This document shows, in pieces, positions 1 through 64,000 of a stretch of DNA of 64,000 nt. The stretch lies in contig NZ_SZWE01000002.1 in NCBI RefSeq assembly GCF_009669325.1, positions 310,001-374,000 on the forward strand. Reading direction: 5' to 3'. The stretch is from Roseovarius bejariae. Lineage in GTDB: Bacteria > Pseudomonadota > Alphaproteobacteria > Rhodobacterales > Rhodobacteraceae. The translations under genes and the position numbers were made by a program. How positions within the stretch are numbered: position 1 is the first letter of the stretch; each line of letters starts with the position of its first letter. The notes under the pieces were generated by a model that saw nothing but the letters and a program-made list of their open reading frames with translations, was not told the DNA's origin and did not search any database.

Positions 1-541
1 CGAGCTGACCTTCGAGATTTTCGATGAAAAGGGCCGAAAGCGGCAGTTCGGCAGCGTCGCGGGTGGTGGGCGTTACGATGACCTTGTGAAGCGCTTCACC
101 GGACAGGCCGTGCCCGCGACTGGGGTGTCGATCGGTGTGGATCGCCTGTTGGCGGCCCTGCGCGAAAAGGGCCGTATGGGCGGCGAGGCGCAGGGGCCTG
201 TCGTGGTCACCGTGATGGATCGGGATCGGATGGCCGACTATCAGGACATGGTGGGCGAGTTGCGCCGCGCGGGCCTGCGGGCCGAGGTGTACCTTGGCAA
301 CCCCAAGAACTTCGGCAACCAGATGAAATACGCCGACAAACGCGGAAGCCCCGTGGCGGTGATCGCGGGCAGCGACGAGTTCGACTGCGGCGTGGTGCAG
401 ATCAAGGACCTGATCCTTGGCGCGAAGATCGCCGAGAGCGCCACTCTGGAAGAATGGAAGGAACGGCCCAGCCAATTCGAGGTGGCGCGGTCCGAACTGG
501 TCGCCAAGGTGCGCGAGATCATCGACGGGCAGGGCCAATGA
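1..541 (+). CDS. hisS: Histidyl-tRNA synthetase, C-terminal part (5' end outside window)
   Basis: Charges tRNA-His with histidine in the cytoplasm. The frame is open from base 2, so the gene starts upstream of the window. The visible part begins in the class II catalytic core: the glycine-rich motif [12 protein letters not shown] is followed by [11 protein letters not shown], the family's motif 3 arginine region. After that comes the anticodon-binding domain (about the last 100 residues, from VVVTVMDRD onward). The stop overlaps the hisZ start in an ATGA at 538-541, so the two are probably translationally coupled. HisS and HisZ are paralogues, and their adjacency is common in Rhodobacterales. 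Identification is secure; the catalytic N-terminus cannot be checked here. Confidence 0.95.
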
Positions 542-1623
542 CGGACCGGGCCATGATCCGGGCCGAGGCCGCGCGCCTGCGGGCCGCCTTCGAGGCCGAG
601 GGGGCGCAGCCGGTGGAAACCGGGATTTTGCAACCGGCCGAGACACTTCTGGACCTCTACGGCGAAGATATTCGCGCCCGGGCCTATGTTACCTCGGATG
701 CCCTGCGCGGCGAGCAGATGCTACGCCCGGATTTCACCGTGCCGGTGGTGCAGATGCATATGGAGCACGGGGCAGAACCGGCCTGCTATACCTATTCCGG
801 CGAGGTGTTCCGGCGGCAGGAGGATGATCCCGACCGCGCGAATGAGTATATGCAGGTGGGCTTCGAGGTGTTCGAGCGCAATTCGCCCGAGGCCGCCGAT
901 GCCCGGGTTTTTGCCTTGATGTTCAATACATTGGCCCCACTGGGCCTGCGGGCCGCGACAGGGGATATCGGGGTTCTTATGGGGGCCGTTGATGGCTTGC
1001 AGACGACCGAACGCCGCAAGGCTGCACTGCGCCGACATATCTGGCGGCCGCGGCGGTTCCGCGCCCTGATCGATCGTTTCTCGGGGCGCGCTGCCGTGCC
1101 TGAAAGCCGAAGCGCGCTATTGGCAAGTGACGACCCGATGGCCGGGGCGGGGCCACTGATCGGGTTGCGCAGCCGCGCCGAGATCGAGGCGCGCATTGCC
1201 GCCCTGCGCGAGGATGCCGAGGCAGACCCTATTTCGGAAAACGAGGTGGCGCTTCTGGATGCGATCCTTGCGGTGCGCGAGACCTGTCCGAACGCGCTTG
1301 AACATCTGCGTGACATCGCCGTTGACATGCCCGCGATCCGCCCTGCCGTGGAGCGGTTGGAGCGGCGGCTTGAGGCCATGCAGGGGCGTGGACTCGACGT
1401 GGACACGCTGGATTTCGAGGCCAGCTATGGCCGCACGCATATGGAATATTACGACGGGTTCGTGTTCGGATTTTACGCCGAGGCGCGTCCCGATCTGCCC
1501 CCCGTGGCCACCGGCGGGCGGTATGACGCCCTGACGCGGCAGCTGGGGCAGGGGCGCGAGATTCCGGCCGTGGGCGGGGTGATCCGGCCCGGGCTGGTCG
1601 TGGAATTGGGGGGGCTGACATGA
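538..1623 (+). CDS. hisZ: ATP phosphoribosyltransferase regulatory subunit HisZ
   Basis: HisZ is a catalytically inactive HisRS-like protein that forms a hetero-octamer with short-form HisG and is required for its activity and histidine feedback, the first step of histidine synthesis. The 361-residue product starts at the ATG that overlaps the hisS stop ([18 protein letters not shown]). It keeps the class II synthetase-like core, with [28 protein letters not shown] resembling motif 2 and [14 protein letters not shown] resembling the motif 3 region. It lacks an anticodon-binding domain. It overlaps hisG by four bases (ATGA at 1620-1623). The following short HisG confirms the call. Confidence 0.93.
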
Positions 1624-2315
1624 GCCTCAAATTGGGTGTGCCGTCCAAGGGGCGGTTGATGGAAAAGACCTTTGACTGGTTCGGCGCACGGGGGGTGACC
1701 CTTGGGCGCGCGGGATCGGACCGCGAATATGCGGGATTTGTCGAAGGTGTTGATAACGTTGAGCTTATCCTGCTATCGGCGGGCGAAATTCCCCGCGAAC
1801 TGGCCGCGGGGCGCATTCACCTTGGGGTAACGGGCACCGACCTTGTGCGCGAGAAGCTGGGGCAATGGGATGCCCGCGTGCGGGAATTGGCCGAGCTTGG
1901 GTTCGGTCATGCCGATCTGGTGCTGGCGGTGCCGGGGGCCTGGGTGGATGTGAACACGCTGGATGATCTGGATGCCGCCGCCGCGGCGTTCCGGCAGGCG
2001 CATGGCTTTCGCTTGCGGGTGGCGACGAAATATCACCGTCTGGTGCGGGATTTCCTGCGCGACAACGGGGTGGCGGATTATCAATTGGTGGACAGTCAGG
2101 GCGCGACCGAAGGCACGGTCAAGAACGAGACTGCCGAGGCCATTGCCGATATTACGTCAACGGGTGATACCCTGCGGGCCAACCATTTGAAAATACTGGA
2201 TGACGGGATGATCCTGCGGTCGCAGGCGACACTGTTCAAATCGCGCAAGGCGCCGCTTTCGGAGGCGGATCGGGCCGACCTCAAGGCGCTATTGCAGAAG
2301 TTGAATGTGGATTGA
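1620..2315 (+). CDS. hisG: ATP phosphoribosyltransferase, short form
   Basis: Condenses ATP with PRPP to give phosphoribosyl-ATP, the committed step of histidine biosynthesis. At 231 residues it is the short form that lacks the C-terminal regulatory ACT-like domain and therefore depends on HisZ, encoded immediately upstream with an ATGA overlap. Recognisable segments are the N-terminal LGVPSKGRLMEKT, the GVTGTDLV segment of the first lobe, and the PRPP-binding region ADITSTGDTLRANHLKIL near residue 180. A strong inverted repeat lies six bases after the stop. Histidine feedback presumably acts through HisZ; no leader peptide or attenuator is visible. Confidence 0.95.
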   Translation: MSLKLGVPSKGRLMEKTFDWFGARGVTLGRAGSDREYAGFVEGVDNVELILLSAGEIPRELAAGRIHLGVTGTDLVREKLGQWDARVRELAELGFGHADLVLAVPGAWVDVNTLDDLDAAAAAFRQAHGFRLRVATKYHRLVRDFLRDNGVADYQLVDSQGATEGTVKNETAEAIADITSTGDTLRANHLKILDDGMILRSQATLFKSRKAPLSEADRADLKALLQKLNVD

Positions 2316-2320
2316 GGTGA

Positions 2321-2342
2321 CCCTCGCGCCGAGGCGCGAGGG
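2321..2342. terminator. Hairpin between hisG and the convergent omp gene
   Basis: A perfect 10-base inverted repeat, CCCTCGCGCC-GA-GGCGCGAGGG, sits six bases after the hisG stop and 13 bases beyond the end of the convergent outer-membrane protein gene. It is followed by CCTTTAA rather than a long T run. It probably ends transcription from both sides, or protects 3' ends. Confidence 0.7.
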
Positions 2343-2355
2343 CCTTTAATGAGTC

Positions 2356-2955
2356 TCAGAAGCGGAATGTACCACGGACCTGCACGGTCGTCGCCTCGAC
2401 ATCCGGGCCGCCGCCGCCACCGAAGTTGTCAAATTCGTGATAGAGGACCTCGCCACCCACGGTGAAATTTTCCATCACGGCATGTTCATACCCTGCACCG
2501 ATGAAATAGCCATCGTCGCTGCCCAAGGTGTTCACGTCCGCTTCGGCATAGCCGCCGGTCCCGTACAGCAGGCCATTGCCGATCTTGTAGCCACCGCGAA
2601 GTTTTGCACGCCAGACGCTATCAAGAGTGTTGCCGCCTCCAAGGCCGATATCCATCCAGTCATAATCAAGGCCGGCACCGATCACCCAGTTGCCAAGGTC
2701 ATAATCGTAGCCGGCGGTCAGACCGCCGATGAAGCCATCACCGTCAAGGCCGGGAACATTGGTATCGATATTGGCATAGCCAAGCTGGCCCCCCGCGTAG
2801 AACCCTGTCCAATTGGGCGAGGCCGAGGCCACGGGGGCCGGGGCCGCCGGTTGCATGACCGGTTCGGAGGGGGCAGGTTCGGGCGAGCCTGCAAGGGCGG
2901 GAGCCGCGGCAAGGCTTGCGGCGGCGAGCAGAGGAAGTGCTAGGGTCTTGCTCAT
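2356..2955 (-). CDS. Small outer-membrane beta-barrel protein (Omp25/OmpA-like porin family)
   Basis: A 199-residue exported protein predicted to form a small outer-membrane barrel. The start chosen is the ATG at 2955, preceded on the minus strand by CAGGAG seven bases upstream; the longer frame adds 15 charged residues in front of the signal peptide. The signal peptide MSKTLALPLLAAASLAAAPALA is followed by a proline-rich linker (about residues 23-45) and then alternating amphipathic strands with glycine turns (WTGFYAGGQLGYANID, GYKIGNGLLYGTGGYAEAD). It ends in TFRF; a terminal Phe is the usual BAM recognition signal. The class resembles the 8-stranded surface antigens of alphaproteobacteria. 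Function is unknown beyond probable envelope structure. Confidence 0.85.
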   Translation of the reverse strand: MSKTLALPLLAAASLAAAPALAGSPEPAPSEPVMQPAAPAPVASASPNWTGFYAGGQLGYANIDTNVPGLDGDGFIGGLTAGYDYDLGNWVIGAGLDYDWMDIGLGGGNTLDSVWRAKLRGGYKIGNGLLYGTGGYAEADVNTLGSDDGYFIGAGYEHAVMENFTVGGEVLYHEFDNFGGGGGPDVEATTVQVRGTFRF

Positions 2956-3260
2956 CTTTGACTCCTGTTCTTTGTCCTGTCGTTCTGCAATTTGACGCAT
3001 CAGATGCGCTCAGGTCATTGACCCCCGTCATGAGGGCCACCGGTCAAGAGATGGAGCGTACAAGCCGCGGAACAAGCCAAGGGTCAGGGAACAGCGGTGT
3101 GCCGCCGGGATGCCACGGTCGGATCGGCCAAATGTTGCCATGCACACGATCGTGACAGGCAATGGGGTTGGTGCGCACGAATTCGTGAGTGGGTTTTTGT
3201 TAAAGCCTTTCCGGGGGCGAGTGTGGTTTCAATATTTTCCGGAAACGCTCTAACTCACTG
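2956..3260. other. Intergenic region, no gene seen
   Basis: About 305 bases between the start of the minus-strand omp gene and the 3' end of the terC-like gene. It must hold the omp promoter. I see no convincing open frame, tRNA or strong hairpin; small inverted repeats such as GAATTC-type palindromes are not informative. Confidence 0.4.
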
Positions 3261-3995
3261 CTATGAATTCGCTTTTAGGCGCTTTCGCCGCTTTTGGCGC
3301 ATCAGGTTGAGCGCCTCGACCGCCCCGGCGAAAACCATTGCGGCATAGATGAATCCGCGTTCCACATGAAAGTGGAAGCCATCCGCCACAAGGGCCATGC
3401 CGACCATCACCAGAAAGGCCAGGGCCAGCATCTTGGTCGAGGGATGTGCCTCGACGAATTCGGCGATGGGGGCGGCGGCGATCATCATCACCACGATGGC
3501 AAGGGCGACAGCAGCCACCATGACCTCGATATGGTCTGCGATGCCGACGGCTGTGATGACGCTGTCGATGGAAAAAACCAGATCGAGCAGCATGATCTGG
3601 AAGATCACGCCGGTGAAGGCCGCGGCGACGACGCGTTCCTCGGTGGTGTGGATGTCATCGCCTTCGACTTCGTCGAAAATTTCGGTAGAGGCCTTGTAAA
3701 TAAGGAAAAAACCGCCTGCCAGAAGGATCACGTCGCGCCAGGATACCGGCCAGCCTAAGAGGGTCACGACGGGTGCCGACAGGCCGATGATCCATGCGAT
3801 TGAGAACAAAAGCCCGATGCGCAGGACAAGCGCCCCCGCAAGGCCGAGGACACGGGCGCGGGGGCGTTGGTGTTCGGGCAGTTTCGAGGCGGCGATGGAG
3901 ATGAAGATCACGTTATCGACGCCCAGCACGATTTCCAGCAAGGTCAGCGTCAGGAACGAGGCCCAGACGGCGGGATCATTGAGCAGTTCAAGCAT
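3261..3995 (-). CDS. TerC family integral membrane protein
   Basis: A 244-residue polytopic inner-membrane protein with about seven hydrophobic segments. It carries the two acidic membrane motifs of the TerC/YkoY family: LEIVLGVDNVIFISI near residue 22 and LVFSIDSVITAVG near residue 140. Members have been linked to tellurite resistance and, more recently, to manganese export or metal loading of exported enzymes. The charged cytoplasmic loop EIFDEVEGDDIHTTEERV separates the halves. It starts 10 bases after the stop of the upstream metallophosphoesterase gene on the same strand, so the two are probably co-transcribed. Its substrate here is unknown; a metal link to the phosphoesterase is only inference. 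Confidence 0.88.
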   Translation of the reverse strand: MLELLNDPAVWASFLTLTLLEIVLGVDNVIFISIAASKLPEHQRPRARVLGLAGALVLRIGLLFSIAWIIGLSAPVVTLLGWPVSWRDVILLAGGFFLIYKASTEIFDEVEGDDIHTTEERVVAAAFTGVIFQIMLLDLVFSIDSVITAVGIADHIEVMVAAVALAIVVMMIAAAPIAEFVEAHPSTKMLALAFLVMVGMALVADGFHFHVERGFIYAAMVFAGAVEALNLMRQKRRKRLKANS

Positions 3996-4005
3996 GTATC
4001 ACCTG

Positions 4006-4806
4006 TCAGTCGTAGAGCGTTGAATCGAGATCGGGGAGGGTGAAATCCTCGGTGTGGACGACGACGCCCTCGTTGCTCAGCAGGACGATCCCGTAGGCGC
4101 CCGGCTCGGCCACGGAAAGGCGCGGGTCCTGATAACCAAGGGCCATGGGCATCTGGTGGCAGGGGCTTTTGAACACGGCCGCGGGGATGCCGTTGATGGC
4201 GCCCTGAATGGTGCGGTGGATATGGCCCGAGATGACTTGGGCGACGTTGTCGTGACGGTTCAGAAGGAGCGAAAGCTCGGGGATGGATTTCAACCCGATC
4301 CAGTCCATCCCCTTGAAACCAGTGGCAAAAACCGGGTGATGCGTAAACAGGATGCAGCGTTTCCCTGCCGCTTCGGATAGGCGTGCGTCAAGCCATGCGA
4401 GGCGATCGGGGCAGAGCAGGCCCGAGTGGGTATCCACGGCCTCTTCGTTGAGGGTGTCGAGCAGGATCAGGCGCTCATCCCCGAGGTCGACCACCTGTTG
4501 GACATGGCCTTGGGCGGTGGTCGGTGTCTCGGGAAATACCTGTAAAAACGGGGCGCGGCGGTCGTGGTTGCCGAGCATCAGCGAGACCGGAATTGAAGAG
4601 CCGTCCAGGATGTCGCGCAGGCGGGTGTATTCCTGTGCTGTGCCGTTGTGGGTCAGGTCCCCGGTCAGGACGATACGGGCCGCGTTAGGGTGCTGTGTGG
4701 TGGCATGGTCCAGCCCCTGCCTGAGCCGTTCGCCGGGGTCGAGACCGATAAGGGTTTCGCCCTCGGGCAGGAGATGCAGATCGGTGAAGACGAGGATTTT
4801 GTGCAT
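4006..4806 (-). CDS. Calcineurin-like metallophosphoesterase (CpdA/class III phosphodiesterase type)
   Basis: A 266-residue cytoplasmic phosphoesterase. All five metal-binding blocks of the calcineurin-like fold are present in order: TDLHL (D-x-H) at residue 8, GDLTHNG at about 49, GNHDRR at about 79, THHP at about 155, and GHIH at about 194. The best family match is the CpdA/Icc type of 3',5'-cyclic nucleotide phosphodiesterases, although related enzymes cleave other phosphodiesters, so the substrate is not certain. It precedes the terC-like gene with a 10-base gap. About 120 bases upstream of its start lies an 11-bp phased repeat array (4923-4955) that could be its operator. Confidence 0.85.
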   Translation of the reverse strand: MHKILVFTDLHLLPEGETLIGLDPGERLRQGLDHATTQHPNAARIVLTGDLTHNGTAQEYTRLRDILDGSSIPVSLMLGNHDRRAPFLQVFPETPTTAQGHVQQVVDLGDERLILLDTLNEEAVDTHSGLLCPDRLAWLDARLSEAAGKRCILFTHHPVFATGFKGMDWIGLKSIPELSLLLNRHDNVAQVISGHIHRTIQGAINGIPAAVFKSPCHQMPMALGYQDPRLSVAEPGAYGIVLLSNEGVVVHTEDFTLPDLDSTLYD

Positions 4807-4922
4807 GGGATTCGCCGCGTTGTTGCCGGGGGCAGGGTAGGGGATTCCCGGCGGTTTGGAAGGGGGAGGGGCGAATCGGTGCCAACCCTTTGGTTAACAA
4901 GGAAAATTCCACTCTGTATCAC

Positions 4923-4955
4923 GTCGGCAACACGTCGGTATCGCATCGGTATTTT
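4923..4955. promoter_or_regulatory. 11-bp phased direct repeats (array 1)
   Basis: Three units read GTCGGCAACAC, GTCGGTATCGC and ATCGGTATTTT, with the TCGG core starting exactly every 11 bases (4923, 4934, 4945). A weaker unit, CTCTGTATCAC, precedes them. Direct repeats at one helical turn are typical binding sites of OmpR/PhoB-family response regulators. It lies upstream of the minus-strand metallophosphoesterase-terC pair. A second array with the same core is at 57938-57981. Confidence 0.5.
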
Positions 4956-4993
4956 TTCCCGCATCCCCCGGACTTACCAGGGCGAGCGGTGAT

Positions 4994-5040
4994 TTTTGTA
5001 CGAAACGTACGCAAGTTTTGTACGGTTTGATTTTTCGTGC
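4994..5040. repeat. GTACG-rich intergenic element, divergent copy
   Basis: Contains TTTGTACGAAACGTACGCAAG and then TTTTGTACGG, with GTACG cores at 4998, 5007 and 5020. It shares the CGTACG and GTACGAAA words with the regular triad elements at 27724-27801 and 55890-55967, but the spacing differs, so it may be a degenerate relative or chance. Confidence 0.35.
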
Positions 5041-5219
5041 GGGAGTGAATGACCGGTGTCAGCCCCGGAGCGATCATTCGCTGCGCCATCAGGCAATGTC
5101 TGGTTCATGGGGTGACACGAGTTCTGAACGGGATTGGTTCCCGATTGGCATTTTACACGGGTAGGCTTTTGGCCGCGGTAACCTGACCTCGACCAATTTG
5201 CTGAAAATTGTCCGGACCT

Positions 5220-6203
5220 CTACTTGAGGCGGCGCCGTCCAGCTGAAAGATGAGGGTCTTCCGGGCGAGCTGCGGTAAGCGACCGGGCGAGTCGGTTCAG
5301 TTCACTGCGGCGGCTGACACCGGTACGGGTGAGAACGGCCTCGCAATGGCGCCGGACGGTATTCGGGCTGATGCCCATACGTGCTGCGGCCTCCTTGGTC
5401 GATAGGCCATCCAGCAAACAATGCGCAGTGTCCGTCTGGCGCTTCGTAAGGCCGAAACTTTCGGCCAGTCGGGCCGCCAGCGTTGCTGCATTCGGTGGCG
5501 AAATAGAAAGATACCCAGCATCCGGACCCGGCAACGGCAGGTTCAGAAACGCTCCGGTCCCGTTGTTGTCGCCAAGCTGGCCATCCTGAAGGGTCACGTT
5601 CATATCGCTTTCAACGATGGCGCGCTGGAGACGTTCGAAATTGCGGGCCTGCCGGTCCAATGCCTCGAAGCTATGGACGAAGGCCGGCAACAATAGATTT
5701 AGAACGATTTCCGCCCTCCCCCCGGCGAAAGACGGGGCATCGGCATTCGAATAACCCATTGCAAAGACGGCCTCACCCACGGCGAGGCGTGTCGTCATGC
5801 CGACGACGTGGTTCATGCCCGCGGGACGGAAAGCTTCACGGTGGAAAGCGGCGTTCTCGATCACGGCTCGCCTGGCAAAGGCGCTTTCGTGGTATACGCC
5901 GCTACCCATTTGCCGTCTGGTCAGGTTGATATTGTCGAGGTCCGGGTCGGTCGACCGTATATTGCCGTCGCGATCCACCCCGGCAAAGGTCCGAAAAAAG
6001 TACTCTTCGATCTGAGGCCCCGCGTTCCAAGTCACCAACAAGGGTGTTCCCTCGTTCAGCCATGCCGCCATGGCCGCATCCGCGTGTAACAGATCCGCAA
6101 CCTCCGCGAGGATAGCTTCACCGCTGCCCGGATCTGCCTCGAACGTCAGAAGACGTCTTTGGATGTCGGCGACCTTAAGGGCGTGTTGCAATCCGAGTTC
6201 CAT
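5220..6203 (-). CDS. LuxR-family transcriptional regulator
   Basis: A DNA-binding regulator of about 327 residues. A C-terminal LuxR-type helix-turn-helix (about residues 250-305) reads LTKRQTDTAHCLLDGLSTKEAAARMGISPNTVRRH and continues with VLTRTGVSRRSEL. The N-terminal 230 residues resemble no sensor domain I can name and lack a receiver aspartate pattern. The open frame extends to 6311, but that would overlap the divergent VWA gene; the ATG at 6203 has AGAGG just upstream and is preferred. It is divergent from the five-gene exported operon and is the obvious candidate regulator of it. The palindrome GGGCA-AA-TGCCC at 6233-6244 lies between the two starts. Confidence 0.82.
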   Translation of the reverse strand: MELGLQHALKVADIQRRLLTFEADPGSGEAILAEVADLLHADAAMAAWLNEGTPLLVTWNAGPQIEEYFFRTFAGVDRDGNIRSTDPDLDNINLTRRQMGSGVYHESAFARRAVIENAAFHREAFRPAGMNHVVGMTTRLAVGEAVFAMGYSNADAPSFAGGRAEIVLNLLLPAFVHSFEALDRQARNFERLQRAIVESDMNVTLQDGQLGDNNGTGAFLNLPLPGPDAGYLSISPPNAATLAARLAESFGLTKRQTDTAHCLLDGLSTKEAAARMGISPNTVRRHCEAVLTRTGVSRRSELNRLARSLTAARPEDPHLSAGRRRLK

Positions 6204-6232
6204 CCTCTGACCCCTAACATGTTCATAAAATA

Positions 6233-6244
6233 GGGCAAATGCCC
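6233..6244. promoter_or_regulatory. Small palindrome between LuxR-type gene and exported operon
   Basis: GGGCA-AA-TGCCC is a perfect 5-bp inverted repeat in the roughly 98-base divergent promoter region. A dimeric LuxR-type protein could bind it. The short arms make chance possible. Confidence 0.25.
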
Positions 6245-6301
6245 CATGTCCGCGCGATTTCATGCTGTCACGGTGATTGAAAAAGACTTGAGGAGAGACA
6301 T

Positions 6302-7597
6302 GTGTTTGCAAATCGTTTGATGACTGGATTGGTCGGGCTTGCCGCGCTGACAGGCTCAGCCGTGGCGCAGGATGAGAGCGGAACGATGATCGTTCTCGAC
6401 GGGTCGGGCAGCATGTGGGGGCAGATCGACGGCACCCCGAAGATCGAGATCGCGCGTGACGCCATCGGCACGATGCTGGCGGACTGGCCTACCGGACGCC
6501 AGCTTGGCCTGATGGCCTATGGCCATCGGCGCGAGGGCGATTGCAACGACATCGAAACGTTGATGTCTCTCGGTCCGCTTGACCGCGACGTGGTCGAGGC
6601 TGCACTGAACGATATCACTCCGCGCGGCAAGACACCTGTCGGCGCGTCGGTGCGTGCCGCCGCCGAGACGGTCGGCAACAGTGGTTCCGTCGTTGTCGTG
6701 ACTGATGGCCTGGAGAATTGCGGGGCGGACCTCTGTGCATTGGGCGAGGAGTTGGCGGCCTCTAGCTCAGGCTTCACCGCGCATCTCATTGGCTTCGACG
6801 TCGAGGACGCGGATGGCCAGCTTGCCTGCCTCGCTGAGGCGACAGGCGGGCGGTATATGCCCGCCTCCGATGCATCGTCCCTGACCGGCGCGTTGCAAGA
6901 GATCAGTGCGCCCGAGCCGAAGGGGCCGCTTTTTGTTGATGAGTTTGATCGCGCCGAACTCGGCCCGGAGTGGACGATCGAACACCCGGACCCATCCGGA
7001 TTTATCGTCGATGCAGGCGTTTTGGTCACCATGACCGTCGAGCCCGGTTACATGGGCGATGCCAAAGATCAGCCGAATGTCTTTCGTTGGACGGGGGCCA
7101 AATTTCCAGAGGGGGATTGGGATCTGAGCGCCGATTTCACCGCCCGGATGGGGGAGGTGCAGACGCTTGGCGGTCGGCGTGCCATCGTTCAGGTCGGTCG
7201 CCACGCCGATGTGGACAACACGATTTCCGCTTATGTCTATCGGCAGGGGAATTCGAATGATGATCTGTGGCTGCGGCTGCGGGCGATGTCAGGCGGCACC
7301 GAAACCCGCGCCGAGGTTGAGATTGCTGGGGATACGCGCGGTTACGATCTGGCGCAGATCCTTAGGGATTTCGAGGAAAAGGGCGCCCGTCTGACCATTT
7401 CGAAACGCGGCCGCGACTATGTCGGACGTTTGTCGCTAAATGGATGGACCTTACAAGACGGCGGTCCCGAGGTCATCGAGACTGATCCGATCCAGATTTT
7501 GCGCACGCGCGGCGATCCGGCGCTTTTTGCCGGCACGCTGGGGTCTGAACAGACCGTCGCCGAATTTGACCGTATCGAGATCGTAGAGGTGGAGTGA
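6302..7597 (+). CDS. Exported VWA-domain protein with C-terminal beta-sandwich-like region
   Basis: First gene of the exported operon, 431 residues. It starts at GTG with AGGAGA five bases upstream. The signal peptide MFANRLMTGLVGLAALTGSAVAQ leads to a von Willebrand A domain (about residues 27-200). All MIDAS elements are present: D33-G-S35-G-S37 in VLDGSGSMWG, Thr in GKTPVG, and Asp in VVTDGLENCG. Metal-dependent protein binding outside the cytoplasm is therefore likely. From about residue 208 (FVDEFDRAELGPEWTIEH) to the end, the sequence looks like a concanavalin-like or DUF1349-like beta-sandwich. There are four cysteines, fitting an oxidising compartment. The stop overlaps the next start. 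The specific partner is unknown. Confidence 0.85.
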   Translation: MFANRLMTGLVGLAALTGSAVAQDESGTMIVLDGSGSMWGQIDGTPKIEIARDAIGTMLADWPTGRQLGLMAYGHRREGDCNDIETLMSLGPLDRDVVEAALNDITPRGKTPVGASVRAAAETVGNSGSVVVVTDGLENCGADLCALGEELAASSSGFTAHLIGFDVEDADGQLACLAEATGGRYMPASDASSLTGALQEISAPEPKGPLFVDEFDRAELGPEWTIEHPDPSGFIVDAGVLVTMTVEPGYMGDAKDQPNVFRWTGAKFPEGDWDLSADFTARMGEVQTLGGRRAIVQVGRHADVDNTISAYVYRQGNSNDDLWLRLRAMSGGTETRAEVEIAGDTRGYDLAQILRDFEEKGARLTISKRGRDYVGRLSLNGWTLQDGGPEVIETDPIQILRTRGDPALFAGTLGSEQTVAEFDRIEIVEVE

Positions 7598-9648
7598 TGC
7601 CGGGCAAGACTATCTTCAGGACTTTCGCTTGGGCTGGCGCTGTCTGCGTCGGCACGACCCTCGGTGCAGTGGCGCAGCCCTGCGGCACAGCCGCCGATAC
7701 AGACTCAGCCGCCCTTTATCCCTTGCCGCAAGATGCTCAATGGGGATTTGCCGGGCGCGATGGAGAATGGCGCCTCGCGCCCGAGTGGCGACAGGTTAGG
7801 CCCTTCTCGGAAGGTGTCGCGGCCGTCGAAACCGCCGATGGCTGGGGGCTTATCAACCGCGACGGCGCTTATATCGTGGACCCGGGCGCGCAGGATGCCG
7901 ACCGGGTCGTGGTGTCGGGACAGACCTATGCGCTGTCACCGTACAAGCCCATGTCACAGGGATGCAGCGCCGCAACCCCCGTTGATGGGGTTGCCCACTA
8001 TGTCACGGCCAACGGCGATACGTGGACGCCGCCGGGGCTGTCGGACGAACGGGTCCTCGATCTGGGCAGCTTTTCCGAAGGTTTGGCATGGGCGCGCGTG
8101 ACGCGCGGCAAATACTCGGCCGTCGGCTGGATCGACACCAAGGGCGACTGGGTCATCGAGCCTGAATTCGCTGATGGTGGCAACTTCTCGGGCGGGCGCG
8201 CCCCGGCCGCCATGAGCACCGAGAACTGGGGCTACATCGGCCCCGACGGCGATTTGGTCTTCCCCCGCAAATTCATCTTGAAGGCTGCCAGTCGTTACGG
8301 GTCGGACCTCGCGCCGGTGCGATTGGACAATCAGGCCGGCTTCATGGGGGCGGATGACTGGGCCATTCAAGACGTCACCATGTCGGATGGGCGCAAAGTT
8401 GACATCCGCGCCGCCGGGCGCTTTGCCGAGGGTCGTGCGGCGGTTTTGCCCGGGCCCGTCTGGATCAATCCGGAGGGGCAGGTCACGGTTGCGCCGCAGA
8501 CCGGCGCAAGGTTGTCGATCTGTAACGAATCCCGCCTCCCGGCCTACCAGGACGGGTTGTTGCCGCTGGTCGTGGGAAATGGAACGAACATCTGCGGCAA
8601 CACGCCCGAGATACGGTATGAGGGCCCCGGCGATCCACGCAGTGGACCGGCGCAAATGCTCTGGCTGCTGCCTTGGGACAACGACAAGCTGGTATGGCTG
8701 GACCGTGAGGGGCGGACCGTCATCGATTCCGCCGCTTGCCGCCGCGCGCCCGGTACCCTGGCCCTGCCCGTAGAAGCCGACGGCGGCGGGTTGGCCGACG
8801 GGGCCTACAGCATCACCCTGTCTGGCATGGTCGAAGGCGAGTCCGGACCATACCGCGCGGACGCGCCCTGCAACCGCTCTGCGTTCAAGATGGACGGCAA
8901 CACGGCAACGAATGCGAACGGGCCGTGGGCTTTGTCCCTGTCCGGCGAGGGCAACTGGCAGGGCATGCCCGTGAACCTCAGCCTCAGCATCGGCCTGCCC
9001 GCGAGGCTTGGACCGGGTGACCACGCGGTCCAAGATCCGATGAACGATGCAGCCGTGTCTGCCTATTTGTGGATGAGCGTGCAGGACGTCGGCCCAAATG
9101 CAGAGCAACCGGCGACGTATACATCGTCGGGCGGCGGCATGCTGACGCTTGAGAGCCGTGGAGAGGCGATCACCGGCTCTTTCGAAGCAACGATGGTGTC
9201 ACGCGATGCATCGGAGGATACAATCGCGGTCAAGGCCGATTTCAACGCGATTCCCTACACGCGCGGCCCCGAGGTTACCATGGTCGAGACAACCGGCGCC
9301 GTCACAGCACTGGACGAGTCGATGCCCGATGATCCGCTGATCAACTTCTTCACCCCCGCGAATGCCGTCGAGGAAAATGACAGGCTGGTGCTGTCGCTGG
9401 GTAAGTTCGGTCCCAAGCTGGAGCTGGGTTTTCCCACTGGATACAGCGGGGCGTTCACCGCCGGACCCGAGGCTTCGGTGTCGATCTCTTTCGCAGGCGT
9501 GCCTGTTCGCGCCGAGGGCCGCCTTGAGCGCAATGATGGCCGCCTGTCCGGCGACGTTACTGCAAAACTGGACGCGCATGACCAGGTGGACGGCGCAGGC
9601 AGCGTGACGCTGCGCTTCGCCGAGATTCCGATCGAGAACGGCGAATGA
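7597..9648 (+). CDS. Exported WG-repeat protein
   Basis: A 683-residue exported protein. ATG at 7597 overlaps the previous stop (TGATG); a GTG one codon earlier is an alternative. A signal peptide ends near GAVAQPCG. The N-terminal half has several WG-type repeats: QWGFAGRDGEWRLAPEWRQ, GWGLINRDGAYIVDP, VGWIDTKGDWVIEPEF and NWGYIGPDGDLVFPRKF. These beta-rich units usually mediate binding. The C-terminal half (about 400-683) is beta-rich with no family I recognise. Cysteines at the start and middle suggest disulfides. It overlaps the next gene by ATGA. Its role is unknown; by context it probably works with the VWA and protease proteins of this operon. Confidence 0.8.
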   Translation: MPGKTIFRTFAWAGAVCVGTTLGAVAQPCGTAADTDSAALYPLPQDAQWGFAGRDGEWRLAPEWRQVRPFSEGVAAVETADGWGLINRDGAYIVDPGAQDADRVVVSGQTYALSPYKPMSQGCSAATPVDGVAHYVTANGDTWTPPGLSDERVLDLGSFSEGLAWARVTRGKYSAVGWIDTKGDWVIEPEFADGGNFSGGRAPAAMSTENWGYIGPDGDLVFPRKFILKAASRYGSDLAPVRLDNQAGFMGADDWAIQDVTMSDGRKVDIRAAGRFAEGRAAVLPGPVWINPEGQVTVAPQTGARLSICNESRLPAYQDGLLPLVVGNGTNICGNTPEIRYEGPGDPRSGPAQMLWLLPWDNDKLVWLDREGRTVIDSAACRRAPGTLALPVEADGGGLADGAYSITLSGMVEGESGPYRADAPCNRSAFKMDGNTATNANGPWALSLSGEGNWQGMPVNLSLSIGLPARLGPGDHAVQDPMNDAAVSAYLWMSVQDVGPNAEQPATYTSSGGGMLTLESRGEAITGSFEATMVSRDASEDTIAVKADFNAIPYTRGPEVTMVETTGAVTALDESMPDDPLINFFTPANAVEENDRLVLSLGKFGPKLELGFPTGYSGAFTAGPEASVSISFAGVPVRAEGRLERNDGRLSGDVTAKLDAHDQVDGAGSVTLRFAEIPIENGE

Positions 9649-10262
9649 TCCGGGCGGCTCTCCTCGTGCTCGCCCTCCCGACCGCCGTGCAGGCGCAAGG
9701 GCTGGATAGTGTCTACACCAGCTACGACTGGGCCGAGGATTGCCAGATGCTGGCGCAGGACGTGCCGCCGGACGAAGCGGGTATGGGTTTTCAGCTTGTC
9801 TGTCCCGGTCCGAACGGGATGCACCTGATGCTGACCAAGGGCGATGCCCGGATCTCGATGGATTACGGCAGCACGCCCGAATTCGGCCCGTGGGAAAGTT
9901 TCGCGCCATTCAATTCGGTGCACGATACCGTGGAATGGCGCCGACAACCGTTGAACGGCGAAATGCAGCCTTTCGCCACCATCCACCGATGGATCGTCGG
10001 GTCCGCCCAGGATGACCGCGCGCTTCTTATCATCAGCACCGTGGCCACGTCGCCCGGCGCGGAAAGCTGCATGGTGGGCTTTATCGACACCACCAACACG
10101 CCCGACGCCAATGCACTGGCCCGCGAGGTGGCCGATCGTTACGCACCCGGTTTCGTCTGCGGCAACGCCCGGGTGCGGGGATTCGGCTATGTTGCCCTCG
10201 AAACCCCTGTGCCGCGCCGCGTTCCCTCACATCACAACACAGCGACAGGAGACCATCCATGA
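9645..10262 (+). CDS. Small exported protein of unknown function
   Basis: A 205-residue protein with the signal peptide MIRAALLVLALPTAVQAQ. The mature part is about 185 residues, with four cysteines (EDCQ, LVCPG, ESCMV, FVCGN), enough for two disulfides. I recognise no family. It overlaps the genes on both sides by ATGA, indicating tight translational coupling in the exported operon. The C-terminal 20 residues are polar and proline-rich, and the coding end contains the next gene's start region. Confidence 0.7.
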   Translation: MIRAALLVLALPTAVQAQGLDSVYTSYDWAEDCQMLAQDVPPDEAGMGFQLVCPGPNGMHLMLTKGDARISMDYGSTPEFGPWESFAPFNSVHDTVEWRRQPLNGEMQPFATIHRWIVGSAQDDRALLIISTVATSPGAESCMVGFIDTTNTPDANALAREVADRYAPGFVCGNARVRGFGYVALETPVPRRVPSHHNTATGDHP

Positions 10263-10939
10263 TACGCCCCTTTGCCGCCGCCGTCCTGGCCACCCTTGTC
10301 AGCGCCGCGAGTGGCCATGCCGAAGGCCGCATCAGCTTTACCGCCAAGGCCGGAAGCGCCGGTGAGATGACGATGACGGAACGCTGGAAGGGCGATGCCC
10401 TGCGCACCGATATCGAAGGCATGGACGCCTACATGATGATGCGCGACGACACCGTCTATTCGATCATCTCGATGGCGGGGCAGATTACCGTCATGGACCT
10501 CGGACAGATGAAGGATATGCCGGGGGCGGCGTCGGGCCAAGCTCCGACGCAGAATCAATCCGGCGTCGTGTTCCCCGAGACGATCGAAACCGTGCGCGAG
10601 ATCGGCGAGACCCGTGAGATCGCCGGTATTAACGGCGACGTCTACGAGATCGAGTGGATCGACAACAGCGACGAGCCGCAGACAGACACGGCCGTGCTGA
10701 CCGACGATACCCGCCTGCTGGAGCATCAGGCGCTCAAGACGCAACTGGTCCGGACCATCAGCAACGAAGAGCCCAATGCGCTTTTGATCGAGCTTCAGAA
10801 GCGCGGCCTCGCCGCGCTGTCCTTCGGGGATCGCTTTCTGGTTACCGAGGTCGGTGACGATGCCGGGCCCGCCGGCGATTTCGAACTGCCGGCCGAGCCC
10901 GTGGACTTCGGCAACATGATGAATATGGGCAACCAGTGA
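10259..10939 (+). CDS. Exported DUF4412-like protein
   Basis: A 226-residue exported protein with the signal peptide MIRPFAAAVLATLVSAASGHA. The mature sequence runs GRISFTAKAGSAGEMTMTERWKG, then YMMMRDDTVYSIISMAGQITVMDL. This methionine-rich beta pattern resembles DUF4412/LolA-like periplasmic proteins, which bind hydrophobic ligands in some families. That assignment is from pattern only. The C-terminus is acidic and ends in MMNMGNQ. ATGA overlaps the previous gene, and GTGA overlaps the next. Confidence 0.65.
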   Translation: MIRPFAAAVLATLVSAASGHAEGRISFTAKAGSAGEMTMTERWKGDALRTDIEGMDAYMMMRDDTVYSIISMAGQITVMDLGQMKDMPGAASGQAPTQNQSGVVFPETIETVREIGETREIAGINGDVYEIEWIDNSDEPQTDTAVLTDDTRLLEHQALKTQLVRTISNEEPNALLIELQKRGLAALSFGDRFLVTEVGDDAGPAGDFELPAEPVDFGNMMNMGNQ

Positions 10940-13854
10940 GGGACCGGGGCCCACATTACGCTGGTCTCGTCCGCCGAGGGGCAATGGCGCTGGCCCTGTG
11001 CCTGGCCGCACTGCCGCTGCATGCGCAAGACACCTGCGGCCCCGAAGACCCGCCGCCGGTCCCGCTGTGCTCGGTCGGCGGCATGATAGAGGCGGTCAAC
11101 CCGGAACACACCCTCGATGTTTTCGGCAACCTCAACCCGGACGCCTTTTCTGGCGGTGCGAATGCCGATTTGATGCCGGGCCAGGCCAGTCTGACCCTGT
11201 CCGGCGGGATCAGCGCGGGCGGCGCGGCCTGTGCGCGCCATGTTGCGGCCAAGCGCATAGGGGGAACACGCGGCGTGCCTGGTCTCGACCAGGGGGCGGT
11301 CGATTTCATCGAGGAGATGTCGGGCGAAGACATAAATGTTCCGCAGGCCAGCGGCGGCACACGGCGTGCGGTCTTCGACATATTCAGCCCCAACCTGATC
11401 TCGTACCAGGGTGGCGGCCTCGGGCAACCGCTTGGGTATCGGCATGGCGGTGTCGGTGGCTGGCCGCGAAACAGCGGTGCGCATTTGACCATCGCGCTGA
11501 CCGATGCCGGGCCGGGCGATCTGCGGGCCGGTCAAAGCTACGAGGCGCGCGCCGTCGGCAGCGATGGAGACGGCGATCCGGCGGATATATTTACCGCCTG
11601 GACCGGGCAGATCCGCCCGCGACCATATTCGCCGCCGAATGACGAAGAGCAACGCCGCGAACAGGAATTGGAAAAGCGCACCTGCCACGCCTTGCGCGAA
11701 GCGTTTCTGGAGACCCTCGACCAATCAGCCGTCCCGCTGGATGCGACAGTGGGACGGCAGGCCAGAGACATGGATTGCGATATGGATGGCGTCGGGCAAG
11801 CGGGCACCCGTACGCAGGCCGCCGGGGGCACCCTGTCGGGTATGGTCCATATCGAGCGGATCACAGACAGCAAGGTGATCGGTCGGTTCGATCTCTCGGG
11901 TACGGCCCGGATCGAACGCGAGCGACGGACATGGAGCCCCCGAGGCCCCGGCCGGGTCGATATCGACAGCGACGACGGCGACGAAGCCTTGCGCGTGACC
12001 GGGCGGTTCGCGGCACCAAACATGCGCAACATGGGCTTTGCCCACCCCGGTCTTGAAGTCGCCCAAGCGCCTTCGGATGGCGCCGCCTCGACCGCGGAAC
12101 TGCGCCTGATCGCGCACCGGCCCGCCCGCGACGAAAAGAACCTCCCCTGGGATGACCCGGGCATCCGACTCACCTTCGACCGTCCGCTCGACCCGGCTTC
12201 GGTCACGCCTGCGGCCATCAAGCTGGAATTCGGTCTGGCCAACGGCCAGGGCGGCACCGTCATGGCCCCGATCAAGACCCGCCCGCGCCTGGCGGGCAGC
12301 GATACCGTGGTCGTCACACCGCAAGACCCGATGCGGGACGGAGTGCGCTACCGGGTGACGGTTCGCGCAGGACCGTCCGGCATAAGGGGTGCGGAAGGCG
12401 AACAGATGGCTGTCGATCAGGCATGGGGCTTCGAAACGATGGTCGATCTGGATGACAACGAATTCATGAACACAGGGCTTGCATCGCATCTCGATTGGCG
12501 TGAAGGCGTGGAAAGCGACACCATCCAGGTCGCGACAAACGCACCGTTGGTCCGCGGCAAACCCGCCGCCATCCGCATTTATCCCAAGTGGCGCCCCGAT
12601 CCGCAGATCGCTCCGGGCTGGCAGGTGACAGAGTTCAGGGCCCATGTCCGGGCGCGCCCGGCCTTCGACCCGGAGGCGCCGCTGCTCGTGCCCGAGCGCC
12701 GCGATCTACGCCTCCGCCGGCCGGATATGTTCACCGACGAGGAACGCCGCAAAGGCGAAAACAGCGTTACTTTGTTTGGCTGGACCCCCGAATACGAAGA
12801 AATCGCGGCATTGCGCGCCGAGATCGAACCGGTCCGCGACTGCGAGGAGTCTCCCCGAGTCTTCTCCGGGGTGGAGTCGCTGGACTGGGATCCGCTCGAC
12901 CGCGACCTGTCGCTTGGATATGTCTTCGCCGAAGTCGGCCCCTGGGCCGATGGTGTGCCCCCCGGGCGTCGCCAGGAAGGCGCGCAGGCCGCACAGTCAG
13001 CCGAGACCTTCATCGAACAACTCTTCCCGGTAGGCGAAGCGCGGATCGAACCGGGACCCGCCGTGCCCTTCTCTCCCGATTTCGCGGAGGACCTTGCGGC
13101 CACCATACGCGAAATCGCCATGGCCGAGTCGCTGGCCGGCACTCTGGACGACTCCGTACCGGAGGACTGGCTGGACTCGCTTGACGCCTATGACGGCAAC
13201 AGCATGTCACTCCTGCGCGCGGCCAAAGGCGCGCTCAGCGGCATTGGCCTCGCCGATCCGCTCTACCGCCGTGGCGATATCCGGCGCACGATCCTGCGCC
13301 ACGCGCACGACGCATTGAACGCGGCTGGCGCCTATGGCGATTTCGATGCGGTCGTCGTGTTCATGCCCTATGACTGGCTGCAACTGCTTGGCGTGGCGAA
13401 CTGGGACATCGGCCCGCGATTCATGTGGCCCGATGTTGACCAGCCAATCACCTTCACTAGGCCAGTCATCGGCATGAGCCTCACCGGACCGGACAGCGGC
13501 AAACCCGGGATTCCATCGCTCGGGACAATCACCCACGAGGTCGGGCACGTCTTCGGGCTGGAACACCGCCCCGCTGTCGCGACCGCCGCCGAACGCAGCC
13601 GTGTCTGCGACGCGCTGGAAGGTACGCTCATGGACGGGATCGAGGGTTTGCGGATCGCCCCAAGCGGCGGCCGTGGCGCGGTCAAGTCTTCCGAAGACGG
13701 GAACGCGGAAAAGAAAGGGGAACTCCTGTCGCTGATGTTCCCCTGCGCACGAGGCGCGAAGCCAAGCCTGTTCATCATGCAGGACCACTACGCGAAACTG
13801 CTCGAAAACTTACGCCCGGGCGCATTTCAGGTGCCGCTGCGCGGCGCGCCGTAG
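10936..13854 (+). CDS. Large exported metzincin-like zinc metalloprotease with Ig-like domain
   Basis: A 972-residue exported protein, last gene of the operon. GTG at 10936 overlaps the previous stop. The signal peptide ends near LPLHAQ. Residues about 390-500 look like a bacterial Ig-like (Big_5) domain: IRLTFDRPLDPASVTPAAIK followed by YRVTVRAGPSGIRG. The zinc site is HEVGHVFGLEH (H867, E868, H871, H877), the full HExxHxxGxxH metzincin motif. Candidate Met-turns follow in GTLMDGI (M899) and SLMFPC (M934). Eight cysteines fit disulfide bonding. It is likely secreted or periplasmic and able to cut protein. I cannot place it in a named metzincin family. Substrate and maturation are unknown; other operon members could be targets or partners. 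Confidence 0.82.
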   Translation: MRDRGPHYAGLVRRGAMALALCLAALPLHAQDTCGPEDPPPVPLCSVGGMIEAVNPEHTLDVFGNLNPDAFSGGANADLMPGQASLTLSGGISAGGAACARHVAAKRIGGTRGVPGLDQGAVDFIEEMSGEDINVPQASGGTRRAVFDIFSPNLISYQGGGLGQPLGYRHGGVGGWPRNSGAHLTIALTDAGPGDLRAGQSYEARAVGSDGDGDPADIFTAWTGQIRPRPYSPPNDEEQRREQELEKRTCHALREAFLETLDQSAVPLDATVGRQARDMDCDMDGVGQAGTRTQAAGGTLSGMVHIERITDSKVIGRFDLSGTARIERERRTWSPRGPGRVDIDSDDGDEALRVTGRFAAPNMRNMGFAHPGLEVAQAPSDGAASTAELRLIAHRPARDEKNLPWDDPGIRLTFDRPLDPASVTPAAIKLEFGLANGQGGTVMAPIKTRPRLAGSDTVVVTPQDPMRDGVRYRVTVRAGPSGIRGAEGEQMAVDQAWGFETMVDLDDNEFMNTGLASHLDWREGVESDTIQVATNAPLVRGKPAAIRIYPKWRPDPQIAPGWQVTEFRAHVRARPAFDPEAPLLVPERRDLRLRRPDMFTDEERRKGENSVTLFGWTPEYEEIAALRAEIEPVRDCEESPRVFSGVESLDWDPLDRDLSLGYVFAEVGPWADGVPPGRRQEGAQAAQSAETFIEQLFPVGEARIEPGPAVPFSPDFAEDLAATIREIAMAESLAGTLDDSVPEDWLDSLDAYDGNSMSLLRAAKGALSGIGLADPLYRRGDIRRTILRHAHDALNAAGAYGDFDAVVVFMPYDWLQLLGVANWDIGPRFMWPDVDQPITFTRPVIGMSLTGPDSGKPGIPSLGTITHEVGHVFGLEHRPAVATAAERSRVCDALEGTLMDGIEGLRIAPSGGRGAVKSSEDGNAEKKGELLSLMFPCARGAKPSLFIMQDHYAKLLENLRPGAFQVPLRGAP

Positions 13855-14093
13855 CTGCCCGGAGAAATGAGGCGGCACTCGCTCGCGATCCCGCTCGTTC
13901 TCATCTCCCTTGGCATCGAAAAAGCGGGTTCTCAGCCGCAACACCCCGAAAGCCGATGACAGCAGGCAACTTTGCAAGGCACGCTCTCTGCATAGCCGAC
14001 ATTAACAATACGCTGCTCGGCGAAAAAAGGGGCGGCTCAGCGCGCATCCTGCGGGTCTCGACCTGACGATTTCTGGCCCGCGTCACAATTGGC

Positions 14094-14122
14094 AAGGCCC
14101 CGAGGCATCCCCCGGGGCCTTT
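14094..14122 (-). terminator. Terminator-like hairpin downstream of pyc
   Basis: AAGGCCCCG and CGGGGCCTT form a 9-bp perfect stem around an 11-base loop, five bases after the pyruvate carboxylase stop on the minus strand. There is no long T tract. It also faces the convergent metzincin gene. Confidence 0.6.
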
Positions 14123-14126
14123 GCGA

Positions 14127-17100
14127 TTACTCGAACTCGACCAGAAGATCCTTGGCGTCGATCTGCCCGCCGGGTTGGACATGCACGGCCTTGACCGTGG
14201 CGTCGCGTTCGGCGTGGATGCCGGTTTCCATCTTCATCGCCTCGATGGTCAGCAGCATGTCGCCTTCCTTGACCGTCTGGCCCGCGCTGACCACGACGCT
14301 TGCCACCACGCCGGGCATCGGCGCGCCGACGTGATCGGGGTTGCCGCTTTCGGCCTTGGGCCGGGCGGCGGTTTCGGCCTTGACCTTGCGGTCGGGCACG
14401 CGGATCACACGGGGTTGACCGTTGAGCTCGAAAAAGACCTTCACGTCGCCTTCTTCCGATGTTTCGCCGACGGTTTGCAGGCGGATTTCGAGGATCTTGC
14501 CAGGGTCGATCTCGGCCGAGATTTCCTCGCCCGGTTCCATCCCGTAGAAGAAGGTCCGTGTGGGCAGGGTACGCACCGGGCCGTACATCCGGTGGCGGCC
14601 CATGTAATCGAGGAAAACCTTGGGATACATCAGGTACCCGTTGAGGTCTTCGTTATCCACCGCCTTGCCTTCGAGTTGGTCGACAAGGTCTTGTCGGGCG
14701 CCTTCAAGGTCGACCGGCTCAAGGTGTTTGCCGGGGCGTTCGGTGTTGGGCTTTTCGTCCTTGAGCACTTTCTTGACGATGCTCTCGGGGAAGCCGCCCG
14801 GCGGTTGGCCCAGATTGCCGCGCATCATGTCGATCACGGAGTCGGGGAAGGCCACGTCGGTTTCGGGGTCTTCGACCTGCTCGCGCGTGAGGCCTTGGGA
14901 GACCATCATCAGCGCCATGTCGCCCACCACCTTGGACGAGGGGGTGACCTTGACGATATCACCGAACATCTGGTTCACGTCGGCATAGGTTTTCGCCACT
15001 TCGGGCCAGCGATCTTCAAGGCCAAGCGAGCGCGCCTGCGCCTTGAGGTTGGTGAATTGCCCGCCGGGCATTTCGTGCAGGTAGACCTCGGACGCGGGGG
15101 CGGCGAGGCCGGATTCGAACGCCACGTATTGGGCGCGGACGTGTTCCCAGTAGTTGGAAATCTCGCGGATGCGTTCGATGTCCAGCCCGGTGTCGCGCCT
15201 GGTGTGCATCAGGGCCTCGGTGATGGAGCCGAGGCAGGGTTGCGAGGTGCCGCCCGAGAAGGCATCCATGGCCGCGTCCACCGCATCGACGCCCGCCTCG
15301 GAGGCGGCGAGGATGGTCGCCCCGGCGATGCCGGAGGTGTCGTGGGTGTGGAAGTGGACAGGAATGTCCAGCTCGTCCTTGAGCGCCTTGACCAGTTGCG
15401 TGGCGGCGGCGGGTTTCAGCAGGCCCGCCATGTCCTTGAGGCCGAGGATATGCGCGCCCGCGGCTTGCAGGTCTTTTGCCATGCCGACGTAGTATTTCAG
15501 GTCGTACTTGGCGCGGTCCGGGTCGAGGATATCGCCGGTATAACAAATCGTGCCTTCGCAGATCTTGCCCGAGTCGATCACCGCATCCATGGCGACGCGC
15601 ATGTTATCCACCCAGTTGAGGCTGTCGAAGACGCGGAAAACGTCGACGCCGGTGTCCGCGGCTTGCCGGACGAATTCCTGCACCACGTTGTCGGGGTAGT
15701 TGGTGTAGCCCACGCCGTTGGAGGCACGCAAAAGCATCTGCGTCAGCAGGTTGGGCATGGCGGCGCGCAGGTCGCGCAGGCGTTGCCACGGGCATTCCTG
15801 CAAGAAGCGGTAGGCCACGTCGAAAGTGGCGCCGCCCCAGCATTCGACGCTGAAGAGTTGGGAGAGGTTGGCCGCATAGGCGGGCGCCACCTTGACCATG
15901 TCGATCGAGCGCATGCGGGTCGCCAGAAGCGATTGGTGACCGTCGCGCATTGTGGTGTCGGTCAGAAGCAGGCGGTCCTGATCGAGCATCCAGTCGGCCA
16001 CGGCCTTGGCGCCCTTGTCGTCCAGCAGGGTCTTGGTGCCGGGGGCCGGATCGGCGATGAGCTTCGGTGGGCGGGGCGGTTTGACGTCGGCGGGCTTGGC
16101 ACGGCCCGTGGTTTCGGGGTGCCCGTTCACCGTGATGTCGGCGATATAGGTCAGAACCTTGGTACCCCGGTCGCGGCGCTTGGAGAAATTGAAAAGCTCG
16201 GGTGTCTCGTCGATGAACTTGGTGGTGTATTCGTTGCTCAGGAAGGTGGGGTGCTTGAGCAGGTTTTCGACGAAGTTGATGTTGGTCGACACGCCGCGAA
16301 TACGGAATTCGCGCAGGGCGCGGTCCATCCGGGCGATGGCCGCCTCGGGGGTTTGGGCGTGGGCCGTGACCTTGGTCAGCAGGCTGTCGTAATACCGCGT
16401 GATGACCCCGCCGGAATAGGCAGTACCGCCATCCAGCCGGATACCCATGCCGGTGGCCGAACGGTAGGCGGTGATGCGGCCATAATCGGGGATGAAGTTG
16501 TTGAGCGGGTCTTCGGTGGTGATCCGGGTTTGCAGGGCGTGACCGTTCAGGGTGACGGCTTTCTGATCGGGCTTGCCGGTGGCCTCTTGTATGGTTTTGC
16601 CCTCGGCAATCTTGATCTGGGCCTGCACAATGTCGATGCCGGTCACTTCCTCGGTGACGGTATGTTCGACCTGTACGCGGGGGTTCACCTCGATGAAGTA
16701 GAAATTGCCGGATTCCATATCCATCAGGAATTCGACGGTGCCGGCGCATTCGTAATTGACGTGCTTGCAGATCTTGTAGCCCAGCTGGCATAGTTCTTCG
16801 CGCTGGTCATCGGACAGGTAGGGCGCGGGGGCGCGTTCCACGACCTTCTGGTTGCGCCGCTGGACCGAGCAGTCGCGCTCGTAAAGATGGTACATGGCCC
16901 CGTGCTTGTCGCCGAGAATCTGAACCTCGACGTGGCGGGCGCGGGTGATCATCTTTTCCAGGTAACCTTCGCCGTTGCCGAAGGCGGCTTCGGCCTCGCG
17001 GCGGCCTTCCATGACCTTTTCGGCCAGTTCCTCGGGCTTGAGAATCGGGCGCATACCGCGGCCACCGCCGCCCCAGCTTGCCTTGAGCATGAGCGGGTAG

Positions 17101-17564
17101 CCGATCTCGGACGCCTCCTTGGCGATGGCCTCCATGTCGTCGCCCAGAACCTCGGTGGCGGGGATCACGGGCACGCCCGCCTCGATCGCGACCTTGCGGG
17201 CGCTGGCCTTGTCGCCCAAGGCGCGCATGGTTTCGGCCTTGGGGCCGATGAAGGTGATGCCGTTTTCGGTGCAGGCATCCACGAAATCGGGGTTTTCCGA
17301 CAGCAGGCCATAGCCGGGGTGGATGGCGTCGGCGCCCGATTCCCTGGCAACGCGGATGATTTCCTCGATCGAGAGATATGCGGCAACCGGGCCCATGCCT
17401 TCGCCGATGCGGTAAGCCTCGTCGGCCTTGAAACGGTGCAGGCCCAGTTTGTCCTCTTCTGCGAAGACGGCGACGGTGCGTTTGCCCATTTCATTGGCGG
17501 CACGCATGATGCGGATGGCAATTTCGCCGCGGTTCGCGATCAGGATTTTCTTGAAGTCAGCCAC
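14127..17564 (-). CDS. pyc: Pyruvate carboxylase
   Basis: Biotin-dependent, ATP-driven carboxylation of pyruvate to oxaloacetate, the anaplerotic reaction feeding the TCA cycle. The product is 1145 residues, the normal length for the single-chain enzyme. Domains in order: biotin carboxylase (about 1-455, starting DFKKILIANRGEIAIRIMRA, with ATP-grasp MLKASWGGGGRGMR), carboxyltransferase (about 540-810, with TMRDGHQSLLATRMRS), PYC linker, and biotinyl carrier (EAMKMET; the Lys carries biotin). GTG at 17564 is chosen because VADFKKIL matches the family N-terminus and AAGGGGG lies upstream; the frame extends further without family similarity. It is a single transcription unit on the minus strand. 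Confidence 0.96.
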   Translation of the reverse strand: MADFKKILIANRGEIAIRIMRAANEMGKRTVAVFAEEDKLGLHRFKADEAYRIGEGMGPVAAYLSIEEIIRVARESGADAIHPGYGLLSENPDFVDACTENGITFIGPKAETMRALGDKASARKVAIEAGVPVIPATEVLGDDMEAIAKEASEIGYPLMLKASWGGGGRGMRPILKPEELAEKVMEGRREAEAAFGNGEGYLEKMITRARHVEVQILGDKHGAMYHLYERDCSVQRRNQKVVERAPAPYLSDDQREELCQLGYKICKHVNYECAGTVEFLMDMESGNFYFIEVNPRVQVEHTVTEEVTGIDIVQAQIKIAEGKTIQEATGKPDQKAVTLNGHALQTRITTEDPLNNFIPDYGRITAYRSATGMGIRLDGGTAYSGGVITRYYDSLLTKVTAHAQTPEAAIARMDRALREFRIRGVSTNINFVENLLKHPTFLSNEYTTKFIDETPELFNFSKRRDRGTKVLTYIADITVNGHPETTGRAKPADVKPPRPPKLIADPAPGTKTLLDDKGAKAVADWMLDQDRLLLTDTTMRDGHQSLLATRMRSIDMVKVAPAYAANLSQLFSVECWGGATFDVAYRFLQECPWQRLRDLRAAMPNLLTQMLLRASNGVGYTNYPDNVVQEFVRQAADTGVDVFRVFDSLNWVDNMRVAMDAVIDSGKICEGTICYTGDILDPDRAKYDLKYYVGMAKDLQAAGAHILGLKDMAGLLKPAAATQLVKALKDELDIPVHFHTHDTSGIAGATILAASEAGVDAVDAAMDAFSGGTSQPCLGSITEALMHTRRDTGLDIERIREISNYWEHVRAQYVAFESGLAAPASEVYLHEMPGGQFTNLKAQARSLGLEDRWPEVAKTYADVNQMFGDIVKVTPSSKVVGDMALMMVSQGLTREQVEDPETDVAFPDSVIDMMRGNLGQPPGGFPESIVKKVLKDEKPNTERPGKHLEPVDLEGARQDLVDQLEGKAVDNEDLNGYLMYPKVFLDYMGRHRMYGPVRTLPTRTFFYGMEPGEEISAEIDPGKILEIRLQTVGETSEEGDVKVFFELNGQPRVIRVPDRKVKAETAARPKAESGNPDHVGAPMPGVVASVVVSAGQTVKEGDMLLTIEAMKMETGIHAERDATVKAVHVQPGGQIDAKDLLVEFE

Positions 17565-17742
17565 GGGCCATGTCCCCCTTGGTGCGGTCTTTTGATCTGG
17601 AGGGGGTGTTCGCGCTGCGGCGCGGCACCCCCGCGCGGAACTTGTAGGATTTGTGAAAGGTTTGCGCAATCCGGCTTAGTGGGTATTTGCCGGGTGGGGA
17701 AAATTCCCGTCCGTGTGGGTAGGGGGTGCTACCCGGGTGGCG

Positions 17743-17789
17743 CCGAAGTCTTGAAAAGACTTCGGTCCGATTTCTTGTGAAGAAATCGG
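17743..17789. repeat. Double-hairpin dispersed element, copy A
   Basis: Two perfect 10-bp hairpins separated by a single T: CCGAAGTCTT-gaa-AAGACTTCGG and CCGATTTCTT-gtg-AAGAAATCGG. It lies 15 bases past the 3' end of the lactate dehydrogenase gene. It matches copies B (24975-25021) and C (32687-32733). The first stem here has G-C where the others have A-T, a compensatory change that keeps the stem. Confidence 0.8.
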
Positions 17790-17803
17790 TTGGGCGCTGT
17801 GGG

Positions 17804-18943
17804 TCAGGCCTGCGCGAATAGTCTTTGCCGCGTATCGCTTAGACGGGTCAGGCCCAGTTGCCCCATGTTGGCAATGAGGTCTTGGCTGAGGATATGCACA
17901 AGGTGCGCGGGGCCGTCTTTGCCCAAGGCCCCAAGGGCATAGTGCCATGCGCGGCCCATCATCACGAAATCGGCCCCAAGGGCAAAGGCGCGCAGGATAT
18001 CGAGGCCCGACTCGATCCCGCCGTCAAGGATCACCGGCAGGGAGGTGGCCGCGCGGATGGCGGGCAGGGTTTCGATGGTGGCGGGGGCGCCGTCGAACTG
18101 GCGGCCCGCGTGGTTGGAAATCCAGATGGCATCGACGCCTTCGGCCTCGAGTGTCGATGCATCGGGGGCGGATAGCACGCCCTTGACCACGAAGGGTCCA
18201 TCCCATGCCTCACGAAGCCAGCGCAGGTAATCCCAATCGGGGGCGGTGCGCAGCAAATACCCTGCGTGTTTGTTCGAGGGCAGGCCCGAGGTTTTCCCCG
18301 CGTAATCGTCGATCAGGCGCATCCGGGGCATACCGCGCCCAGCCATGCCCATGGCCCAGGCCGGGCAGCGCGCCACCTGAGCAAGAAGGCGGGGCGTCAG
18401 GCGCGGCGGTTGCGTGAGGCCGGAGCGGGTTTGCCTTTCCCGGCGGCTGGGGCAGGGGACGTCGACGGTGAGAATCAGGGTGGAGAACCCCGCGTTTTTG
18501 GCGCGGGTGAGCATATCTTGCCGGATCTCGGGGTCGCGGGGCGGGTACATCTGGAACCATGCGTGTTGGCCCAGATCGCCCTGCAAGTCCTCGGGCTTCT
18601 GGCTGGCCACGGTGGACAGGCCATAGGGGATGTTCGCCTGTTCCGCCGCCCGGGCCAGCATCCCTTCGGCCCCGGGCCAGATAAGCCCGGACATACCCAC
18701 CGGGGCGATGCCGAAGGGCAGGGGGTAGGATTGCCCCATGAGGGATACCGATAGGTCCGGCTCCACCTCGCCGTGCAGGATGGAGGGCATCAGGGTAACC
18801 TTGTCCATCTCGGTGCGGTTGCGCCTTTGGGTGGCCTCGGTGCCGGTGGCGCTGTCGAGGTAGTCCCAGACGAAACGAGGGATGCGCCGCATGGCACGGG
18901 CGCGCAGGTCGGAGAGGGCGGGGTATCTGGCGTCAAGGCTCAT
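17804..18943 (-). CDS. lldD: FMN-dependent alpha-hydroxy acid dehydrogenase (L-lactate dehydrogenase type)
   Basis: A 379-residue flavoenzyme oxidising an L-2-hydroxy acid, most likely L-lactate to pyruvate with electrons passed to the respiratory chain. Family landmarks: RIPRFVWDYLDSATG near the N-terminus, PFGIAPVGMSGLIWPGAE, ILTVDVPCPSRRERQTR, the FMN-binding lysine in FVVKGVL, the catalytic His-Arg motif SNHAGRQFDGAPATIE, and DGGIESGLDILRAFALGAD in the phosphate-binding region. Substrate specificity among lactate, glycolate and mandelate cannot be read with certainty. It is separated from pyc by about 240 bases that include the double-hairpin element; both genes converge on pyruvate metabolism. 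Confidence 0.88.
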   Translation of the reverse strand: MSLDARYPALSDLRARAMRRIPRFVWDYLDSATGTEATQRRNRTEMDKVTLMPSILHGEVEPDLSVSLMGQSYPLPFGIAPVGMSGLIWPGAEGMLARAAEQANIPYGLSTVASQKPEDLQGDLGQHAWFQMYPPRDPEIRQDMLTRAKNAGFSTLILTVDVPCPSRRERQTRSGLTQPPRLTPRLLAQVARCPAWAMGMAGRGMPRMRLIDDYAGKTSGLPSNKHAGYLLRTAPDWDYLRWLREAWDGPFVVKGVLSAPDASTLEAEGVDAIWISNHAGRQFDGAPATIETLPAIRAATSLPVILDGGIESGLDILRAFALGADFVMMGRAWHYALGALGKDGPAHLVHILSQDLIANMGQLGLTRLSDTRQRLFAQA

Positions 18944-19047
18944 GGCCGTAGTTGTGCGGGTTCCTGTCGGTTTGTCCAGAGGAGAGAGGTGGGCCGTGCC
19001 GCTTTGCGGTGCCGATGCCGGAATGCAGAATATTTCACGTACGGGCA

Positions 19048-19062
19048 GAACATTCCCTGAAC
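19048..19062. promoter_or_regulatory. LexA (SOS) box upstream of uvrD
   Basis: GAAC-ATTCCCT-GAAC is an exact match to the alphaproteobacterial LexA site GTTC-N7-GTTC read on the other strand. It lies 42 bases upstream of the uvrD ATG, where it would cover the promoter, so uvrD is probably SOS-induced. Confidence 0.75.
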
Positions 19063-19103
19063 ATTCTCTTTAACTCGTTTTTAACCCGCGCTATCTTTGC
19101 CGG

Positions 19104-21452
19104 ATGAGCAGTTTTGACGAATCCGACGCCTTCGAGGGCGCCAGCCTGTCCGCGCGCGCCATGGCCGCGAGGCCCATGCCTTATCTGGATGACCTCAACC
19201 CCGAGCAGCGCGCGGCGGTGGAGGCCCTTGAGGGGCCGGTTTTGATGCTCGCAGGCGCGGGCACGGGCAAGACCAAGGCCCTGACCACGCGGATCGTGCA
19301 TTTGTTGAACACCGGCACGGCGCGCCCGAACGAGATTCTGGCGGTGACCTTCACCAACAAGGCCGCCCGCGAGATGAAAATGCGTGTAGGCCGGACCTTG
19401 GGGGAAGCCATCGAAGGGATGCCGTGGCTGGGCACCTTCCATTCGATCTGTGTGAAACTCCTGCGGCGTCATGCGGAACTGGTCGATCTGAAATCGAATT
19501 TCACCATTCTGGATACCGACGATCAGATCAGGCTTTTGAAGCAATTGATCCGCGCGGCAGGGATTGACGATAAACGCTGGCCCGCGCGGGCCTTGGCCGG
19601 GGTGATCGACAATTGGAAAAACCGCGCCTGGACGCCGGATAATGTACCGGCTGGCGAGGCGGGGGCCTTTGATGGCAAGGGCGTGGCGCTTTACAAGCAG
19701 TACCAGATACGCTTGCGGGAGTTGAACGCGGTGGATTTCGGTGATCTGCTCTTGCACATGGTCACGATCTTCCAGAGCCACGAGGATATTCTGGCGCAAT
19801 ATCAACGCTGGTTCCGCTACATCCTGGTGGACGAGTATCAGGATACCAACGTCGCTCAATACCTGTGGCTGCGGCTGCTGGCCGGGGGGCACAAGAACAT
19901 CTGTTGCGTGGGGGACGATGACCAGTCGATCTATGGCTGGCGTGGGGCCGAGGTGGGTAATATCCTGCGGTTCGAAAAGGATTTTCCGGGGGCCACGGTC
20001 ATCCGGCTGGAGCAGAATTACCGCTCGACCCCGCATATTCTGGCCGCGGCTGGCGGTGTGATTGCCGGCAACAAGGGGCGGTTGGGCAAGGAGTTGTGGA
20101 CCGAGGCGCCCGAGGGCGAGAAGGTGCGCCTGATCGGCCATTGGGATGGCGAGGAAGAGGCGCGCTGGATCGGGGAAGAGATCGAGGCCATGCAGCGCGG
20201 CACGCGGGGCATGCGCGCCTTTGGGCTGGATGACATGGCCATCCTTGTCCGCGCCTCGCACCAGATGCGGGCCTTTGAAGATCGGTTTTTGACCATCGGT
20301 TTGCCCTATCGGGTGATCGGTGGGCCTCGGTTTTACGAGCGGATGGAGATCCGCGATGCCATGGCCTATTTCCGGCTGGTGGTCAGCCCGTCCGACGATC
20401 TGGCATTCGAGCGGATCGTGAACACGCCCAAGCGCGGCCTTGGCGACAAGGCGCAGCAGACGATCCAGCGGATTGCGCGGGAAAATGGCGTGTCCTTGCT
20501 GGATGGCGCGGCTTTGGCGGTGGAGCAGGGCGCGATCAAGGGCAAGGGCGCGGCGGCGCTTGGCAAGCTTGTCGTGGACCTGTCCCGCTGGGGCCGGATG
20601 ACGGGGGATGCGGACTTGAGTCATATGGAACTGGCCGAGATCATCCTGGACGAGTCCGGCTATACCGAGATGTGGCAGAACGACAAGACACCCGAGGCGC
20701 CGGGTCGGTTGGAGAACCTCAAGGAACTGGTGAAAGCGCTGGAGCAGTTCGAGAACCTTGGTGGGTTCCTCGAACACGTCAGCCTGATCATGGACAACGA
20801 GAGCGAAGAACAGGGCGAGAAGGTCAGCATCATGACCTTGCACGCCGCCAAGGGCTTGGAATTTCCCGCCGTCTTCCTGCCGGGGTGGGAGGATGGGTTG
20901 TTCCCCTCGCAACGCTCGATGGACGAGAGCGGCCTCAAGGGTGTGGAGGAAGAACGCAGGCTGGCCTATGTCGGCATCACCCGGGCCGAGGAGATTTGCA
21001 CGATTTCCTTTGCGGGTAATCGCCGGGTTTACGGCCAATGGCAAAGCCAGATGCCGAGCCGCTTTATTGACGAGTTGCCCGAGGAGCATGTCGAGGTTTT
21101 GACGCCGCCGGATTTGTACGGCGGCGGCTATGGTGCGGCAGGCGGCATGGGCCAATCGGGGCTGGAACAGATGGCGGCGGAGGCCAATGTCTATAACTCC
21201 CCCGGGTGGCGGCGGATGCAATCGCGTGCGGGCGAGCGGCCCCTGAGCCAGCCGCGCGAAAGCAAGTCCAGCGTGATCGATGCGCAGGCGATCAGTTCGC
21301 ACACCATGGGCGAGCGGGTGTTTCATCAGAAGTTCGGCTATGGCGCGGTGATCGGCATCGAGGGCGACAAACTTGAGATCGACTTTGAAAAGGCGGGCGT
21401 CAAGAAAGTGGTGGCGCGTTTCGTGACCGGCGCGGACGACGTTCCGTTTTGA
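19104..21452 (+). CDS. uvrD: ATP-dependent DNA helicase UvrD/PcrA
   Basis: A superfamily 1 helicase of 782 residues acting in nucleotide excision and mismatch repair and in clearing protein roadblocks from DNA. Motifs in order: Q-motif region LNPEQRAAVEA, Walker A GAGTGKT (residues 51-57), motif Ia AVTFTNKAAREM, motif II ILVDEYQDTN, motif III VGDDDQSIYGWRGA, motif IV LEQNYRS, motif V VSIMTLHAAKGLEFP, and motif VI RRLAYVGITRAEE. The C-terminal tail ends in a Tudor-like segment, GERVFHQKFGYGAVIGIEGDKLEIDF, typical of PcrA/UvrD. A LexA box sits just upstream, suggesting induction after DNA damage. Confidence 0.95.
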   Translation: MSSFDESDAFEGASLSARAMAARPMPYLDDLNPEQRAAVEALEGPVLMLAGAGTGKTKALTTRIVHLLNTGTARPNEILAVTFTNKAAREMKMRVGRTLGEAIEGMPWLGTFHSICVKLLRRHAELVDLKSNFTILDTDDQIRLLKQLIRAAGIDDKRWPARALAGVIDNWKNRAWTPDNVPAGEAGAFDGKGVALYKQYQIRLRELNAVDFGDLLLHMVTIFQSHEDILAQYQRWFRYILVDEYQDTNVAQYLWLRLLAGGHKNICCVGDDDQSIYGWRGAEVGNILRFEKDFPGATVIRLEQNYRSTPHILAAAGGVIAGNKGRLGKELWTEAPEGEKVRLIGHWDGEEEARWIGEEIEAMQRGTRGMRAFGLDDMAILVRASHQMRAFEDRFLTIGLPYRVIGGPRFYERMEIRDAMAYFRLVVSPSDDLAFERIVNTPKRGLGDKAQQTIQRIARENGVSLLDGAALAVEQGAIKGKGAAALGKLVVDLSRWGRMTGDADLSHMELAEIILDESGYTEMWQNDKTPEAPGRLENLKELVKALEQFENLGGFLEHVSLIMDNESEEQGEKVSIMTLHAAKGLEFPAVFLPGWEDGLFPSQRSMDESGLKGVEEERRLAYVGITRAEEICTISFAGNRRVYGQWQSQMPSRFIDELPEEHVEVLTPPDLYGGGYGAAGGMGQSGLEQMAAEANVYNSPGWRRMQSRAGERPLSQPRESKSSVIDAQAISSHTMGERVFHQKFGYGAVIGIEGDKLEIDFEKAGVKKVVARFVTGADDVPF

Positions 21453-21544
21453 TGCAAATGCCATCTGGAAACGCCCCCTTTTCACGCAGGTCATGTAAGT
21501 TATATATGCAACTCACGAAGCATGGTTGAGACAGCGCGTTGAGC

Positions 21545-21886
21545 ATGAGCCAGTACCAGGTGATCACGGCAGGGCCTATGGGGGACGACGGGGACGATAC
21601 CTCGGTCGTGGTGGAGACCCGTACCAAGACCAAGCGGCCGCCGCTGTACAAGGTCTTGCTGCTGAATGACGATTATACCCCGATGGAATTCGTGGTCGCC
21701 GTGCTGGAGAGGTTTTTCGGTATGAACCACGCGCAGGCCTTCGAGATCATGCTGACCGTCCACAAGAAGGGTGTCGCGGTCGTCGGGGTCTTCAGCCACG
21801 AGATCGCCGAGACCAAGGTGGCGCAGGTGATGGATTTCGCGCGCCAGCATCAGCACCCGCTGCAATGCACCATGGAAAAAGAATAA
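21545..21886 (+). CDS. clpS: ClpS adaptor of ClpAP protease
   Basis: A 113-residue cytoplasmic adaptor that delivers proteins with N-terminal destabilising residues (N-degrons) to ClpA. The core reads [24 protein letters not shown], with the N-degron pocket residues Asn-Asp-Asp and the downstream His in [21 protein letters not shown]. The start is taken as the ATG at 21545; a TTG two codons earlier is possible. It has a long, disordered-looking N-terminus (about 30 residues). It is followed one base later by the rsmC-like gene. The matching transferase Bpt is at 55972-56799. Confidence 0.93.
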
Positions 21887-21887
21887 C

Positions 21888-22880
21888 GTGTCGTCCGTGT
21901 CGCGCTTGACGCTGGCCTTGGAGGCGGGCGATCTGACCCTGCCGGAGGCGGGGCGGATTGCCGTGTTCGCGCCGCGCGGAGAGACCGATTTATCCGCCTT
22001 GCCCAAAGAGCGGGTGCAGGTGATCACCGGACGCAAGCCGGAGTTCGATGGCTTTGCCGTGCGAGGTTTTGACTGTGCGGTCGAGGCGCAGGGGCGGTAT
22101 GCTGCCGCCCTCGTGATCGTGCCGCGTGCCAAGGCGCAGGCGCGGGCACTTGTGGCCGCGGCCTGTGCGGTCAGCGAAGGATTGGTCATCGTCGACGGGG
22201 CCAAGACCGACGGGGTGGATTCCATCCTCAAGGCGGTGCGGGGCCGGGTGCCGGTTTGGGGGCCTGTCAACAAGGCGCATGGTAAGCTTTTCTGGTTCGA
22301 AGCGGGGCCGCAGTTTACCGATTGGGCTGTTGCGGAGACTCAAGAGGTCGCGGGCGGGTTCGTCACCGCGCCGGGGGTGTTTTCCGCCGATGGGATCGAT
22401 CCGGCCTCACGCCTGTTGGGCGATCACCTGCCCGAGAAACTGGGCGCCGTGGTGGCCGATCTGGGCGCGGGTTGGGGATACCTGAGCACGCGGGTTCTGG
22501 AGCGTGAGCGCGTCGAGCGGGTGCATCTGGTTGAGGCCGATCACGCCGCCCTTGAGTGCGCCAAGCAAAATGTCAGTGACCCACGCGCCGCGTTCCATTG
22601 GGCCGATGCCACCACATGGCGCGCGCCCGAGCCGGTGGATACGGTAGTGATGAACCCGCCCTTTCACACGGGCCGCGCCGCCGACCCCGACCTTGGCCGC
22701 GCCTTCATCGCGCAGGCGGCGGGAATGCTGAAACAGAAAGGGCAGCTTTGGATGGTCGCCAACCGGCATTTGCCCTATGAAACCGCCCTGTCCGAGCGGT
22801 TTGGCGAGGTTTCGGAGGTGGCGGGCGACAATCGCTTCAAGGTGCTGCGGGCCACGCGACCCATCCGGAAGCATAGGTAG
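21888..22880 (+). CDS. RsmC-like 16S rRNA (guanine-N2) methyltransferase
   Basis: A 330-residue class I SAM methyltransferase. The C-terminal catalytic domain contains a SAM site, VVADLGAGWGYLS, and the catalytic NPPF motif in TVVMNPPFHTG, the hallmark of N2-guanine or N6-adenine methylation. It then has QLWMVANRHLPYE, typical of RsmC/RlmG. The N-terminal 170 residues look like the degenerate pseudo-methylase domain of RsmC. The probable reaction is m2G1207 formation in 16S rRNA. It starts at GTG one base after the clpS stop, so the two are likely co-transcribed. Confidence 0.82.
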   Translation: MSSVSRLTLALEAGDLTLPEAGRIAVFAPRGETDLSALPKERVQVITGRKPEFDGFAVRGFDCAVEAQGRYAAALVIVPRAKAQARALVAAACAVSEGLVIVDGAKTDGVDSILKAVRGRVPVWGPVNKAHGKLFWFEAGPQFTDWAVAETQEVAGGFVTAPGVFSADGIDPASRLLGDHLPEKLGAVVADLGAGWGYLSTRVLERERVERVHLVEADHAALECAKQNVSDPRAAFHWADATTWRAPEPVDTVVMNPPFHTGRAADPDLGRAFIAQAAGMLKQKGQLWMVANRHLPYETALSERFGEVSEVAGDNRFKVLRATRPIRKHR

Positions 22881-22951
22881 AAAGCCCTTCCCCCGGTTTC
22901 TTTCCATGGCGTAGGCTCAACCGGCAGAATCACGACAGGAGTGTTCCGCGC

Positions 22952-23752
22952 ATGTCATTTTCCATTTCCGGCAAGACCGCCATCGTCACCGGCGGCGCCA
23001 ATGGTATCGGGTTGGCCATCGGGCGACACTTTGCCGACAAGGGGGCGAACGTGATGTTCGCCGACATGGACGAAGACCGTTTGGTCAAGGAGTTGGGCGA
23101 GAACAAGGAAGACAGCAATATTCGCTATTTCGCCGGGGACCTGCGCGAAAAGCTGACGTTGGCGAACCTGCTGTCGGCCACGATCGATGCCTTCGATCAG
23201 GTGGATATCCTGATCAACGGGTCGCGGCAGGTGGTGCCCTCGGACCCGCTCAATCCCGACGATGACGCGGTCGAGATGCTGTTGCAGCAAAACCTGATGA
23301 CCGCCCTGCGATTGAGCCAGTTGGTGGCCAAGCGGATGATCAAGCAATCCGAAGGGCAAGAGGGTGGCATGGCGGGCACGATCGTCAACATGTCGTCGAT
23401 CGCGGCGCGCCGTACGCATCCCGATCTTCTGGCCTATTCAGTGTCCACCGCGGCCCTCGACCAGATGACGCGCAGCCTTGCGGTGGCGCTTGCGCCGCAT
23501 CGCATCCGGGTGAATGCGGTGGCCTTCGGCTCGGTCATGTCGGCCTCGCTCAAGGACACGTTGCGCGATAACCGCAGCTTCCGCAGCGACATAGAGGAAC
23601 ACACGCCGCTCGGACGGATCGCCTCGCCCACGGAACTGGCCGAAGCGGTTCAATACCTGTCTTGCGACGGGTCGGGGTTCATGACCGGCCAGATCATGAC
23701 GGTGGATGGCGGGCGGTCCCTGCTGGACCCGGTGGCGGCGCCTGCGCATTAG
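22952..23752 (+). CDS. SDR-family protein lacking the catalytic lysine
   Basis: A Rossmann-fold short-chain dehydrogenase/reductase of 266 residues. The NAD(P)-binding TGGANGIG motif is intact, as is the Ser of the catalytic set (S149 in NMSSIAA) and Tyr162. However, the YxxxK motif reads YSVST, with Thr166 in place of the lysine, and the usual NNAG is NGSR. A loss of ordinary oxidoreductase activity, or a changed mechanism, is therefore likely. The C-terminal MTGQIMTVDGGRSL is standard for the family. ATG is preceded by AGGAGTG. Its TAG stop is formed by the outer end of a MITE (23750-24019), so the original C-terminus may have been altered. Confidence 0.85.
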   Translation: MSFSISGKTAIVTGGANGIGLAIGRHFADKGANVMFADMDEDRLVKELGENKEDSNIRYFAGDLREKLTLANLLSATIDAFDQVDILINGSRQVVPSDPLNPDDDAVEMLLQQNLMTALRLSQLVAKRMIKQSEGQEGGMAGTIVNMSSIAARRTHPDLLAYSVSTAALDQMTRSLAVALAPHRIRVNAVAFGSVMSASLKDTLRDNRSFRSDIEEHTPLGRIASPTELAEAVQYLSCDGSGFMTGQIMTVDGGRSLLDPVAAPAH

Positions 23753-24019
23753 GGTCCGTGGATAGTCATAAGCCGCCACCAGCGCGAGACGGATTTTGCA
23801 CAGCGCCAGGCGCTTTGACCGCCGAGATGTGGTTCATCGCAAGGGCGAAGCAACGCAGCGGTGGGCAAAATCCGCCGCGCCCCGAAGGGGTTTCGCCATA
23901 ATCGCCCATTTCTGCGTCATTCGAGCTTGAAATAGCACGCTGTTCCTGCGCTCGAATTCCTGGAACTGAGCGATTTTGGACTGAAACTGGTGACGGTTTA
24001 TGACTGTCCACGGACCCTA
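23750..24019. mobile_element. MITE with 33-bp terminal inverted repeats
   Basis: A 270-bp non-coding element. The left end (23750-23782) and the reverse complement of the right end (23987-24019) agree at 30 of 33 positions, beginning TAGGGTCCGTGGA. The outer TA is a possible target duplication. Inside are two further perfect inverted repeats: CGGATTTTGC/GCAAAATCCG (23790-23799 with 23865-23874) and ATTCGAGC/GCTCGAAT (23919-23926 with 23950-23957). No transposase is present, so it would have been moved in trans by a full-length element with the same ends. Confidence 0.82.
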
Positions 24020-24079
24020 GGTCTGGTTTTGCCTTCGGGGGCCTGCTAGTCAAAGCCACAGACAAGAAGGACCCTGCCC

Positions 24080-24970
24080 ATGACATCCGATTTCTCCGAG
24101 GAAAAGCGCCGCGCGGCCACGTGGTTCCGGCAGTTGCGCGACGAGATCGTCGCTGCCTTCGAGGGGCTGGAGGACAGCCATGCCGAGGGCCCTTTGAGCG
24201 AGGCCGCACCGGGCCGTTTCGAGGTGAGCGAAACCAAGCGGACAAGCGACGATGGCTCGGACGCGGGCGGCGGGTTGATGAGCGTGATGCGCGGCGGGCG
24301 TGTGTTCGAGAAGGTCGGTGTCAATGTCTCGGAAGTCTACGGCACCCTGGGCGAGGCCGCGCAGAAGGCCATGGCGGCCCGCGGTGTGCCGGGGATGGAG
24401 ACCGACCCGAGTTTCTGGGCCAGCGGCATCAGCCTTGTGGCCCATATGCAGAACCCGCATTGCCCGGCGGTGCATATGAACACGCGGATGTTTTGGACGC
24501 CGGGGGCGTGGTGGTTCGGTGGTGGGTCGGACCTGAACCCCTGTATCGAGTATGACGAGGATACCGCCCATTTCCACGCCACGCAAAAGGCGCATCTCGA
24601 CCCGCATGGCGCGGATATCTACCCGTGGCTCAAGGATTGGGCAGACGAGTATTTCTATATCCCGCATCGGCACCGGGCGCGCGGGGTGGGCGGTATTTTC
24701 ATGGATGACCGCAATTCTGGCGACTGGGAGGCGGATTTCGCCCTGACGCAGGATATTGGCCGGGCGTTCTTGCCTGCCTTTGTGCCCTTGATCGAAAAGC
24801 GCCGGGTGCAGGATTGGGACGAGGCCGACAAGGATACACAGCTTATCCATCGTGGGCTGTATGCCGAATATAACCTTGTCTACGACCGGGGCACCAAGTT
24901 TGGCCTTGCCACGGGCCATGACGCCAATGCCGTGCTGATGAGCCTGCCGCCCTTGGCGAAGTGGGTGTGA
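24080..24970 (+). CDS. hemF: Oxygen-dependent coproporphyrinogen III oxidase
   Basis: Converts coproporphyrinogen III to protoporphyrinogen IX with O2, a late step of haem and bacteriochlorophyll synthesis. The product is 296 residues, near the usual length. Conserved segments: RFEVSETKRTSDDGSDAGGG (family variant), VFEKVGVNVSEVYG, the metal and substrate region ASGISLVAHMQNPHCPAVHMNTR, GAWWFGGGSDLNPC, and the C-terminal YAEYNLVYDRGTKFGLATG. I see no FNR-type site in the short upstream region, which is bounded by the MITE. The double-hairpin element follows five bases after the stop. Confidence 0.95.
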   Translation: MTSDFSEEKRRAATWFRQLRDEIVAAFEGLEDSHAEGPLSEAAPGRFEVSETKRTSDDGSDAGGGLMSVMRGGRVFEKVGVNVSEVYGTLGEAAQKAMAARGVPGMETDPSFWASGISLVAHMQNPHCPAVHMNTRMFWTPGAWWFGGGSDLNPCIEYDEDTAHFHATQKAHLDPHGADIYPWLKDWADEYFYIPHRHRARGVGGIFMDDRNSGDWEADFALTQDIGRAFLPAFVPLIEKRRVQDWDEADKDTQLIHRGLYAEYNLVYDRGTKFGLATGHDANAVLMSLPPLAKWV

Positions 24971-24974
24971 GGCG

Positions 24975-25021
24975 CCGAAATCTTTAAAAGATTTCGGTCC
25001 GATTTCTTTTGAAGAAATCGG
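24975..25021. repeat. Double-hairpin dispersed element, copy B
   Basis: CCGAAATCTT-taa-AAGATTTCGG, a single T, then CCGATTTCTT-ttg-AAGAAATCGG. It sits between the convergent hemF and SLC13 genes, 5 and 13 bases from their stops, and may act as a bidirectional terminator or 3' end stabiliser. Confidence 0.8.
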
Positions 25022-25033
25022 GATTTGCCGTTG

Positions 25034-26815
25034 TTACAGTGGCCAGAACATGAGAATTGCCGGGGTCGACACCGCGATCACCAAAATCTCCAGAGGTAGC
25101 CCCATCCGCCAGTAATCGCCAAAGCGATACCCCCCGGGGCCAAGGATCAGCGTGTTATTCTTGTGGCCAATCGGCGTGAGGAATGCCGCCGAGGCAGCCA
25201 CGGCCACGGCCATCAGGAAGGCGTCGGGCGATGCATCGAGGCGGCGGGCCATTTCGATCCCCACTGGCGCGGCCACTAGGCTGGTGGCGGTGTTGTTGAG
25301 TACATCCGACAGGGTCATGGTGACCGCCATGAGGATTGCAATGATCGCCCAGCCGGGCAGGCCCTCGGTCAGGTCCACCATTTGACCGGCCAAAAGGTCG
25401 GCGCCGCCGCTGTCATTGAGGGCCGCACCCAGTGGGATGAGCGAGCCGAGCAGGACCACGACGGGCCACTCGATCTGGTCATAAAGTTCGCGCAGGGGGA
25501 TGATCCCGGCCAGAACATAGGCCACCACCACGGCGCCCAGACCGACCGGCAGGCTGAGCAGGCCGAAGGAGGCCGCCCCGACAGCGGCGGCAAACAGGCC
25601 GATGGCCAGCCACGCCATGTTCTGCTTGGTGATCGACAGGCCCCTCTCGGCCAAGGGCAGGCATCCCAGCCAGCGCACCACCTGCGGGCCGTGATCGACC
25701 GGGGTCAGCAGCAGAAGGATGTCGCCCGCCTTGATCTTCGCGCGGCGCAGGTTATCCGTGATCCGCCGCCCCTGACGGGAAACCCCCACGATGATCGACC
25801 GCTGGCGCCAGTGCAGGCCGATGGCCTGCGCCGTCGTTTCGGCGATCCGGGCGTCGCGGGGTACGACGGCCTCGATCAGGGCAAGGCCCTCGGCGTCGCC
25901 CTCGACCACGTCGAGGCGTTCGGAATCGGTATAGGCAAGACCCTGGCTTGCGCGGAAATCGTCGAGCGCGTCGGGGTGGGCTTCGAGGACAAGAATGTCG
26001 TCGGGTTCGAGCCGGGTGCTGCGGGCGCTGCCATAGCGACGCTTGCCGTCGCGGACCAGGCCGAGGATGGTCACCTCGTTGTCGTCGGCGGCTTCGTAGA
26101 GCGCCCCCAAGGGTTCGCCGATGGCGGGGTTGTCCTCGGGGACCGAAAGCTCGGCGAGATAGGCTGATGTTTCGTGCAGAGCGTGGGTTGGATCCTGTTC
26201 TGTGGCCCGGCGCGGGATGAGGCGCCAACCGACGAGAGTGACGAAGGCCATACCGGCCAGTGCCACGGTGGCCCCGACCGGGGCGAAATCGAACATCTGG
26301 AAGGACTCGCCCATTTCCTCGGCCCGGATGGAGGCGATGATGATATTGGGCGGTGTGCCGATCAGGGTGACCATGCCGCCCAGTATGGTGGCGAAGCTGA
26401 GCGGCATGAGGGTTAGCCCCGGGGAGCGGCCCGCCTTGCGCGCGGCGCGCAGGTCCACGGGGATGAGCAGGGCAAGGGCCGCTACGTTATTGATAAAACC
26501 CGATAAAATCGCGCCGCCGCCGCCCAGTATGGCGATATGACCTTGCAGCGATCTGCCACTGTCCACCACGAGGCGGGTAATCAGCTGTATCGCCCCCGCC
26601 TTGACCAGTCCGGCGGAGACAACAAGGACAAGCGCGACGATGATCGTGGCATGGTGCCCGAAACCCGCAAAGGCCTCTTCGCTGGGAACCACGCCAAGGA
26701 TCACCCCGGCCAGCAGCGTGGAAAAGGCAACGATATCATAGCGATAGCGCCCCCAAAGCAGCAATGCGAAGAGAAGGCCAAAGAGACTGAAAAGGATGAT
26801 CTGGTCACTGGTCAC
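25034..26815 (-). CDS. SLC13-family permease with TrkA-C domains
   Basis: A 593-residue polytopic transporter of the DASS/SLC13 type. Hydrophobic segments flank a soluble middle (about residues 200-385) made of two TrkA-C (RCK_C) regions, for example [17 protein letters not shown] and [17 protein letters not shown]. Each half has a conserved transport motif: [16 protein letters not shown] in the first and [17 protein letters not shown] with [19 protein letters not shown] in the second. Substrates in the family include sulfate, dicarboxylates and sodium-coupled anions, so specificity is unresolved. GTG at 26815 is preferred because GGAGG lies seven bases upstream; an upstream ATG at 26863 lacks a ribosome binding site. 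Confidence 0.85.
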
Positions 26816-26939
26816 GGGCGCGCCTCCGGTTTGGGTTTCAGCCAAGCGGAAAAGGATCTGCAATGCAACCGGCTTGCGGCTGTGGGGGGGAGTGGCCTAT
26901 ATCAGGCGAAACTCACGCAATTCCCGAGGGAGAGACCCC

Positions 26940-27689
26940 ATGGCCGGCCATTCTAAATGGGCAAATATCCAGCATCGCAAAGGGCGGCAGGACGCCGCCC
27001 GCTCCAAGCTTTTTTCCAAGCTTTCCAAGGAGATAACCGTTGCCGCCAAGATGGGTGACCCGGACCCCGAGAAAAACCCGCGCCTGCGCCTGGCGGTGAA
27101 GGAGGCGAAATCGAATTCGGTGCCGAAGGACGTGATCGATCGGGCGATCAAGAAATCCACCGCGGGCGACGGGGAAGATTATGAAGAAATTCGTTACGAA
27201 GGGTACGGTCCCGATGGGGTGGCTGTGATCGTCGAGGCGATGACCGACAACCGCAACCGCACGGCCAGCAACGTGCGCAGCACGTTCACCAAGAACGGCG
27301 GCAACCTTGGCGAGACGGGCAGCGTGGGCTTCATGTTCGAACGCAAGGGCGAGGTGACCTATCCCGCCGAGGTGGGCGATGCCGACACGGTGATGATGGC
27401 CGCCATCGAAGCGGGGGCAGAAGATGTGGAATCGAGCGAGGATGGCCACACGATCTGGTGTGAAGACACGGATTTGAACGATGTCTCGAACGGTTTGGAG
27501 GCCGAACTGGGCGAGAGTGAATCGACCAAGCTGGTGTGGAAGCCCACGACCACGACCGAGCTGGACCTCGAAGGCATGCAGAAGCTGATGAAGCTGATCG
27601 ACGCGCTGGAAGATGACGATGACGTGCAGCGCGTGACCACCAATTTCGAGGCCTCCGACGACGTTATGGAACAACTGGCCGCCGAGTGA
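26940..27689 (+). CDS. yebC: YebC/PmpR-family protein
   Basis: A 249-residue cytoplasmic protein of the YebC/TACO1 family, described both as a transcriptional regulator and as a factor that helps ribosomes through polyproline stretches. The start is the ATG at 26940 with GAGGGAG upstream, giving the invariant [18 protein letters not shown]. Other conserved parts are [55 protein letters not shown] and [20 protein letters not shown]. The coding frame continues upstream without family similarity. It is followed by the CGTACG triad element. Confidence 0.95.
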
Positions 27690-28206
27690 TTTTCGCGCCC
27701 GGACGGGCGAAGTTTCACCGAATCGTACGACTCGTACGTTTGTCCCCCGGTTTTCGTACGAAAATCGGGGGTTTGCTTTTGTGGATCGTACGAGTCGTAC
27801 GAACCTCTGCCGTCCTCTGTGCAGATCGCACAGAGTGTACATGTTTTCCGTACAAAATTTCGGGCCGGGCAGGGCGGCAATGTACAGGTTGTACTGAACC
27901 TGTGGCTGAACCGGGATAAAGCGCGCCGGGGCAAGCCATTGTTAAGACATTCATGCGAGAGTGACCCCGAGGTGAACTTTGAAAGGAGATGTGCAAGTGA
28001 GAATGCAGATCTTGAGCAGATATTGAGTGATTGTCTGGATGGTGGACAAATCCTCCGTTGGATGCCCTCGGGCCAAAGCGTATCCGGCCTCGATCGCGGC
28101 TTCATTCATTGCTTTGCGGTTTTGGCGCGAAGGCGTATGCAGCCCCTCGGGTTGAATGCCGCCGGGGCACGCTGTGATCGTCTGTTTTCGGCGCGGGCCG
28201 CATCGT
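27690..28206. other. Intergenic region with CGTACG element; no firm gene
   Basis: About 517 bases between yebC and the convergent DUF2867 gene. The first 110 bases hold the CGTACG triad element and further GTAC words. The rest has only weak frames. One begins with GTG at about 28028, overlapping a nine-codon frame behind AAAGGAG, and gives about 43 residues (VIVWMVDKSSVGCPRAK...). I do not regard it as a proven gene. Confidence 0.4.
27724..27801. repeat. CGTACG triad element, copy 1
   Basis: Three palindromic cores: CGTACGACTCGTACG (27724-27738), TTTCGTACGAAA (27752-27763) and CGTACGAGTCGTACG (27787-27801). The gaps are 13 and 23 bases. The outer cores are inverted repeats of each other, and the middle one sits in a longer near-palindrome, CCCCCGGTTTTCG/CGAAAATCGGGGG. 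The element at 55890-55967 has the same cores and exactly the same gaps when read on the opposite strand. Confidence 0.75.
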
Positions 28207-28698
28207 TCAGGTCTTCGGGGACAGTTTCGAGGCCAGGCGCTTGAGCGTGCCGTGTACGATCCATTTATGGGCGATACCCACCGGGATCATGTAGGCCCGC
28301 CCGAACCAGTTATGGATGCGTACCGAGGAGGTGATGCTGACCGTGGGGCCATCGCATGAAATACAGGTCATCACGTCAAGGTGGCGGTCACGTTCGGTCA
28401 GGACGAGGGCTGTCTGGTCAATATATTCAACCAGAAAAAAATCCAGATGGTCGCCGGGTTCGACGTTGGTCACGGTTTTGCCGCTGAAGCCACCGATTTT
28501 CTTGACGCCGAAACACGATGAGATGGCATCGCGGATGCGGAAGGCGAGTTGCATGAGCGGCTGTGGGTCGGCCATGGCGAGAGCCCAAGCCTCTAGTGGA
28601 CGGACCGGGTGGGGCAGGTTGATGCTTTGACTGTCGTAGTAGTCAAGCGCCGGGACCGGGGCGAGAACGCGGATATGGGTGTTGGGCAGAGTGATCAT
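28207..28698 (-). CDS. DUF2867-domain protein
   Basis: A 163-residue soluble protein matching the DUF2867 pattern: an N-terminal YYDSQSINLPHPVRPLEAW, central FRIRDAISSCFGVKKIGG, then DHLDFFLVEYIDQTALVLTERDRHLDVMTCI, and a C-terminal IHNWFGRAYMIPVGIAHKWIVHGTLKRLA. In larger proteins this domain follows an NAD-binding fold. Here it stands alone, as is usual for proteobacterial singletons. Biochemical function is not known. It converges with the yebC side and is divergent from the exported hypothetical gene. Confidence 0.75.
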   Translation of the reverse strand: MITLPNTHIRVLAPVPALDYYDSQSINLPHPVRPLEAWALAMADPQPLMQLAFRIRDAISSCFGVKKIGGFSGKTVTNVEPGDHLDFFLVEYIDQTALVLTERDRHLDVMTCISCDGPTVSITSSVRIHNWFGRAYMIPVGIAHKWIVHGTLKRLASKLSPKT

Positions 28699-28841
28699 GT
28701 GCTTGGTTTAGCGAGGGGCCTGCGCCGGGGAAAGAGAGAGCGGCGTTTGGGCTAGTGGTCAGCCGGTTAGCGAGTTGACTGCTAGAGCGTGCAGCCATAA
28801 CGATGGATATCGTAGAGAGTTACTTTGAAAGATTTCCTGAC

Positions 28842-29348
28842 GTGACAAAGCTTCACTTCCTACTTGCGCTGTTGGCCGTGACTGCTCAGTCTGCCTCCGC
28901 AGACCAAAACACCGTTACAGAGATTCAATCCAGAATATCTGTAAGTAAAGAAAATCGCTCTACAACAGCGGTACTAAGCCAATGCAAGTTGCAGGTGGAG
29001 AATGAGTTCCTCGACAATTGTTCAGATTCAAATACCGCATCTGAACAAGCATCGACGGTGGCAAAAGCTGTATGGGAAATTGACCTTTCAACAGTGGGAA
29101 ACGTACAGGTATCCCCTGTCCATGGCGTGATGCATGTCGGATTGTGGCCAGTAAAACGAAATCTCATCTCAATAGTACTGGGGCGGCCTGCTGCGAGCGT
29201 GCGCCAAACGAAAATCATGTATCACTGCAATGGTGATGCATATGAGCAAGATGAGGGTGTGATGGCTGGCTTTATTTCACCTAAACCAGCAGACCCAGAA
29301 TTGGCTCGCCTCCTCACAACCTATATTGAAGAGAATTGCGCTAGGTAG
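28842..29348 (+). CDS. Hypothetical exported protein, AT-richer than neighbours
   Basis: A 168-residue product if started at GTG 28842, which gives a clear signal peptide: MTKLHFLLALLAVTAQSASA, then DQNTV. The frame opens earlier at ATG 28803, but that would bury the signal peptide 13 residues in. Four cysteines in the mature part (SQCKLQ, DNCSDS, YHCNGD, EENCAR) could form two disulfides. Base composition and codon use (AAA, AAT, ACA, TTA-type codons) differ visibly from surrounding genes, suggesting recent acquisition. No family recognised and no obvious operon partner. Confidence 0.5.
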   Translation: MTKLHFLLALLAVTAQSASADQNTVTEIQSRISVSKENRSTTAVLSQCKLQVENEFLDNCSDSNTASEQASTVAKAVWEIDLSTVGNVQVSPVHGVMHVGLWPVKRNLISIVLGRPAASVRQTKIMYHCNGDAYEQDEGVMAGFISPKPADPELARLLTTYIEENCAR

Positions 29349-29480
29349 ATAGATCAGGGAGGGGCCGATTGCGTCATGCCCGGGTCGTGGGCTGCGCCTT
29401 GTTTTTGTCATGCAGGTTTCTTGATTTGAGTTATTCCACACCGCCGCCCAAGTAAGCCGTCATCGGAGGGATATCGGCCC

Positions 29481-30368
29481 TCAGAATGCGGCAATCGGAT
29501 GCAGGGCGCTTTTGGCCGTCTCGCGCAGGGCGCGGGTGAGGGGGGCGAGGGCTTCGGCGAAAAGGCGGGGGCATTGCCAGTAGAGAGGGGTATCGACCTC
29601 GGCCCCGGGGATCAGCACGGTGAGGTGCCCTTGAGCGATCTCGGTGCGGACCAATGCTTCGGGATTGAGGCCCCAGCCGAGGCCGAGGCGGGCCGCGTCG
29701 ACGAAGCCTTGGGAGCTGGCGATGTCATGACAGGGCGGCGTGAGGCCGGGGGCCATATGCCGCGAGAGCCAGTTATGTTGCAGGCGGTCTTTTTCGTTGA
29801 AGCGCATCATAGGGGCGCGGGCCATGGCCTGTGGCGTGATCCCGTCCGTGAAATACCGTGTGATGAAGGCCGGGCTGGCGGTAGGGACATAGCGTAGTGC
29901 GCCCAAGGGCGTGACATCGCAACCGGTGACAGGCCGGGCGCTGGCGGTGATCGCGCCCATGACCTCGCCCCGGCGGGGCCAATCGGCCGAGACATCCTGA
30001 TCGTCCAGCACAAGATCGAACACGTGATCGCCCAGTTGTGCCAGCGCGGGCAAAACCCATGTGGCGAGGCTAACGGCATTGACGGCGAGGCGCAGGCGGG
30101 TGCCCGGCGTGGCCTGCCCCAGATCACGCGCCAGTTGCGCATCGAGCAGGGCCAGTTGATCGGCATGGGCGGCAAGGCGGTTGCCGGTCGGCGTGCCGGT
30201 ACAGGGGGTGCCGCGGGTGACGAGCCTTGTGCCGATCCGGTCCTCCAGCGCCTTGAGGCGTTGCGAAATGGCCGATTGCGTCACGCCCAGATCATGGGCC
30301 GCGCCTTCGAAGTTGCCGTTGCGCAGGATGGCGGCGAGGGCGGTGAGGTGCTTGGGGTCGATGTGCAT
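29481..30368 (-). CDS. argP: LysR-family regulator ArgP/LysG
   Basis: A 295-residue LysR-type regulator. The N-terminal helix-turn-helix (residues 1-60) reads LTALAAILRNGNFEGAAHDLGVTQSAISQRLKALEDRIG. The effector domain follows, from RLRLAVNAVSLATWVLPAL. In this family lysine or arginine is sensed, and the adjacent LysE-type exporter gene is controlled. The divergent neighbour at 30458 is exactly such an exporter, which supports the assignment. The 89-base divergent region includes CTTA-N8-TAAG at 30377-30392. Confidence 0.9.
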   Translation of the reverse strand: MHIDPKHLTALAAILRNGNFEGAAHDLGVTQSAISQRLKALEDRIGTRLVTRGTPCTGTPTGNRLAAHADQLALLDAQLARDLGQATPGTRLRLAVNAVSLATWVLPALAQLGDHVFDLVLDDQDVSADWPRRGEVMGAITASARPVTGCDVTPLGALRYVPTASPAFITRYFTDGITPQAMARAPMMRFNEKDRLQHNWLSRHMAPGLTPPCHDIASSQGFVDAARLGLGWGLNPEALVRTEIAQGHLTVLIPGAEVDTPLYWQCPRLFAEALAPLTRALRETAKSALHPIAAF

Positions 30369-30376
30369 AAGGAAAG

Positions 30377-30392
30377 CTTATGAGAGCGTAAG
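30377..30392. promoter_or_regulatory. Candidate ArgP/LysR operator
   Basis: CTTATGAGAGCGTAAG is an interrupted palindrome (CTTA-N8-TAAG) of the T-N11-A LysR type, eight bases upstream of the argP start and in the shared promoter region with the exporter gene. Confidence 0.4.
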
Positions 30393-30457
30393 GTTTTTAA
30401 TTTGTGTAATCACGTGGCGCCGCCTAAGCAAGCCCGGCACGAAAGAGGAGGCAGGGC

Positions 30458-31051
30458 ATGCAGGCGGCAGTTGACGGGTATCTTCTGGGGTTTTCGCTGA
30501 TCCTTGCGATCGGGGCGCAGAATGCCTTTGTCCTGCGGCAGGGGCTGCGGCGAGAGCATGTCTTGCCGGTGGTGCTGTTGTGCGGGGCCTCGGACGCGGT
30601 TCTGGTGACGGCGGGAGTTTTGGGGTTCGGGGCCTTGGCACGGGCGATCCCGGGGGTCGAGCAGGTGATGCTGTTCGGCGGTGTCGCCTTTTTGCTGTGG
30701 TACGGGGCACAGAACCTGATTGCGGCGTGGCGGGGTGGCGAGGTGTTGGAGGCCGGGGTGGCCGCGGGGGGCCTGCGGCGAGCGCTTTTGACCTGTCTGG
30801 CGCTGACCTGGCTCAATCCGCATGTCTATCTGGATACGGTGGTTTTGCTGGGCTCGGTCTCGGCCCAGTATGACGACACGCTGGGGTTCGGGGTGGGGGC
30901 TGTCACCGCGAGCTTCAGCTTTTTCTTCGCGCTGGGCTATGGTGCGCGGCTTCTAGCGCCGGTTTTTCGGCGGCCGGCAAGCTGGCGGGTGCTGGACGTG
31001 ATCGTGGGGCTGACGATGTGGGGGATCGCGGCCAAACTGCTTTTGGGGTGA
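30458..31051 (+). CDS. argO: LysE/ArgO-family basic amino acid exporter
   Basis: A 197-residue inner-membrane exporter with about six hydrophobic segments. The family signature is at the N-terminus: YLLGFSLILAIGAQNAFVLRQGLRREHV. A second conserved block, LALTWLNPHVYLDTVVLLGSV, is also typical of LysE/ArgO. It exports excess L-lysine or L-arginine and is activated by the ArgP/LysG regulator, encoded divergently 89 bases away. AGAGGAGGCAGGGC precedes the ATG and supplies a strong ribosome binding site. Confidence 0.92.
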   Translation: MQAAVDGYLLGFSLILAIGAQNAFVLRQGLRREHVLPVVLLCGASDAVLVTAGVLGFGALARAIPGVEQVMLFGGVAFLLWYGAQNLIAAWRGGEVLEAGVAAGGLRRALLTCLALTWLNPHVYLDTVVLLGSVSAQYDDTLGFGVGAVTASFSFFFALGYGARLLAPVFRRPASWRVLDVIVGLTMWGIAAKLLLG

Positions 31052-31151
31052 GGGGGCGCACAGGCCCTGTGCGTGAAAGGGCAGGTCTGGCCCTATGGCA
31101 GCGGCGTGCCTGGCCCTTTTCATTTCCCCCTTCGGTCTCCTAAATGCGCGC

Positions 31152-32057
31152 ATGAGTTCCGATCAAGGCAATCGCCCCGGGTGGGGTGTCTTCTGGATGG
31201 TGGTGACGGGTCTGCAATTCGTGGGCGTCACCGCGCTTGTCAAAACGCTGGGCACGCGTATCCCCGCGCCGGAGGCGGCGTTTCTGCGGTATGTGCTGGG
31301 GCTGTTGTTCCTGCTGCCGGTACTGGGGCAGTTGCGGCGGCTGCGGCCCGGCGGGCGGGTGATGGCGCTTTTCGGGTTGCGGGGGCTGGCGCATACGGTG
31401 GGGGTGGCGCTGTGGTTTTATGCCATGGCGCGGATTCCCATCGCCGATGTGACGGCGATGAATTACCTGTCGCCGATTTATGTCACGCTGGGGGCGGCGC
31501 TGTTTCTGGGAGAGCGTCTGGCGGCGCGGCGTATTCTGGCGATCGTCGTGGCCCTTTTGGGGGCGCTGATCATCCTGCGACCGGGGTTTCGCGAGGTGGG
31601 AACCGGGCATCTGGCGATGCTTTTTACGGCGATCTTCTTTGGGGCCTCTTATCTGACGGCCAAGCGGCTGTCGCAGGAGGCGGGCCCGGGTCTGGTGGTG
31701 GCGATGCTGTCGATCACGGTGACCATCGGGCTGGCGCCGCTGGCGGTGATGAACTGGGTCTGGCCGACGGCGTGGGAGATGCTGATTCTTTTCGGTGTGG
31801 CCTGTGTGGCGACTGGCGGGCATTTCACCATGACGCTGGCCTTCCGGGCGGCCCCGCTGGCGGTGACGCAGCCGGTGACCTTCCTGCAACTGGTCTGGGC
31901 GGTGGCGCTGGGGGCGCTGGTCTTCGGCGAGGGGATCGATCCCTTCGTGGTGCTGGGCGGTCTGGTGATCGTCGGGGCCGTCAGCTTCATCAGTTGGCGG
32001 GAGGCGGTTTTGAAGGGCCGCGCGGTGACGCCGCCGGTGCCGGCCACCAAGGGGTGA
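31152..32057 (+). CDS. DMT-superfamily (EamA) permease
   Basis: A 301-residue membrane protein with ten predicted hydrophobic segments and two EamA repeats: about residues 12-140 (FWMVVTGLQFVGVTALVKTL to LGALIILRPGF) and about 150-285. Typical motifs are IADVTAMNYLSPIYVTLGAALFLGE in the first half and APLAVTQPVTFLQLVWAVALGALVFGE in the second. Substrate is unknown; relatives move amino acids, purines or other metabolites. The ATG at 31152 is preferred as it puts the first membrane segment close to the N-terminus; the frame opens at 31095. No strong ribosome binding site is seen at either. Confidence 0.83.
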   Translation: MSSDQGNRPGWGVFWMVVTGLQFVGVTALVKTLGTRIPAPEAAFLRYVLGLLFLLPVLGQLRRLRPGGRVMALFGLRGLAHTVGVALWFYAMARIPIADVTAMNYLSPIYVTLGAALFLGERLAARRILAIVVALLGALIILRPGFREVGTGHLAMLFTAIFFGASYLTAKRLSQEAGPGLVVAMLSITVTIGLAPLAVMNWVWPTAWEMLILFGVACVATGGHFTMTLAFRAAPLAVTQPVTFLQLVWAVALGALVFGEGIDPFVVLGGLVIVGAVSFISWREAVLKGRAVTPPVPATKG

Positions 32058-32125
32058 GCGGTAATCGCGATCTGACGTGAAAGAATCCTTGCGCGTGGCT
32101 GCGGCCTGAGACAGAGTTTTTCCAT

Positions 32126-32300
32126 CAAGGTGCTGCACTTCGGTCATTCGGGGTGCGGAGAATTGGGAAGCCGGTGAGAGACCGGCGCTGCCCCCGCAAC
32201 GGTAAGGTTGGGGGCAAGGGCATACCGCCACTGGACCGCTGAGCATGGTCCGGGAAGGCGCCCTTGCCAGACCCGCCAAGCCCGGAAACCAGCCTTGTGT
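32126..32300 (+). ncRNA. Cobalamin (AdoCbl-type) riboswitch
   Basis: The B12-box region is clear: GGGAAGCCGGTGAGAGACCGG is followed by CGCTGCCCCCGCAACGGTAA, and the 3' side has AAGCCCGGAAACCAGCC. CAAGG at the 5' edge pairs with CCTTG at 32293-32297 to close the P1 stem. A further complementary pair, TGACGTGA (32073-32080) with TCACGTCA (32300-32307), could extend the closing helix. It lies upstream of a small ORF at 32407. High cobalamin should reduce expression of that ORF. Confidence 0.93.
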
Positions 32301-32406
32301 CACGTCAAGCCGCGGGGGGCGGTGTGGGCGCGCGTCATGGACCGCTTCCCGTTACAACCCCTTGCCCCAATCCGGCCCGGGGTGTGGCCGGGGAAGAGAA
32401 GTAAAA

Positions 32407-32676
32407 ATGAGCGTCACCCAGATTCTGGATGGATTGGAATCCATGCCCGCCACCGGGGCCGAGGCCGATAATGCCGCGCGGGCGGGGTTTCTCGAGTGGG
32501 TTTTCGGAACCCCCGGCGCCACCACGCCGCAGGCCGCGCGGGACGCCTTGGCGACGGAGGCCGCGCAGGAGGCCAGCAGCCCGGCGGCGCGGGCCTTCGT
32601 GGGGTTCTTGCAGGCCGCCTGTGTGCCGGTGCGCGGCGCGCGCGGCAGGGCCCGGCGGGGCCGGGTGCTGCACTGA
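32407..32676 (+). CDS. Small protein of unknown function under a cobalamin riboswitch
   Basis: An 89-residue protein, MSVTQILDGLESMPATGAEADN..., with an alanine-rich, helical-looking middle and an arginine-rich C-terminus (VRGARGRARRGRVLH). It has no signal peptide, membrane segment or cysteine pair; the one cysteine is near the end. ATG is preceded by GAAGAGAAGT. It is the only gene between the riboswitch and a double-hairpin element, so it should be the sole target. It is not CbtB, a BtuB piece or any cobalamin enzyme that I recognise. B12-limitation response is inferred only from the riboswitch. Confidence 0.6.
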   Translation: MSVTQILDGLESMPATGAEADNAARAGFLEWVFGTPGATTPQAARDALATEAAQEASSPAARAFVGFLQAACVPVRGARGRARRGRVLH

Positions 32677-32686
32677 AGACCGGGCG

Positions 32687-32733
32687 CCGAAATCTTTAAA
32701 AGATTTCGGTCCGATTTCTTTTGAAGAAATCGG
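32687..32733. repeat. Double-hairpin dispersed element, copy C
   Basis: Same sequence as copy B, including CCGAAATCTT-taa-AAGATTTCGG and CCGATTTCTT-ttg-AAGAAATCGG. It lies between the riboswitch-controlled ORF and the convergent mrp gene, 10 and 3 bases from their stops. Confidence 0.8.
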
Positions 32734-32736
32734 CGG

Positions 32737-33816
32737 CTAGGCCATGCCGCCCTGCACCAGCCTGTCGGCCAGTTGTGCATAGGCCTGCGCCATGGGGCTG
32801 TCCCCGGCTGCGATCGGGGTGCCTGAATCGCCGGCCAGTCGCGTGTCGAGGTCGATGGGCAGGGCGCCGAGGAAGGGGATGCCCAGCTTCTCGGATTCCG
32901 CCTGCACCCCGCCATGGCCGAAGATATGCGCCTCGTGGCCGCATTCGGGGCAGTGGAAGGTGGACATATTCTCGATCAGGCCCAGGACAGGGGTTTTCAG
33001 GGTGTTGAACATATCCATCGCCTTGCGCGCATCCAGAAGCGCCACGTCCTGCGGGGTGGAGACCACGAGCGCGCCGGTGGGGGCGGATTTCTGGCACAGG
33101 GTCAGTTGCACATCGCCGGTGCCGGGGGGCAGGTCGACGATGAGCACATCCAGTTCGCCCCAGTTCACCTGCGTCATCATCTGTTGCAGCGCCCCCATGA
33201 GCATCGGGCCGCGCCAGACCACGGCCTTGTCGGGGTCGAGCATCAGCCCGATGGACATAAGCGTGACGCCATGGGCGTGCAGCGGTTCGATGATCTTGCC
33301 ATCGGGGCTGGCGGGGCGCCCGGTGGCCCCCATCATGCGCGGCTGGCTGGGGCCATGTATATCGGCATCCAGAAGGCCGACGCGACGGCCCTGCTTGGCC
33401 AGTGCCACGGCGAGGTTCGAGGACACGGTGGATTTGCCGACACCGCCCTTGCCCGAGGCCACGGCGAGGATCGAGCGCACACCGGCGGGGCGCACGGGCT
33501 CGTCGCCGCCCTTGGGGTGGCCGCCGATCTTGAGGCTGGGCGCCTCTTTTGCGGGGGCCTGCTTGCCGCCGTCATGGGCGGTGAGCGCGACACTGGCCCG
33601 CGCGACCCCCGGGACAGATAGGGCGGCACGTTCTGCCGCGGCGCGCAATGGCTCCATTTGCTGGGCTTCGGCGGGCGAGGGGGCCTCGATCACGAATCGG
33701 GCCGTGTCGCCTTCGATGGAGAGGGCGCGCACCATGTCGCGCGAGACCAGATTGCCACCGCCGGGAAGCTCCAGCTTCCTTAGTTCGTCGAGAATTGCAT
33801 CGCGTGTCGCTGCCAT
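32737..33816 (-). CDS. mrp: Mrp/ApbC iron-sulfur cluster carrier ATPase
   Basis: A 359-residue P-loop ATPase that carries and delivers iron-sulfur clusters in the cytoplasm. The N-terminal DUF59/MIP18 domain (about 1-85) is followed by the deviant Walker [35 protein letters not shown], and [12 protein letters not shown]. The cluster-binding CxxC is in [17 protein letters not shown] at 33816 has AAAAGGGG upstream; a GTG seven codons earlier is less likely. It is convergent with the riboswitch ORF. Confidence 0.94.
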
Positions 33817-33936
33817 GTCTGCCGCCCCTTTTATCACCTTGCCGCAATAGGTGGCAGGTTTCGCGCCACAAGCAAGGGGGGCCGGGCCGTTTGATTAAAA
33901 AATCCCCTGATTGCTTAACGTTAGGTCAGCTTGGCT

Positions 33937-33953
33937 TATGCAATTTCTGCATA
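33937..33953. promoter_or_regulatory. Palindrome upstream of DUF1127-CcsR locus
   Basis: TATGCA-ATTTC-TGCATA is a perfect 6-bp inverted repeat in the 250-base gap between mrp and the DUF1127 gene. It may be a protein-binding site or part of the promoter. I cannot name the factor. Confidence 0.3.
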
Positions 33954-34066
33954 GCAGCATTGAATGATCCGGGGATTGTGCAGGTGCAGCATTGCGTTAT
34001 CTTAGGATCAACAAACGAAACGCGACGCACTTCGGTGTGACACCAGTAAAAAGACCGGTAAAGACG

Positions 34067-34288
34067 ATGACCTTTGCACATGACACCCGGGCCTCGAACG
34101 CAGCCCTCGCCTTGGAAATCAGCGCGGCTGTCAGCCAGTTCTTCCAGCGGATTGACGATTATCGTCTGTACCGCAAGACCCTGCGCACCCTGCGCGATCT
34201 GGATGACCGCACGCTGGCGGACCTGGGCCTGCATCGCTCGGGCCTGCGGGCCGAAGCCCTGAAGGCGACCTACGGCGTCGTGCGGTAA
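34067..34288 (+). CDS. DUF1127 small protein (CcaF1-like) upstream of CcsR sRNAs
   Basis: A 73-residue basic protein. The C-terminal half is a DUF1127 domain: YRLYRKTLRTLRDLDDRTLADLGLHRSGL. In Rhodobacter sphaeroides the homologous gene (ccaF1, RSP_6037) is co-transcribed with the CcsR sRNAs from a stress promoter dependent on RpoHI/RpoHII. Its small protein binds RNA and affects RNA turnover. The same layout is seen here: this gene is followed 13 bases later by four CCUCCUCCC hairpins. ATG 34067 is chosen because it matches the family N-terminus and size; the frame opens at 33992. Confidence 0.85.
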   Translation: MTFAHDTRASNAALALEISAAVSQFFQRIDDYRLYRKTLRTLRDLDDRTLADLGLHRSGLRAEALKATYGVVR

Positions 34289-34301
34289 GGAAATACGGAA
34301 T

Positions 34302-34334
34302 CGGATGTCTCTCTCCTCCTCCCTGAGACATTCG
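34302..34334 (+). ncRNA. CcsR-type sRNA hairpin 1
   Basis: Stem CGGATGTCTC/GAGACATTCG (10 bp with one G-U) around the 13-base loop TCTCCTCCTCCCT. First of four hairpins with an identical loop but unrelated stems. The CCUCC loop resembles anti-Shine-Dalgarno sequence. Confidence 0.85.
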
Positions 34335-34339
34335 TGACT

Positions 34340-34378
34340 GGCGGCGGCGCTCTCTCCTCCTCCCTGAGTGCCGCCGCC
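34340..34378 (+). ncRNA. CcsR-type sRNA hairpin 2
   Basis: Stem GGCGGCGGCGCTC/GAGTGCCGCCGCC (13 bp, one G-U pair) around the same loop TCTCCTCCTCCCT. The different but fully paired stem supports selection for structure and loop. Confidence 0.85.
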
Positions 34379-34422
34379 CAAAATACCCCCGGGCCACCTC
34401 CCGGTCCGGACAAGTTGAACGG

Positions 34423-34449
34423 CTGATCCTCTCCTCCTCCCTGGATCGG
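34423..34449 (+). ncRNA. CcsR-type sRNA hairpin 3
   Basis: Shortest of the four: stem CTGATCC/GGATCGG (7 bp with one U-G) around the loop TCTCCTCCTCCCT. Confidence 0.8.
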
Positions 34450-34459
34450 ACGTGAAAAG

Positions 34460-34502
34460 AACGGCGGTGCTCTCTCCTCCTCCCTGAGCACCGCCGTTTT
34501 TT
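34460..34502 (+). ncRNA. CcsR-type sRNA hairpin 4, doubling as terminator
   Basis: Stem AACGGCGGTGCTC/GAGCACCGCCGTT (13 perfect bp) around the same loop, followed directly by a T run. It should end the DUF1127-sRNA transcript as an intrinsic terminator, while giving the last CcsR RNA after processing. Confidence 0.88.
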
Positions 34503-34570
34503 ATTTTTCGCCGATGGCTTGACGGGCGCGCCGGGCGGTGGCTTCGTTCCGGGCAGAAATGGGAGGCTCC

Positions 34571-35863
34571 ATGAGCGTTGAGACAATAGCACCCGAAACC
34601 CGCGCGGCGATTATCGCGGCGGTGCAGGACGGGTTTGCCGGGCAGGTTGATTTCCTGTCGGAGTTCACCGCGATCCGCAGTCGGCGGCATTGCGAGGGGG
34701 AGGCTTTGGATTTCATGGCCCGGGCCTTGCACGCGCGGGGCTGGGAGGTGGATGACTGGACGGTCGAAACCCAGAATTTGAGCGATGAACCGGGATTCGT
34801 CGATTGCGCGGGCGAGGTGCCCTCGGTGCGCTCGGTGGTCGGGACGCTGGAGGGGGCTGGCGAGGGGCGGTCCCTGATCCTTCAGGGGCATGTGGATGTG
34901 GTGCCCGAAGGGCCGGACGCCATGTGGCAGGTGCCGCCCTATGCCCCCCATGTGCGGGATGGCTGGATGTACGGGCGTGGCGCGGGCGACATGAAGGCGG
35001 GCAAAGTGGCCGCGTTGTTTGCCGTCGAGGCCCTGCGTCGGGCGGGATATGTGCCCAAGGGGCGGCTGCATTATCAATCGGTGGTCGAAGAGGAATCCTC
35101 GGGACTTGGGGCCTTGGCGACGCTGGCGCGGGGGTATCGCGCCGATTGCGCCTTTATCCCCGAACCCACGGGCCTTGGCCTTGTGCGCGCACAGGTGGGC
35201 GCGATCTGGTTCCGGCTCAAGGTGCGGGGGCGGCCCGCGCATGTGGCCTATGCGGGGACCGGGGCAAGTGCGATCACGGCGGCGATGCACCTGATGGGCG
35301 CCTTGCAGGAGATGGAGGCGGCGTGGAATGCCGAGGCCGCAGCGCATCCGTGGTACAAGGGCGTCGCGCATCCGCTGACCTTCAATGCGGGGTGGATCGA
35401 GGGCGGCGATTGGGCCTCGTCCCTGCCGGCGTGGTGCGATGTGGAATGCCGCATGGGTGTCTTGCCCGGCGATGACGTGGCCGCGCGCAAGGCCCGGATC
35501 GAGGCCGTGGTGGCCGAGGCCGCCGCGCGGCACCCTTTTCTGTGCGACACCCCGCCCGAGATCGAATGGCATGGGTTTCAGGCGGATGGTTTCGTGCTGG
35601 AAGGGGCCGAGGCGCCGGAGGCCGCGCTTGCCGTGGCCCACGAGGCGGCGACCGGGCAAGTGGGGCCGGAGGACCAGATATGGACTGCATTGACCGACAC
35701 CCGGTTTTACGGGCTTTACCACGGTATCCCGGCGCTCTGTTACGGCCCGACGGCCGAGTCGATCCATGGCTTTGACGAGCGGGTCGATCTGGGTTCGGTG
35801 CAGCGTTGCACCGAGGTGATCGCGCTGTTCATCGCCGAATGGTGCGGGCTGCGGGCGGTTTAA
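34571..35863 (+). CDS. M20-family peptidase (ArgE/DapE type deacylase)
   Basis: A 430-residue zinc hydrolase of the acetylornithine deacetylase/succinyl-diaminopimelate desuccinylase group. Metal and catalytic motifs are present: LQGHVDVVPEGP near residue 100, YGRGAGDMKAGKVAALFAVEA, and YQSVVEEESSGLGALATL with the catalytic and ligand glutamates. A dimerisation (lid) domain lies at about 200-320, and a C-terminal ligand His is in GIPALCYGPTAESIHGFDERVDL. Exact substrate is not determined; ArgE is one possibility. ATG at 34571 has GGGAGG upstream; the frame opens 11 codons earlier. The gene follows the CcsR terminator. Confidence 0.88.
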   Translation: MSVETIAPETRAAIIAAVQDGFAGQVDFLSEFTAIRSRRHCEGEALDFMARALHARGWEVDDWTVETQNLSDEPGFVDCAGEVPSVRSVVGTLEGAGEGRSLILQGHVDVVPEGPDAMWQVPPYAPHVRDGWMYGRGAGDMKAGKVAALFAVEALRRAGYVPKGRLHYQSVVEEESSGLGALATLARGYRADCAFIPEPTGLGLVRAQVGAIWFRLKVRGRPAHVAYAGTGASAITAAMHLMGALQEMEAAWNAEAAAHPWYKGVAHPLTFNAGWIEGGDWASSLPAWCDVECRMGVLPGDDVAARKARIEAVVAEAAARHPFLCDTPPEIEWHGFQADGFVLEGAEAPEAALAVAHEAATGQVGPEDQIWTALTDTRFYGLYHGIPALCYGPTAESIHGFDERVDLGSVQRCTEVIALFIAEWCGLRAV

Positions 35864-35944
35864 AGGATCTGGGCGCGGTGATTTATCCCATTTGCCCCTG
35901 CGGGGAAGACGGTAAGCTATACCCGGTCGCAGATTGGGGGAAGG

Positions 35945-37330
35945 ATGATCCAGCGCTGTCTTCTGGCCGTGATCCTCGGGGTGTTGCCCGGGGTGCTTTG
36001 GGCTCATGCCTCGGAGCAGGGATTCGTCCTGCTGTTGCCGACGGAGGTTTACATCACCGCGGGCGTGACCACTGTGGCCCTGACCGTGGTCTTGTTGGCG
36101 ATTTTGCCGGCATGGGTGGCGGCGCGGCTGTTTGCGCCCTTTGGGGGGCTGTTGCTGCGCGGGGTGCCGCTTTGGCATGTGACGAGCCTCCTGTCGACCG
36201 TTTTGCTGGCCTTCGTGGTCTGGCGCGGTGTGGTGGGGCCACATGATCCGCTGACCAATCCCTTGCCACTCTTCGTCTGGACGGTGTTCTGGATCGGTCT
36301 TGTCTCGCTTCAGGGGCTTTTGGGCAATCACTGGCGCTGGACCAACCCTTGGACGGGGTTGGTGACGCTTTTGGGCTGGGCCACGGGACGCCGCGCGCCG
36401 ATCCGGTATCCGCGTGTCTTGGGCTATGGGCCGGGAATTGTCGGATTCCTGGGATTCGCGGGGTTCCTTATGGCCGATCCGGCCCCGACGGACCCGGAGC
36501 GGCTTGCAATCGTGGTGGGGGGATATTGGTACCTGACGCTGATGGGGGTGACGCTGTTCGGTCCACGCTGGATGGTGCGGGCCGAGGCGATCACCATTTT
36601 GATGCGGGCCTATGGGCGTATGGGGCTGTTGGGGCGGATGCGCGGGCGTCTGGCGATTGGCCTGTGGGGCTGGCAAATCCTGACGCGGTCAAGGCCGGGG
36701 CTTGGCCTTGCCGTCTTTATCCTTCTGATGCTGGGGTCGGGAAGCTTCGACGGGGTGAACGAGACCTTCTGGTGGTTGGGTGTGCTGGGGATCAACCCGT
36801 TGGAGTTTCCGGGCCGTTCGGTGGTGATCACGCAAAACCTTGTCGGGCTGGGGGTGGCCAATGCGGCGTTGATCGCGGCCTTTTCCGCCTGTCTGTGGCT
36901 GGGCGAACGGGTCGCGGGCACCCGGCGCCCCCTGGGCGAAGTGTTTTGCCTATATGCGCCGACGATCCTGCCGATCGCGCTGGGCTATCACGTGGCGCAT
37001 TACCTGACGGCCTTTCTGGTGGAGGGGCAATATGTGATCAAGGGTCTGACCGACCCGATGGGGACGGGGGCGGACCTTTTGAATCTTGGCACCTTTTACG
37101 TGACCACCGGGTTTTTCCATACCCCCGATACGGTCAGGTTGATCTTCCTTGCGCAAGCCGGGGCGGTGGTGGTGGGCCATGTGATCGCCATTCTGCTGGC
37201 TCATGCGCTGGCGGTGCGGGGGCATGGCGACAATTGGCGCGCGGTGCTGGGGCAGGCCCCCTTGGCCCTGTTCATGATCGCCTATACGGTTTTCGGGCTG
37301 TGGCTATTGGCTTCGCCGCGCGGGATATGA
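35945..37330 (+). CDS. Polytopic membrane protein of unknown function
   Basis: A 461-residue membrane protein. It has a signal-like first segment (MIQRCLLAVILGVLPGVLWAHASEQG) and about ten further hydrophobic stretches, separated by short loops. Aromatic and glycine-rich parts include HWRWTNPWTGLVTLLGW, GYWYLTLMGVTLFGPRW and GYHVAHYLTAFLVEGQYVIKG. I recognise no transporter signature. Histidine/tyrosine pairs in the last third might bind metal, but this is speculation. A good ribosome binding site (GGGGGAAGG) precedes the ATG. It is 81 bases after the M20 gene. Confidence 0.75.
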   Translation: MIQRCLLAVILGVLPGVLWAHASEQGFVLLLPTEVYITAGVTTVALTVVLLAILPAWVAARLFAPFGGLLLRGVPLWHVTSLLSTVLLAFVVWRGVVGPHDPLTNPLPLFVWTVFWIGLVSLQGLLGNHWRWTNPWTGLVTLLGWATGRRAPIRYPRVLGYGPGIVGFLGFAGFLMADPAPTDPERLAIVVGGYWYLTLMGVTLFGPRWMVRAEAITILMRAYGRMGLLGRMRGRLAIGLWGWQILTRSRPGLGLAVFILLMLGSGSFDGVNETFWWLGVLGINPLEFPGRSVVITQNLVGLGVANAALIAAFSACLWLGERVAGTRRPLGEVFCLYAPTILPIALGYHVAHYLTAFLVEGQYVIKGLTDPMGTGADLLNLGTFYVTTGFFHTPDTVRLIFLAQAGAVVVGHVIAILLAHALAVRGHGDNWRAVLGQAPLALFMIAYTVFGLWLLASPRGI

Positions 37331-37559
37331 CGGATTTTCGCCCCCAGGCAGGAAAACAGAACCGTAAGCCCTGCGGCATTGCTGCTTGATAGGCAGAAAA
37401 TCCATCAAACCGGCGCTACGTGAAACAGAAATTCGCAAAGCCGGGGCGTGGGATCGATGGGGCCGGGCCCTAAGCACTGGACAAGCGGGGCCTCGTGACG
37501 CAGGTTTGCCGCCAAGCGGCGAGAGGCGCCGTGTTAAAGATCACTACCGGAGTCGTCAG

Positions 37560-38867
37560 ATGACCACCCAGAGTTCCAAAACCCCGAAAACGCCCATTAC
37601 CACCACGCGCCGTGGTGCGCTCAAGACCCTTGCGGGGGGCGTTGCGGGGGCCGCGAGCCTGCCGATGTGGGCGCGCTATGCGCAGGCACAAAGCGCCGAG
37701 CCCATCAAGATCGGCTTTCAGGTGCACCGTACCGGGATCGGCGCGGCCTATGGCCGGTGGTATGACCGGACCACGCAGGCAGCGGTGAAGCTGATCAACG
37801 AGGGCGGCGGCATCAATGGCCGCCCCGTCGAGATCGTGGCCGAGGATGACGGCACCGACCCCAAGCGCGGCGCCGAAGTGGTTGAGAAATTCGCCACGCA
37901 GCACAACTGTGACATCGGCTTTGGCACGCTGTTTTCCCATGTGGTCGTCGGCTCGGCGCCCCGCGCCGGCGAGTTGAAACTGCCCTATTTCGTGGTCTCG
38001 GAAGGGACGCATGTCTCGTCGGGGATGCTGAACCGCTATACCCTGCAGCCGGGGATCACCGATGTCCGCAGCCAAGTGATTTCCATGGCCCCTTACATCA
38101 CTGAGAACCTTGGCAAGAAGGTCACGATGATCTTTCCCGATTATGGCTTTGGCTACGATCACCGCGACAACCTTGCCCCGGCCATCGAGGCACAGGGCGG
38201 CGAGGTGGTGGCCAAGATCGCGATTCCGCCCTCGGAAACCTCGTTCACCCGCTATTTCCCGAAAATCCCGCGCGACACCGACGTTGTGTATCACGTGATG
38301 GTCGGGCCCGGCGTGCTGACCTTCGTGAAGGAGATGGGCGAGTTCTTTGGCGGGCAGGGTCCGGAGCTGTTCGGGTTCATCGACAGCCTCGAGGCCGTGG
38401 CGATGGACAGCCCCGGTCTGGAATTCCTGGAAGGCAGCCATTTCTGGGAGGGTATGTGCCGTCACAGCCAGCCCGATGAAAGCGAGTACGAAACATTCTA
38501 CCGGCAGGCCGTGGGGGTCGATGCCCGGGGGGCGTCGATCAGCGATCCGACGGATGTCTCGACCTATGGCCACATGTTCGGCTGTTGGGAAACCCTGCAT
38601 GTGGTCAAGGCGGGCATGGAGGCCGCGGGATACCGCGGGCCACAGGACCGTGCCGCGCTGATCGAGGCGGTGGAGGCCATGACGGATATGCCGCTGAGCC
38701 AGGCGCACCCGCAGGGGGCCAAGCGGTTCAACGGCAAGACCCACCAGGTCTTTGGGCATCAGTATATCAGCAAGGTCGAGGGAGGGATGCTCAAGCGGGT
38801 GCATACCACGTCGATCGAGGACACGATGTATCCCGACGCGGTGGATTACACCACGCGGTCCTTCTGA
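37560..38867 (+). CDS. ABC transporter substrate-binding protein, branched-chain amino acid/amide type
   Basis: A 435-residue periplasmic binding protein (peripla_BP_6 / LivJ-like). It has a twin-arginine export signal, TTRRGALKTLAGGVAGAASL, ending near ARYAQA. The mature part begins PIKIGFQVHRTGIGAAYGRWYDRTTQAAVKLINEGGGINGRPVEIV, the usual first lobe with a ligand loop. Relatives bind amino acids, amides, urea or aromatic acids; the ligand is unknown. No permease or ATPase gene follows, so it is an orphan and must work with a transporter encoded elsewhere. ATG at 37560 is chosen for the export signal. Confidence 0.87.
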   Translation: MTTQSSKTPKTPITTTRRGALKTLAGGVAGAASLPMWARYAQAQSAEPIKIGFQVHRTGIGAAYGRWYDRTTQAAVKLINEGGGINGRPVEIVAEDDGTDPKRGAEVVEKFATQHNCDIGFGTLFSHVVVGSAPRAGELKLPYFVVSEGTHVSSGMLNRYTLQPGITDVRSQVISMAPYITENLGKKVTMIFPDYGFGYDHRDNLAPAIEAQGGEVVAKIAIPPSETSFTRYFPKIPRDTDVVYHVMVGPGVLTFVKEMGEFFGGQGPELFGFIDSLEAVAMDSPGLEFLEGSHFWEGMCRHSQPDESEYETFYRQAVGVDARGASISDPTDVSTYGHMFGCWETLHVVKAGMEAAGYRGPQDRAALIEAVEAMTDMPLSQAHPQGAKRFNGKTHQVFGHQYISKVEGGMLKRVHTTSIEDTMYPDAVDYTTRSF

Positions 38868-38893
38868 CCCGGGGCGTTTATCGGACGGGGGGC

Positions 38894-38966
38894 GGGGGCT
38901 CTGCCCCCAACGTTGAAACCCGATGGGTTTCAACGTCTCCCCCGGGATATTTGTGAAAAGAAGAAG
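38894..38966. repeat. Roseobacter-type intergenic element (hairpins plus CCCCGGGATATTTG)
   Basis: GGGGGCTCTGCCCCC is followed by the perfect hairpin CGTTGAAACCC-gat-GGGTTTCAACG (38911-38935) and then CTCCCCCGGGATATTTGTGAAAAGAAGAAG. The last part recurs inverted at 47574-47620. It lies 26 bases after the substrate-binding protein stop, so terminator activity is plausible. Confidence 0.6.
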
Positions 38967-38998
38967 GGCCGGCGGTTTGGGGCGGTCGGCAAGATGGC

Positions 38999-40405
38999 AT
39001 GGATGATGTTTTGACATGGGGCGCCCGGGCGCAGGCGCGGGCCATCGCCGAGGGAGAGTTGAGCGCCGAGGACCTGATGCGCGCCACCTTGCTGCGGATT
39101 GCAGAGGTGAACCCGGGGTTGAATGCCGTGGTTTCGCTGCGGGACGAGGGGGTGCTTTTGGCCGAGGCGAAGGCGGCGGACAATCGCGCGCCCGAGGGGC
39201 CGCTCCATGGCCTGCCGATTGCCATCAAGGACCTGGCCGATGCCAAGGGCCTGCCCACCTCGCATGGCTCTCCGGCCTTTGCCGGGCAGGTGGCGGCGCG
39301 CGACAGCCTGCATGTGGCGCGGTTGCGGGCGGCGGGGGCGATTGTCATCGGCAAGACCAACACGCCCGAATTCGGCCTTGGCAGCCATACTTACAATCCC
39401 GTGCACGGGGCGACCTGCAACCCCTATGACACCACGCGATCCTGCGGCGGGTCCTCGGGCGGGGCGGCGGTGGCGCTGGCCGCGGGGATGCTCTCGATTG
39501 TCGATGGGTCGGACATGATGGGCAGCCTGCGCAATCCGGCGGGCTGGTGCAATGTCTATGGGCACAGGCCCACATGGGGGCTGGTGCCCGCGACGCCCGA
39601 GGGGGAGAGTTTCCTGCATCCGATGGCCACCAACGGCCCGATGGCGCGCACGCCCGAGGATCTGGCGCTGTTGCTGGAGGTCATGGCCGGGCCGGAGGCG
39701 CGGCAACCTTATGGATGCGCCGTGCCGGCCCTTTCGGTTGGCGGGGGCGCCAAGGGCGCGCGCATCGCTTGGCTGGGCGATTGGGGCGGGGCCTTTCCTT
39801 ATGAGGAGGGGATCGCGCCGCTCTGCGAGGCGGCATTGGCGGTGATGGAGGCGCAAGGCGCCGTAGTGGAGCCTTTGGCGCCGCCCTTTGATCGCGATCT
39901 CATGTGGCAGAGCTGGAAAACCCTGCGCCATTGGGCCGTGGCGGCAAAGTTCGCCCCGCTTCTGGAGGCGCCGGAGACGCGCGACCTGCTCAAGCCCGAG
40001 GCGGTTTGGGAGATCGAACAGGGCCGGGCCCTGAGCGCATTGGAGGTGCATCGCGCCAGTGAAATCCGGTCCGAGTGGTTCCGCGTGGCGGCGGGGGTGT
40101 TCGAGGCGTATGATGCATTGGCCCTGCCCACGGCGCAGGTCTGGCCCTTCCCGGTCGAATGGGACTGGCCGCACGAGGTGGCGGGGCAGGCGATGGATAC
40201 TTACCACCGCTGGATGGAGGTTGTCGTGCCCGCCAGCCTTGCCGGGTTGCCCGCCGTGGCGATGCCTGCGGGGTTCGGTGCGCAGGGCCTGCCGATGGGG
40301 GTGCAACTGATCGGGCCGCGGGGCGGTGACGGGGCGCTGCTGCGGTTGGCGCAGGGGTATCACGATGCCACCGATTGGCCGGGCCAGCGGCCCGCGATAA
40401 CCTGA
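38999..40405 (+). CDS. Amidase-signature hydrolase
   Basis: A 468-residue amidase. The Ser-cisSer-Lys triad is visible: Lys in LPIAIKDLADAKG (about residue 78), the cis-Ser in CGGSSGGAAVALAAGM, and the nucleophile Ser in DGSDMMGSLRNPA. Substrate cannot be told; the family includes GatA, aryl and fatty amidases and urethanases. It is not GatA, as GatB and GatC are absent. With the preceding substrate-binding protein of the amide/amino acid type, uptake followed by hydrolysis of an amide is a possible but unproven link. Confidence 0.88.
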   Translation: MDDVLTWGARAQARAIAEGELSAEDLMRATLLRIAEVNPGLNAVVSLRDEGVLLAEAKAADNRAPEGPLHGLPIAIKDLADAKGLPTSHGSPAFAGQVAARDSLHVARLRAAGAIVIGKTNTPEFGLGSHTYNPVHGATCNPYDTTRSCGGSSGGAAVALAAGMLSIVDGSDMMGSLRNPAGWCNVYGHRPTWGLVPATPEGESFLHPMATNGPMARTPEDLALLLEVMAGPEARQPYGCAVPALSVGGGAKGARIAWLGDWGGAFPYEEGIAPLCEAALAVMEAQGAVVEPLAPPFDRDLMWQSWKTLRHWAVAAKFAPLLEAPETRDLLKPEAVWEIEQGRALSALEVHRASEIRSEWFRVAAGVFEAYDALALPTAQVWPFPVEWDWPHEVAGQAMDTYHRWMEVVVPASLAGLPAVAMPAGFGAQGLPMGVQLIGPRGGDGALLRLAQGYHDATDWPGQRPAIT

Positions 40406-40471
40406 ATTGCAATTGTATCTTTGTGACCTGCGGCATTTTGGCTAGTCTTTCCCGTAACGGGAGGACAAGAC

Positions 40472-41266
40472 ATGCAGCCAGAGAAGCCGCTAGGCGTGCC
40501 CGATATGGGCGCGGTCAATATATCCATGCTTGCCGAGGCCCTGCGCCGGGGCTGGGCCGACATGAAGCGTGCGCCGGGATATGCCCTTGTTTTTGCGGGG
40601 GTTTACGTGGTGATCGGCTGGATCATGGCCTATGTGACATGGGTCACCGGGCAGACCTATTGGTTAATCTTCGCCGCCGTGAGCTTTCCGTTGATCGGCC
40701 CTTTCGCGGCGGTCGGGTTCTACGAGGTGAGCCATCGGTTGCAGATGGGCCTGCCGCTGGAACGGAACGAGATTTTCGGCGTCGTGTGCCATCAGGGCAA
40801 GCGGCAGTTGCCCTCGCTGTGCGCGGTGATCATCATCCTGTTCCTGTTCTGGTTCTTCCTGGCGCATATGATCTTTGCCCTGTTCCTGGGCTTTTCGACG
40901 ATGACCAATATTTCAAGCAGCTACGAGGTGTACCTGACGCGCGAGGGGCTGACGATGCTGGCCTTCGGGAGCGTCGTTGGGGCGGGGTTTGCCCTGTTAT
41001 TATACAATATCACGGTGATCGCCCTGCCGCTCTTGCTGGATCGTGAGGTGGATTTCGTGACCGCGATGATCACCAGCTTTCAGGTGGTGATGGGCAACCC
41101 GGTGCCGATGCTGGCCTGGGCGGGTTTCATCGCAGTGGTGACATTCGTTGCCATGCTGCCATGGTTTTTCGGGCTGTTCCTTGTGCTGCCGCTTTTGGGC
41201 CACGCGACATGGCATTTGTACCGCTTGATCTGTGAGGCCGGTGTGCAAGAGGCCGCAGCGATTTGA
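40472..41266 (+). CDS. DUF2189 integral membrane protein
   Basis: A 264-residue inner-membrane protein with about six hydrophobic segments. The DUF2189 pattern is seen: an N-terminal cytoplasmic region ([34 protein letters not shown]), then [23 protein letters not shown], and a C-terminal [23 protein letters not shown]. Function is not known. GGGAGGACAAGAC supplies a ribosome binding site nine bases upstream. It is a single gene. Confidence 0.85.
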
Positions 41267-41334
41267 GTGTCGTTCAGTTGGTCCTGTGCTATCCTTGATC
41301 ATCCTGACCCTAGGGGTGGCAAAGGCAAGATCAC

Positions 41335-41961
41335 ATGACAAGCAATAACGCATTCTGGGACAAGATCGCCGAACGGTACGCGGCGATGCCCGTGGGAAAC
41401 CAAACGGCCTATGAGCAGACGGTTGAGCGGGTGGCCAGCCATCTTAACGCCAGTGATCAGGTGGTCGAGGTTGGCTGTGGCACCGCGACGACGGCATTGG
41501 CACTGGCCCCCAAGGTGGCGCGGATGCTGGCCACCGATGCCTCCGCCGAGATGGTGCGGATCGGGCGCGAGAAGGCCGAGGCGCAGGATGTGGAGAATAT
41601 CGAAATCCTTCAGGCGGGGATAGACGACCCGCGACTGGCCACCGGGCAACATGACGCCGTGATGGCCTTCAGCCTGCTGCATCTGGTCGATGATCTGGAC
41701 GCAACGCTTGTGCAGGTGGCGCGGATGCTGAAACCCGGCGGGCTGTTCATCTCGAAAACCCCGTGCCTGCGCGCGATGTGGTATCTGCGCCCGGTGCTGC
41801 CGGTTTTACGCCTGATGGGCAAGGCCCCGGGTGGTGTGGCGTTTTTCAGCCCCGAGGTGCTTGAGGCCGCGATCCGGCGGGCAGGATTCGAGATCGTCGA
41901 GACAGGCGATTACCCGGCCAAGACACCTCCGCGTCGGTTTGTGGTGGCGCGGAAAGGGTAA
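41335..41961 (+). CDS. Class I SAM-dependent methyltransferase
   Basis: A 208-residue soluble methyltransferase of the UbiE/type 11 class. Motif I VVEVGCGTATTALALA (about residue 43), motif II MLATDASAEM, and motif IV AVMAFSLLHLVDDLDATL lead to the post-motif LKPGGLFISKTPC. No substrate-specific features are recognised. It is a single gene 68 bases after the DUF2189 gene and converges with the Rieske cluster. Confidence 0.85.
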   Translation: MTSNNAFWDKIAERYAAMPVGNQTAYEQTVERVASHLNASDQVVEVGCGTATTALALAPKVARMLATDASAEMVRIGREKAEAQDVENIEILQAGIDDPRLATGQHDAVMAFSLLHLVDDLDATLVQVARMLKPGGLFISKTPCLRAMWYLRPVLPVLRLMGKAPGGVAFFSPEVLEAAIRRAGFEIVETGDYPAKTPPRRFVVARKG

Positions 41962-41978
41962 TTGCGGCGCGCGAGGCG

Positions 41979-42191
41979 TTATGCCTCGCGCCCATGTTGC
42001 TTTAGCCGTGCGTGCAGGTCTTGGGCATGTGGCGCCCCGGCCTCAAGCGCGAAGACATAGGCATGTGTGAGGTAGAAACAGGACGCATCCAGATCATTCG
42101 CACCGTCGGCCGCTTCGGAATATAGCTTGATCAGCGCCATGCGATCGTTCGCCTCATGGGCGGAAATCATTCGGGCATCCAGATCCTTCAT
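41979..42191 (-). CDS. Small conserved-looking protein coupled to Rieske oxygenase gene
   Basis: A 70-residue protein, MKDLDARMISAHEANDRMALIKLYSEAADGANDLDASCFYLTHAYVFALE..., probably all-helical and resembling a single tetratricopeptide-like pair. ATG at 42191 overlaps the Rieske oxygenase stop (ATGA), so it is translationally coupled to it. It has the Y-x-T-x-A-x-V-F-A-L-E helix pattern of small TPR-like partners. A chaperone or accessory role for the oxygenase is inference from position only. Confidence 0.65.
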   Translation of the reverse strand: MKDLDARMISAHEANDRMALIKLYSEAADGANDLDASCFYLTHAYVFALEAGAPHAQDLHARLKQHGREA

Positions 42192-43348
42192 TCCGCGGCC
42201 CTCGCTTTGGCACGGTGGGTTTCGACCTTGCTGGCCACCCAATCGTGGAAGTTGTGGGTCGGGCCATCCATGGCCGGGCTGAAGCGGCCACCGTCGAAGT
42301 TGGCAGCGTGGCGGCCCCGCTGCATGCCTTCCACCACGAAGATGTCTTCCTCGAACACGGTCTTCCAAAGCTGGGTGTTGCGCATGCGCAGGCCCTCGTC
42401 GCTTTGCGGGACCGAGTAATAGAGGTGGATGTGCTCCACGGTCTTTTCCGGACCCTTGGGTTCAAGGATGATGGCGAAGGCATGGTCGCGGTGGGTGCCC
42501 AGAAGGACATTGGGGTAGACCGCGATATATTCGGCCTGTTCGTTCCACTTGGCGCCGACTTCCTCGAAATCGGGGAATTTCTCGCCGTTCTCATTGGTCA
42601 GCTGGCGATAGACCATGGTGCCTTGCCCCGAATATTCGCCCGGCTTTTCGATGTTGTAGTGATCTTCCAGCTTGGAATAGCTGTTCAGCCCCGGATGCAC
42701 CCAAGGCAGGTGGTAGCTTTCGCAGTAGTTTTCGACCGCGAGTTTCCAGTTGGTTTGCACTTCCAGTTCAAACCGGCTGTCGTGGCCGCCGTGGTAGAGG
42801 GGCAGTTCGAATTCGCTCCAGCGTTTCATGATGTCGGCCATGGCGTCTTCGAACGCGGGCGCATCGCCCGAGACATTGATCCAGACGACATCGCGCCAGA
42901 TGTGGCTGCGGACTTCGATCAGGCCCAGATCGTCGCGCTTGATCGCCTCGTGGGTGTTGTGGCCGGGGCCGCCCACATGCGGGGTGGAAACAAGGTTGCC
43001 CTTGGTCGAATAGCACCACGAATGATAGGGGCAGCGAATGGCGCCTTCGATCTTGCGCGGCTCTTCGACAAGGATCATGCCACGGTGGCGGCAGATGTTC
43101 TGGAACACCCGCACCTGTCCTTCTTTATCACGCAGCAGCAAGAGCGGCATGCCGAGGAATTCCATCGGCACGGCATCGCCCGCCTCGGGCACATCGGCGG
43201 CGACGGCCAGACCGGCCCATTGCGAGAACAAAAGCGCCTGCTTTTCTTCCTGGAAGATGGCCTCATCGATATAGTGTTCGTTGGGCAGGCCATTGGCCTT
43301 TTCAACGCTGTTACGCACGTTCGACAGGTCTGTGACGGTCTGCGTCAT
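42188..43348 (-). CDS. Rieske-type aromatic/amine oxygenase alpha subunit
   Basis: A 386-residue oxygenase with a Rieske [2Fe-2S] site, CRHRGMIL...CPYHSWCYS (C-x-H and C-x2-H, residues about 87-110), and a mononuclear iron site in ENYCESYHLPWVHPGL. The alpha-subunit class includes choline/betaine/carnitine-type demethylases and ring-hydroxylating dioxygenases; the ungapped WKLAVENYCESYHLPWVH resembles the quaternary-amine subgroup. No reductase gene is adjacent, so the electron donor must be elsewhere. ATG at 43348 has CAGGAG upstream; the frame opens at 43411. It may be regulated by the XRE-type protein encoded just upstream. Confidence 0.87.
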   Translation of the reverse strand: MTQTVTDLSNVRNSVEKANGLPNEHYIDEAIFQEEKQALLFSQWAGLAVAADVPEAGDAVPMEFLGMPLLLLRDKEGQVRVFQNICRHRGMILVEEPRKIEGAIRCPYHSWCYSTKGNLVSTPHVGGPGHNTHEAIKRDDLGLIEVRSHIWRDVVWINVSGDAPAFEDAMADIMKRWSEFELPLYHGGHDSRFELEVQTNWKLAVENYCESYHLPWVHPGLNSYSKLEDHYNIEKPGEYSGQGTMVYRQLTNENGEKFPDFEEVGAKWNEQAEYIAVYPNVLLGTHRDHAFAIILEPKGPEKTVEHIHLYYSVPQSDEGLRMRNTQLWKTVFEEDIFVVEGMQRGRHAANFDGGRFSPAMDGPTHNFHDWVASKVETHRAKARAAE

Positions 43349-43444
43349 TGTGGTCTCCTGAATGTTGGTATCATTGGACCACAGCAGAATAATGGACTGC
43401 AAAACCGACAAATCGCGACCTGGGTTTCCTCAAGGCGACAGGGT

Positions 43445-44284
43445 TCAGCGGAAATCCTGATCCAGACGCAGAAGGTGGCGGTGGTATTCAGGCACCTCGT
43501 CGAGGGTCACGAGGCCAGCGCGCCGGGCGGTTTCAAGCACCTGGCCCGAGAACTTGCCCAGATGTTCATACACCATGCGCGTCGCCCGCTTGCCCGAGAC
43601 ACTTTCACGGATGGTCCGCGCGGCATACCCTTCCCAGATGTTGGGTTGGAAAGACGATTGCCGGGTCAGGAAGTTGAAGGAACACGACAGGGTGTTGCGG
43701 TGGCTGGCCAGAGCCATGACACCTTCTTGTTGGCGCAGAATGAGACCTCGGAATTCACGCGCGCGCGGGGCGATCGACAGGCCCTGAAGGCGGAGTGCCT
43801 CGCGCGGCTCAAACCCCCGCAGAAAGGTATACCCGTCACGCCGCTTCACATGCACGAGGCCAAGGACAAGCCGGGACGCGTCAAGGAAACTGCGCCGGGT
43901 AAAGCGGTAGAACCCGGATGGAAAACCCTGTTCGGGCACGTCCAGCGGTTCAGCTCCGAAAAACCCTTCAAGCTCGGGGTGATTGAGAAGGTCGCGCACC
44001 GATGGTGCAAGGTCTTCGACGGGTTCCAGAAGGATACGGGCATCGACACCGAAGAACAGGCATATCCGGTGCAGGATATCGGGCCGCGGAAAGCTTTCGC
44101 CGGACAGGTAGCGATTGAACTGTGTTCGGTTGATCCCGATTTCACGGCAGACTGCCGCCACCGAACGATAGGAACTTACAAGCACCCGAAGGTTGCGTCC
44201 GAACATGTCACGAAGTTTGGCCGGGTCCTCGACCGGGGTGACGGGGGTGGTAAAGTGGCTTTGCCGCATCGGTCGTCTCTTCAT
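43445..44284 (-). CDS. XRE-type helix-turn-helix regulator
   Basis: A regulator of about 279 residues (start uncertain: ATG at 44332, 44284 or 44269). The N-terminal HTH (about residues 25-80) reads LRVLVSSYRSVAAVCREIGINRTQFNRYLSGESFPRPDILHRIC. The large C-terminal domain (about 110-279) is a ligand-binding candidate, with SFLDASRLVLGLVHVKRRDGYTFLRGFEPREALRLQGL. It lies 96 bases upstream of the Rieske oxygenase gene on the same strand and probably controls it. A 7-bp inverted repeat at 44367-44386 lies upstream of its start. Confidence 0.78.
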   Translation of the reverse strand: MKRRPMRQSHFTTPVTPVEDPAKLRDMFGRNLRVLVSSYRSVAAVCREIGINRTQFNRYLSGESFPRPDILHRICLFFGVDARILLEPVEDLAPSVRDLLNHPELEGFFGAEPLDVPEQGFPSGFYRFTRRSFLDASRLVLGLVHVKRRDGYTFLRGFEPREALRLQGLSIAPRAREFRGLILRQQEGVMALASHRNTLSCSFNFLTRQSSFQPNIWEGYAARTIRESVSGKRATRMVYEHLGKFSGQVLETARRAGLVTLDEVPEYHRHLLRLDQDFR

Positions 44285-44366
44285 GATTGCGTGTGCCGCC
44301 GTCTGGTCACCATATAGATGAAAAGTTTGCATGTCGCCAGCGCGATGTGACGCAATTTTGCAGACA

Positions 44367-44386
44367 TCTGACGCTAGTTGGCGTCA
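44367..44386. promoter_or_regulatory. Candidate operator of XRE-type regulator
   Basis: CTGACGC-TAGTTG-GCGTCAG is a perfect 7-bp inverted repeat with a 6-base spacer, about 80-100 bases upstream of the regulator start and divergent from the 121-residue hypothetical gene. Confidence 0.4.
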
Positions 44387-44500
44387 GTTCGCCTTAGAGT
44401 TGACACAAATCAATGGGGAGCAAGGCGAAACGAAGGCTTAACTTTTTGCTCATGTGTCAGGAAACTGTCGGTGTTTGGTTAGGACAGTATGAGGGGCTGA

Positions 44501-44866
44501 ATGTACGGAGTTGTTCTGTGGAGCGATCACGGCCAGAACCGTGCTGTGATCTGGTGCGAGGACCATGGGGATCTGGCCTATTACGATGGGGAACTACCCG
44601 GGGCCAGCATGGAACCGGGGTTTGATCCCGGGGATCTGGTGCGTTTCGATGTAAGTGAAGGCAGGCGGATGCGCATTGCCAGCAATCCGCGGGTCGTCGC
44701 CAGCGATCAATATCCAAGCCTGGCGGGGGATTTGCGCCGCGAAGGCGCGCGCCTGACCACGACCCTCTCACGGGACCCGGCGCTGGGGCAATCCAAGGTC
44801 ATTCCATTGGCGCCCCGCCGCCAAGCCGTTCAAGCCGCGCCAAAGCCAAAGGCCTCGAACGGCTGA
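44501..44866 (+). CDS. Conserved hypothetical protein
   Basis: A 121-residue soluble protein, MYGVVLWSDHGQNRAVIWCEDHGDLAYYDGE..., with a compact beta-rich N-terminal part (about 70 residues) and a basic, disordered-looking tail. The segment MEPGFDPGDLVRFDVSEGRRMRIASNPRVV suggests a small barrel, but I cannot assign a family. GAGGGG precedes the ATG. It is convergent with ilvH. Confidence 0.7.
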   Translation: MYGVVLWSDHGQNRAVIWCEDHGDLAYYDGELPGASMEPGFDPGDLVRFDVSEGRRMRIASNPRVVASDQYPSLAGDLRREGARLTTTLSRDPALGQSKVIPLAPRRQAVQAAPKPKASNG

Positions 44867-44887
44867 GCGCGACACCAAGGGGCGGGG

Positions 44888-45448
44888 TCAAATCCCGCGC
44901 GACAGGGCGGCCACGCCGGTGCGTGCAATCTCGCTCAGGCCCAAGGGGCGCATAAGATCGGCGAAAGCGTCGATCTTGTCGGGGGTGCCTGTGATCTCGA
45001 AAACAAAACTGCCAAGGGTGCTGTCCACCACGTTGGCGCGGAAAATATCGGCCAGCCGCAGGGCCTCGACCCGCTTGTCACCGTCGCCCTCGACCTTGAG
45101 AAGCGCCAGTTCCCGTTCCACCGATTTGCCCTCGACCGTCAGGTCGTGCACATCGTGCACCGGCACGATGCGGCCCAGCTGTGCCTTGATCTGTTCGATC
45201 ACCTGCGGGGTCCCGGTGGTGACGATGGTGATCCGGCTGGTGCGCCCGGTATGGTCCACCTCGGCCACGGTCAGGCTGTCGATGTTATAGCCCCGCCCCG
45301 AGAAAAGCCCGATCACCCGCGCCAGAACGCCGGGTTCGTTGTCCACCAGCACGGCAAGGGTATGGGTTTCGCTCACATCCGAGAAGTTGGGCCGTAGGTT
45401 ATAGGCCGAATGCTTGGACGAGCCTTTTTTGATCTTTAGTGCGGACAT
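44888..45448 (-). CDS. ilvH: Acetolactate synthase small (regulatory) subunit
   Basis: A 186-residue regulatory subunit that binds branched-chain amino acids and gives feedback control to acetolactate synthase. The N-terminal ACT domain reads HTLAVLVDNEPGVLARVIGLFSGRGYNIDSLTVAEVDHTGRTSRITIV. The C-terminal domain has ERELALLKVEG and LGSFVFEITGTPDKIDAFADLMRPLGLSEIARTGVAALSRG. It is 89 bases downstream of ilvI on the same strand; that gap contains the hairpin GTGCGCA-gtgaa-TGCGCAC (45471-45489). Confidence 0.96.
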   Translation of the reverse strand: MSALKIKKGSSKHSAYNLRPNFSDVSETHTLAVLVDNEPGVLARVIGLFSGRGYNIDSLTVAEVDHTGRTSRITIVTTGTPQVIEQIKAQLGRIVPVHDVHDLTVEGKSVERELALLKVEGDGDKRVEALRLADIFRANVVDSTLGSFVFEITGTPDKIDAFADLMRPLGLSEIARTGVAALSRGI

Positions 45449-45470
45449 TGTTCGTCTTCCTTGATGGATG

Positions 45471-45489
45471 GTGCGCAGTGAATGCGCAC
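45471..45489 (-). other. Hairpin in the ilvI-ilvH gap
   Basis: GTGCGCA-GTGAA-TGCGCAC is a 7-bp perfect stem 22 bases upstream of ilvH. It may tune relative subunit amounts or mRNA stability. Confidence 0.4.
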
Positions 45490-45537
45490 TCTACGAGGGT
45501 TGGGGCGGGGGCGCATCTTCTGCGCCCTCCAAAGCGG

Positions 45538-47295
<1,758 letters not shown>

Positions 47296-47336
47296 CTGCT
47301 TGCTCCGTTCATGACGTCAATACATTGTCTGCACAC

Positions 47337-47404
47337 AAAAAAGCCCCCGAACTTACGGGGGCGCATGGGGTACCAATATGGTGTCCGTTACCGGCCCATG
47401 CGCC
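47337..47404 (-). promoter_or_regulatory. Transcription attenuator of ilvI
   Basis: On the minus strand, terminator stem GCCCCC/GGGGGC (47362-47357 with 47348-47343) is followed by six T. An alternative 10-bp pairing, GGCGCATGGG with CCCATGCGCC (47360-47369 with 47395-47404), uses bases of the terminator's 5' arm and of the leader ORF. The two structures are mutually exclusive, the classic antiterminator arrangement. Ribosome stalling on Leu/Val/Ile codons should favour read-through into ilvI. Confidence 0.88.
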
Positions 47405-47435
47405 ATTTGCCTACGATTACCACTAGCGATGCCAT
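47388..47435 (-). CDS. ilv leader peptide
   Basis: A 15-codon frame encoding MASLVVIVGKWRMGR, with a run of Leu-Val-Val-Ile-Val codons and an AAGGAG ribosome binding site upstream. Its 3' half overlaps the antiterminator arm. It is not an enzyme: its translation senses charged branched-chain tRNAs and controls the attenuator before ilvI. Confidence 0.88.
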   Translation of the reverse strand: MASLVVIVGKWRMGR

Positions 47436-47573
47436 AAGGCCGACTCCTTGGTGTGCGTGCGCGGGACATTATGGGCGGGGGCAGGGGGCGTCAACCGACT
47501 TTTGCGAAAAAAGTGTCGCGTGGCGGGCGTGATCTTTGCATTTATTGCGCGAGTTGCCCCATTGCCAGTTTCT

Positions 47574-47620
47574 GCTGCTTTTTCTTGGCGCAAATACCCC
47601 GGGGAGTTTGAGGGGCAGCG
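47574..47620. repeat. Second copy of CCCCGGG-ATATTTG element (inverted)
   Basis: Read on the minus strand: GGGGCGCTGCCCC, then CTCCCCGGGGTATTTGCGCCAAGAAAAAG. It matches the layout of the element at 38894-38966. It lies between the ilv leader region and the response-regulator gene. Confidence 0.5.
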
Positions 47621-47686
47621 CCCCTCATTCCAACACAACCTGTGCGGCGCAAGCCGCGCCTTTTGGTCAGATGACATCGGCACCCG

Positions 47687-48331
47687 TCACAAGCTGACCC
47701 CCGTCCCCTGCAAGACCCCGTGTTCCATCGCATAGCGGGTCAAGCCGGCGGTCGAGGAAATGCCCAGCTTGCGCTTGATGTTCTTGCGGTGGGTTTCCAC
47801 CGTGCGCACCGAGATATCCAGCGCCTGCGCCACGTCCTTGTTGGATTTGCCCTGCGCCAGTTGCAAAAGGATCGTCTGTTCGCGGTTGGTCAGTTGCTCG
47901 CGGCCCGGGCGTTCCAGCGGGGCGAGCGATCCCTTGGCCCCGGTGCAAAGATACCTTTGCCCTTCCATCACCACGTCGATGGCGCGTTTGATCTCGTCGG
48001 TCGGCACGTCTTTCAGGACATAACCCATGGCGCCATGGCTCAGCGCGGAACTGATGTATTCCGGGCTGTCGTGCATCGACAGGATCAGGATCCGTGTCTC
48101 GGGGCGTTTCTCCAGCACCATTTCGGTGGCCGACAACCCGCCGACCCCCGGCATGTTCAGGTCCAGAAGGATCACGTCGGGGGCCAGGTCCTCCACCCGG
48201 TCGATGATCTCCTGTCCATCCGACAGACAGGCCAGCACCTCGATCTCATCGTAGCTTTCGAGGATGGATTGGATGCCTTCGGTGACCATCGGGTGGTCAT
48301 CCACGATCACGATGCGGGTCGGAGGGGTCAT
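47687..48331 (-). CDS. NarL/LuxR-type response regulator
   Basis: A 214-residue DNA-binding response regulator. The receiver (residues 1-125) has VIVDDHPMV, the phosphorylated Asp in DVILLDLNMPGVGG (about residue 57), and GAMGYVLKD. The C-terminal LuxR-type HTH (about 145-205) reads LTNREQTILLQLAQGKSNKDVAQALDISVRTVETHRKNIKRKL. ATGA overlap with the upstream kinase gene (48328-48331) makes it the cognate partner. Target genes are unknown. Confidence 0.9.
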   Translation of the reverse strand: MTPPTRIVIVDDHPMVTEGIQSILESYDEIEVLACLSDGQEIIDRVEDLAPDVILLDLNMPGVGGLSATEMVLEKRPETRILILSMHDSPEYISSALSHGAMGYVLKDVPTDEIKRAIDVVMEGQRYLCTGAKGSLAPLERPGREQLTNREQTILLQLAQGKSNKDVAQALDISVRTVETHRKNIKRKLGISSTAGLTRYAMEHGVLQGTGVSL

Positions 48332-49752
48332 GCGCTTGCCTTGGTGTCGGGAAGGGGGGTGTCTTGCGGGGTCAGCATATGGGTCAGGGGCACGGTGGCT
48401 TCAATCACCGTGCCGGATTTGGTCGAAAGAATGCGCAGCGAGCCGTCAAGCTGCTCGATCCGCTCTTGCATGTTGCGCAGGCCCAGCCCGGCGGCGGGGG
48501 TTGTGGACTGCGCGTGCTCGATGCCACAGCCATCGTCGGAAATGCGCAGGGTCGCACCGTTCTTGTGGCCGCGCACGTCGATCACCACGGTACTGGCGCG
48601 GGCGTGGCGTTCGATATTGGTCAGGGCCTCTTGCGCCACGCGGTACATGGCGATCTTGGCCTCGTCGTCCAGACGGTTGCGGAAGACCACCGTTTCGAAC
48701 TCCACGGTGATGCCGGTGCGGGTGCCGAAATCTTCGGCCAGCGCCTTGATGGCCGGGCCGACGCCCAGATCATCCAGAACCCCGGGGCGCAGATCGCGGC
48801 TGATCCGGCGGACCTCCTGAATGGCGCCAGACAGGTGTTCGATCCCGCGGTCGAGGTTTTCCCCGGCGCGGGCATCGCCCATGGCCAGCCGCCGCTTGGC
48901 CGCATCCAGCGCGTAACGGACGCCGACAAGGATCTGGCTGATCCCGTCGTGCAGCTCGCGGGCCACGCGGCCGCGCTCTTCTTCCTGCGCGTCGAACACC
49001 CGCTGGGTCAGCTTTTTCAGCTTGGCATCGGCCAGCCGCCGCTCACGGATGTTGATGAACAGCCCCGAAGTAAAGACCAGCAACAGCGCGGCCAGCGTGA
49101 TCGCCCCGATATAAAGGAAGGTGCGTTCGATCCGCGCCTCCACCTTTTCGCGCGAGGCGGCGACGGTGGCCTTCACGTCGTCCATGAAGACGCCGGTGCC
49201 CACGGCCCACCGCCAATCCTGAAAGCCGATCACGTAGGTGATCATGCGGGCCACCTCGCCGGTCGAGGGCTTGGGCCAGTCATAACTGTGATACCCGCCC
49301 CCGGTGCGCGCCAGCTTGATCAATTCATCGGTGATCGGCACGCCTTCGGGGTCTGTCATGCCGGACCAGTTCGTGCCGATCAGGTCGGTTTCACGCGGGC
49401 TGACAAGGTTGTTGCCGTCGTAGTCATAGACGAAAAAATACCCGTCCTGACCATACAGCATCGCCGAAAGGGTCTGTGTCACCAGTGTCTTGGCCAGTTC
49501 ATCGTCGGGGGCGGCCCGGCCATAGGTGTTGATGATGGCGCTTCGCGCGATCGACAGGTAATTACGCAGCTCGGCCCGCTTGGCGGCGATCAGTTGTTCT
49601 TCGAGTTGTTGAATTTCACGCTCGGCCAGTTGTCGCGATTGCAATGTCACCAGCACCGAGATGACCACCGCCGCCAGCACGAAGGGCAGGGTGGCGATCA
49701 GGAAGATCTTTTGCCCATAGTTCAGGTGGATCATGTCGCGCAGCCGTCGCAT
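48328..49752 (-). CDS. Cache-domain sensor histidine kinase (HisKA_3)
   Basis: A 474-residue membrane sensor. The first membrane segment (about 12-35) is followed by an extracytoplasmic Cache-type sensor domain (about 40-210, with YGQDGYFFVYDYDGNNLVSPRETDLIGTNW) and a second segment (about 212-232). The NarX-type phospho-acceptor His is in ERGRVARELHDGISQILVGVRYAL, and the ATP-binding region ends DDGCGIEHAQST...GLGLRNMQERIEQLDG. Ligand unknown; Cache domains of this type often bind small organic acids or amines. It lies 49 bases downstream of the SulP permease and upstream of its response regulator. Confidence 0.9.
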   Translation of the reverse strand: MRRLRDMIHLNYGQKIFLIATLPFVLAAVVISVLVTLQSRQLAEREIQQLEEQLIAAKRAELRNYLSIARSAIINTYGRAAPDDELAKTLVTQTLSAMLYGQDGYFFVYDYDGNNLVSPRETDLIGTNWSGMTDPEGVPITDELIKLARTGGGYHSYDWPKPSTGEVARMITYVIGFQDWRWAVGTGVFMDDVKATVAASREKVEARIERTFLYIGAITLAALLLVFTSGLFINIRERRLADAKLKKLTQRVFDAQEEERGRVARELHDGISQILVGVRYALDAAKRRLAMGDARAGENLDRGIEHLSGAIQEVRRISRDLRPGVLDDLGVGPAIKALAEDFGTRTGITVEFETVVFRNRLDDEAKIAMYRVAQEALTNIERHARASTVVIDVRGHKNGATLRISDDGCGIEHAQSTTPAAGLGLRNMQERIEQLDGSLRILSTKSGTVIEATVPLTHMLTPQDTPLPDTKASA

Positions 49753-49801
49753 GACGCGATTCGATACGCCGAATCGGCTGTAATATCCAGCGTTTCAATG
49801 G

Positions 49802-51064
49802 TCAGCGGTCCGGTGGTTCCCACTTGGCGGGGGGCACGTCGCGACGCGCAAGCCGCAGGGCAAGGCCAAGGGCCACACCCACGCCAATGGCCACCGTCAG
49901 GTCCGCCAGTACCGTCAGGACAAGGGTCAGAAGCAAAAGCCCCCGGTCGGCCTTGGGCAGCGCGAGGTAGGACCGCCACTTGTGCGGCTCGGCCATGTTC
50001 CACGCGGTCAGCATCAACAGCCCGGCCAGTGCGGGCATGGCGAAATACCCCGCAAGGGGGGCGGCCAGCAGCATGACCAGAAGGATGGTCAGCGCATGGA
50101 TGATCCCGGCGACCGGCGTCTTGCCCCCGGCGCGCACGTTGGTCGCGGTGCGTGCGATGGCCCCGGTGGCGGGCAGGCCGCCGAAAACCGCGCTGCCGAT
50201 ATTGGCCGCGCCCCCGGCGATCACCTCGGCGTTGGGGCGGTAGTTGCCGCCGATCATCCGGTCGGCCACCGAGGCGGACAGAAGCGATTCCACCCCGGCC
50301 AGAAATGCGATGACACAGGCCGAGGGCAGAAGCTCGATCATCTGCGACAGGGTAAGCTCGGGCAGGGCAGGCATGGGCAGGGTTGCGGGCAGGGCGCCAT
50401 AGCGCGCGCCCAGCGTATCCACCGGCAAGGCCGCCAGCGCCACAAGCGCCGAAGCCGCGCCCACCGCCACGATAAGCCCGGGAAACCGGGGCGCCGCCCG
50501 GCGCAACACGACGATCAGGGCCATGCTGCCCAATCCCACCAGCAGGGCCATGCCGTTCAGCGTCTCGCGCGCGCCCCAAAGAACATGCACCTTTTCCAGA
50601 AACTCCCCCGGCACCTCGCCGGGGGTCAGGCCCAGCAGGTCCTTGACCTGGCTGGTGGCGATGATGATGGCGATACCAATGGTAAAGCCGTGGATCACCG
50701 GCTCGGGGATATGGCGTACAAGGCTACCCGCCCGCAGGTAGCCCGCGATCAACAGGATCGCCCCGGCCATGAGCGTGGCAAGGACAAGGCCGCCGTGACC
50801 ATGGTCTGCGATGACCCCGTAGACCACGACGATAAAGGCCCCGGTGGGCCCGCCGATCTGTACCCGGCTTCCGCCGAATGCCGAAATCAGGAAGCCGCCG
50901 ATAATCGCCGTGGTCAATCCCGTCGAGGGGTCCGCCCCCGAGGCGATGGCAATGGCGATGCTCAGCGGCAGGGCGACCATGGCCACGGTCACCCCGGCGA
51001 TCACATCGGCGCGCAGGAGCGAAAAGGAATAGTCGCGCAGGGTGGTCAGAAGCTTGGGGGTCAT
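49802..51064 (-). CDS. SulP-family anion permease without STAS domain
   Basis: About 420 residues with 10-12 hydrophobic segments. The SulP signature is present: RADVIAGVTVAMVALPLSIAIAIASGADPSTGLTTAIIGGFLISAFGGSRVQIGGPTGAFIVVV. The protein ends soon after the last membrane helix (LRLARRDVPPAKWEPPDR), so the usual cytoplasmic STAS domain is missing. The substrate could be sulfate, bicarbonate or another anion. ATG at 51064 is preferred (MTPKLLTTLRDYSFSLL); the frame opens at 51130. It lies upstream of a Cache kinase pair on the same strand, and a functional link is possible. Confidence 0.85.
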   Translation of the reverse strand: MTPKLLTTLRDYSFSLLRADVIAGVTVAMVALPLSIAIAIASGADPSTGLTTAIIGGFLISAFGGSRVQIGGPTGAFIVVVYGVIADHGHGGLVLATLMAGAILLIAGYLRAGSLVRHIPEPVIHGFTIGIAIIIATSQVKDLLGLTPGEVPGEFLEKVHVLWGARETLNGMALLVGLGSMALIVVLRRAAPRFPGLIVAVGAASALVALAALPVDTLGARYGALPATLPMPALPELTLSQMIELLPSACVIAFLAGVESLLSASVADRMIGGNYRPNAEVIAGGAANIGSAVFGGLPATGAIARTATNVRAGGKTPVAGIIHALTILLVMLLAAPLAGYFAMPALAGLLMLTAWNMAEPHKWRSYLALPKADRGLLLLTLVLTVLADLTVAIGVGVALGLALRLARRDVPPAKWEPPDR

Positions 51065-51292
51065 GGCTATGTTGAACACCCGTCGCGCCACGGGTTCAAG
51101 TGGCAATTGCCCGCACGGCGTGCGCAACATCTGGGGTGGATCGTGAATATCCCCGGCAAAATACCCAAAATCTACGCAGTACTAGGTATTCCATTGCCAA
51201 AAGCGCCGCGCTAGGGTCGCAGAACTTGCAACGATCCGCATGCGGGCCGGGAGGGCCTTCGTGCAACCAAATGATCTGGGAGGATATAGTTC

Positions 51293-52375
51293 ATGGATCG
51301 CCGTTCTTTCCTTAAAAATACCGCTCTGGGTGGCTCGGCCGCGGCCGCGACATCGCTGGCCGCGCCCGCATATGCGCAGGGCAACCGCACCCTGACCATG
51401 GTCACCACATGGGGCCGTGGCCTTGCCGGCGTGTTCGACGCCGCCCAAAAAGCCGCCGACAACATCAACAACATGGCCGACGGGTCGCTGACCGTCGAAG
51501 TCAAGGGCGCGGGCGAGCTTGTGGGCGCCTTCGAGGTCTTCGACGCCGTGACCGCCGGTCAGGCCGACATGTACCATGGCGCCGACTACTATTTCGTGGG
51601 TCAGCACCCGGCCTATGCCTTCTTCACCTCGGTGCCCTTCGGGATGACCGCGCAGGAACTGGCCAACTGGTACTACCACGGCAACGGCCATGCCCTGCAC
51701 GACGAACTGGGCCAGATCTTCGGCCTCAAGTCGTTCCTTGCCGGCAACACCGGCGCACAGGCGGGCGGCTGGTTCGCCAAGGAAATCAAGGGCCCCGAAG
51801 ATTTCAACGGCCTGAAGTTCCGTATGCCCGGCCTTGGCGGCAAAGCCCTTGGCAAACTGGGCGCCTCGGTGCAAAACCTGCCCGGCGCGGAAGTCTACCA
51901 GGCGCTGGCATCCGGCGCGATCGACGGGACCGAGTGGATCGGCCCTTGGGCCGATGAAAAGGCCGGTTTCCAGGAAATCACCAAGTTCTACTACACCGCG
52001 GGCTTCCACGAGCCGGGCGCGGGCCTGTCGATCGGTATGAACCGCGACGTCTTTGACAGCCTGACCCCCGCACAGCAGAAGATCGTCGAGATCGCCTGTG
52101 CCGAGGCGCACCAGTGGAACCTCGCACAGTTCCTGTCGAACAACGGTGCCGCCCTGCAACGCCTTGAATCGGCAGGCGTCAAGACGCTGGAATTCCCCGA
52201 AAGCGTCTGGGATGCCTTCGGTCAGGCGTCGAACGAAGTCCATCAGGAAAACATGGGCGACGACATCTACAAGAAGGTCCACGACGACTACATGGCCTCG
52301 ATGAAGGCCTCCTCGGGGTGGATCCAGAAGTCGGAAGGCGCCTACCGGTCGCAGCGTGACCGCGTTCTGGGCTAA
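51293..52375 (+). CDS. TRAP transporter substrate-binding protein (TakP/DctP type)
   Basis: A 360-residue periplasmic binding protein. The twin-arginine signal MDRRSFLKNTALGGSAAAATSL ends at APAYAQ. The mature part has the DctP fold with the conserved Arg that binds a ligand carboxylate in FNGLKFRMPGLGG. It also has YFVGQHPAYAFFTSVPFGM and IDGTEWIGPWADEKAGF, which resemble the 2-oxo acid binding TakP group of Rhodobacter. A keto acid or related carboxylate is the likely cargo. It is followed by the dctQ and dctM genes; the 160-base upstream gap contains a GGGAGG-type ribosome binding site. Confidence 0.9.
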   Translation: MDRRSFLKNTALGGSAAAATSLAAPAYAQGNRTLTMVTTWGRGLAGVFDAAQKAADNINNMADGSLTVEVKGAGELVGAFEVFDAVTAGQADMYHGADYYFVGQHPAYAFFTSVPFGMTAQELANWYYHGNGHALHDELGQIFGLKSFLAGNTGAQAGGWFAKEIKGPEDFNGLKFRMPGLGGKALGKLGASVQNLPGAEVYQALASGAIDGTEWIGPWADEKAGFQEITKFYYTAGFHEPGAGLSIGMNRDVFDSLTPAQQKIVEIACAEAHQWNLAQFLSNNGAALQRLESAGVKTLEFPESVWDAFGQASNEVHQENMGDDIYKKVHDDYMASMKASSGWIQKSEGAYRSQRDRVLG

Positions 52376-52491
52376 CTGCCCTAATGCCTGATCAATCCTG
52401 ATCCGGCGGGCCTTGGGGCATACCCTTGGCCCGCCCACTGCAATTCCGGGCCGCCGGATCGGCCCGCAGACAAGAGGGGCGTGGGGGAACG

Positions 52492-53382
52492 ATGCTGGAC
52501 GCAATCCTCTGGTTTTTCCAGAATGTCGGCCTTGCCTTTTACAACTTCGGATACGCATTGACCCATCCGGGCCTGTGGCTCGACTGGTCAAACAAGGAAG
52601 CAATCATGCGGTTCGTCTACTATGGCGGATCGGTTGAGCTTTTCTTCGTGGTCTTCACCGCATTTCTGGTCATCACAGCCTTCGGCATGTGGAAGACCGG
52701 CTTCATGTGGGGCGTCGTCCGGGTGCTGGAAGGCTTTGCAAATACGGTGGGGCGGTTCTTTGCATGGGCTGGCCTGATCATGGTGATCCAGCAGATCATC
52801 ATCATCTTCATCCAACGCATCTTTGCCCGGCCCGACATCGTCTTCGGCTTCGGTATCCCGTTGGAATTCGACATCAGCTGGTACGCCGAGGAACTCAAGC
52901 TTTACAATGCGCTCGTCGTCACCCTCTGCTGCACCTACACTTTCGTGCAGGGCGGCCACGTGCGGGTTGATCTTGTCTATTCGGCCGTGGGCCACCGCGC
53001 CAAGCGGGTTATCGACATGGCAGGCTCGCTTTTGTTCATGATGCCCATGGCGGTGCTGACGTGGATGTACGGCTGGTACTTCATGTGGCGCCACCTGATC
53101 GTGCCGAAACCCTCGGCCTCGGACGGGCTGGACCGCTTGCTTCTGAAATCCCGCGCCCTGCGCTGGAACGTGGAGACCATCGGCTTTTCGCCCAATGGAT
53201 TTAACGGCTATTTCCTGTTCAAGATCCTTTTGGTGGCCTTCGCCGGCATGGTCTTCCTCCACGCCGTCGCCTTCTTCTACCGCTCCTATCTGGAGTGGCG
53301 CGAAGGCGTGGGCAGCGTGAACAAATACCTCGACAAGGATAGCCTTGGCGAGGGCGAAGAAGCCTTTGAAGGTACACACTAA
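52492..53382 (+). CDS. TRAP transporter small permease (DctQ type)
   Basis: A 296-residue membrane protein, longer than the usual 160-200 residues for DctQ. The N-terminal hydrophobic segment (AILWFFQNVGLAFYNFGYAL) and four more segments are seen; the third carries the WAGLIMVIQQIIIIFIQRIF pattern. Between them is YAEELKLYNALVVTLCCTYTFVQGGHVRVDLVY, which includes the family's conserved glycine-rich region, HVRVDLVYSAV. ATG at 52492 has GGGGGAACG upstream. It sits between the dctP and dctM genes. Confidence 0.88.
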   Translation: MLDAILWFFQNVGLAFYNFGYALTHPGLWLDWSNKEAIMRFVYYGGSVELFFVVFTAFLVITAFGMWKTGFMWGVVRVLEGFANTVGRFFAWAGLIMVIQQIIIIFIQRIFARPDIVFGFGIPLEFDISWYAEELKLYNALVVTLCCTYTFVQGGHVRVDLVYSAVGHRAKRVIDMAGSLLFMMPMAVLTWMYGWYFMWRHLIVPKPSASDGLDRLLLKSRALRWNVETIGFSPNGFNGYFLFKILLVAFAGMVFLHAVAFFYRSYLEWREGVGSVNKYLDKDSLGEGEEAFEGTH

Positions 53383-53396
53383 AAGGGGCAGGACAC

Positions 53397-55751
53397 ATGC
53401 TATTCGGACTTGACGGCGTCGAGATCGGCCTGATCATCGTATTCCTCTGCCTCTTCGGGGGCATTCTTTCCGGCTTTCCGGTGGCCTTCGCCATCGGCGG
53501 GGCGGGGATCATTTCCTTCACCATCATCGCGGCCCTCGATAGTGCGGGGCTGCTCATCCACCAGGCGATCGATACCTCCTCCGAGGCGTTTCGCGCGGTG
53601 GTGGCCACGGGGGTTAAGCCCGAGGCCATATCCGTTTTCACCAACCCCGAGTTGCCAAGGGTCGGCACACCGGTCTTCCCGCGGGGCTGGGAAGTGGCGC
53701 TTGACCGCAACGTCAGCTTCATCGTCAACCGCATCAACGAACGCGTGCTTGCAGGCCAGTCGATCGAGACCCTGCTGGCGGTGCTGATGTTCGTGATGAT
53801 GGGGATCACGCTGGAACGCTCGAAAATCGCCAATGACCTTCTGACCACCATGGCCAAGGTCTTCGGGCCGCTGCCGGGCGGTCTGGCGGTGTCGGTGGTG
53901 GTCGTGGGCGCCTTCCTTGCCGCCTCGACCGGCATCGTCGGCGCGACGGTGGTGACCATGGGCTTGCTTAGCCTGCCCACCATGCTGCGCAACAACTACA
54001 GCCCCGAGATCGCCACCGGCGTGATCGCGGCCTCTGGTACGCTGGGGCAGATCATTCCGCCCTCCATCGTGATCGTTCTGCTGGGGACATTGGCAGGTGA
54101 TTTGTATTCCGCCGCGCAGGAAACCCGCGCGCAGGAGGCGGGCTGCACCGACGCGCTGACCTACCTTGGCGAACCCGCCGTCGTTTCGGTCGGCACGCTG
54201 TTTCAGGCGGCACTTTTGCCCGGCATCATGCTGGCGCTGCTCTATGCGCTCTATGCCTTTGGCTATGCCCTGTTCAATCCGTCGCGCGCGCCTGCCGTCG
54301 AACTGGGCGGCGGTGGAGGCGAACCGCGCACCCGTGGCGAAACCTTCACATGGTTCATCGGTGTGCCGCTTGGCCTGATTGCCGGTGTCATGCTTCTGGG
54401 GCAGGTCAATATCGTCGGATCACAGGGCCTTGTCGTGGACACCTTCACCGACGCGGGCGAAACCGCCTCGCTGCGGACCAATGTTTCCGAGCAATGTCAG
54501 GCCAGCATGATCGAGCTGCACGGTCAAGAGGCATGGGATGCCGCCGTGGCCGAACAGCAGGCCATCGAAGCGGCCGGCGGCCTGGCCGAAAGCGAACGCC
54601 TGTCGCCTGAACAGATTGCCGAGAAAGTGGCCGAGAAAGAGGCCGCCGCGGCCCCCATCGGCACCGGGGTCGCGACGATCTTCGTGCTTTTGTCGTTGGT
54701 GTTGGCCGTGGCGCGTGGGATCAAGCCCTCGGCCTCGCCCGCGCCGCTTCTGATCGGGGCGCTCGGTGTGGTTCTGGGCCTGATCGTCGATATCCTCTTC
54801 ATCGCGCCGTCCAGCAGTTCGGGTGCCACGGTTCTGATGCTTGCCATTCCCCTGGCGCTGGCCCTGTATGGGACGTCCCACGCGGCGGCCCGTCTGGCAG
54901 AGCACGAGTTGATCCGCGTGGTCTTCCCGCCGCTGGTTCTGATCGTGGCGGTGCTTGGCTCGATCCTTGGCGGGATCACCAACCCGACGCCTGCCGCCGC
55001 GCTTGGTGCGGGCGGGGCGATCATGCTGGCGGCCTATCGCAAGCTGCGCGATGATGAGCGTTCGCCAAAGATCATCATCTTCTCGACGCTGGCGGTGATC
55101 GTGGCGATCCTGATCGGGATGAACTTCGACCTGCGCATCAACCAGGAAGAGGTGCCCTTCGAATCCTGGGTGGCCTTCTTCGCGGCCTATGGCGCCTACC
55201 TCTATGCGGCGTTCGGGTTGCTCTTCTCCTGCTGGATTCTGTTCTCGGGTGGGGTGCTGACCCCGGTCGTGCGCGAGACCGCCAAGGTGACCTCGATGGT
55301 CTTTACCATCCTCATCGGGTCGCAGCTTCTGAACCTCGTGGTGATCTCCTTTGGCGGAGAACATTACATTCAGCAGTTCCTCAAGAGCTTCGAGAACGAG
55401 TTCACGGTCTTCCTGATCGTGATGCTGGTGCTTTTCGTGCTGGGCTTCGTGCTCGATTTTCTTGAGATCATCTATATCGTGATCCCGATTGTCGGGCCGG
55501 TGATCTATGGTGGCACCTTCGATCCGAAATGGGTGACGATCATGATCGCGGTGAACCTGCAAACCTCCTTCCTGACACCGCCCTTCGGTTTCGCGCTCTT
55601 CTATCTAAGGGGGGTCGCGCCGAAAGAGGTCACGACAGGCCACATCTATCGCGGTGTTGCACCCTTCGTGTTGATCCAGGTGGTGGGGCTGGCGATCCTG
55701 TGGTTCTTCCCCTCGATCGTGACCATCGTCCCGGCGCTGATCCCGAACTGA
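53397..55751 (+). CDS. TRAP transporter large permease (DctM type), enlarged
   Basis: A 784-residue sodium-coupled TRAP permease, far longer than the usual 420-450. The core begins GVEIGLIIVFLCLFGGILSGFPVAFAIGGAG. An extra soluble segment (about 55-115) precedes FVMMGITLERSKIANDLLTT. A further insert (about 345-430) contains a helical, charged stretch (AVAEQQAIEAAGGLAESERL) and is followed by several extra hydrophobic helices (about 435-565). The C-terminal part ends with PIVGPVIYGGTFDPKWVTIMI and NLQTSFLTPPFGFALFYLRG, typical DctM motifs. Large versions occur with keto-acid-type TRAP systems. Confidence 0.9.
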   Translation: MLFGLDGVEIGLIIVFLCLFGGILSGFPVAFAIGGAGIISFTIIAALDSAGLLIHQAIDTSSEAFRAVVATGVKPEAISVFTNPELPRVGTPVFPRGWEVALDRNVSFIVNRINERVLAGQSIETLLAVLMFVMMGITLERSKIANDLLTTMAKVFGPLPGGLAVSVVVVGAFLAASTGIVGATVVTMGLLSLPTMLRNNYSPEIATGVIAASGTLGQIIPPSIVIVLLGTLAGDLYSAAQETRAQEAGCTDALTYLGEPAVVSVGTLFQAALLPGIMLALLYALYAFGYALFNPSRAPAVELGGGGGEPRTRGETFTWFIGVPLGLIAGVMLLGQVNIVGSQGLVVDTFTDAGETASLRTNVSEQCQASMIELHGQEAWDAAVAEQQAIEAAGGLAESERLSPEQIAEKVAEKEAAAAPIGTGVATIFVLLSLVLAVARGIKPSASPAPLLIGALGVVLGLIVDILFIAPSSSSGATVLMLAIPLALALYGTSHAAARLAEHELIRVVFPPLVLIVAVLGSILGGITNPTPAAALGAGGAIMLAAYRKLRDDERSPKIIIFSTLAVIVAILIGMNFDLRINQEEVPFESWVAFFAAYGAYLYAAFGLLFSCWILFSGGVLTPVVRETAKVTSMVFTILIGSQLLNLVVISFGGEHYIQQFLKSFENEFTVFLIVMLVLFVLGFVLDFLEIIYIVIPIVGPVIYGGTFDPKWVTIMIAVNLQTSFLTPPFGFALFYLRGVAPKEVTTGHIYRGVAPFVLIQVVGLAILWFFPSIVTIVPALIPN

Positions 55752-55776
55752 TCGGCCGTCGAGGGTAGGAAAAACG

Positions 55777-55803
55777 CGCGCGCCCCGGACCGGGGCGCGC
55801 GTT
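55777..55803 (+). terminator. Terminator of TRAP operon
   Basis: CGCGCGCCCCG-GAC-CGGGGCGCGCG is an 11-bp perfect stem, 25 bases after the dctM stop. It is followed by TT only, so termination may also need other factors. Confidence 0.75.
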
Positions 55804-55889
55804 GCCATTTCAGGGCGCCTTGACGAAACCTGCAAGTGCCCGTCCCGGGCATGATCGGAACTTCACGCGACGGGCTATGGCTGGCGTTT

Positions 55890-55967
55890 CGTACAACTCG
55901 TACGTTGTCCATGGCAAAAGGTCGGAATTTCGTACGAAACTCCGGGGTAAACCGTACGACTCGTACG
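55890..55967. repeat. CGTACG triad element, copy 2
   Basis: Cores CGTACAACTCGTACG (55890-55904), TTTCGTACGAAA (55928-55939) and CGTACGACTCGTACG (55953-55967), with gaps of 23 and 13 bases. Read on the other strand the spacing is identical to that of the copy at 27724-27801. It ends five bases before the 3' end of the bpt gene. Confidence 0.75.
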
Positions 55968-55971
55968 TTTT

Positions 55972-56799
55972 TCAGCGGCGGCGCGGGGTGGCGGGGCGAC
56001 CGTCGGGCAGGTTGATGTTGGCCACCTGTTCGGCAATCGGATCGTTGCTCAGTGGATGGCACTTGGATTCGTAATCCGCCGGGTCGCGCATCTTTTCCCA
56101 ATGCCCGTCCACATAGACCTCCAGCCCTGAAAAGCCGGCCTTGTACCCCATCTTGGGGCTGCCCGGCACCCAGTACCCCAGATAGACATGCGGCAGGCCA
56201 TTTTCCCGAGCAATTTCAATATGATCAAGGATGATATAGGTGCCAAGGCTGTGCTGTGGCAGGTCGGGGTCGTAGAAGGAATAGACCATGCTGACCCCGT
56301 CATCGAGAACATCGGTCAGGCACACGGCAATCAGTTGCCCGTCGTCATCGGTATATTCCACCACCCGGGTACGGATCGGGGTTTCCTCGATCATGGCGGC
56401 GAATTCGAACGTATCCATATCCGCCATACCGCCCTGTGCGTGGCGATGCTCAAGGTAGCGCCGGAACAAGTCATATTGTTCCTCGGTCGCCCAGGGCGAG
56501 GTGGCGCGTCGTGTAAGTCCTTGATTTCTTTTGATGGTTTTTCGCTGGCTTTTGCGTGGCGTGAAGTCGTTCACGTTGATCCGCGCCGACAAACAGGCCG
56601 CGCAATCGGCACAGGAGGGACGGTAAAGCACGTTCTGCGACCGCCGGAAACCCTGCTTGGACAGGCTGTCATTCAACCGCTGCGCCCCTTCGCCTTGCAG
56701 GGCGGTGAACAGCTTCCGCTCCATCCGCCCATCAAGATAAGGGCAGGGCTGTGGCGCGGTGACATAGAATTGCGGGGCTATGGGAAGAGTATGACGCAT
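55972..56799 (-). CDS. bpt: Aspartate/glutamate leucyltransferase (Bpt)
   Basis: A 275-residue aminoacyl-tRNA-protein transferase that adds Leu to proteins starting with Asp or Glu, marking them for ClpS/ClpAP. The N-terminal domain has [24 protein letters not shown] and the four-cysteine region [16 protein letters not shown]. The catalytic GNAT-type half includes [73 protein letters not shown]. Together with clpS at 21.5 kb it completes the bacterial N-degron branch. A CGTACG triad element lies at its 3' end. Confidence 0.93.
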
Positions 56800-56856
56800 G
56801 TAACAAGGACGATAGCAACGATCCCGCCCTGCGCCAAGACCCTAGAAGCACGCAGC

Positions 56857-57306
56857 TTAGTATCTGGCTTTGCGGTTAATCGCGACAGTACCGAGAACGT
56901 GGTCAGTTAGGCCCTGGGCCCGCTCGGTCGTCAGCATCAGGACCACCGATATAACCTGCAAGACCACGAAGGCCATCGAGACGGTAAAGCCAAGGGTGTG
57001 TAGGAAAGCCATCGATAAATCAAAGGGTTGGCCATCCATGCGGCGAAACTCGATGGCTGTCAGGCGCATCCCCCATGTGGCCGAGCCACGGGCGATGGTG
57101 ATCACCCGATAGGCAAAGCCCACGGTCAGGAACAGCGCGGGGAAAACGAAAATTCCGAGAAACCCGGTCAGCGGCAGGATCAGCAGCGAGAAACCGATGG
57201 TGACAATGGTATCGACCACCCATGCGATCAGGCGCTTGGCGGGGACGTCGCTGTAGAACTCGGGCTGAGTGACAGGGTCGGGGGTGTGCCAGGAATACTC
57301 GGTCAT
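56857..57306 (-). CDS. RDD-family membrane protein
   Basis: A 149-residue inner-membrane protein with three to four hydrophobic segments. The family's Arg-Asp-Asp region reads KRLIAWVVDTIVTIGFSL (R and D present in the first helix). Later come GSATWGMRLTAIEFRRMDGQPFDLSMAFL and AQGLTDHVLGTVAI, which match the RDD C-terminal motif. Family members are linked to ion or stress transport, but the function here is unknown. It lies between bpt and the DUF2852 gene on the same strand. Confidence 0.87.
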   Translation of the reverse strand: MTEYSWHTPDPVTQPEFYSDVPAKRLIAWVVDTIVTIGFSLLILPLTGFLGIFVFPALFLTVGFAYRVITIARGSATWGMRLTAIEFRRMDGQPFDLSMAFLHTLGFTVSMAFVVLQVISVVLMLTTERAQGLTDHVLGTVAINRKARY

Positions 57307-57365
57307 GATGCCTTCGGGATATAGGGGGATGGCTCGGCCCGGGGAAGGCCCCGGGCCAAGGTTTT

Positions 57366-57791
57366 TCAGGCTTTCTCGGGTTCGGCTTCGGCCTGTGGTG
57401 CCGCTGCGGCGTCGGCGCGCTCTTCCATGAATTGGTCGAATTCGGCCTTGTCGCGGGCGTCGCGAAGGCGTTGCAGGAAAGCTTCGAAGTTTTCCTGCTC
57501 TTCTTCCAGACGCCGCAGGGTATCGGCCTTGTAGGCGTCGAAGGCGTTATTCCCGGTGCTGCGCGAAACATGAAGGTTGCGTGACATCCTTTTGTTTTTA
57601 CAGGCCATTTTTCCACTCCAGATCATATAGGCGAGAAGGGCGAGGCCAACGGGCCAGAAAAAGACGAAGCCCAGGATCATGGCCACGATCCAAGCGCCCT
57701 TGCCCTTGGAATCCAGCCAATGTTCGGCACGGGCCAGCCACCCCATGGGTGCGGTTGAAGTGGCGGGGCCGGAGGAGGCGAGCGTAGTCAT
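57366..57791 (-). CDS. DUF2852 protein
   Basis: A 141-residue protein with one strong membrane segment (WIVAMILGFVFFWPVGLALLAYMIW, about 33-58). A basic strip, SGKMACKNKRM, is followed by a long amphipathic helix (about 75-130, FDAYKADTLRRLEEEQENFEAFLQRLRDARDKAEFDQFMEERA) that could form a coiled coil. This matches DUF2852, a family of Rhizobiales and Rhodobacterales of unknown function. Upstream are two TGTGAA-type palindromes (57824-57840 and 57882-57898) and the 11-bp phased array (57938-57981), unusually rich regulatory DNA for a small gene. Confidence 0.85.
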   Translation of the reverse strand: MTTLASSGPATSTAPMGWLARAEHWLDSKGKGAWIVAMILGFVFFWPVGLALLAYMIWSGKMACKNKRMSRNLHVSRSTGNNAFDAYKADTLRRLEEEQENFEAFLQRLRDARDKAEFDQFMEERADAAAAPQAEAEPEKA

Positions 57792-57823
57792 CTAGGGTGT
57801 CCTTTTATTGTGGGTCGGGTTGA

Positions 57824-57840
57824 TGTGAATGCTGTTCACA
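57824..57840. promoter_or_regulatory. Inverted repeat operator candidate 1 upstream of DUF2852 gene
   Basis: TGTGAA-TGCTG-TTCACA is a perfect 6-bp inverted repeat 33 bases upstream of the DUF2852 start. A related, less perfect copy lies 42 bases further upstream. Confidence 0.5.
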
Positions 57841-57881
57841 TTGATGAGGTGGGGTGCCTCTGTGCCCACTGCAAGGGGGAA

Positions 57882-57898
57882 TGTGAATGTTTTTTACA
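57882..57898. promoter_or_regulatory. Inverted repeat operator candidate 2 upstream of DUF2852 gene
   Basis: TGTGAA-TGTTT-TTTACA repeats the first site with one arm mismatch. The centre-to-centre distance is 58 bases. Confidence 0.4.
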
Positions 57899-57937
57899 TT
57901 GGGTTTGCAAGCGATTGGAAACAGGGCAAAAAACCCT

Positions 57938-57981
57938 GCCGGTATCAGGTCGGTAAAATGTCGGTATTGCGTCGGTGTATC
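57938..57981. promoter_or_regulatory. 11-bp phased direct repeats (array 2)
   Basis: Four units, GCCGGTATCAG, GTCGGTAAAAT, GTCGGTATTGC and GTCGGTGTATC, start exactly 11 bases apart (57938, 57949, 57960, 57971). The core matches array 1 at 4923-4955, and both lie upstream of a minus-strand gene (here DUF2852, about 150 bases away). OmpR-family response regulators bind such repeats. Confidence 0.6.
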
Positions 57982-57992
57982 TGGCCTTGCGG

Positions 57993-58460
57993 TCAGGCGG
58001 TGAACTTGCCGCTCAGGGCCCCAGAAATCCGCATAAGCAGATCCGGCGAGATCCCGAAAAGATGCCGTGGCGTGCCCGCCGCGGCCCAGACGGTCTCGAA
58101 ATCTAGTAACCGGGGATCGAAGAACGCGCGTGGCGGGGTCAGGTGCCCCACGGGCGACACCCCGCCAATGGCAAAGCCCGTCTGCGCCCGGATCAACCCG
58201 GCATCGGCCTTGCCCAGGGGTTCCCCCGCCAATGTTGCGGCGCGGTCGGCGTTTACCTGATTGCCGCCAGCGGTGACAAACAAAACCGCCTCGCCGGACA
58301 TCTCACCTCGAAATATGATTGATTTGGCGATCTGGTCGATGGCACAGCCGACAAGGTCGGCCGCCATTTGCGCGGTCGTGGCCTGGCCGATTTCCCGTGG
58401 TTCAATCTCACAACCGGCCTCGACCAAAGCGTTTTTAACACGTTTCAGGCTTTTACTCAT
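57993..58460 (-). CDS. YbaK/EbsC-type aminoacyl-tRNA editing protein
   Basis: A 155-residue editing-domain protein (YbaK/ProX type) expected to hydrolyse misacylated tRNA, such as Cys- or Ala-tRNA-Pro. Family motifs: QIAKSIIFRGE with the conserved Lys, LFVTAGGNQVNADRAA, FAIGGVSPVGHLTP (the GxxxP active-site loop) and FFDPRLLDFETVWAAAGTPRHLFGISPDLLMRI. ATG at 58460 has GGAG nine bases upstream; a GTG two codons earlier is possible. It is divergent from glnE. Confidence 0.88.
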   Translation of the reverse strand: MSKSLKRVKNALVEAGCEIEPREIGQATTAQMAADLVGCAIDQIAKSIIFRGEMSGEAVLFVTAGGNQVNADRAATLAGEPLGKADAGLIRAQTGFAIGGVSPVGHLTPPRAFFDPRLLDFETVWAAAGTPRHLFGISPDLLMRISGALSGKFTA

Positions 58461-58547
58461 GTCCACAACTCCGGTTCGCGCTTTTGACGCACTATTCCAA
58501 GCGCTTGCGGCATTGACCAGCCCCCTTTCACGGGTATCACTTGACGC

Positions 58548-61334
58548 ATGGATTTTTCGTCACGCATCACCCGCTTGCCCCGTGCCCATGACCCCGAACA
58601 GGGGGCCGAGGCGCGCGCCTTGTTTCCCGGTCTGCCAGACGGTCTGGCAGATTTGATCGAAGGGGCAGCAGGGTCGAGCCCTTATCTCAAGTCCCTGATC
58701 GAAAAGGAAAAGGGGTGGCTTCCCGCGGGTTTCGATGATCCCGAGGCGGCCTTGGAGCGGGTTTTTGACGATCTCCGCGCGGTCGCACCCGATGCCCTGC
58801 CCGGGGCCTTGCGGCAGGGAAAGCGGCGCGTAGCCCTGATGACCGGGCTGGCCGATCTGGCGGGCGTCTGGCCGCTGGAAGAGGTGACCGAGCGGCTGAC
58901 CGATTATGCCGATCTGGCCACCGATCTGGCGATGAAGGCCTGCGTGGGGGCCGAGATCAAGCGCGGCAAACTGCCGGGGGCCACAGAAGACGACATCGCC
59001 ACGGCGGGGGGCATGGTGGCACTGGCCATGGGCAAGATGGGGGCAGGGGAGCTGAATTACAGTTCCGATATCGACCTGATTTGCCTGTTCGACGAGACAC
59101 GCTTTGACCCCGATGACTACCACGAGGCGCGCTCGTCCTTCGTGCGGGCAACGCGCAAGATGGCGGCGATGCTGAATGACCGCACGGCAGAGGGCTATGT
59201 GTTCCGGACTGACTTGCGCTTGCGGCCTGATCCAAGCGTGACGCCGGTGTGCATGGCGATGGCGGCGGCAGAGGCCTACTATGAAAGTCTTGGCCGCACT
59301 TGGGAACGGGCGGCCTATATCAAGGCGCGGCCTTGCGCGGGCGATATCGAGGCGGGATGGGCGTTTCTTGAGACCCTGCGGCCTTTCGTGTGGCGTAAGC
59401 ATCTGGATTTTGCCGCTATCGAGGACGCCCACAACATGCGCTTGCGTATTCGAGAGCATAAGGGCCTTGGCGGGCCTTTGACGCTGCCGGGGCACAACAT
59501 GAAGCTGGGCCGTGGCGGCATTCGTGAGATCGAGTTTTTCACCCAGACCCGGCAGATCATCGCCGGTGGCCGGGATCGCGACCTGCGGGTACGCGGCACC
59601 GTCGAAGGGTTGGCACGGCTGGCCGAGAAGGGGTGGGTCCCCGAGCGTGCGGCAGAGGTTCTGACCCGGCATTACAGATTCCATCGGGAGGTGGAACACC
59701 GCTTGCAGATGCTACGCGATGCTCAGACCCATGATTTGCCGGGATCGGACGAGGAATTCGACCGTTTGGCGGCCTTCATGGGGCGCGAGACCGTCGAGTT
59801 GAAGGCCGAAATTCTTGAGCGGCTGACCGAGGTGCATGACCTGATCGAGGGGTTCTTCGCCCCTGAGAATGGCGATGCCGAGTCTGGCGCCGAGGAAGGG
59901 TTTGACGCGGAGGTCCTGAACCGATGGCCCAGTTATCCGGCGTTGCGTTCGCAGCGGGCGATGGAGATTTTCAAGCGGTTAAGGCCCGATATTCTGTCGC
60001 GCCTGTCGCAAACCGCGCACCCCAATGAAGCGCTTCTGGCCTTTGACGGGTTTTTGGCAGGCCTCCCGGCGGGGGTGCAGGTTTTCTCGTTGTTCGAGGC
60101 AAACCCGCAGTTGGTGGACCTGTTGTTGGACATCGCCGGCACCTCGCCCAAGCTGGCATCGCATCTGTCGCGCAATGCGGGCGTGTTGGATGCGGTGATC
60201 GCTGGGGATTTCTTTTCCGACTGGCCGGGCTGTGCGGCACTGAAGGAGGAGCTGGCCACGCGGATGGCGGCGGAAGGGGATTACGAACGCAAGCTGGATA
60301 CCGCGCGCCGCTGGATGAAGGAGTGGCATTTCCGCGTAGGCGTGCATCACCTACGTGGCCTGGTGGATGCCAATGCCGCGGGGCAACAGTATGCCGATCT
60401 TGCGGGGGCGGTGATCGGTGCGGTCTGGCCTGTTGTTCAGGCGCAGTTCGCCGAGAAACACGGGCCGCCGCCGGGGCGCGGCGCGGTTGTGCTTGGCATG
60501 GGCTCCCTTGGGGCCGAGCGATTGAATGCGGGCTCTGATCTGGATTTGATCGTGATTTACGATGCCGATGGTGTCGAGAGTTCCGAAGGGCGACGGCCCT
60601 TGGCGGCGCGGCCGTATTACGCGCGGTTGACGCAGGCGATGATCACCGCGCTGACGGCGCCCATGTCGGAGGGGCGTTTGTACGAGGTGGATATGCGCCT
60701 GCGGCCCTCGGGCAATCAGGGGCCTGTCGCGACCGGGTGGGATTCGTTCCGGACGTATCAGCAGAACGAGGCTTGGGTTTGGGAACATCTGGCCCTGACG
60801 CGGGCCCGGGTGATCGCGGGCCCTGACGATCTGGCGCGGGATGTGGAGGCCTTCCGTGCTGAGGTACTGGAGAAAGCGGGGGAGCCTGCCAAGGTGCTTG
60901 AGGAGGTGACCCGCATGCGCGCCCGGATTGCCGATGCGAAATCGCCCGACGGGCCGTGGGATGCGAAATTGGGCGCAGGGAGACTTCAGGAAGTGGAGCT
61001 TTTGGCGCAGGCCTGTACCCTGCTTGCAGGGCAGGCGGCGCGGACTGTGGAGGCCGGTTTGCAGGCCGGTGTCGCAATCGGTCTGCTGGATGACGGAGAA
61101 AGAGAGGCGCTGTGTCGTGCTTATGGGCTTTGCTGGTGTCTGGTTCAGGCCTCGAAACTTCTCAGCGATCGGGCGCTTGATCCAGATGCCATTGGCGAAG
61201 GGGGCAAGGCTTTTGTCTTGCGCGAGGCCGGGTTTGACAGCATAGCGGAGTTGCGCGCCGCTTTGGAGGAGGAAACGGGCAAGGCCGGGGGCATGATCGA
61301 TGCCGCCCTGACGCGACAGCCCGGGCAGGTATGA
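58548..61334 (+). CDS. glnE: Bifunctional glutamine synthetase adenylyltransferase/deadenylylase
   Basis: A 928-residue regulator of nitrogen metabolism that attaches AMP to glutamine synthetase and removes it, controlled by PII and glutamine. Both nucleotidyltransferase domains are visible: the N-terminal, deadenylylating one with ALAMGKMGAGELNYSSDIDLICLFDE (about residues 160-185, GS-x-D-x-D type), and the C-terminal, adenylylating one with VVLGMGSLGAERLNAGSDLDLIVIYD. A linker with helical bundles lies between. DMRLRPSGNQGP follows in the second domain and DLRLRPDPS in the first. It is followed two bases later by a small gene. Confidence 0.95.
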   Translation: MDFSSRITRLPRAHDPEQGAEARALFPGLPDGLADLIEGAAGSSPYLKSLIEKEKGWLPAGFDDPEAALERVFDDLRAVAPDALPGALRQGKRRVALMTGLADLAGVWPLEEVTERLTDYADLATDLAMKACVGAEIKRGKLPGATEDDIATAGGMVALAMGKMGAGELNYSSDIDLICLFDETRFDPDDYHEARSSFVRATRKMAAMLNDRTAEGYVFRTDLRLRPDPSVTPVCMAMAAAEAYYESLGRTWERAAYIKARPCAGDIEAGWAFLETLRPFVWRKHLDFAAIEDAHNMRLRIREHKGLGGPLTLPGHNMKLGRGGIREIEFFTQTRQIIAGGRDRDLRVRGTVEGLARLAEKGWVPERAAEVLTRHYRFHREVEHRLQMLRDAQTHDLPGSDEEFDRLAAFMGRETVELKAEILERLTEVHDLIEGFFAPENGDAESGAEEGFDAEVLNRWPSYPALRSQRAMEIFKRLRPDILSRLSQTAHPNEALLAFDGFLAGLPAGVQVFSLFEANPQLVDLLLDIAGTSPKLASHLSRNAGVLDAVIAGDFFSDWPGCAALKEELATRMAAEGDYERKLDTARRWMKEWHFRVGVHHLRGLVDANAAGQQYADLAGAVIGAVWPVVQAQFAEKHGPPPGRGAVVLGMGSLGAERLNAGSDLDLIVIYDADGVESSEGRRPLAARPYYARLTQAMITALTAPMSEGRLYEVDMRLRPSGNQGPVATGWDSFRTYQQNEAWVWEHLALTRARVIAGPDDLARDVEAFRAEVLEKAGEPAKVLEEVTRMRARIADAKSPDGPWDAKLGAGRLQEVELLAQACTLLAGQAARTVEAGLQAGVAIGLLDDGEREALCRAYGLCWCLVQASKLLSDRALDPDAIGEGGKAFVLREAGFDSIAELRAALEEETGKAGGMIDAALTRQPGQV

Positions 61335-61335
61335 G

Positions 61336-61605
61336 ATGAACAAAGACCCGCTGGACCATAAGGGCCTCATCCGTGAAGCTTATAATATCGAGGGGATCGC
61401 CAAGCCCGAGTGCCGATCGATCTTTCTTGATTGGGCCTTGTCGCTGCCCGAGGGACAAGACAGCCGCGAGGCGATCAAGGCCCTGCTGGGCCAATACAGT
61501 GGCAGCAACCCAGATCATCCCATGACCGAGGTTCTGACTGAAGGTTTGGAAGCGGCGAAAGCACCGCGCCGACGCGGAGGTTGGCGCAGCCGGGAGCGTT
61601 CGTGA
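61336..61605 (+). CDS. Small conserved-looking protein downstream of glnE
   Basis: An 89-residue soluble protein, MNKDPLDHKGLIREAYNIEGIAKPECRSIFLDWALSLPEGQD..., mostly helical with a basic C-terminal tail (APRRRGGWRSRERS). It starts one base after the glnE stop, so coupling is likely. I recognise the layout as common in Rhodobacterales, but know no function. Confidence 0.7.
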   Translation: MNKDPLDHKGLIREAYNIEGIAKPECRSIFLDWALSLPEGQDSREAIKALLGQYSGSNPDHPMTEVLTEGLEAAKAPRRRGGWRSRERS

Positions 61606-61759
61606 GGCGCTTGCCGGAACAATGCGTCAGAGGTGTGACGCGCCACTGAAGCACCACTGAAGCACCACGCGAATGTACCGCATTTGTCTAAAATGCGCCT
61701 CAATTCGGGGTCACTTTGTTCTCTGAACACATGGGTAAAGAGTACCCTAGGAGGATGAA

Positions 61760-62395
61760 ATGAAACATATTCGCATGATCGCCGCCATGATGCTGGGCTT
61801 GGCCGTTTCGGCCTGTGGGTCGGTAGAAACCGCAACCCGGAACGCACCGTTGGATGCGCCGGAATTGGCGCCGTCGCCGGTATCGTTCAACGTGCAGGCG
61901 GTGCGCGTTTCAGTGCCCGAGACGCTGAAGGTCTCGGAAGCGAACCGCTATTACCCCGGTGGCGACATCGTCTGGCGCGAGGATCCGGTGGGTGACCGTC
62001 ATGCGCAGGTCAAGGCGATCGTGCAGGCCGGGATCACCAAAGGGGTCAACGCCATGGAACCCGGCACCGTGCCGGTGATCATGGATGTCGAGGTGACACG
62101 CTTTCACGCCCTGACCGAAAAGGCGCGCTATACCATCGGCGGTGTCCATGCGATCCAGTTCAAGATGCAACTGCGCAATCCCGAAACCGGGCAGGCCTAT
62201 GGCAAGCCGCATTTCGTCAAAGCCGATTTCAAGGCATTCGGTGGGACCCGTGCCATCGAAGCCGAGCGGGAAGGGATCACGCAGAAATACCGCATCACCG
62301 AACACCTGGCCAAGGTGATCGAAACCGAGCTGACCTCGCCCGAAGGGTACAAGGCGGCCCATAACGGGATCATCGGGGCGATCAACCAACTCTGA
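61760..62395 (+). CDS. Lipoprotein (DUF6778-like)
   Basis: A 211-residue protein with a lipoprotein signal: MKHIRMIAAMMLGLAVSACG, cleaved before Cys19 (VSAC lipobox). The mature part is beta-rich, with SFNVQAVRVSVPETLKVSEANRYYPGGDIVWREDPVGDRHAQVKAI and VPVIMDVEVTRFHALTEKARYTIGGVHAIQFKMQLRNPETG. This resembles a lipoprotein family (DUF6778) restricted mainly to Rhodobacteraceae; I give that name from pattern, not from a search. The residue after Cys is Gly, so outer-membrane sorting is likely. CCTAGGAGG precedes the ATG. Confidence 0.72.
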   Translation: MKHIRMIAAMMLGLAVSACGSVETATRNAPLDAPELAPSPVSFNVQAVRVSVPETLKVSEANRYYPGGDIVWREDPVGDRHAQVKAIVQAGITKGVNAMEPGTVPVIMDVEVTRFHALTEKARYTIGGVHAIQFKMQLRNPETGQAYGKPHFVKADFKAFGGTRAIEAEREGITQKYRITEHLAKVIETELTSPEGYKAAHNGIIGAINQL

Positions 62396-62421
62396 TCTTT
62401 TCCAACGGATTGAAACGGCTT

Positions 62422-62448
62422 AAGGGGACGGTATGACACCGTCCCCTT
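62422..62448 (+). other. Hairpin with the rlmI start codon in its loop
   Basis: AAGGGGACGGT-ATGAC-ACCGTCCCCTT is an 11-bp perfect stem. The loop begins with the ATG of rlmI (62433-62435), and the AAGGGG ribosome binding site lies in the stem. It could control translation initiation, or act as a terminator of the lipoprotein gene, although no T tract follows. Confidence 0.65.
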
Positions 62449-63632
62449 ATCCTGTTGTACGTCTGAAACCCAAAGCGCAGGCCCGTACGATCCGGCATGG
62501 CGCCCCTTGGGTCTATGACAACGAGCTGGTTACTGACCGGCGAACCAAGAATCTACAGCCCGGCACGATCGCCCTTCTGGAAGATGCCGAGCGCAAACCC
62601 CTGGCCGTGGTCGCGGTGAACTCCAATTCGCGCATCATGGCGCGGGTGTTGGATCGTGATGTGCAGGCGGCGATTGATGGCAATTGGCTGCGGGACAGGC
62701 TGGCACGTGCCTTGGCCCTGCGTGAGCGCTTGTTCGAGGCGCCGTTTTACCGGCTTGTCCATGCCGAGGCCGATGGCCTTCCGGGTGTGGTGATCGACCG
62801 CTTTGGCGATGTGGCGGTGATCCAGCCCAATGCGGCATGGGCCGAGGGTTTGCTGGATGAGTTGTGCGCTGCCGTGGTCGAGGTGACGGGGGTGAAAACC
62901 GTGCTGAAAAATGCCACCGGGCGAGCGCGGGCCTTGGAAGGACTGGACGAGGAAAACGCGGTTCTGCACGGGAGGGCGCCGGATGGCCCGGTGCCTGTGC
63001 CGATGAATGGCGCGACCTATATGGCCGACCTGACGGGCGGGCAGAAGACCGGGTTGTTTTATGATCAACGCCCCAACCACGCCTTTGCCGCGCGACTGGC
63101 ACAGGGCGCGCGGGTGCTGGATGTGTTCAGCCATGTGGGGGGCTTCTCGCTGGTCTGTTTGGCGCAGGGCGCGCAAAGCGCCGTCGCCGTCGATGGAAGC
63201 CAAGCGGCCTTGGATTTGGCGGCTGAAGGGGCCACGCAGACAGGGGTGGCCGAGCGGTTCGAAACCCGGCGGGGTGATGCCTTCGAGGTGCTGACCGAGA
63301 TGGGCAAAGCGGGCGAAAAATTCGACGTGGTGATTTGCGATCCGCCCGCCTTTGCGCCCAACAAGAAGGCGCTTGAGGCGGGCTTGCGTGCTTATGAACG
63401 CGTGGCGCGGTTGGCGGCGCCCTTGGTGGCCGAGGGTGGGTTCCTGGGGCTGTGCAGTTGTTCGCATGCGGCCGATTTGTCTAAGTTCCGCGGGGCTAGC
63501 GTGCGGGGTATCGGCCGGGGTGGGCGGACGTCGCAACTGATCCACACCGGATTTGCCGGGGCGGACCATCCATTGCATCCGCAACTGGCCGAGTCCGGAT
63601 ACCTGAAATCCCTGTTTTTCCGTTTGGTATGA
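62433..63632 (+). CDS. RlmI-like 23S rRNA (cytosine-C5) methyltransferase
   Basis: A 399-residue SAM methyltransferase with an N-terminal PUA domain (VVRLKPKAQARTIRHGAPWVYDNELV, about 1-75), a middle EEHEE region, and a C-terminal Rossmann domain. Catalytic landmarks: GLFYDQRPNH, VLDVFSHVGGFSLVCLAQGA (SAM motif I), DVVICDPPAFAPNK (motif IV DPP), and the Cys of CSCSHAADLSKF (motif VI). The likely reaction is m5C1962 formation in 23S rRNA. ATG lies in a hairpin loop (62422-62448). The stop overlaps the PIN-domain gene (ATGA). Confidence 0.88.
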   Translation: MTPSPYPVVRLKPKAQARTIRHGAPWVYDNELVTDRRTKNLQPGTIALLEDAERKPLAVVAVNSNSRIMARVLDRDVQAAIDGNWLRDRLARALALRERLFEAPFYRLVHAEADGLPGVVIDRFGDVAVIQPNAAWAEGLLDELCAAVVEVTGVKTVLKNATGRARALEGLDEENAVLHGRAPDGPVPVPMNGATYMADLTGGQKTGLFYDQRPNHAFAARLAQGARVLDVFSHVGGFSLVCLAQGAQSAVAVDGSQAALDLAAEGATQTGVAERFETRRGDAFEVLTEMGKAGEKFDVVICDPPAFAPNKKALEAGLRAYERVARLAAPLVAEGGFLGLCSCSHAADLSKFRGASVRGIGRGGRTSQLIHTGFAGADHPLHPQLAESGYLKSLFFRLV

Positions 63633-64000
63633 AGGCCTTACTGGATACCTGCGTGATCTACCCAACGGTCATGCGACAGATGTTGCTGGGCGTGGCGAAG
63701 CAGGGTGTTTTCACGCCGCTCTGGTCGGCGCGGATCATCGAGGAATGGCAGCGCGCGGCGGTGAAACTGGGGCCAGACGGTGTGGCGCAGGCCGGGGCCG
63801 AAGCGGCGATCCTGGCGGCCAACTGGCCGGGGGCGGAGGTGAGCTACCCGCCGTCGCTGGAGGCGCGGTTGTGGTTGCCCGATGCGGCGGATGTGCATGT
63901 TCTGGCCGCCGCGATTGCCGGGTCGGCGGATATGATCATCACGTTGAATACAAAGGACTTTCCCCGCAATATATTGGCGGAAGAAGGGGTGTCGCGCACA
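63629..64000 (+). CDS. PIN-domain protein, 3' end outside window
   Basis: At least 124 residues of a PIN-type ribonuclease fold. Acidic residues are at Asp6 (MKALLDTCVIYPT), Glu in RIIEEWQRA, Asp in LPDAADVHVLAAAI, and Asp in TLNTKDFPRN, the four expected for Mg-dependent RNA cleavage. The frame is open at base 64000. ATGA overlap with the rlmI stop indicates coupling. A toxin role would need an antitoxin gene, and none precedes it; many Rhodobacterales carry this as a stand-alone gene. Confidence 0.8.
   Translation, partial: MKALLDTCVIYPTVMRQMLLGVAKQGVFTPLWSARIIEEWQRAAVKLGPDGVAQAGAEAAILAANWPGAEVSYPPSLEARLWLPDAADVHVLAAAIAGSADMIITLNTKDFPRNILAEEGVSRT

Follow-up and report, generated by a model that had tools for sequence, protein, structure and literature searches.

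Five overlapping genes of Roseovarius bejariae, lying beside a divergent LuxR-type gene and encoding a VWA protein, a WG-repeat protein, two small proteins (s1 and s2) and a giant metalloprotease, raise the question of whether their products work together outside the cytoplasm and which of them belong most closely together. The first-pass annotation regarded the five as one extracytoplasmic machine and knew of no described system of this composition; on the latter point our literature search agreed, as none of the papers it listed describes the gene set. In this study, the locus was analyzed within a window of 64,000 nucleotides (the whole stretch of DNA, to whose first letter all positions refer) and compared with its relatives in other genomes.

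Gene Organization and Encoded Proteins

Direct reading of the sequence bore out the annotated ORFs, stops and overlaps (TGATG between the VWA and WG genes, ATGA between WG and s1 and between s1 and s2, and GTGA between s2 and the protease gene), as well as the divergent regulator gene (Table 1). The regulator ORF (5220-6311) opens at a TTG inside the VWA gene start, and relatives support the ATG at 6203; with the start re-set accordingly, 98 bp separate the divergent genes. All six ORFs were confirmed as real genes rather than chance frames, with purifying selection in each of them against Roseovarius sp. MMSF_3281 (L026; dN 0.014-0.031 vs dS 0.07-0.19) and a dN/dS of 0.10-0.32 for the five operon genes against loci L019 and L027. 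Separate internal promoters, which had been named as evidence against a single operon, did not exceed chance, with one sigma-70-like promoter observed and 1.7 expected.

Table 1. Features of the regulator-operon locus in window coordinates.
Feature	Position	Strand	Basis
HTH regulator of GerE/LuxR type, divergent; no Pfam match for the N-terminal domain	5220..6203	-	PF00196; relatives
VWA protein, export-type start, MIDAS (DGSGS, TP, DG), C-terminal domain without Pfam match	6302..7597	+	
WG-repeat protein, export-type start; no Pfam match in the C-terminal half	7597..9648	+	
s1, 205 aa, export-type start, four conserved cysteines	9645..10262	+	
s2, 226 aa, export-type start; gene coupled to that of the protease, putative partner	10259..10939	+	
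Metzincin-type metalloprotease, 972 aa, export-type start	10936..13854	+	invariant catalytic residues
Protease Big_5 Ig-like domain, residues 387-501	12094..12438	+	
Protease zinc site HEVGHVFGLEH, residues 867-877	13534..13566	+	
Protease Met-turn candidate M934	13735..13737	+	
Conserved intergenic block, 37 bp, with palindrome GGGCA-AA-TGCCC; putative operator/promoter region for the divergent genes	6212..6248	.	
Block 95.4% identical to Roseovarius sp. MMSF_3281 (L026)	5090..13897	.	

A signal-peptide-like stretch was found by our own heuristic at the N-terminus of 5/5 operon proteins, as annotated, and was missing from the regulator under the same heuristic. Pfam supported the proposed VWA (VWA_2 PF13519, 9.7e-11, 42.7 bits vs a cut-off of 27) and WG (PF14903, 1.6e-22, 79.7 bits vs a cut-off of 25.6) identities, and the HExxHxxGxxH motif that of the protease. 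The MIDAS residues were kept in 6/6 aligned VWA sequences, and neither the C-terminal part of the VWA protein nor the WG protein beyond residue ~386 had a Pfam match at E up to 10. Both small proteins stood, but not the label "cysteine-rich" for one of them, since s1 has four cysteines only; these (C33, C53, C142 and C172) were present in 5/5 aligned sequences, and two disulfides are plausible. The window members of s1 and s2 had no Pfam match, and across s1, s2 and the small protein of the plasmid relatives described below none rose above E 0.04.

Concerning the regulator, its GerE HTH (PF00196, 3.4e-9, 36.6 bits vs a cut-off of 23.5) places it by sequence among GerE/LuxR-type proteins and outside the AHL-binding LuxR class, as no autoinducer-binding domain occurred among the 21 Pfam families listed for it with E-values of at most 1; a PADLOC scan gave two weak matches only (0.0043 and 0.006). 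Its orthologues are divergent from a VWA gene in L026, L019 and L024. The 37-bp intergenic block is conserved in three genomes, with one difference against L019 and two against L026, although the flanks diverge; it was not seen in L024 or L027. The block matched once in the whole window and never in 100 shuffles, and the 12-bp palindrome core alone also occurred once in an unrelated stretch (L069).

Recurrence of the Genes in Other Genomes

Three further genomes have the five genes in the same order at 52-97% identity, namely L026 (94-97%), L019/G029 (52-86%) and L027 of Sediminimonas (58-65%). Between the window and L026, luxR and the five genes form a single block of homology, whose edges lie 130 bp beyond the regulator and 43 bp beyond the protease; past them, neither the window nor the available L026 flanks gave a further match at E 1e-5, and only a short dispersed element was alike (70.8% over 89 bp). 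As the shared block spans just these six genes, it looks like a cassette. The stretches at its left and right edges had no 9-mers in common, and the right flank of L026 had no DNA match in the genome of R. bejariae, in a search run without a positive control. None of 32 viral contig stretches that matched a search pattern encodes a relative, phages gave no match to s1 (the only query used there), and PADLOC assigned 0/5 operon proteins to a defence family at E 0.01; therefore, a phage origin and a known defence function were dropped.

The shared order and the six-gene block indicate that the genes behave as a unit, which agrees with the single machine proposed earlier; its fixed composition did not hold, since subsets occur separately. 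G004 carries WG-s2-protease without s1 and without a VWA gene in front, G012 and G050 carry s2-protease alone, and G050 also has a luxR-VWA pair beside another protease paralogue. VWA domains of the window type were found in 32/40 genus genomes and WG-repeat matches also in other genera and phyla, while s1 relatives lie on seven plasmid records, two of which, when their surroundings were inspected, showed no WG, s2 or protease nearby. The scattering of homologues over unrelated loci, named beforehand as a refutation of the single machine, was thus partly observed. Because only 2-5 candidates per genome were scored in the large genome samples, the counts from them are lower bounds.

More distant protease relatives lie on plasmids in partly parallel operons. 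This subtype (Roseinatronobacter, Croceibacterium and Qingshengfaniella) shares with the window the protease family, a small gene immediately before that of the protease and a nearby regulator gene of GerE type, and in Roseinatronobacter also the VWA gene, whereas SH3-like and membrane (or Yip1-like) proteins replace WG and s1, and an unrelated small family replaces s2. The order VWA - other module - small - protease also occurs in this distant subtype. The protease was missing in five of the inspected plasmid stretches with VWA or SH3-like genes, and two modules adjoin cation:proton antiporter and universal stress protein genes. Regulator genes are often near, either LuxR-type or, in the plasmid relatives, histidine kinase-response regulator; L027 showed no homologue of the regulator, and the L107 module has no annotated regulator gene as its immediate neighbour. 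Several carriers of related genes come from marine, saline or alkaline sources.

The Protease and Its Putative Upstream Partner Gene

The three His and the Glu of the zinc motif are invariant in the aligned proteases (11/11 and 13/13), as is M934 downstream (11/11 and 13/13), which was judged a Met-turn candidate by sequence position only; the Gly of the motif is kept in 12/13, with Ala in L082. By motif the protein is a metzincin, and it lies below every Pfam peptidase cut-off, its best sub-threshold matches being Reprolysin_5 (13.9 bits, cut-off 27) and M66 (12.4 bits, cut-off 20.6). The closest peptidase among the 60 of 68 PDB sequence matches listed was archaemetzincin 2x7m (E 1.8e-4). The protease has the HExxHxxGxxH motif and Met-turn candidate in common with archaemetzincin, reprolysin/ADAM and M66, and differs from the named families by its Pfam scores and by a conserved IxxxR...KSxxxGN segment between zinc motif and Met-turn candidate. 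Its Big_5 domain (6.7e-8 in Pfam) is also present in 13/13 relatives.

The s2 gene adjoins a protease gene in 7/7 s2 loci, with a stop/start overlap (GTGA or ATGA) in six of the seven and a 47 bp gap in L020, and the two are inherited jointly: strong s2 matches and protease matches fell in the same 4/36 genus genomes covered by both searches. All seven s2 sequences have a signal-peptide-like start by the heuristic, and a C-terminal FELPAxP segment is conserved in the alignment of six. A likeness of s2 to LolA/DUF4412-type proteins was considered but is not claimed, as 6/6 members gave no such Pfam match at E up to 10, and s2 had no match to PDB sequences up to E 5. The predicted models of s2 and the protease, each from three-sequence input, were unusable (mean pLDDT 33.9 and 32.5, respectively).

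In 13 of 17 protease loci, the gene immediately before that of the protease, in the same orientation, belongs to one or the other of two families without relation to each other (s2 in seven, the plasmid family in six), and 12 of these 13 genes have an export-type start by the heuristic; the other four loci (L021-L024, from one genome) have no homologue of either family in the stretch around the protease. This count leaves out truncated copies in Martelella lutilitoris and a Dysgonomonadaceae record as well as the weak matches G312, G482, G693, G728, G270 and seven others. The two partner families have no detectable relation to each other, and profile comparison among the exported families gave no significant relation; the lowest pairwise E-values were 0.013, for the WG C-terminal half against the plasmid small family, 0.016 and 0.026, and we claim no kinship from any of them. 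Judged from these gene neighbourhoods, the tight core of the system is s2 with the protease, and WG, s1 and VWA can be absent or sit elsewhere.

Discussion

We consider the chances evenly balanced that the locus is a cassette that moves horizontally, is governed by its regulator and serves a metzincin acting outside the cytoplasm, with s2 as its dedicated partner. The GerE/LuxR-type protein would bind the conserved intergenic block and switch on one transcript, all five products of which would be exported. The s2 protein would be co-translated with the protease and may be its dedicated partner, while the protease's own Ig-like and N-terminal domains, together with the VWA, WG and s1 proteins, may place the enzyme on a surface or substrate. 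The VWA and WG modules may, much as the first-pass annotation proposed, serve to bind the protease's partners.

A comparable pair is found in Acinetobacter, where CpaB is encoded beside the metzincin CpaA, is required for CpaA stability and secretion, and blocks the CpaA active site with its tail (PMC7542363). The likeness lies in a secreted metzincin with Ig-like domains and an adjacent dedicated partner gene, both here predicted from the genes, whereas a membrane anchor is reported for CpaB (PMC7542363) and s2 has a signal-peptide-like start instead. By analogy, s2 would most likely act as a chaperone that also keeps the active site shut up to delivery of the enzyme. No sequence relation was seen, as CpaA is not among the 60 of 68 PDB matches listed for the protease and s2 has no PDB match. 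We know of no counterpart of VWA, WG and s1 in the CpaA system.

It is rather unlikely, though deserving of serious weight, that the genes are merely co-expressed, as independent exported proteins (an adhesin-like VWA protein, a WG protein and a protease) of an envelope or salt-stress regulon without a physical machine. The gene subsets found alone, the frequency of VWA in the genus, the spread of WG repeats, and the plasmid modules that lack the protease or adjoin stress-related genes are what such a regulon would lead one to expect, but the s2-protease overlap kept in 6/7 loci, the sharp edges of the six-gene block and the gene order retained in the distant subtype argue for a closer connection.

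That the protease is an antibacterial exoenzyme, with s2 as a self-protecting immunity protein, seems improbable: a large protease coupled to a small neighbour, each with an export-type start, and a sporadic distribution would suit it, but no toxin family appeared among the matches listed for the five proteins, the defence search was empty, and four protease paralogues have no such neighbour. We would give similarly little credence to a regulator-responsive protease that trims a protein of its own cell, whether secreted or in the envelope, with VWA and WG as substrates or scaffolds, since L027 and the L107 module depart from the frequent proximity of regulator genes that speaks for it.

Returning to the cassette with a dedicated partner, a wider reading is possible, which we advance tentatively and with some doubt. 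The window would represent one subtype of an undescribed mobile family of alphaproteobacterial envelope systems, in which a regulator of GerE or two-component type would drive a VWA protein and a small partner, both exported, a recognition module that can be exchanged (WG or SH3-like) and, in some members only, a giant metzincin. Two families without relation to each other would each have supplied a partner, recruited independently to one and the same position before the protease, as if a co-translated keeper were needed.

A defined gene set with intact relatives and a compact s2-protease core allows the rule of a secreted metzincin plus dedicated partner to be tested outside Acinetobacter. 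It would also add a protease family missed by the Pfam models and three exported families (s1, s2 and the plasmid small protein), and it presents a multi-gene envelope function that seemingly travels as a cassette among Alphaproteobacteria.

Conservation of the cassette

The five operon genes and their start/stop overlaps proposed in the first-pass annotation were borne out by direct reading of the window, and the substitution patterns demonstrate purifying selection on the cassette genes. Against locus L026 (Roseovarius sp. MMSF_3281), the six genes gave dN of 0.014-0.031 and dS of 0.074-0.189; against L019 (same-genus genome G029) and L027 (Sediminimonas qiaohouensis DSM 21189), the five operon genes gave dN of 0.08-0.42, dS of 0.80-1.70 and dN/dS of 0.10-0.32. 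A purpose-made heuristic applied to the sequence detected signal-peptide-like starts in 5/5 operon proteins and none in the regulator. When run on genes from a purpose-made gene caller, it marked 10 of 54 window genes and left VWA and protease unmarked, which we suppose reflects a later start choice by the caller.

Features of the window (coordinates of the six cassette genes as corrected)
Feature	Position	Strand	Remark
regulator	5220-6203	-	GerE/LuxR-type
VWA	6302-7597		
WG	7597-9648		WG-repeat
s1	9645-10262		
s2	10259-10939		
protease	10936-13854		metzincin-type
block with inverted repeat	6212-6248		37 bp
dispersed non-coding element	4871-5024		about 150 bp, iterated TCGGTAT units, adjoins cassette
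weaker stretch like this element	57942-57976		
TerC-type and calcineurin-like phosphoesterase genes			upstream of cassette
pyruvate carboxylase-type gene	14127-17669	opposite to cassette	directly 3' of cassette
cobalamin riboswitch	32111-32311		114.8 bits

A protease query over named genomes led to L026 and L027, and the order VWA-WG-s1-s2-protease was found in three further genomes (L026, L027 and L019). The divergent regulator is present in L026 and L019, and none was detected in L027; the s1-s2 overlap is absent in L019 and L027. Window positions 5090-13897 match L026 with 95.4% identity, and no further match at E 1e-5 was seen outside this block in a comparison covering the whole 64-kb window and L026 flanks of about 4.2 and 10 kb; a more sensitive search added only a short dispersed element. 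Identity to G029 is 74% for the regulator, 86% for VWA, 67% for WG, about 55% for s1, 57% for s2 and 52% for the protease, with dS from 0.80 (VWA) up to 1.70 (protease). Because both measures vary gene by gene, the comparison suggests recombination inside the cassette. A literature search, with most subscription journals outside its reach, brought up no publication about these genes as a set.

The non-coding element adjoining the cassette has blastn likenesses at L019:14572-14726 (3e-20, same place), L026:3256-3343 (5e-5) and L066:3224-3340 (6e-4, adjoining a WG gene). The inverted-repeat block differs by one base in L019 and two in L026, with diverging flanks, and none was seen in front of VWA in L027 or in L024, a locus of genome G050 from another family; we regard it as a candidate site only.

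Separation of the parts

The protease distribution is rare and patchy. It was found in 4/36 genomes of the genus and, as lower bounds since the large samples were scored on only a few candidates from each genome, in at least 3/325 of the family (the window's own, G153 at 1.5e-24, G312 at 4.4e-5), at least 6/385 of the class (strong in the window's own, G050 and G519, and near 1e-3 in three) and at least 8/299 of the phylum (strong in the window's own only, then 6.5e-8). A wider profile gave at least 3/228 family genomes (own, G153, G270 at 3.8e-5), and G050's family had the protease in 1/17. WG occurred in 3/40 genus genomes and at least 10/325 family genomes, own included (next best 1.3e-49). 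The full-length VWA protein was present in 2/40 genus genomes and its VWA domain type in 32/40. Strong s2 matches numbered 4/40, plus four weak ones near 5e-4, and strong s2 and protease fell in the identical four genomes among the 36 searched for both.

Genome G012 carries s2-protease alone. In G004, WG-s2-protease is spread over two contig ends with no s1 and no VWA in front, and a VWA gene of different make-up lies about 9 kb past the protease. G050 has six protease paralogues; among them, the one at L020 is accompanied by s2, the one at L025 by a gene of another small family (377 aa), and the one at L024 lies close to a VWA orthologue (69%) that has its divergent regulator (47%). The s2/protease gene overlap was present at 6/7 loci.

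Members of this other small family also occur in a parallel subtype, in which distant relatives of the window protease lie on three plasmids. The order is regulator, membrane protein, VWA, SH3-like, small, protease in Roseinatronobacter sp. S2; kinase, response regulator, HTH gene, SH3-like, small, protease in two ORFs in Qingshengfaniella; and regulator, Yip1-like, SH3-like, small, protease in Croceibacterium, the label SH3-like denoting a sub-threshold Pfam match (0.01). The split Qingshengfaniella protease occupies overlapping ORFs (L084:7269-11043), and intact relatives exist. Sequence comparison detected no relation between the plasmid small protein and s2, and regulators of both subtypes were alignable in the HTH only. 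Homologues of the small family likewise lie in front of proteases in G050 (L025) and G519 (L079, L080).

A strict small protein-protease pairing is counted against by 41 plasmid records for the small protein versus 5 for this subtype's protease, and by the regions examined in Pseudosulfitobacter, Mameliella and Martelella sp. AD-3, where the small protein has no adjoining protease. No protease accompanies VWA and the SH3-like gene in the examined stretches of Paracoccus aminophilus, P. seriniphilus, Sulfitobacter dubius and Maritalea. In Martelella lutilitoris they come with a protease that is truncated and adjoins an IS5 element, and Nitratireductor holds just the regulator, the SH3-like gene and the small gene.

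Judging by sequence, the two subtypes are linked by a Pseudosulfitobacter plasmid homologue of s1 (tblastn 25% identity, 6e-7) and by a composite G004 protein in which an SH3-like protein segment is fused to a VWA domain and to the window VWA protein's C-terminal domain. The s1 homologue lies immediately after a response regulator gene; a kinase, a molybdopterin-domain protein and a member of the Roseinatronobacter membrane protein family are encoded beside it. A sensor set of histidine kinase, response regulator and small molybdopterin-dependent oxidoreductase recurs with plasmid modules or s1 (L084, L086, L104, L106, L108). In two genera (L110, L107), the plasmid VWA/SH3-like module adjoins a cation:proton antiporter, an HTH gene and a universal stress protein.

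Protease core, partner and possible mechanism

Two features are kept most constantly: the catalytic core of the protease, and a coupled neighbouring gene whose product has an export-type start. H867, E868, H871, H877 and M934 are invariant in 11 full-length and 13 core sequences, an Ig-like Big_5 domain occurs in 13/13, and a segment around Q531-W552 is conserved (QVxRDAPLVxGKPTxxRxYxxW). All Pfam peptidase models fell below cut-off for the window protease, and its relatives score somewhat higher (Reprolysin_5 down to 4.6e-5). Against solved structures, the protease profile had its top match in the Ig-like region of TssM (8ssi, 1.2e-4); among peptidases, archaemetzincin 2x7m came first (1.8e-4), followed by other archaemetzincins (0.0045) and ADAM17 (0.014). 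Seventeen protease loci were compared (window, L026, L019, L027, G004, G012, six of G050, three plasmids, two of G519): a gene of either partner family, s2 or the other small family, lies directly upstream in 13 and is absent there in four; 12 of the 13 upstream proteins have an export-type start by the purpose-made heuristic, the exception being L025.

Concerning the other components, MIDAS residues are present in the VWA protein, and family knowledge makes VWA and WG likely binding modules and s1 probably an accessory with disulfide bonds. CpaA-CpaB of Acinetobacter is a published precedent for a metzincin whose partner is encoded next to it: CpaB is required for CpaA to be stable and secreted, and the C-terminal tail of CpaB blocks the CpaA active site (PMC7542363). 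Aligned s2 sequences share a conserved C-terminal stretch, FELPAxP...GxM, which is a candidate CpaB-like tail that would block the protease active site.
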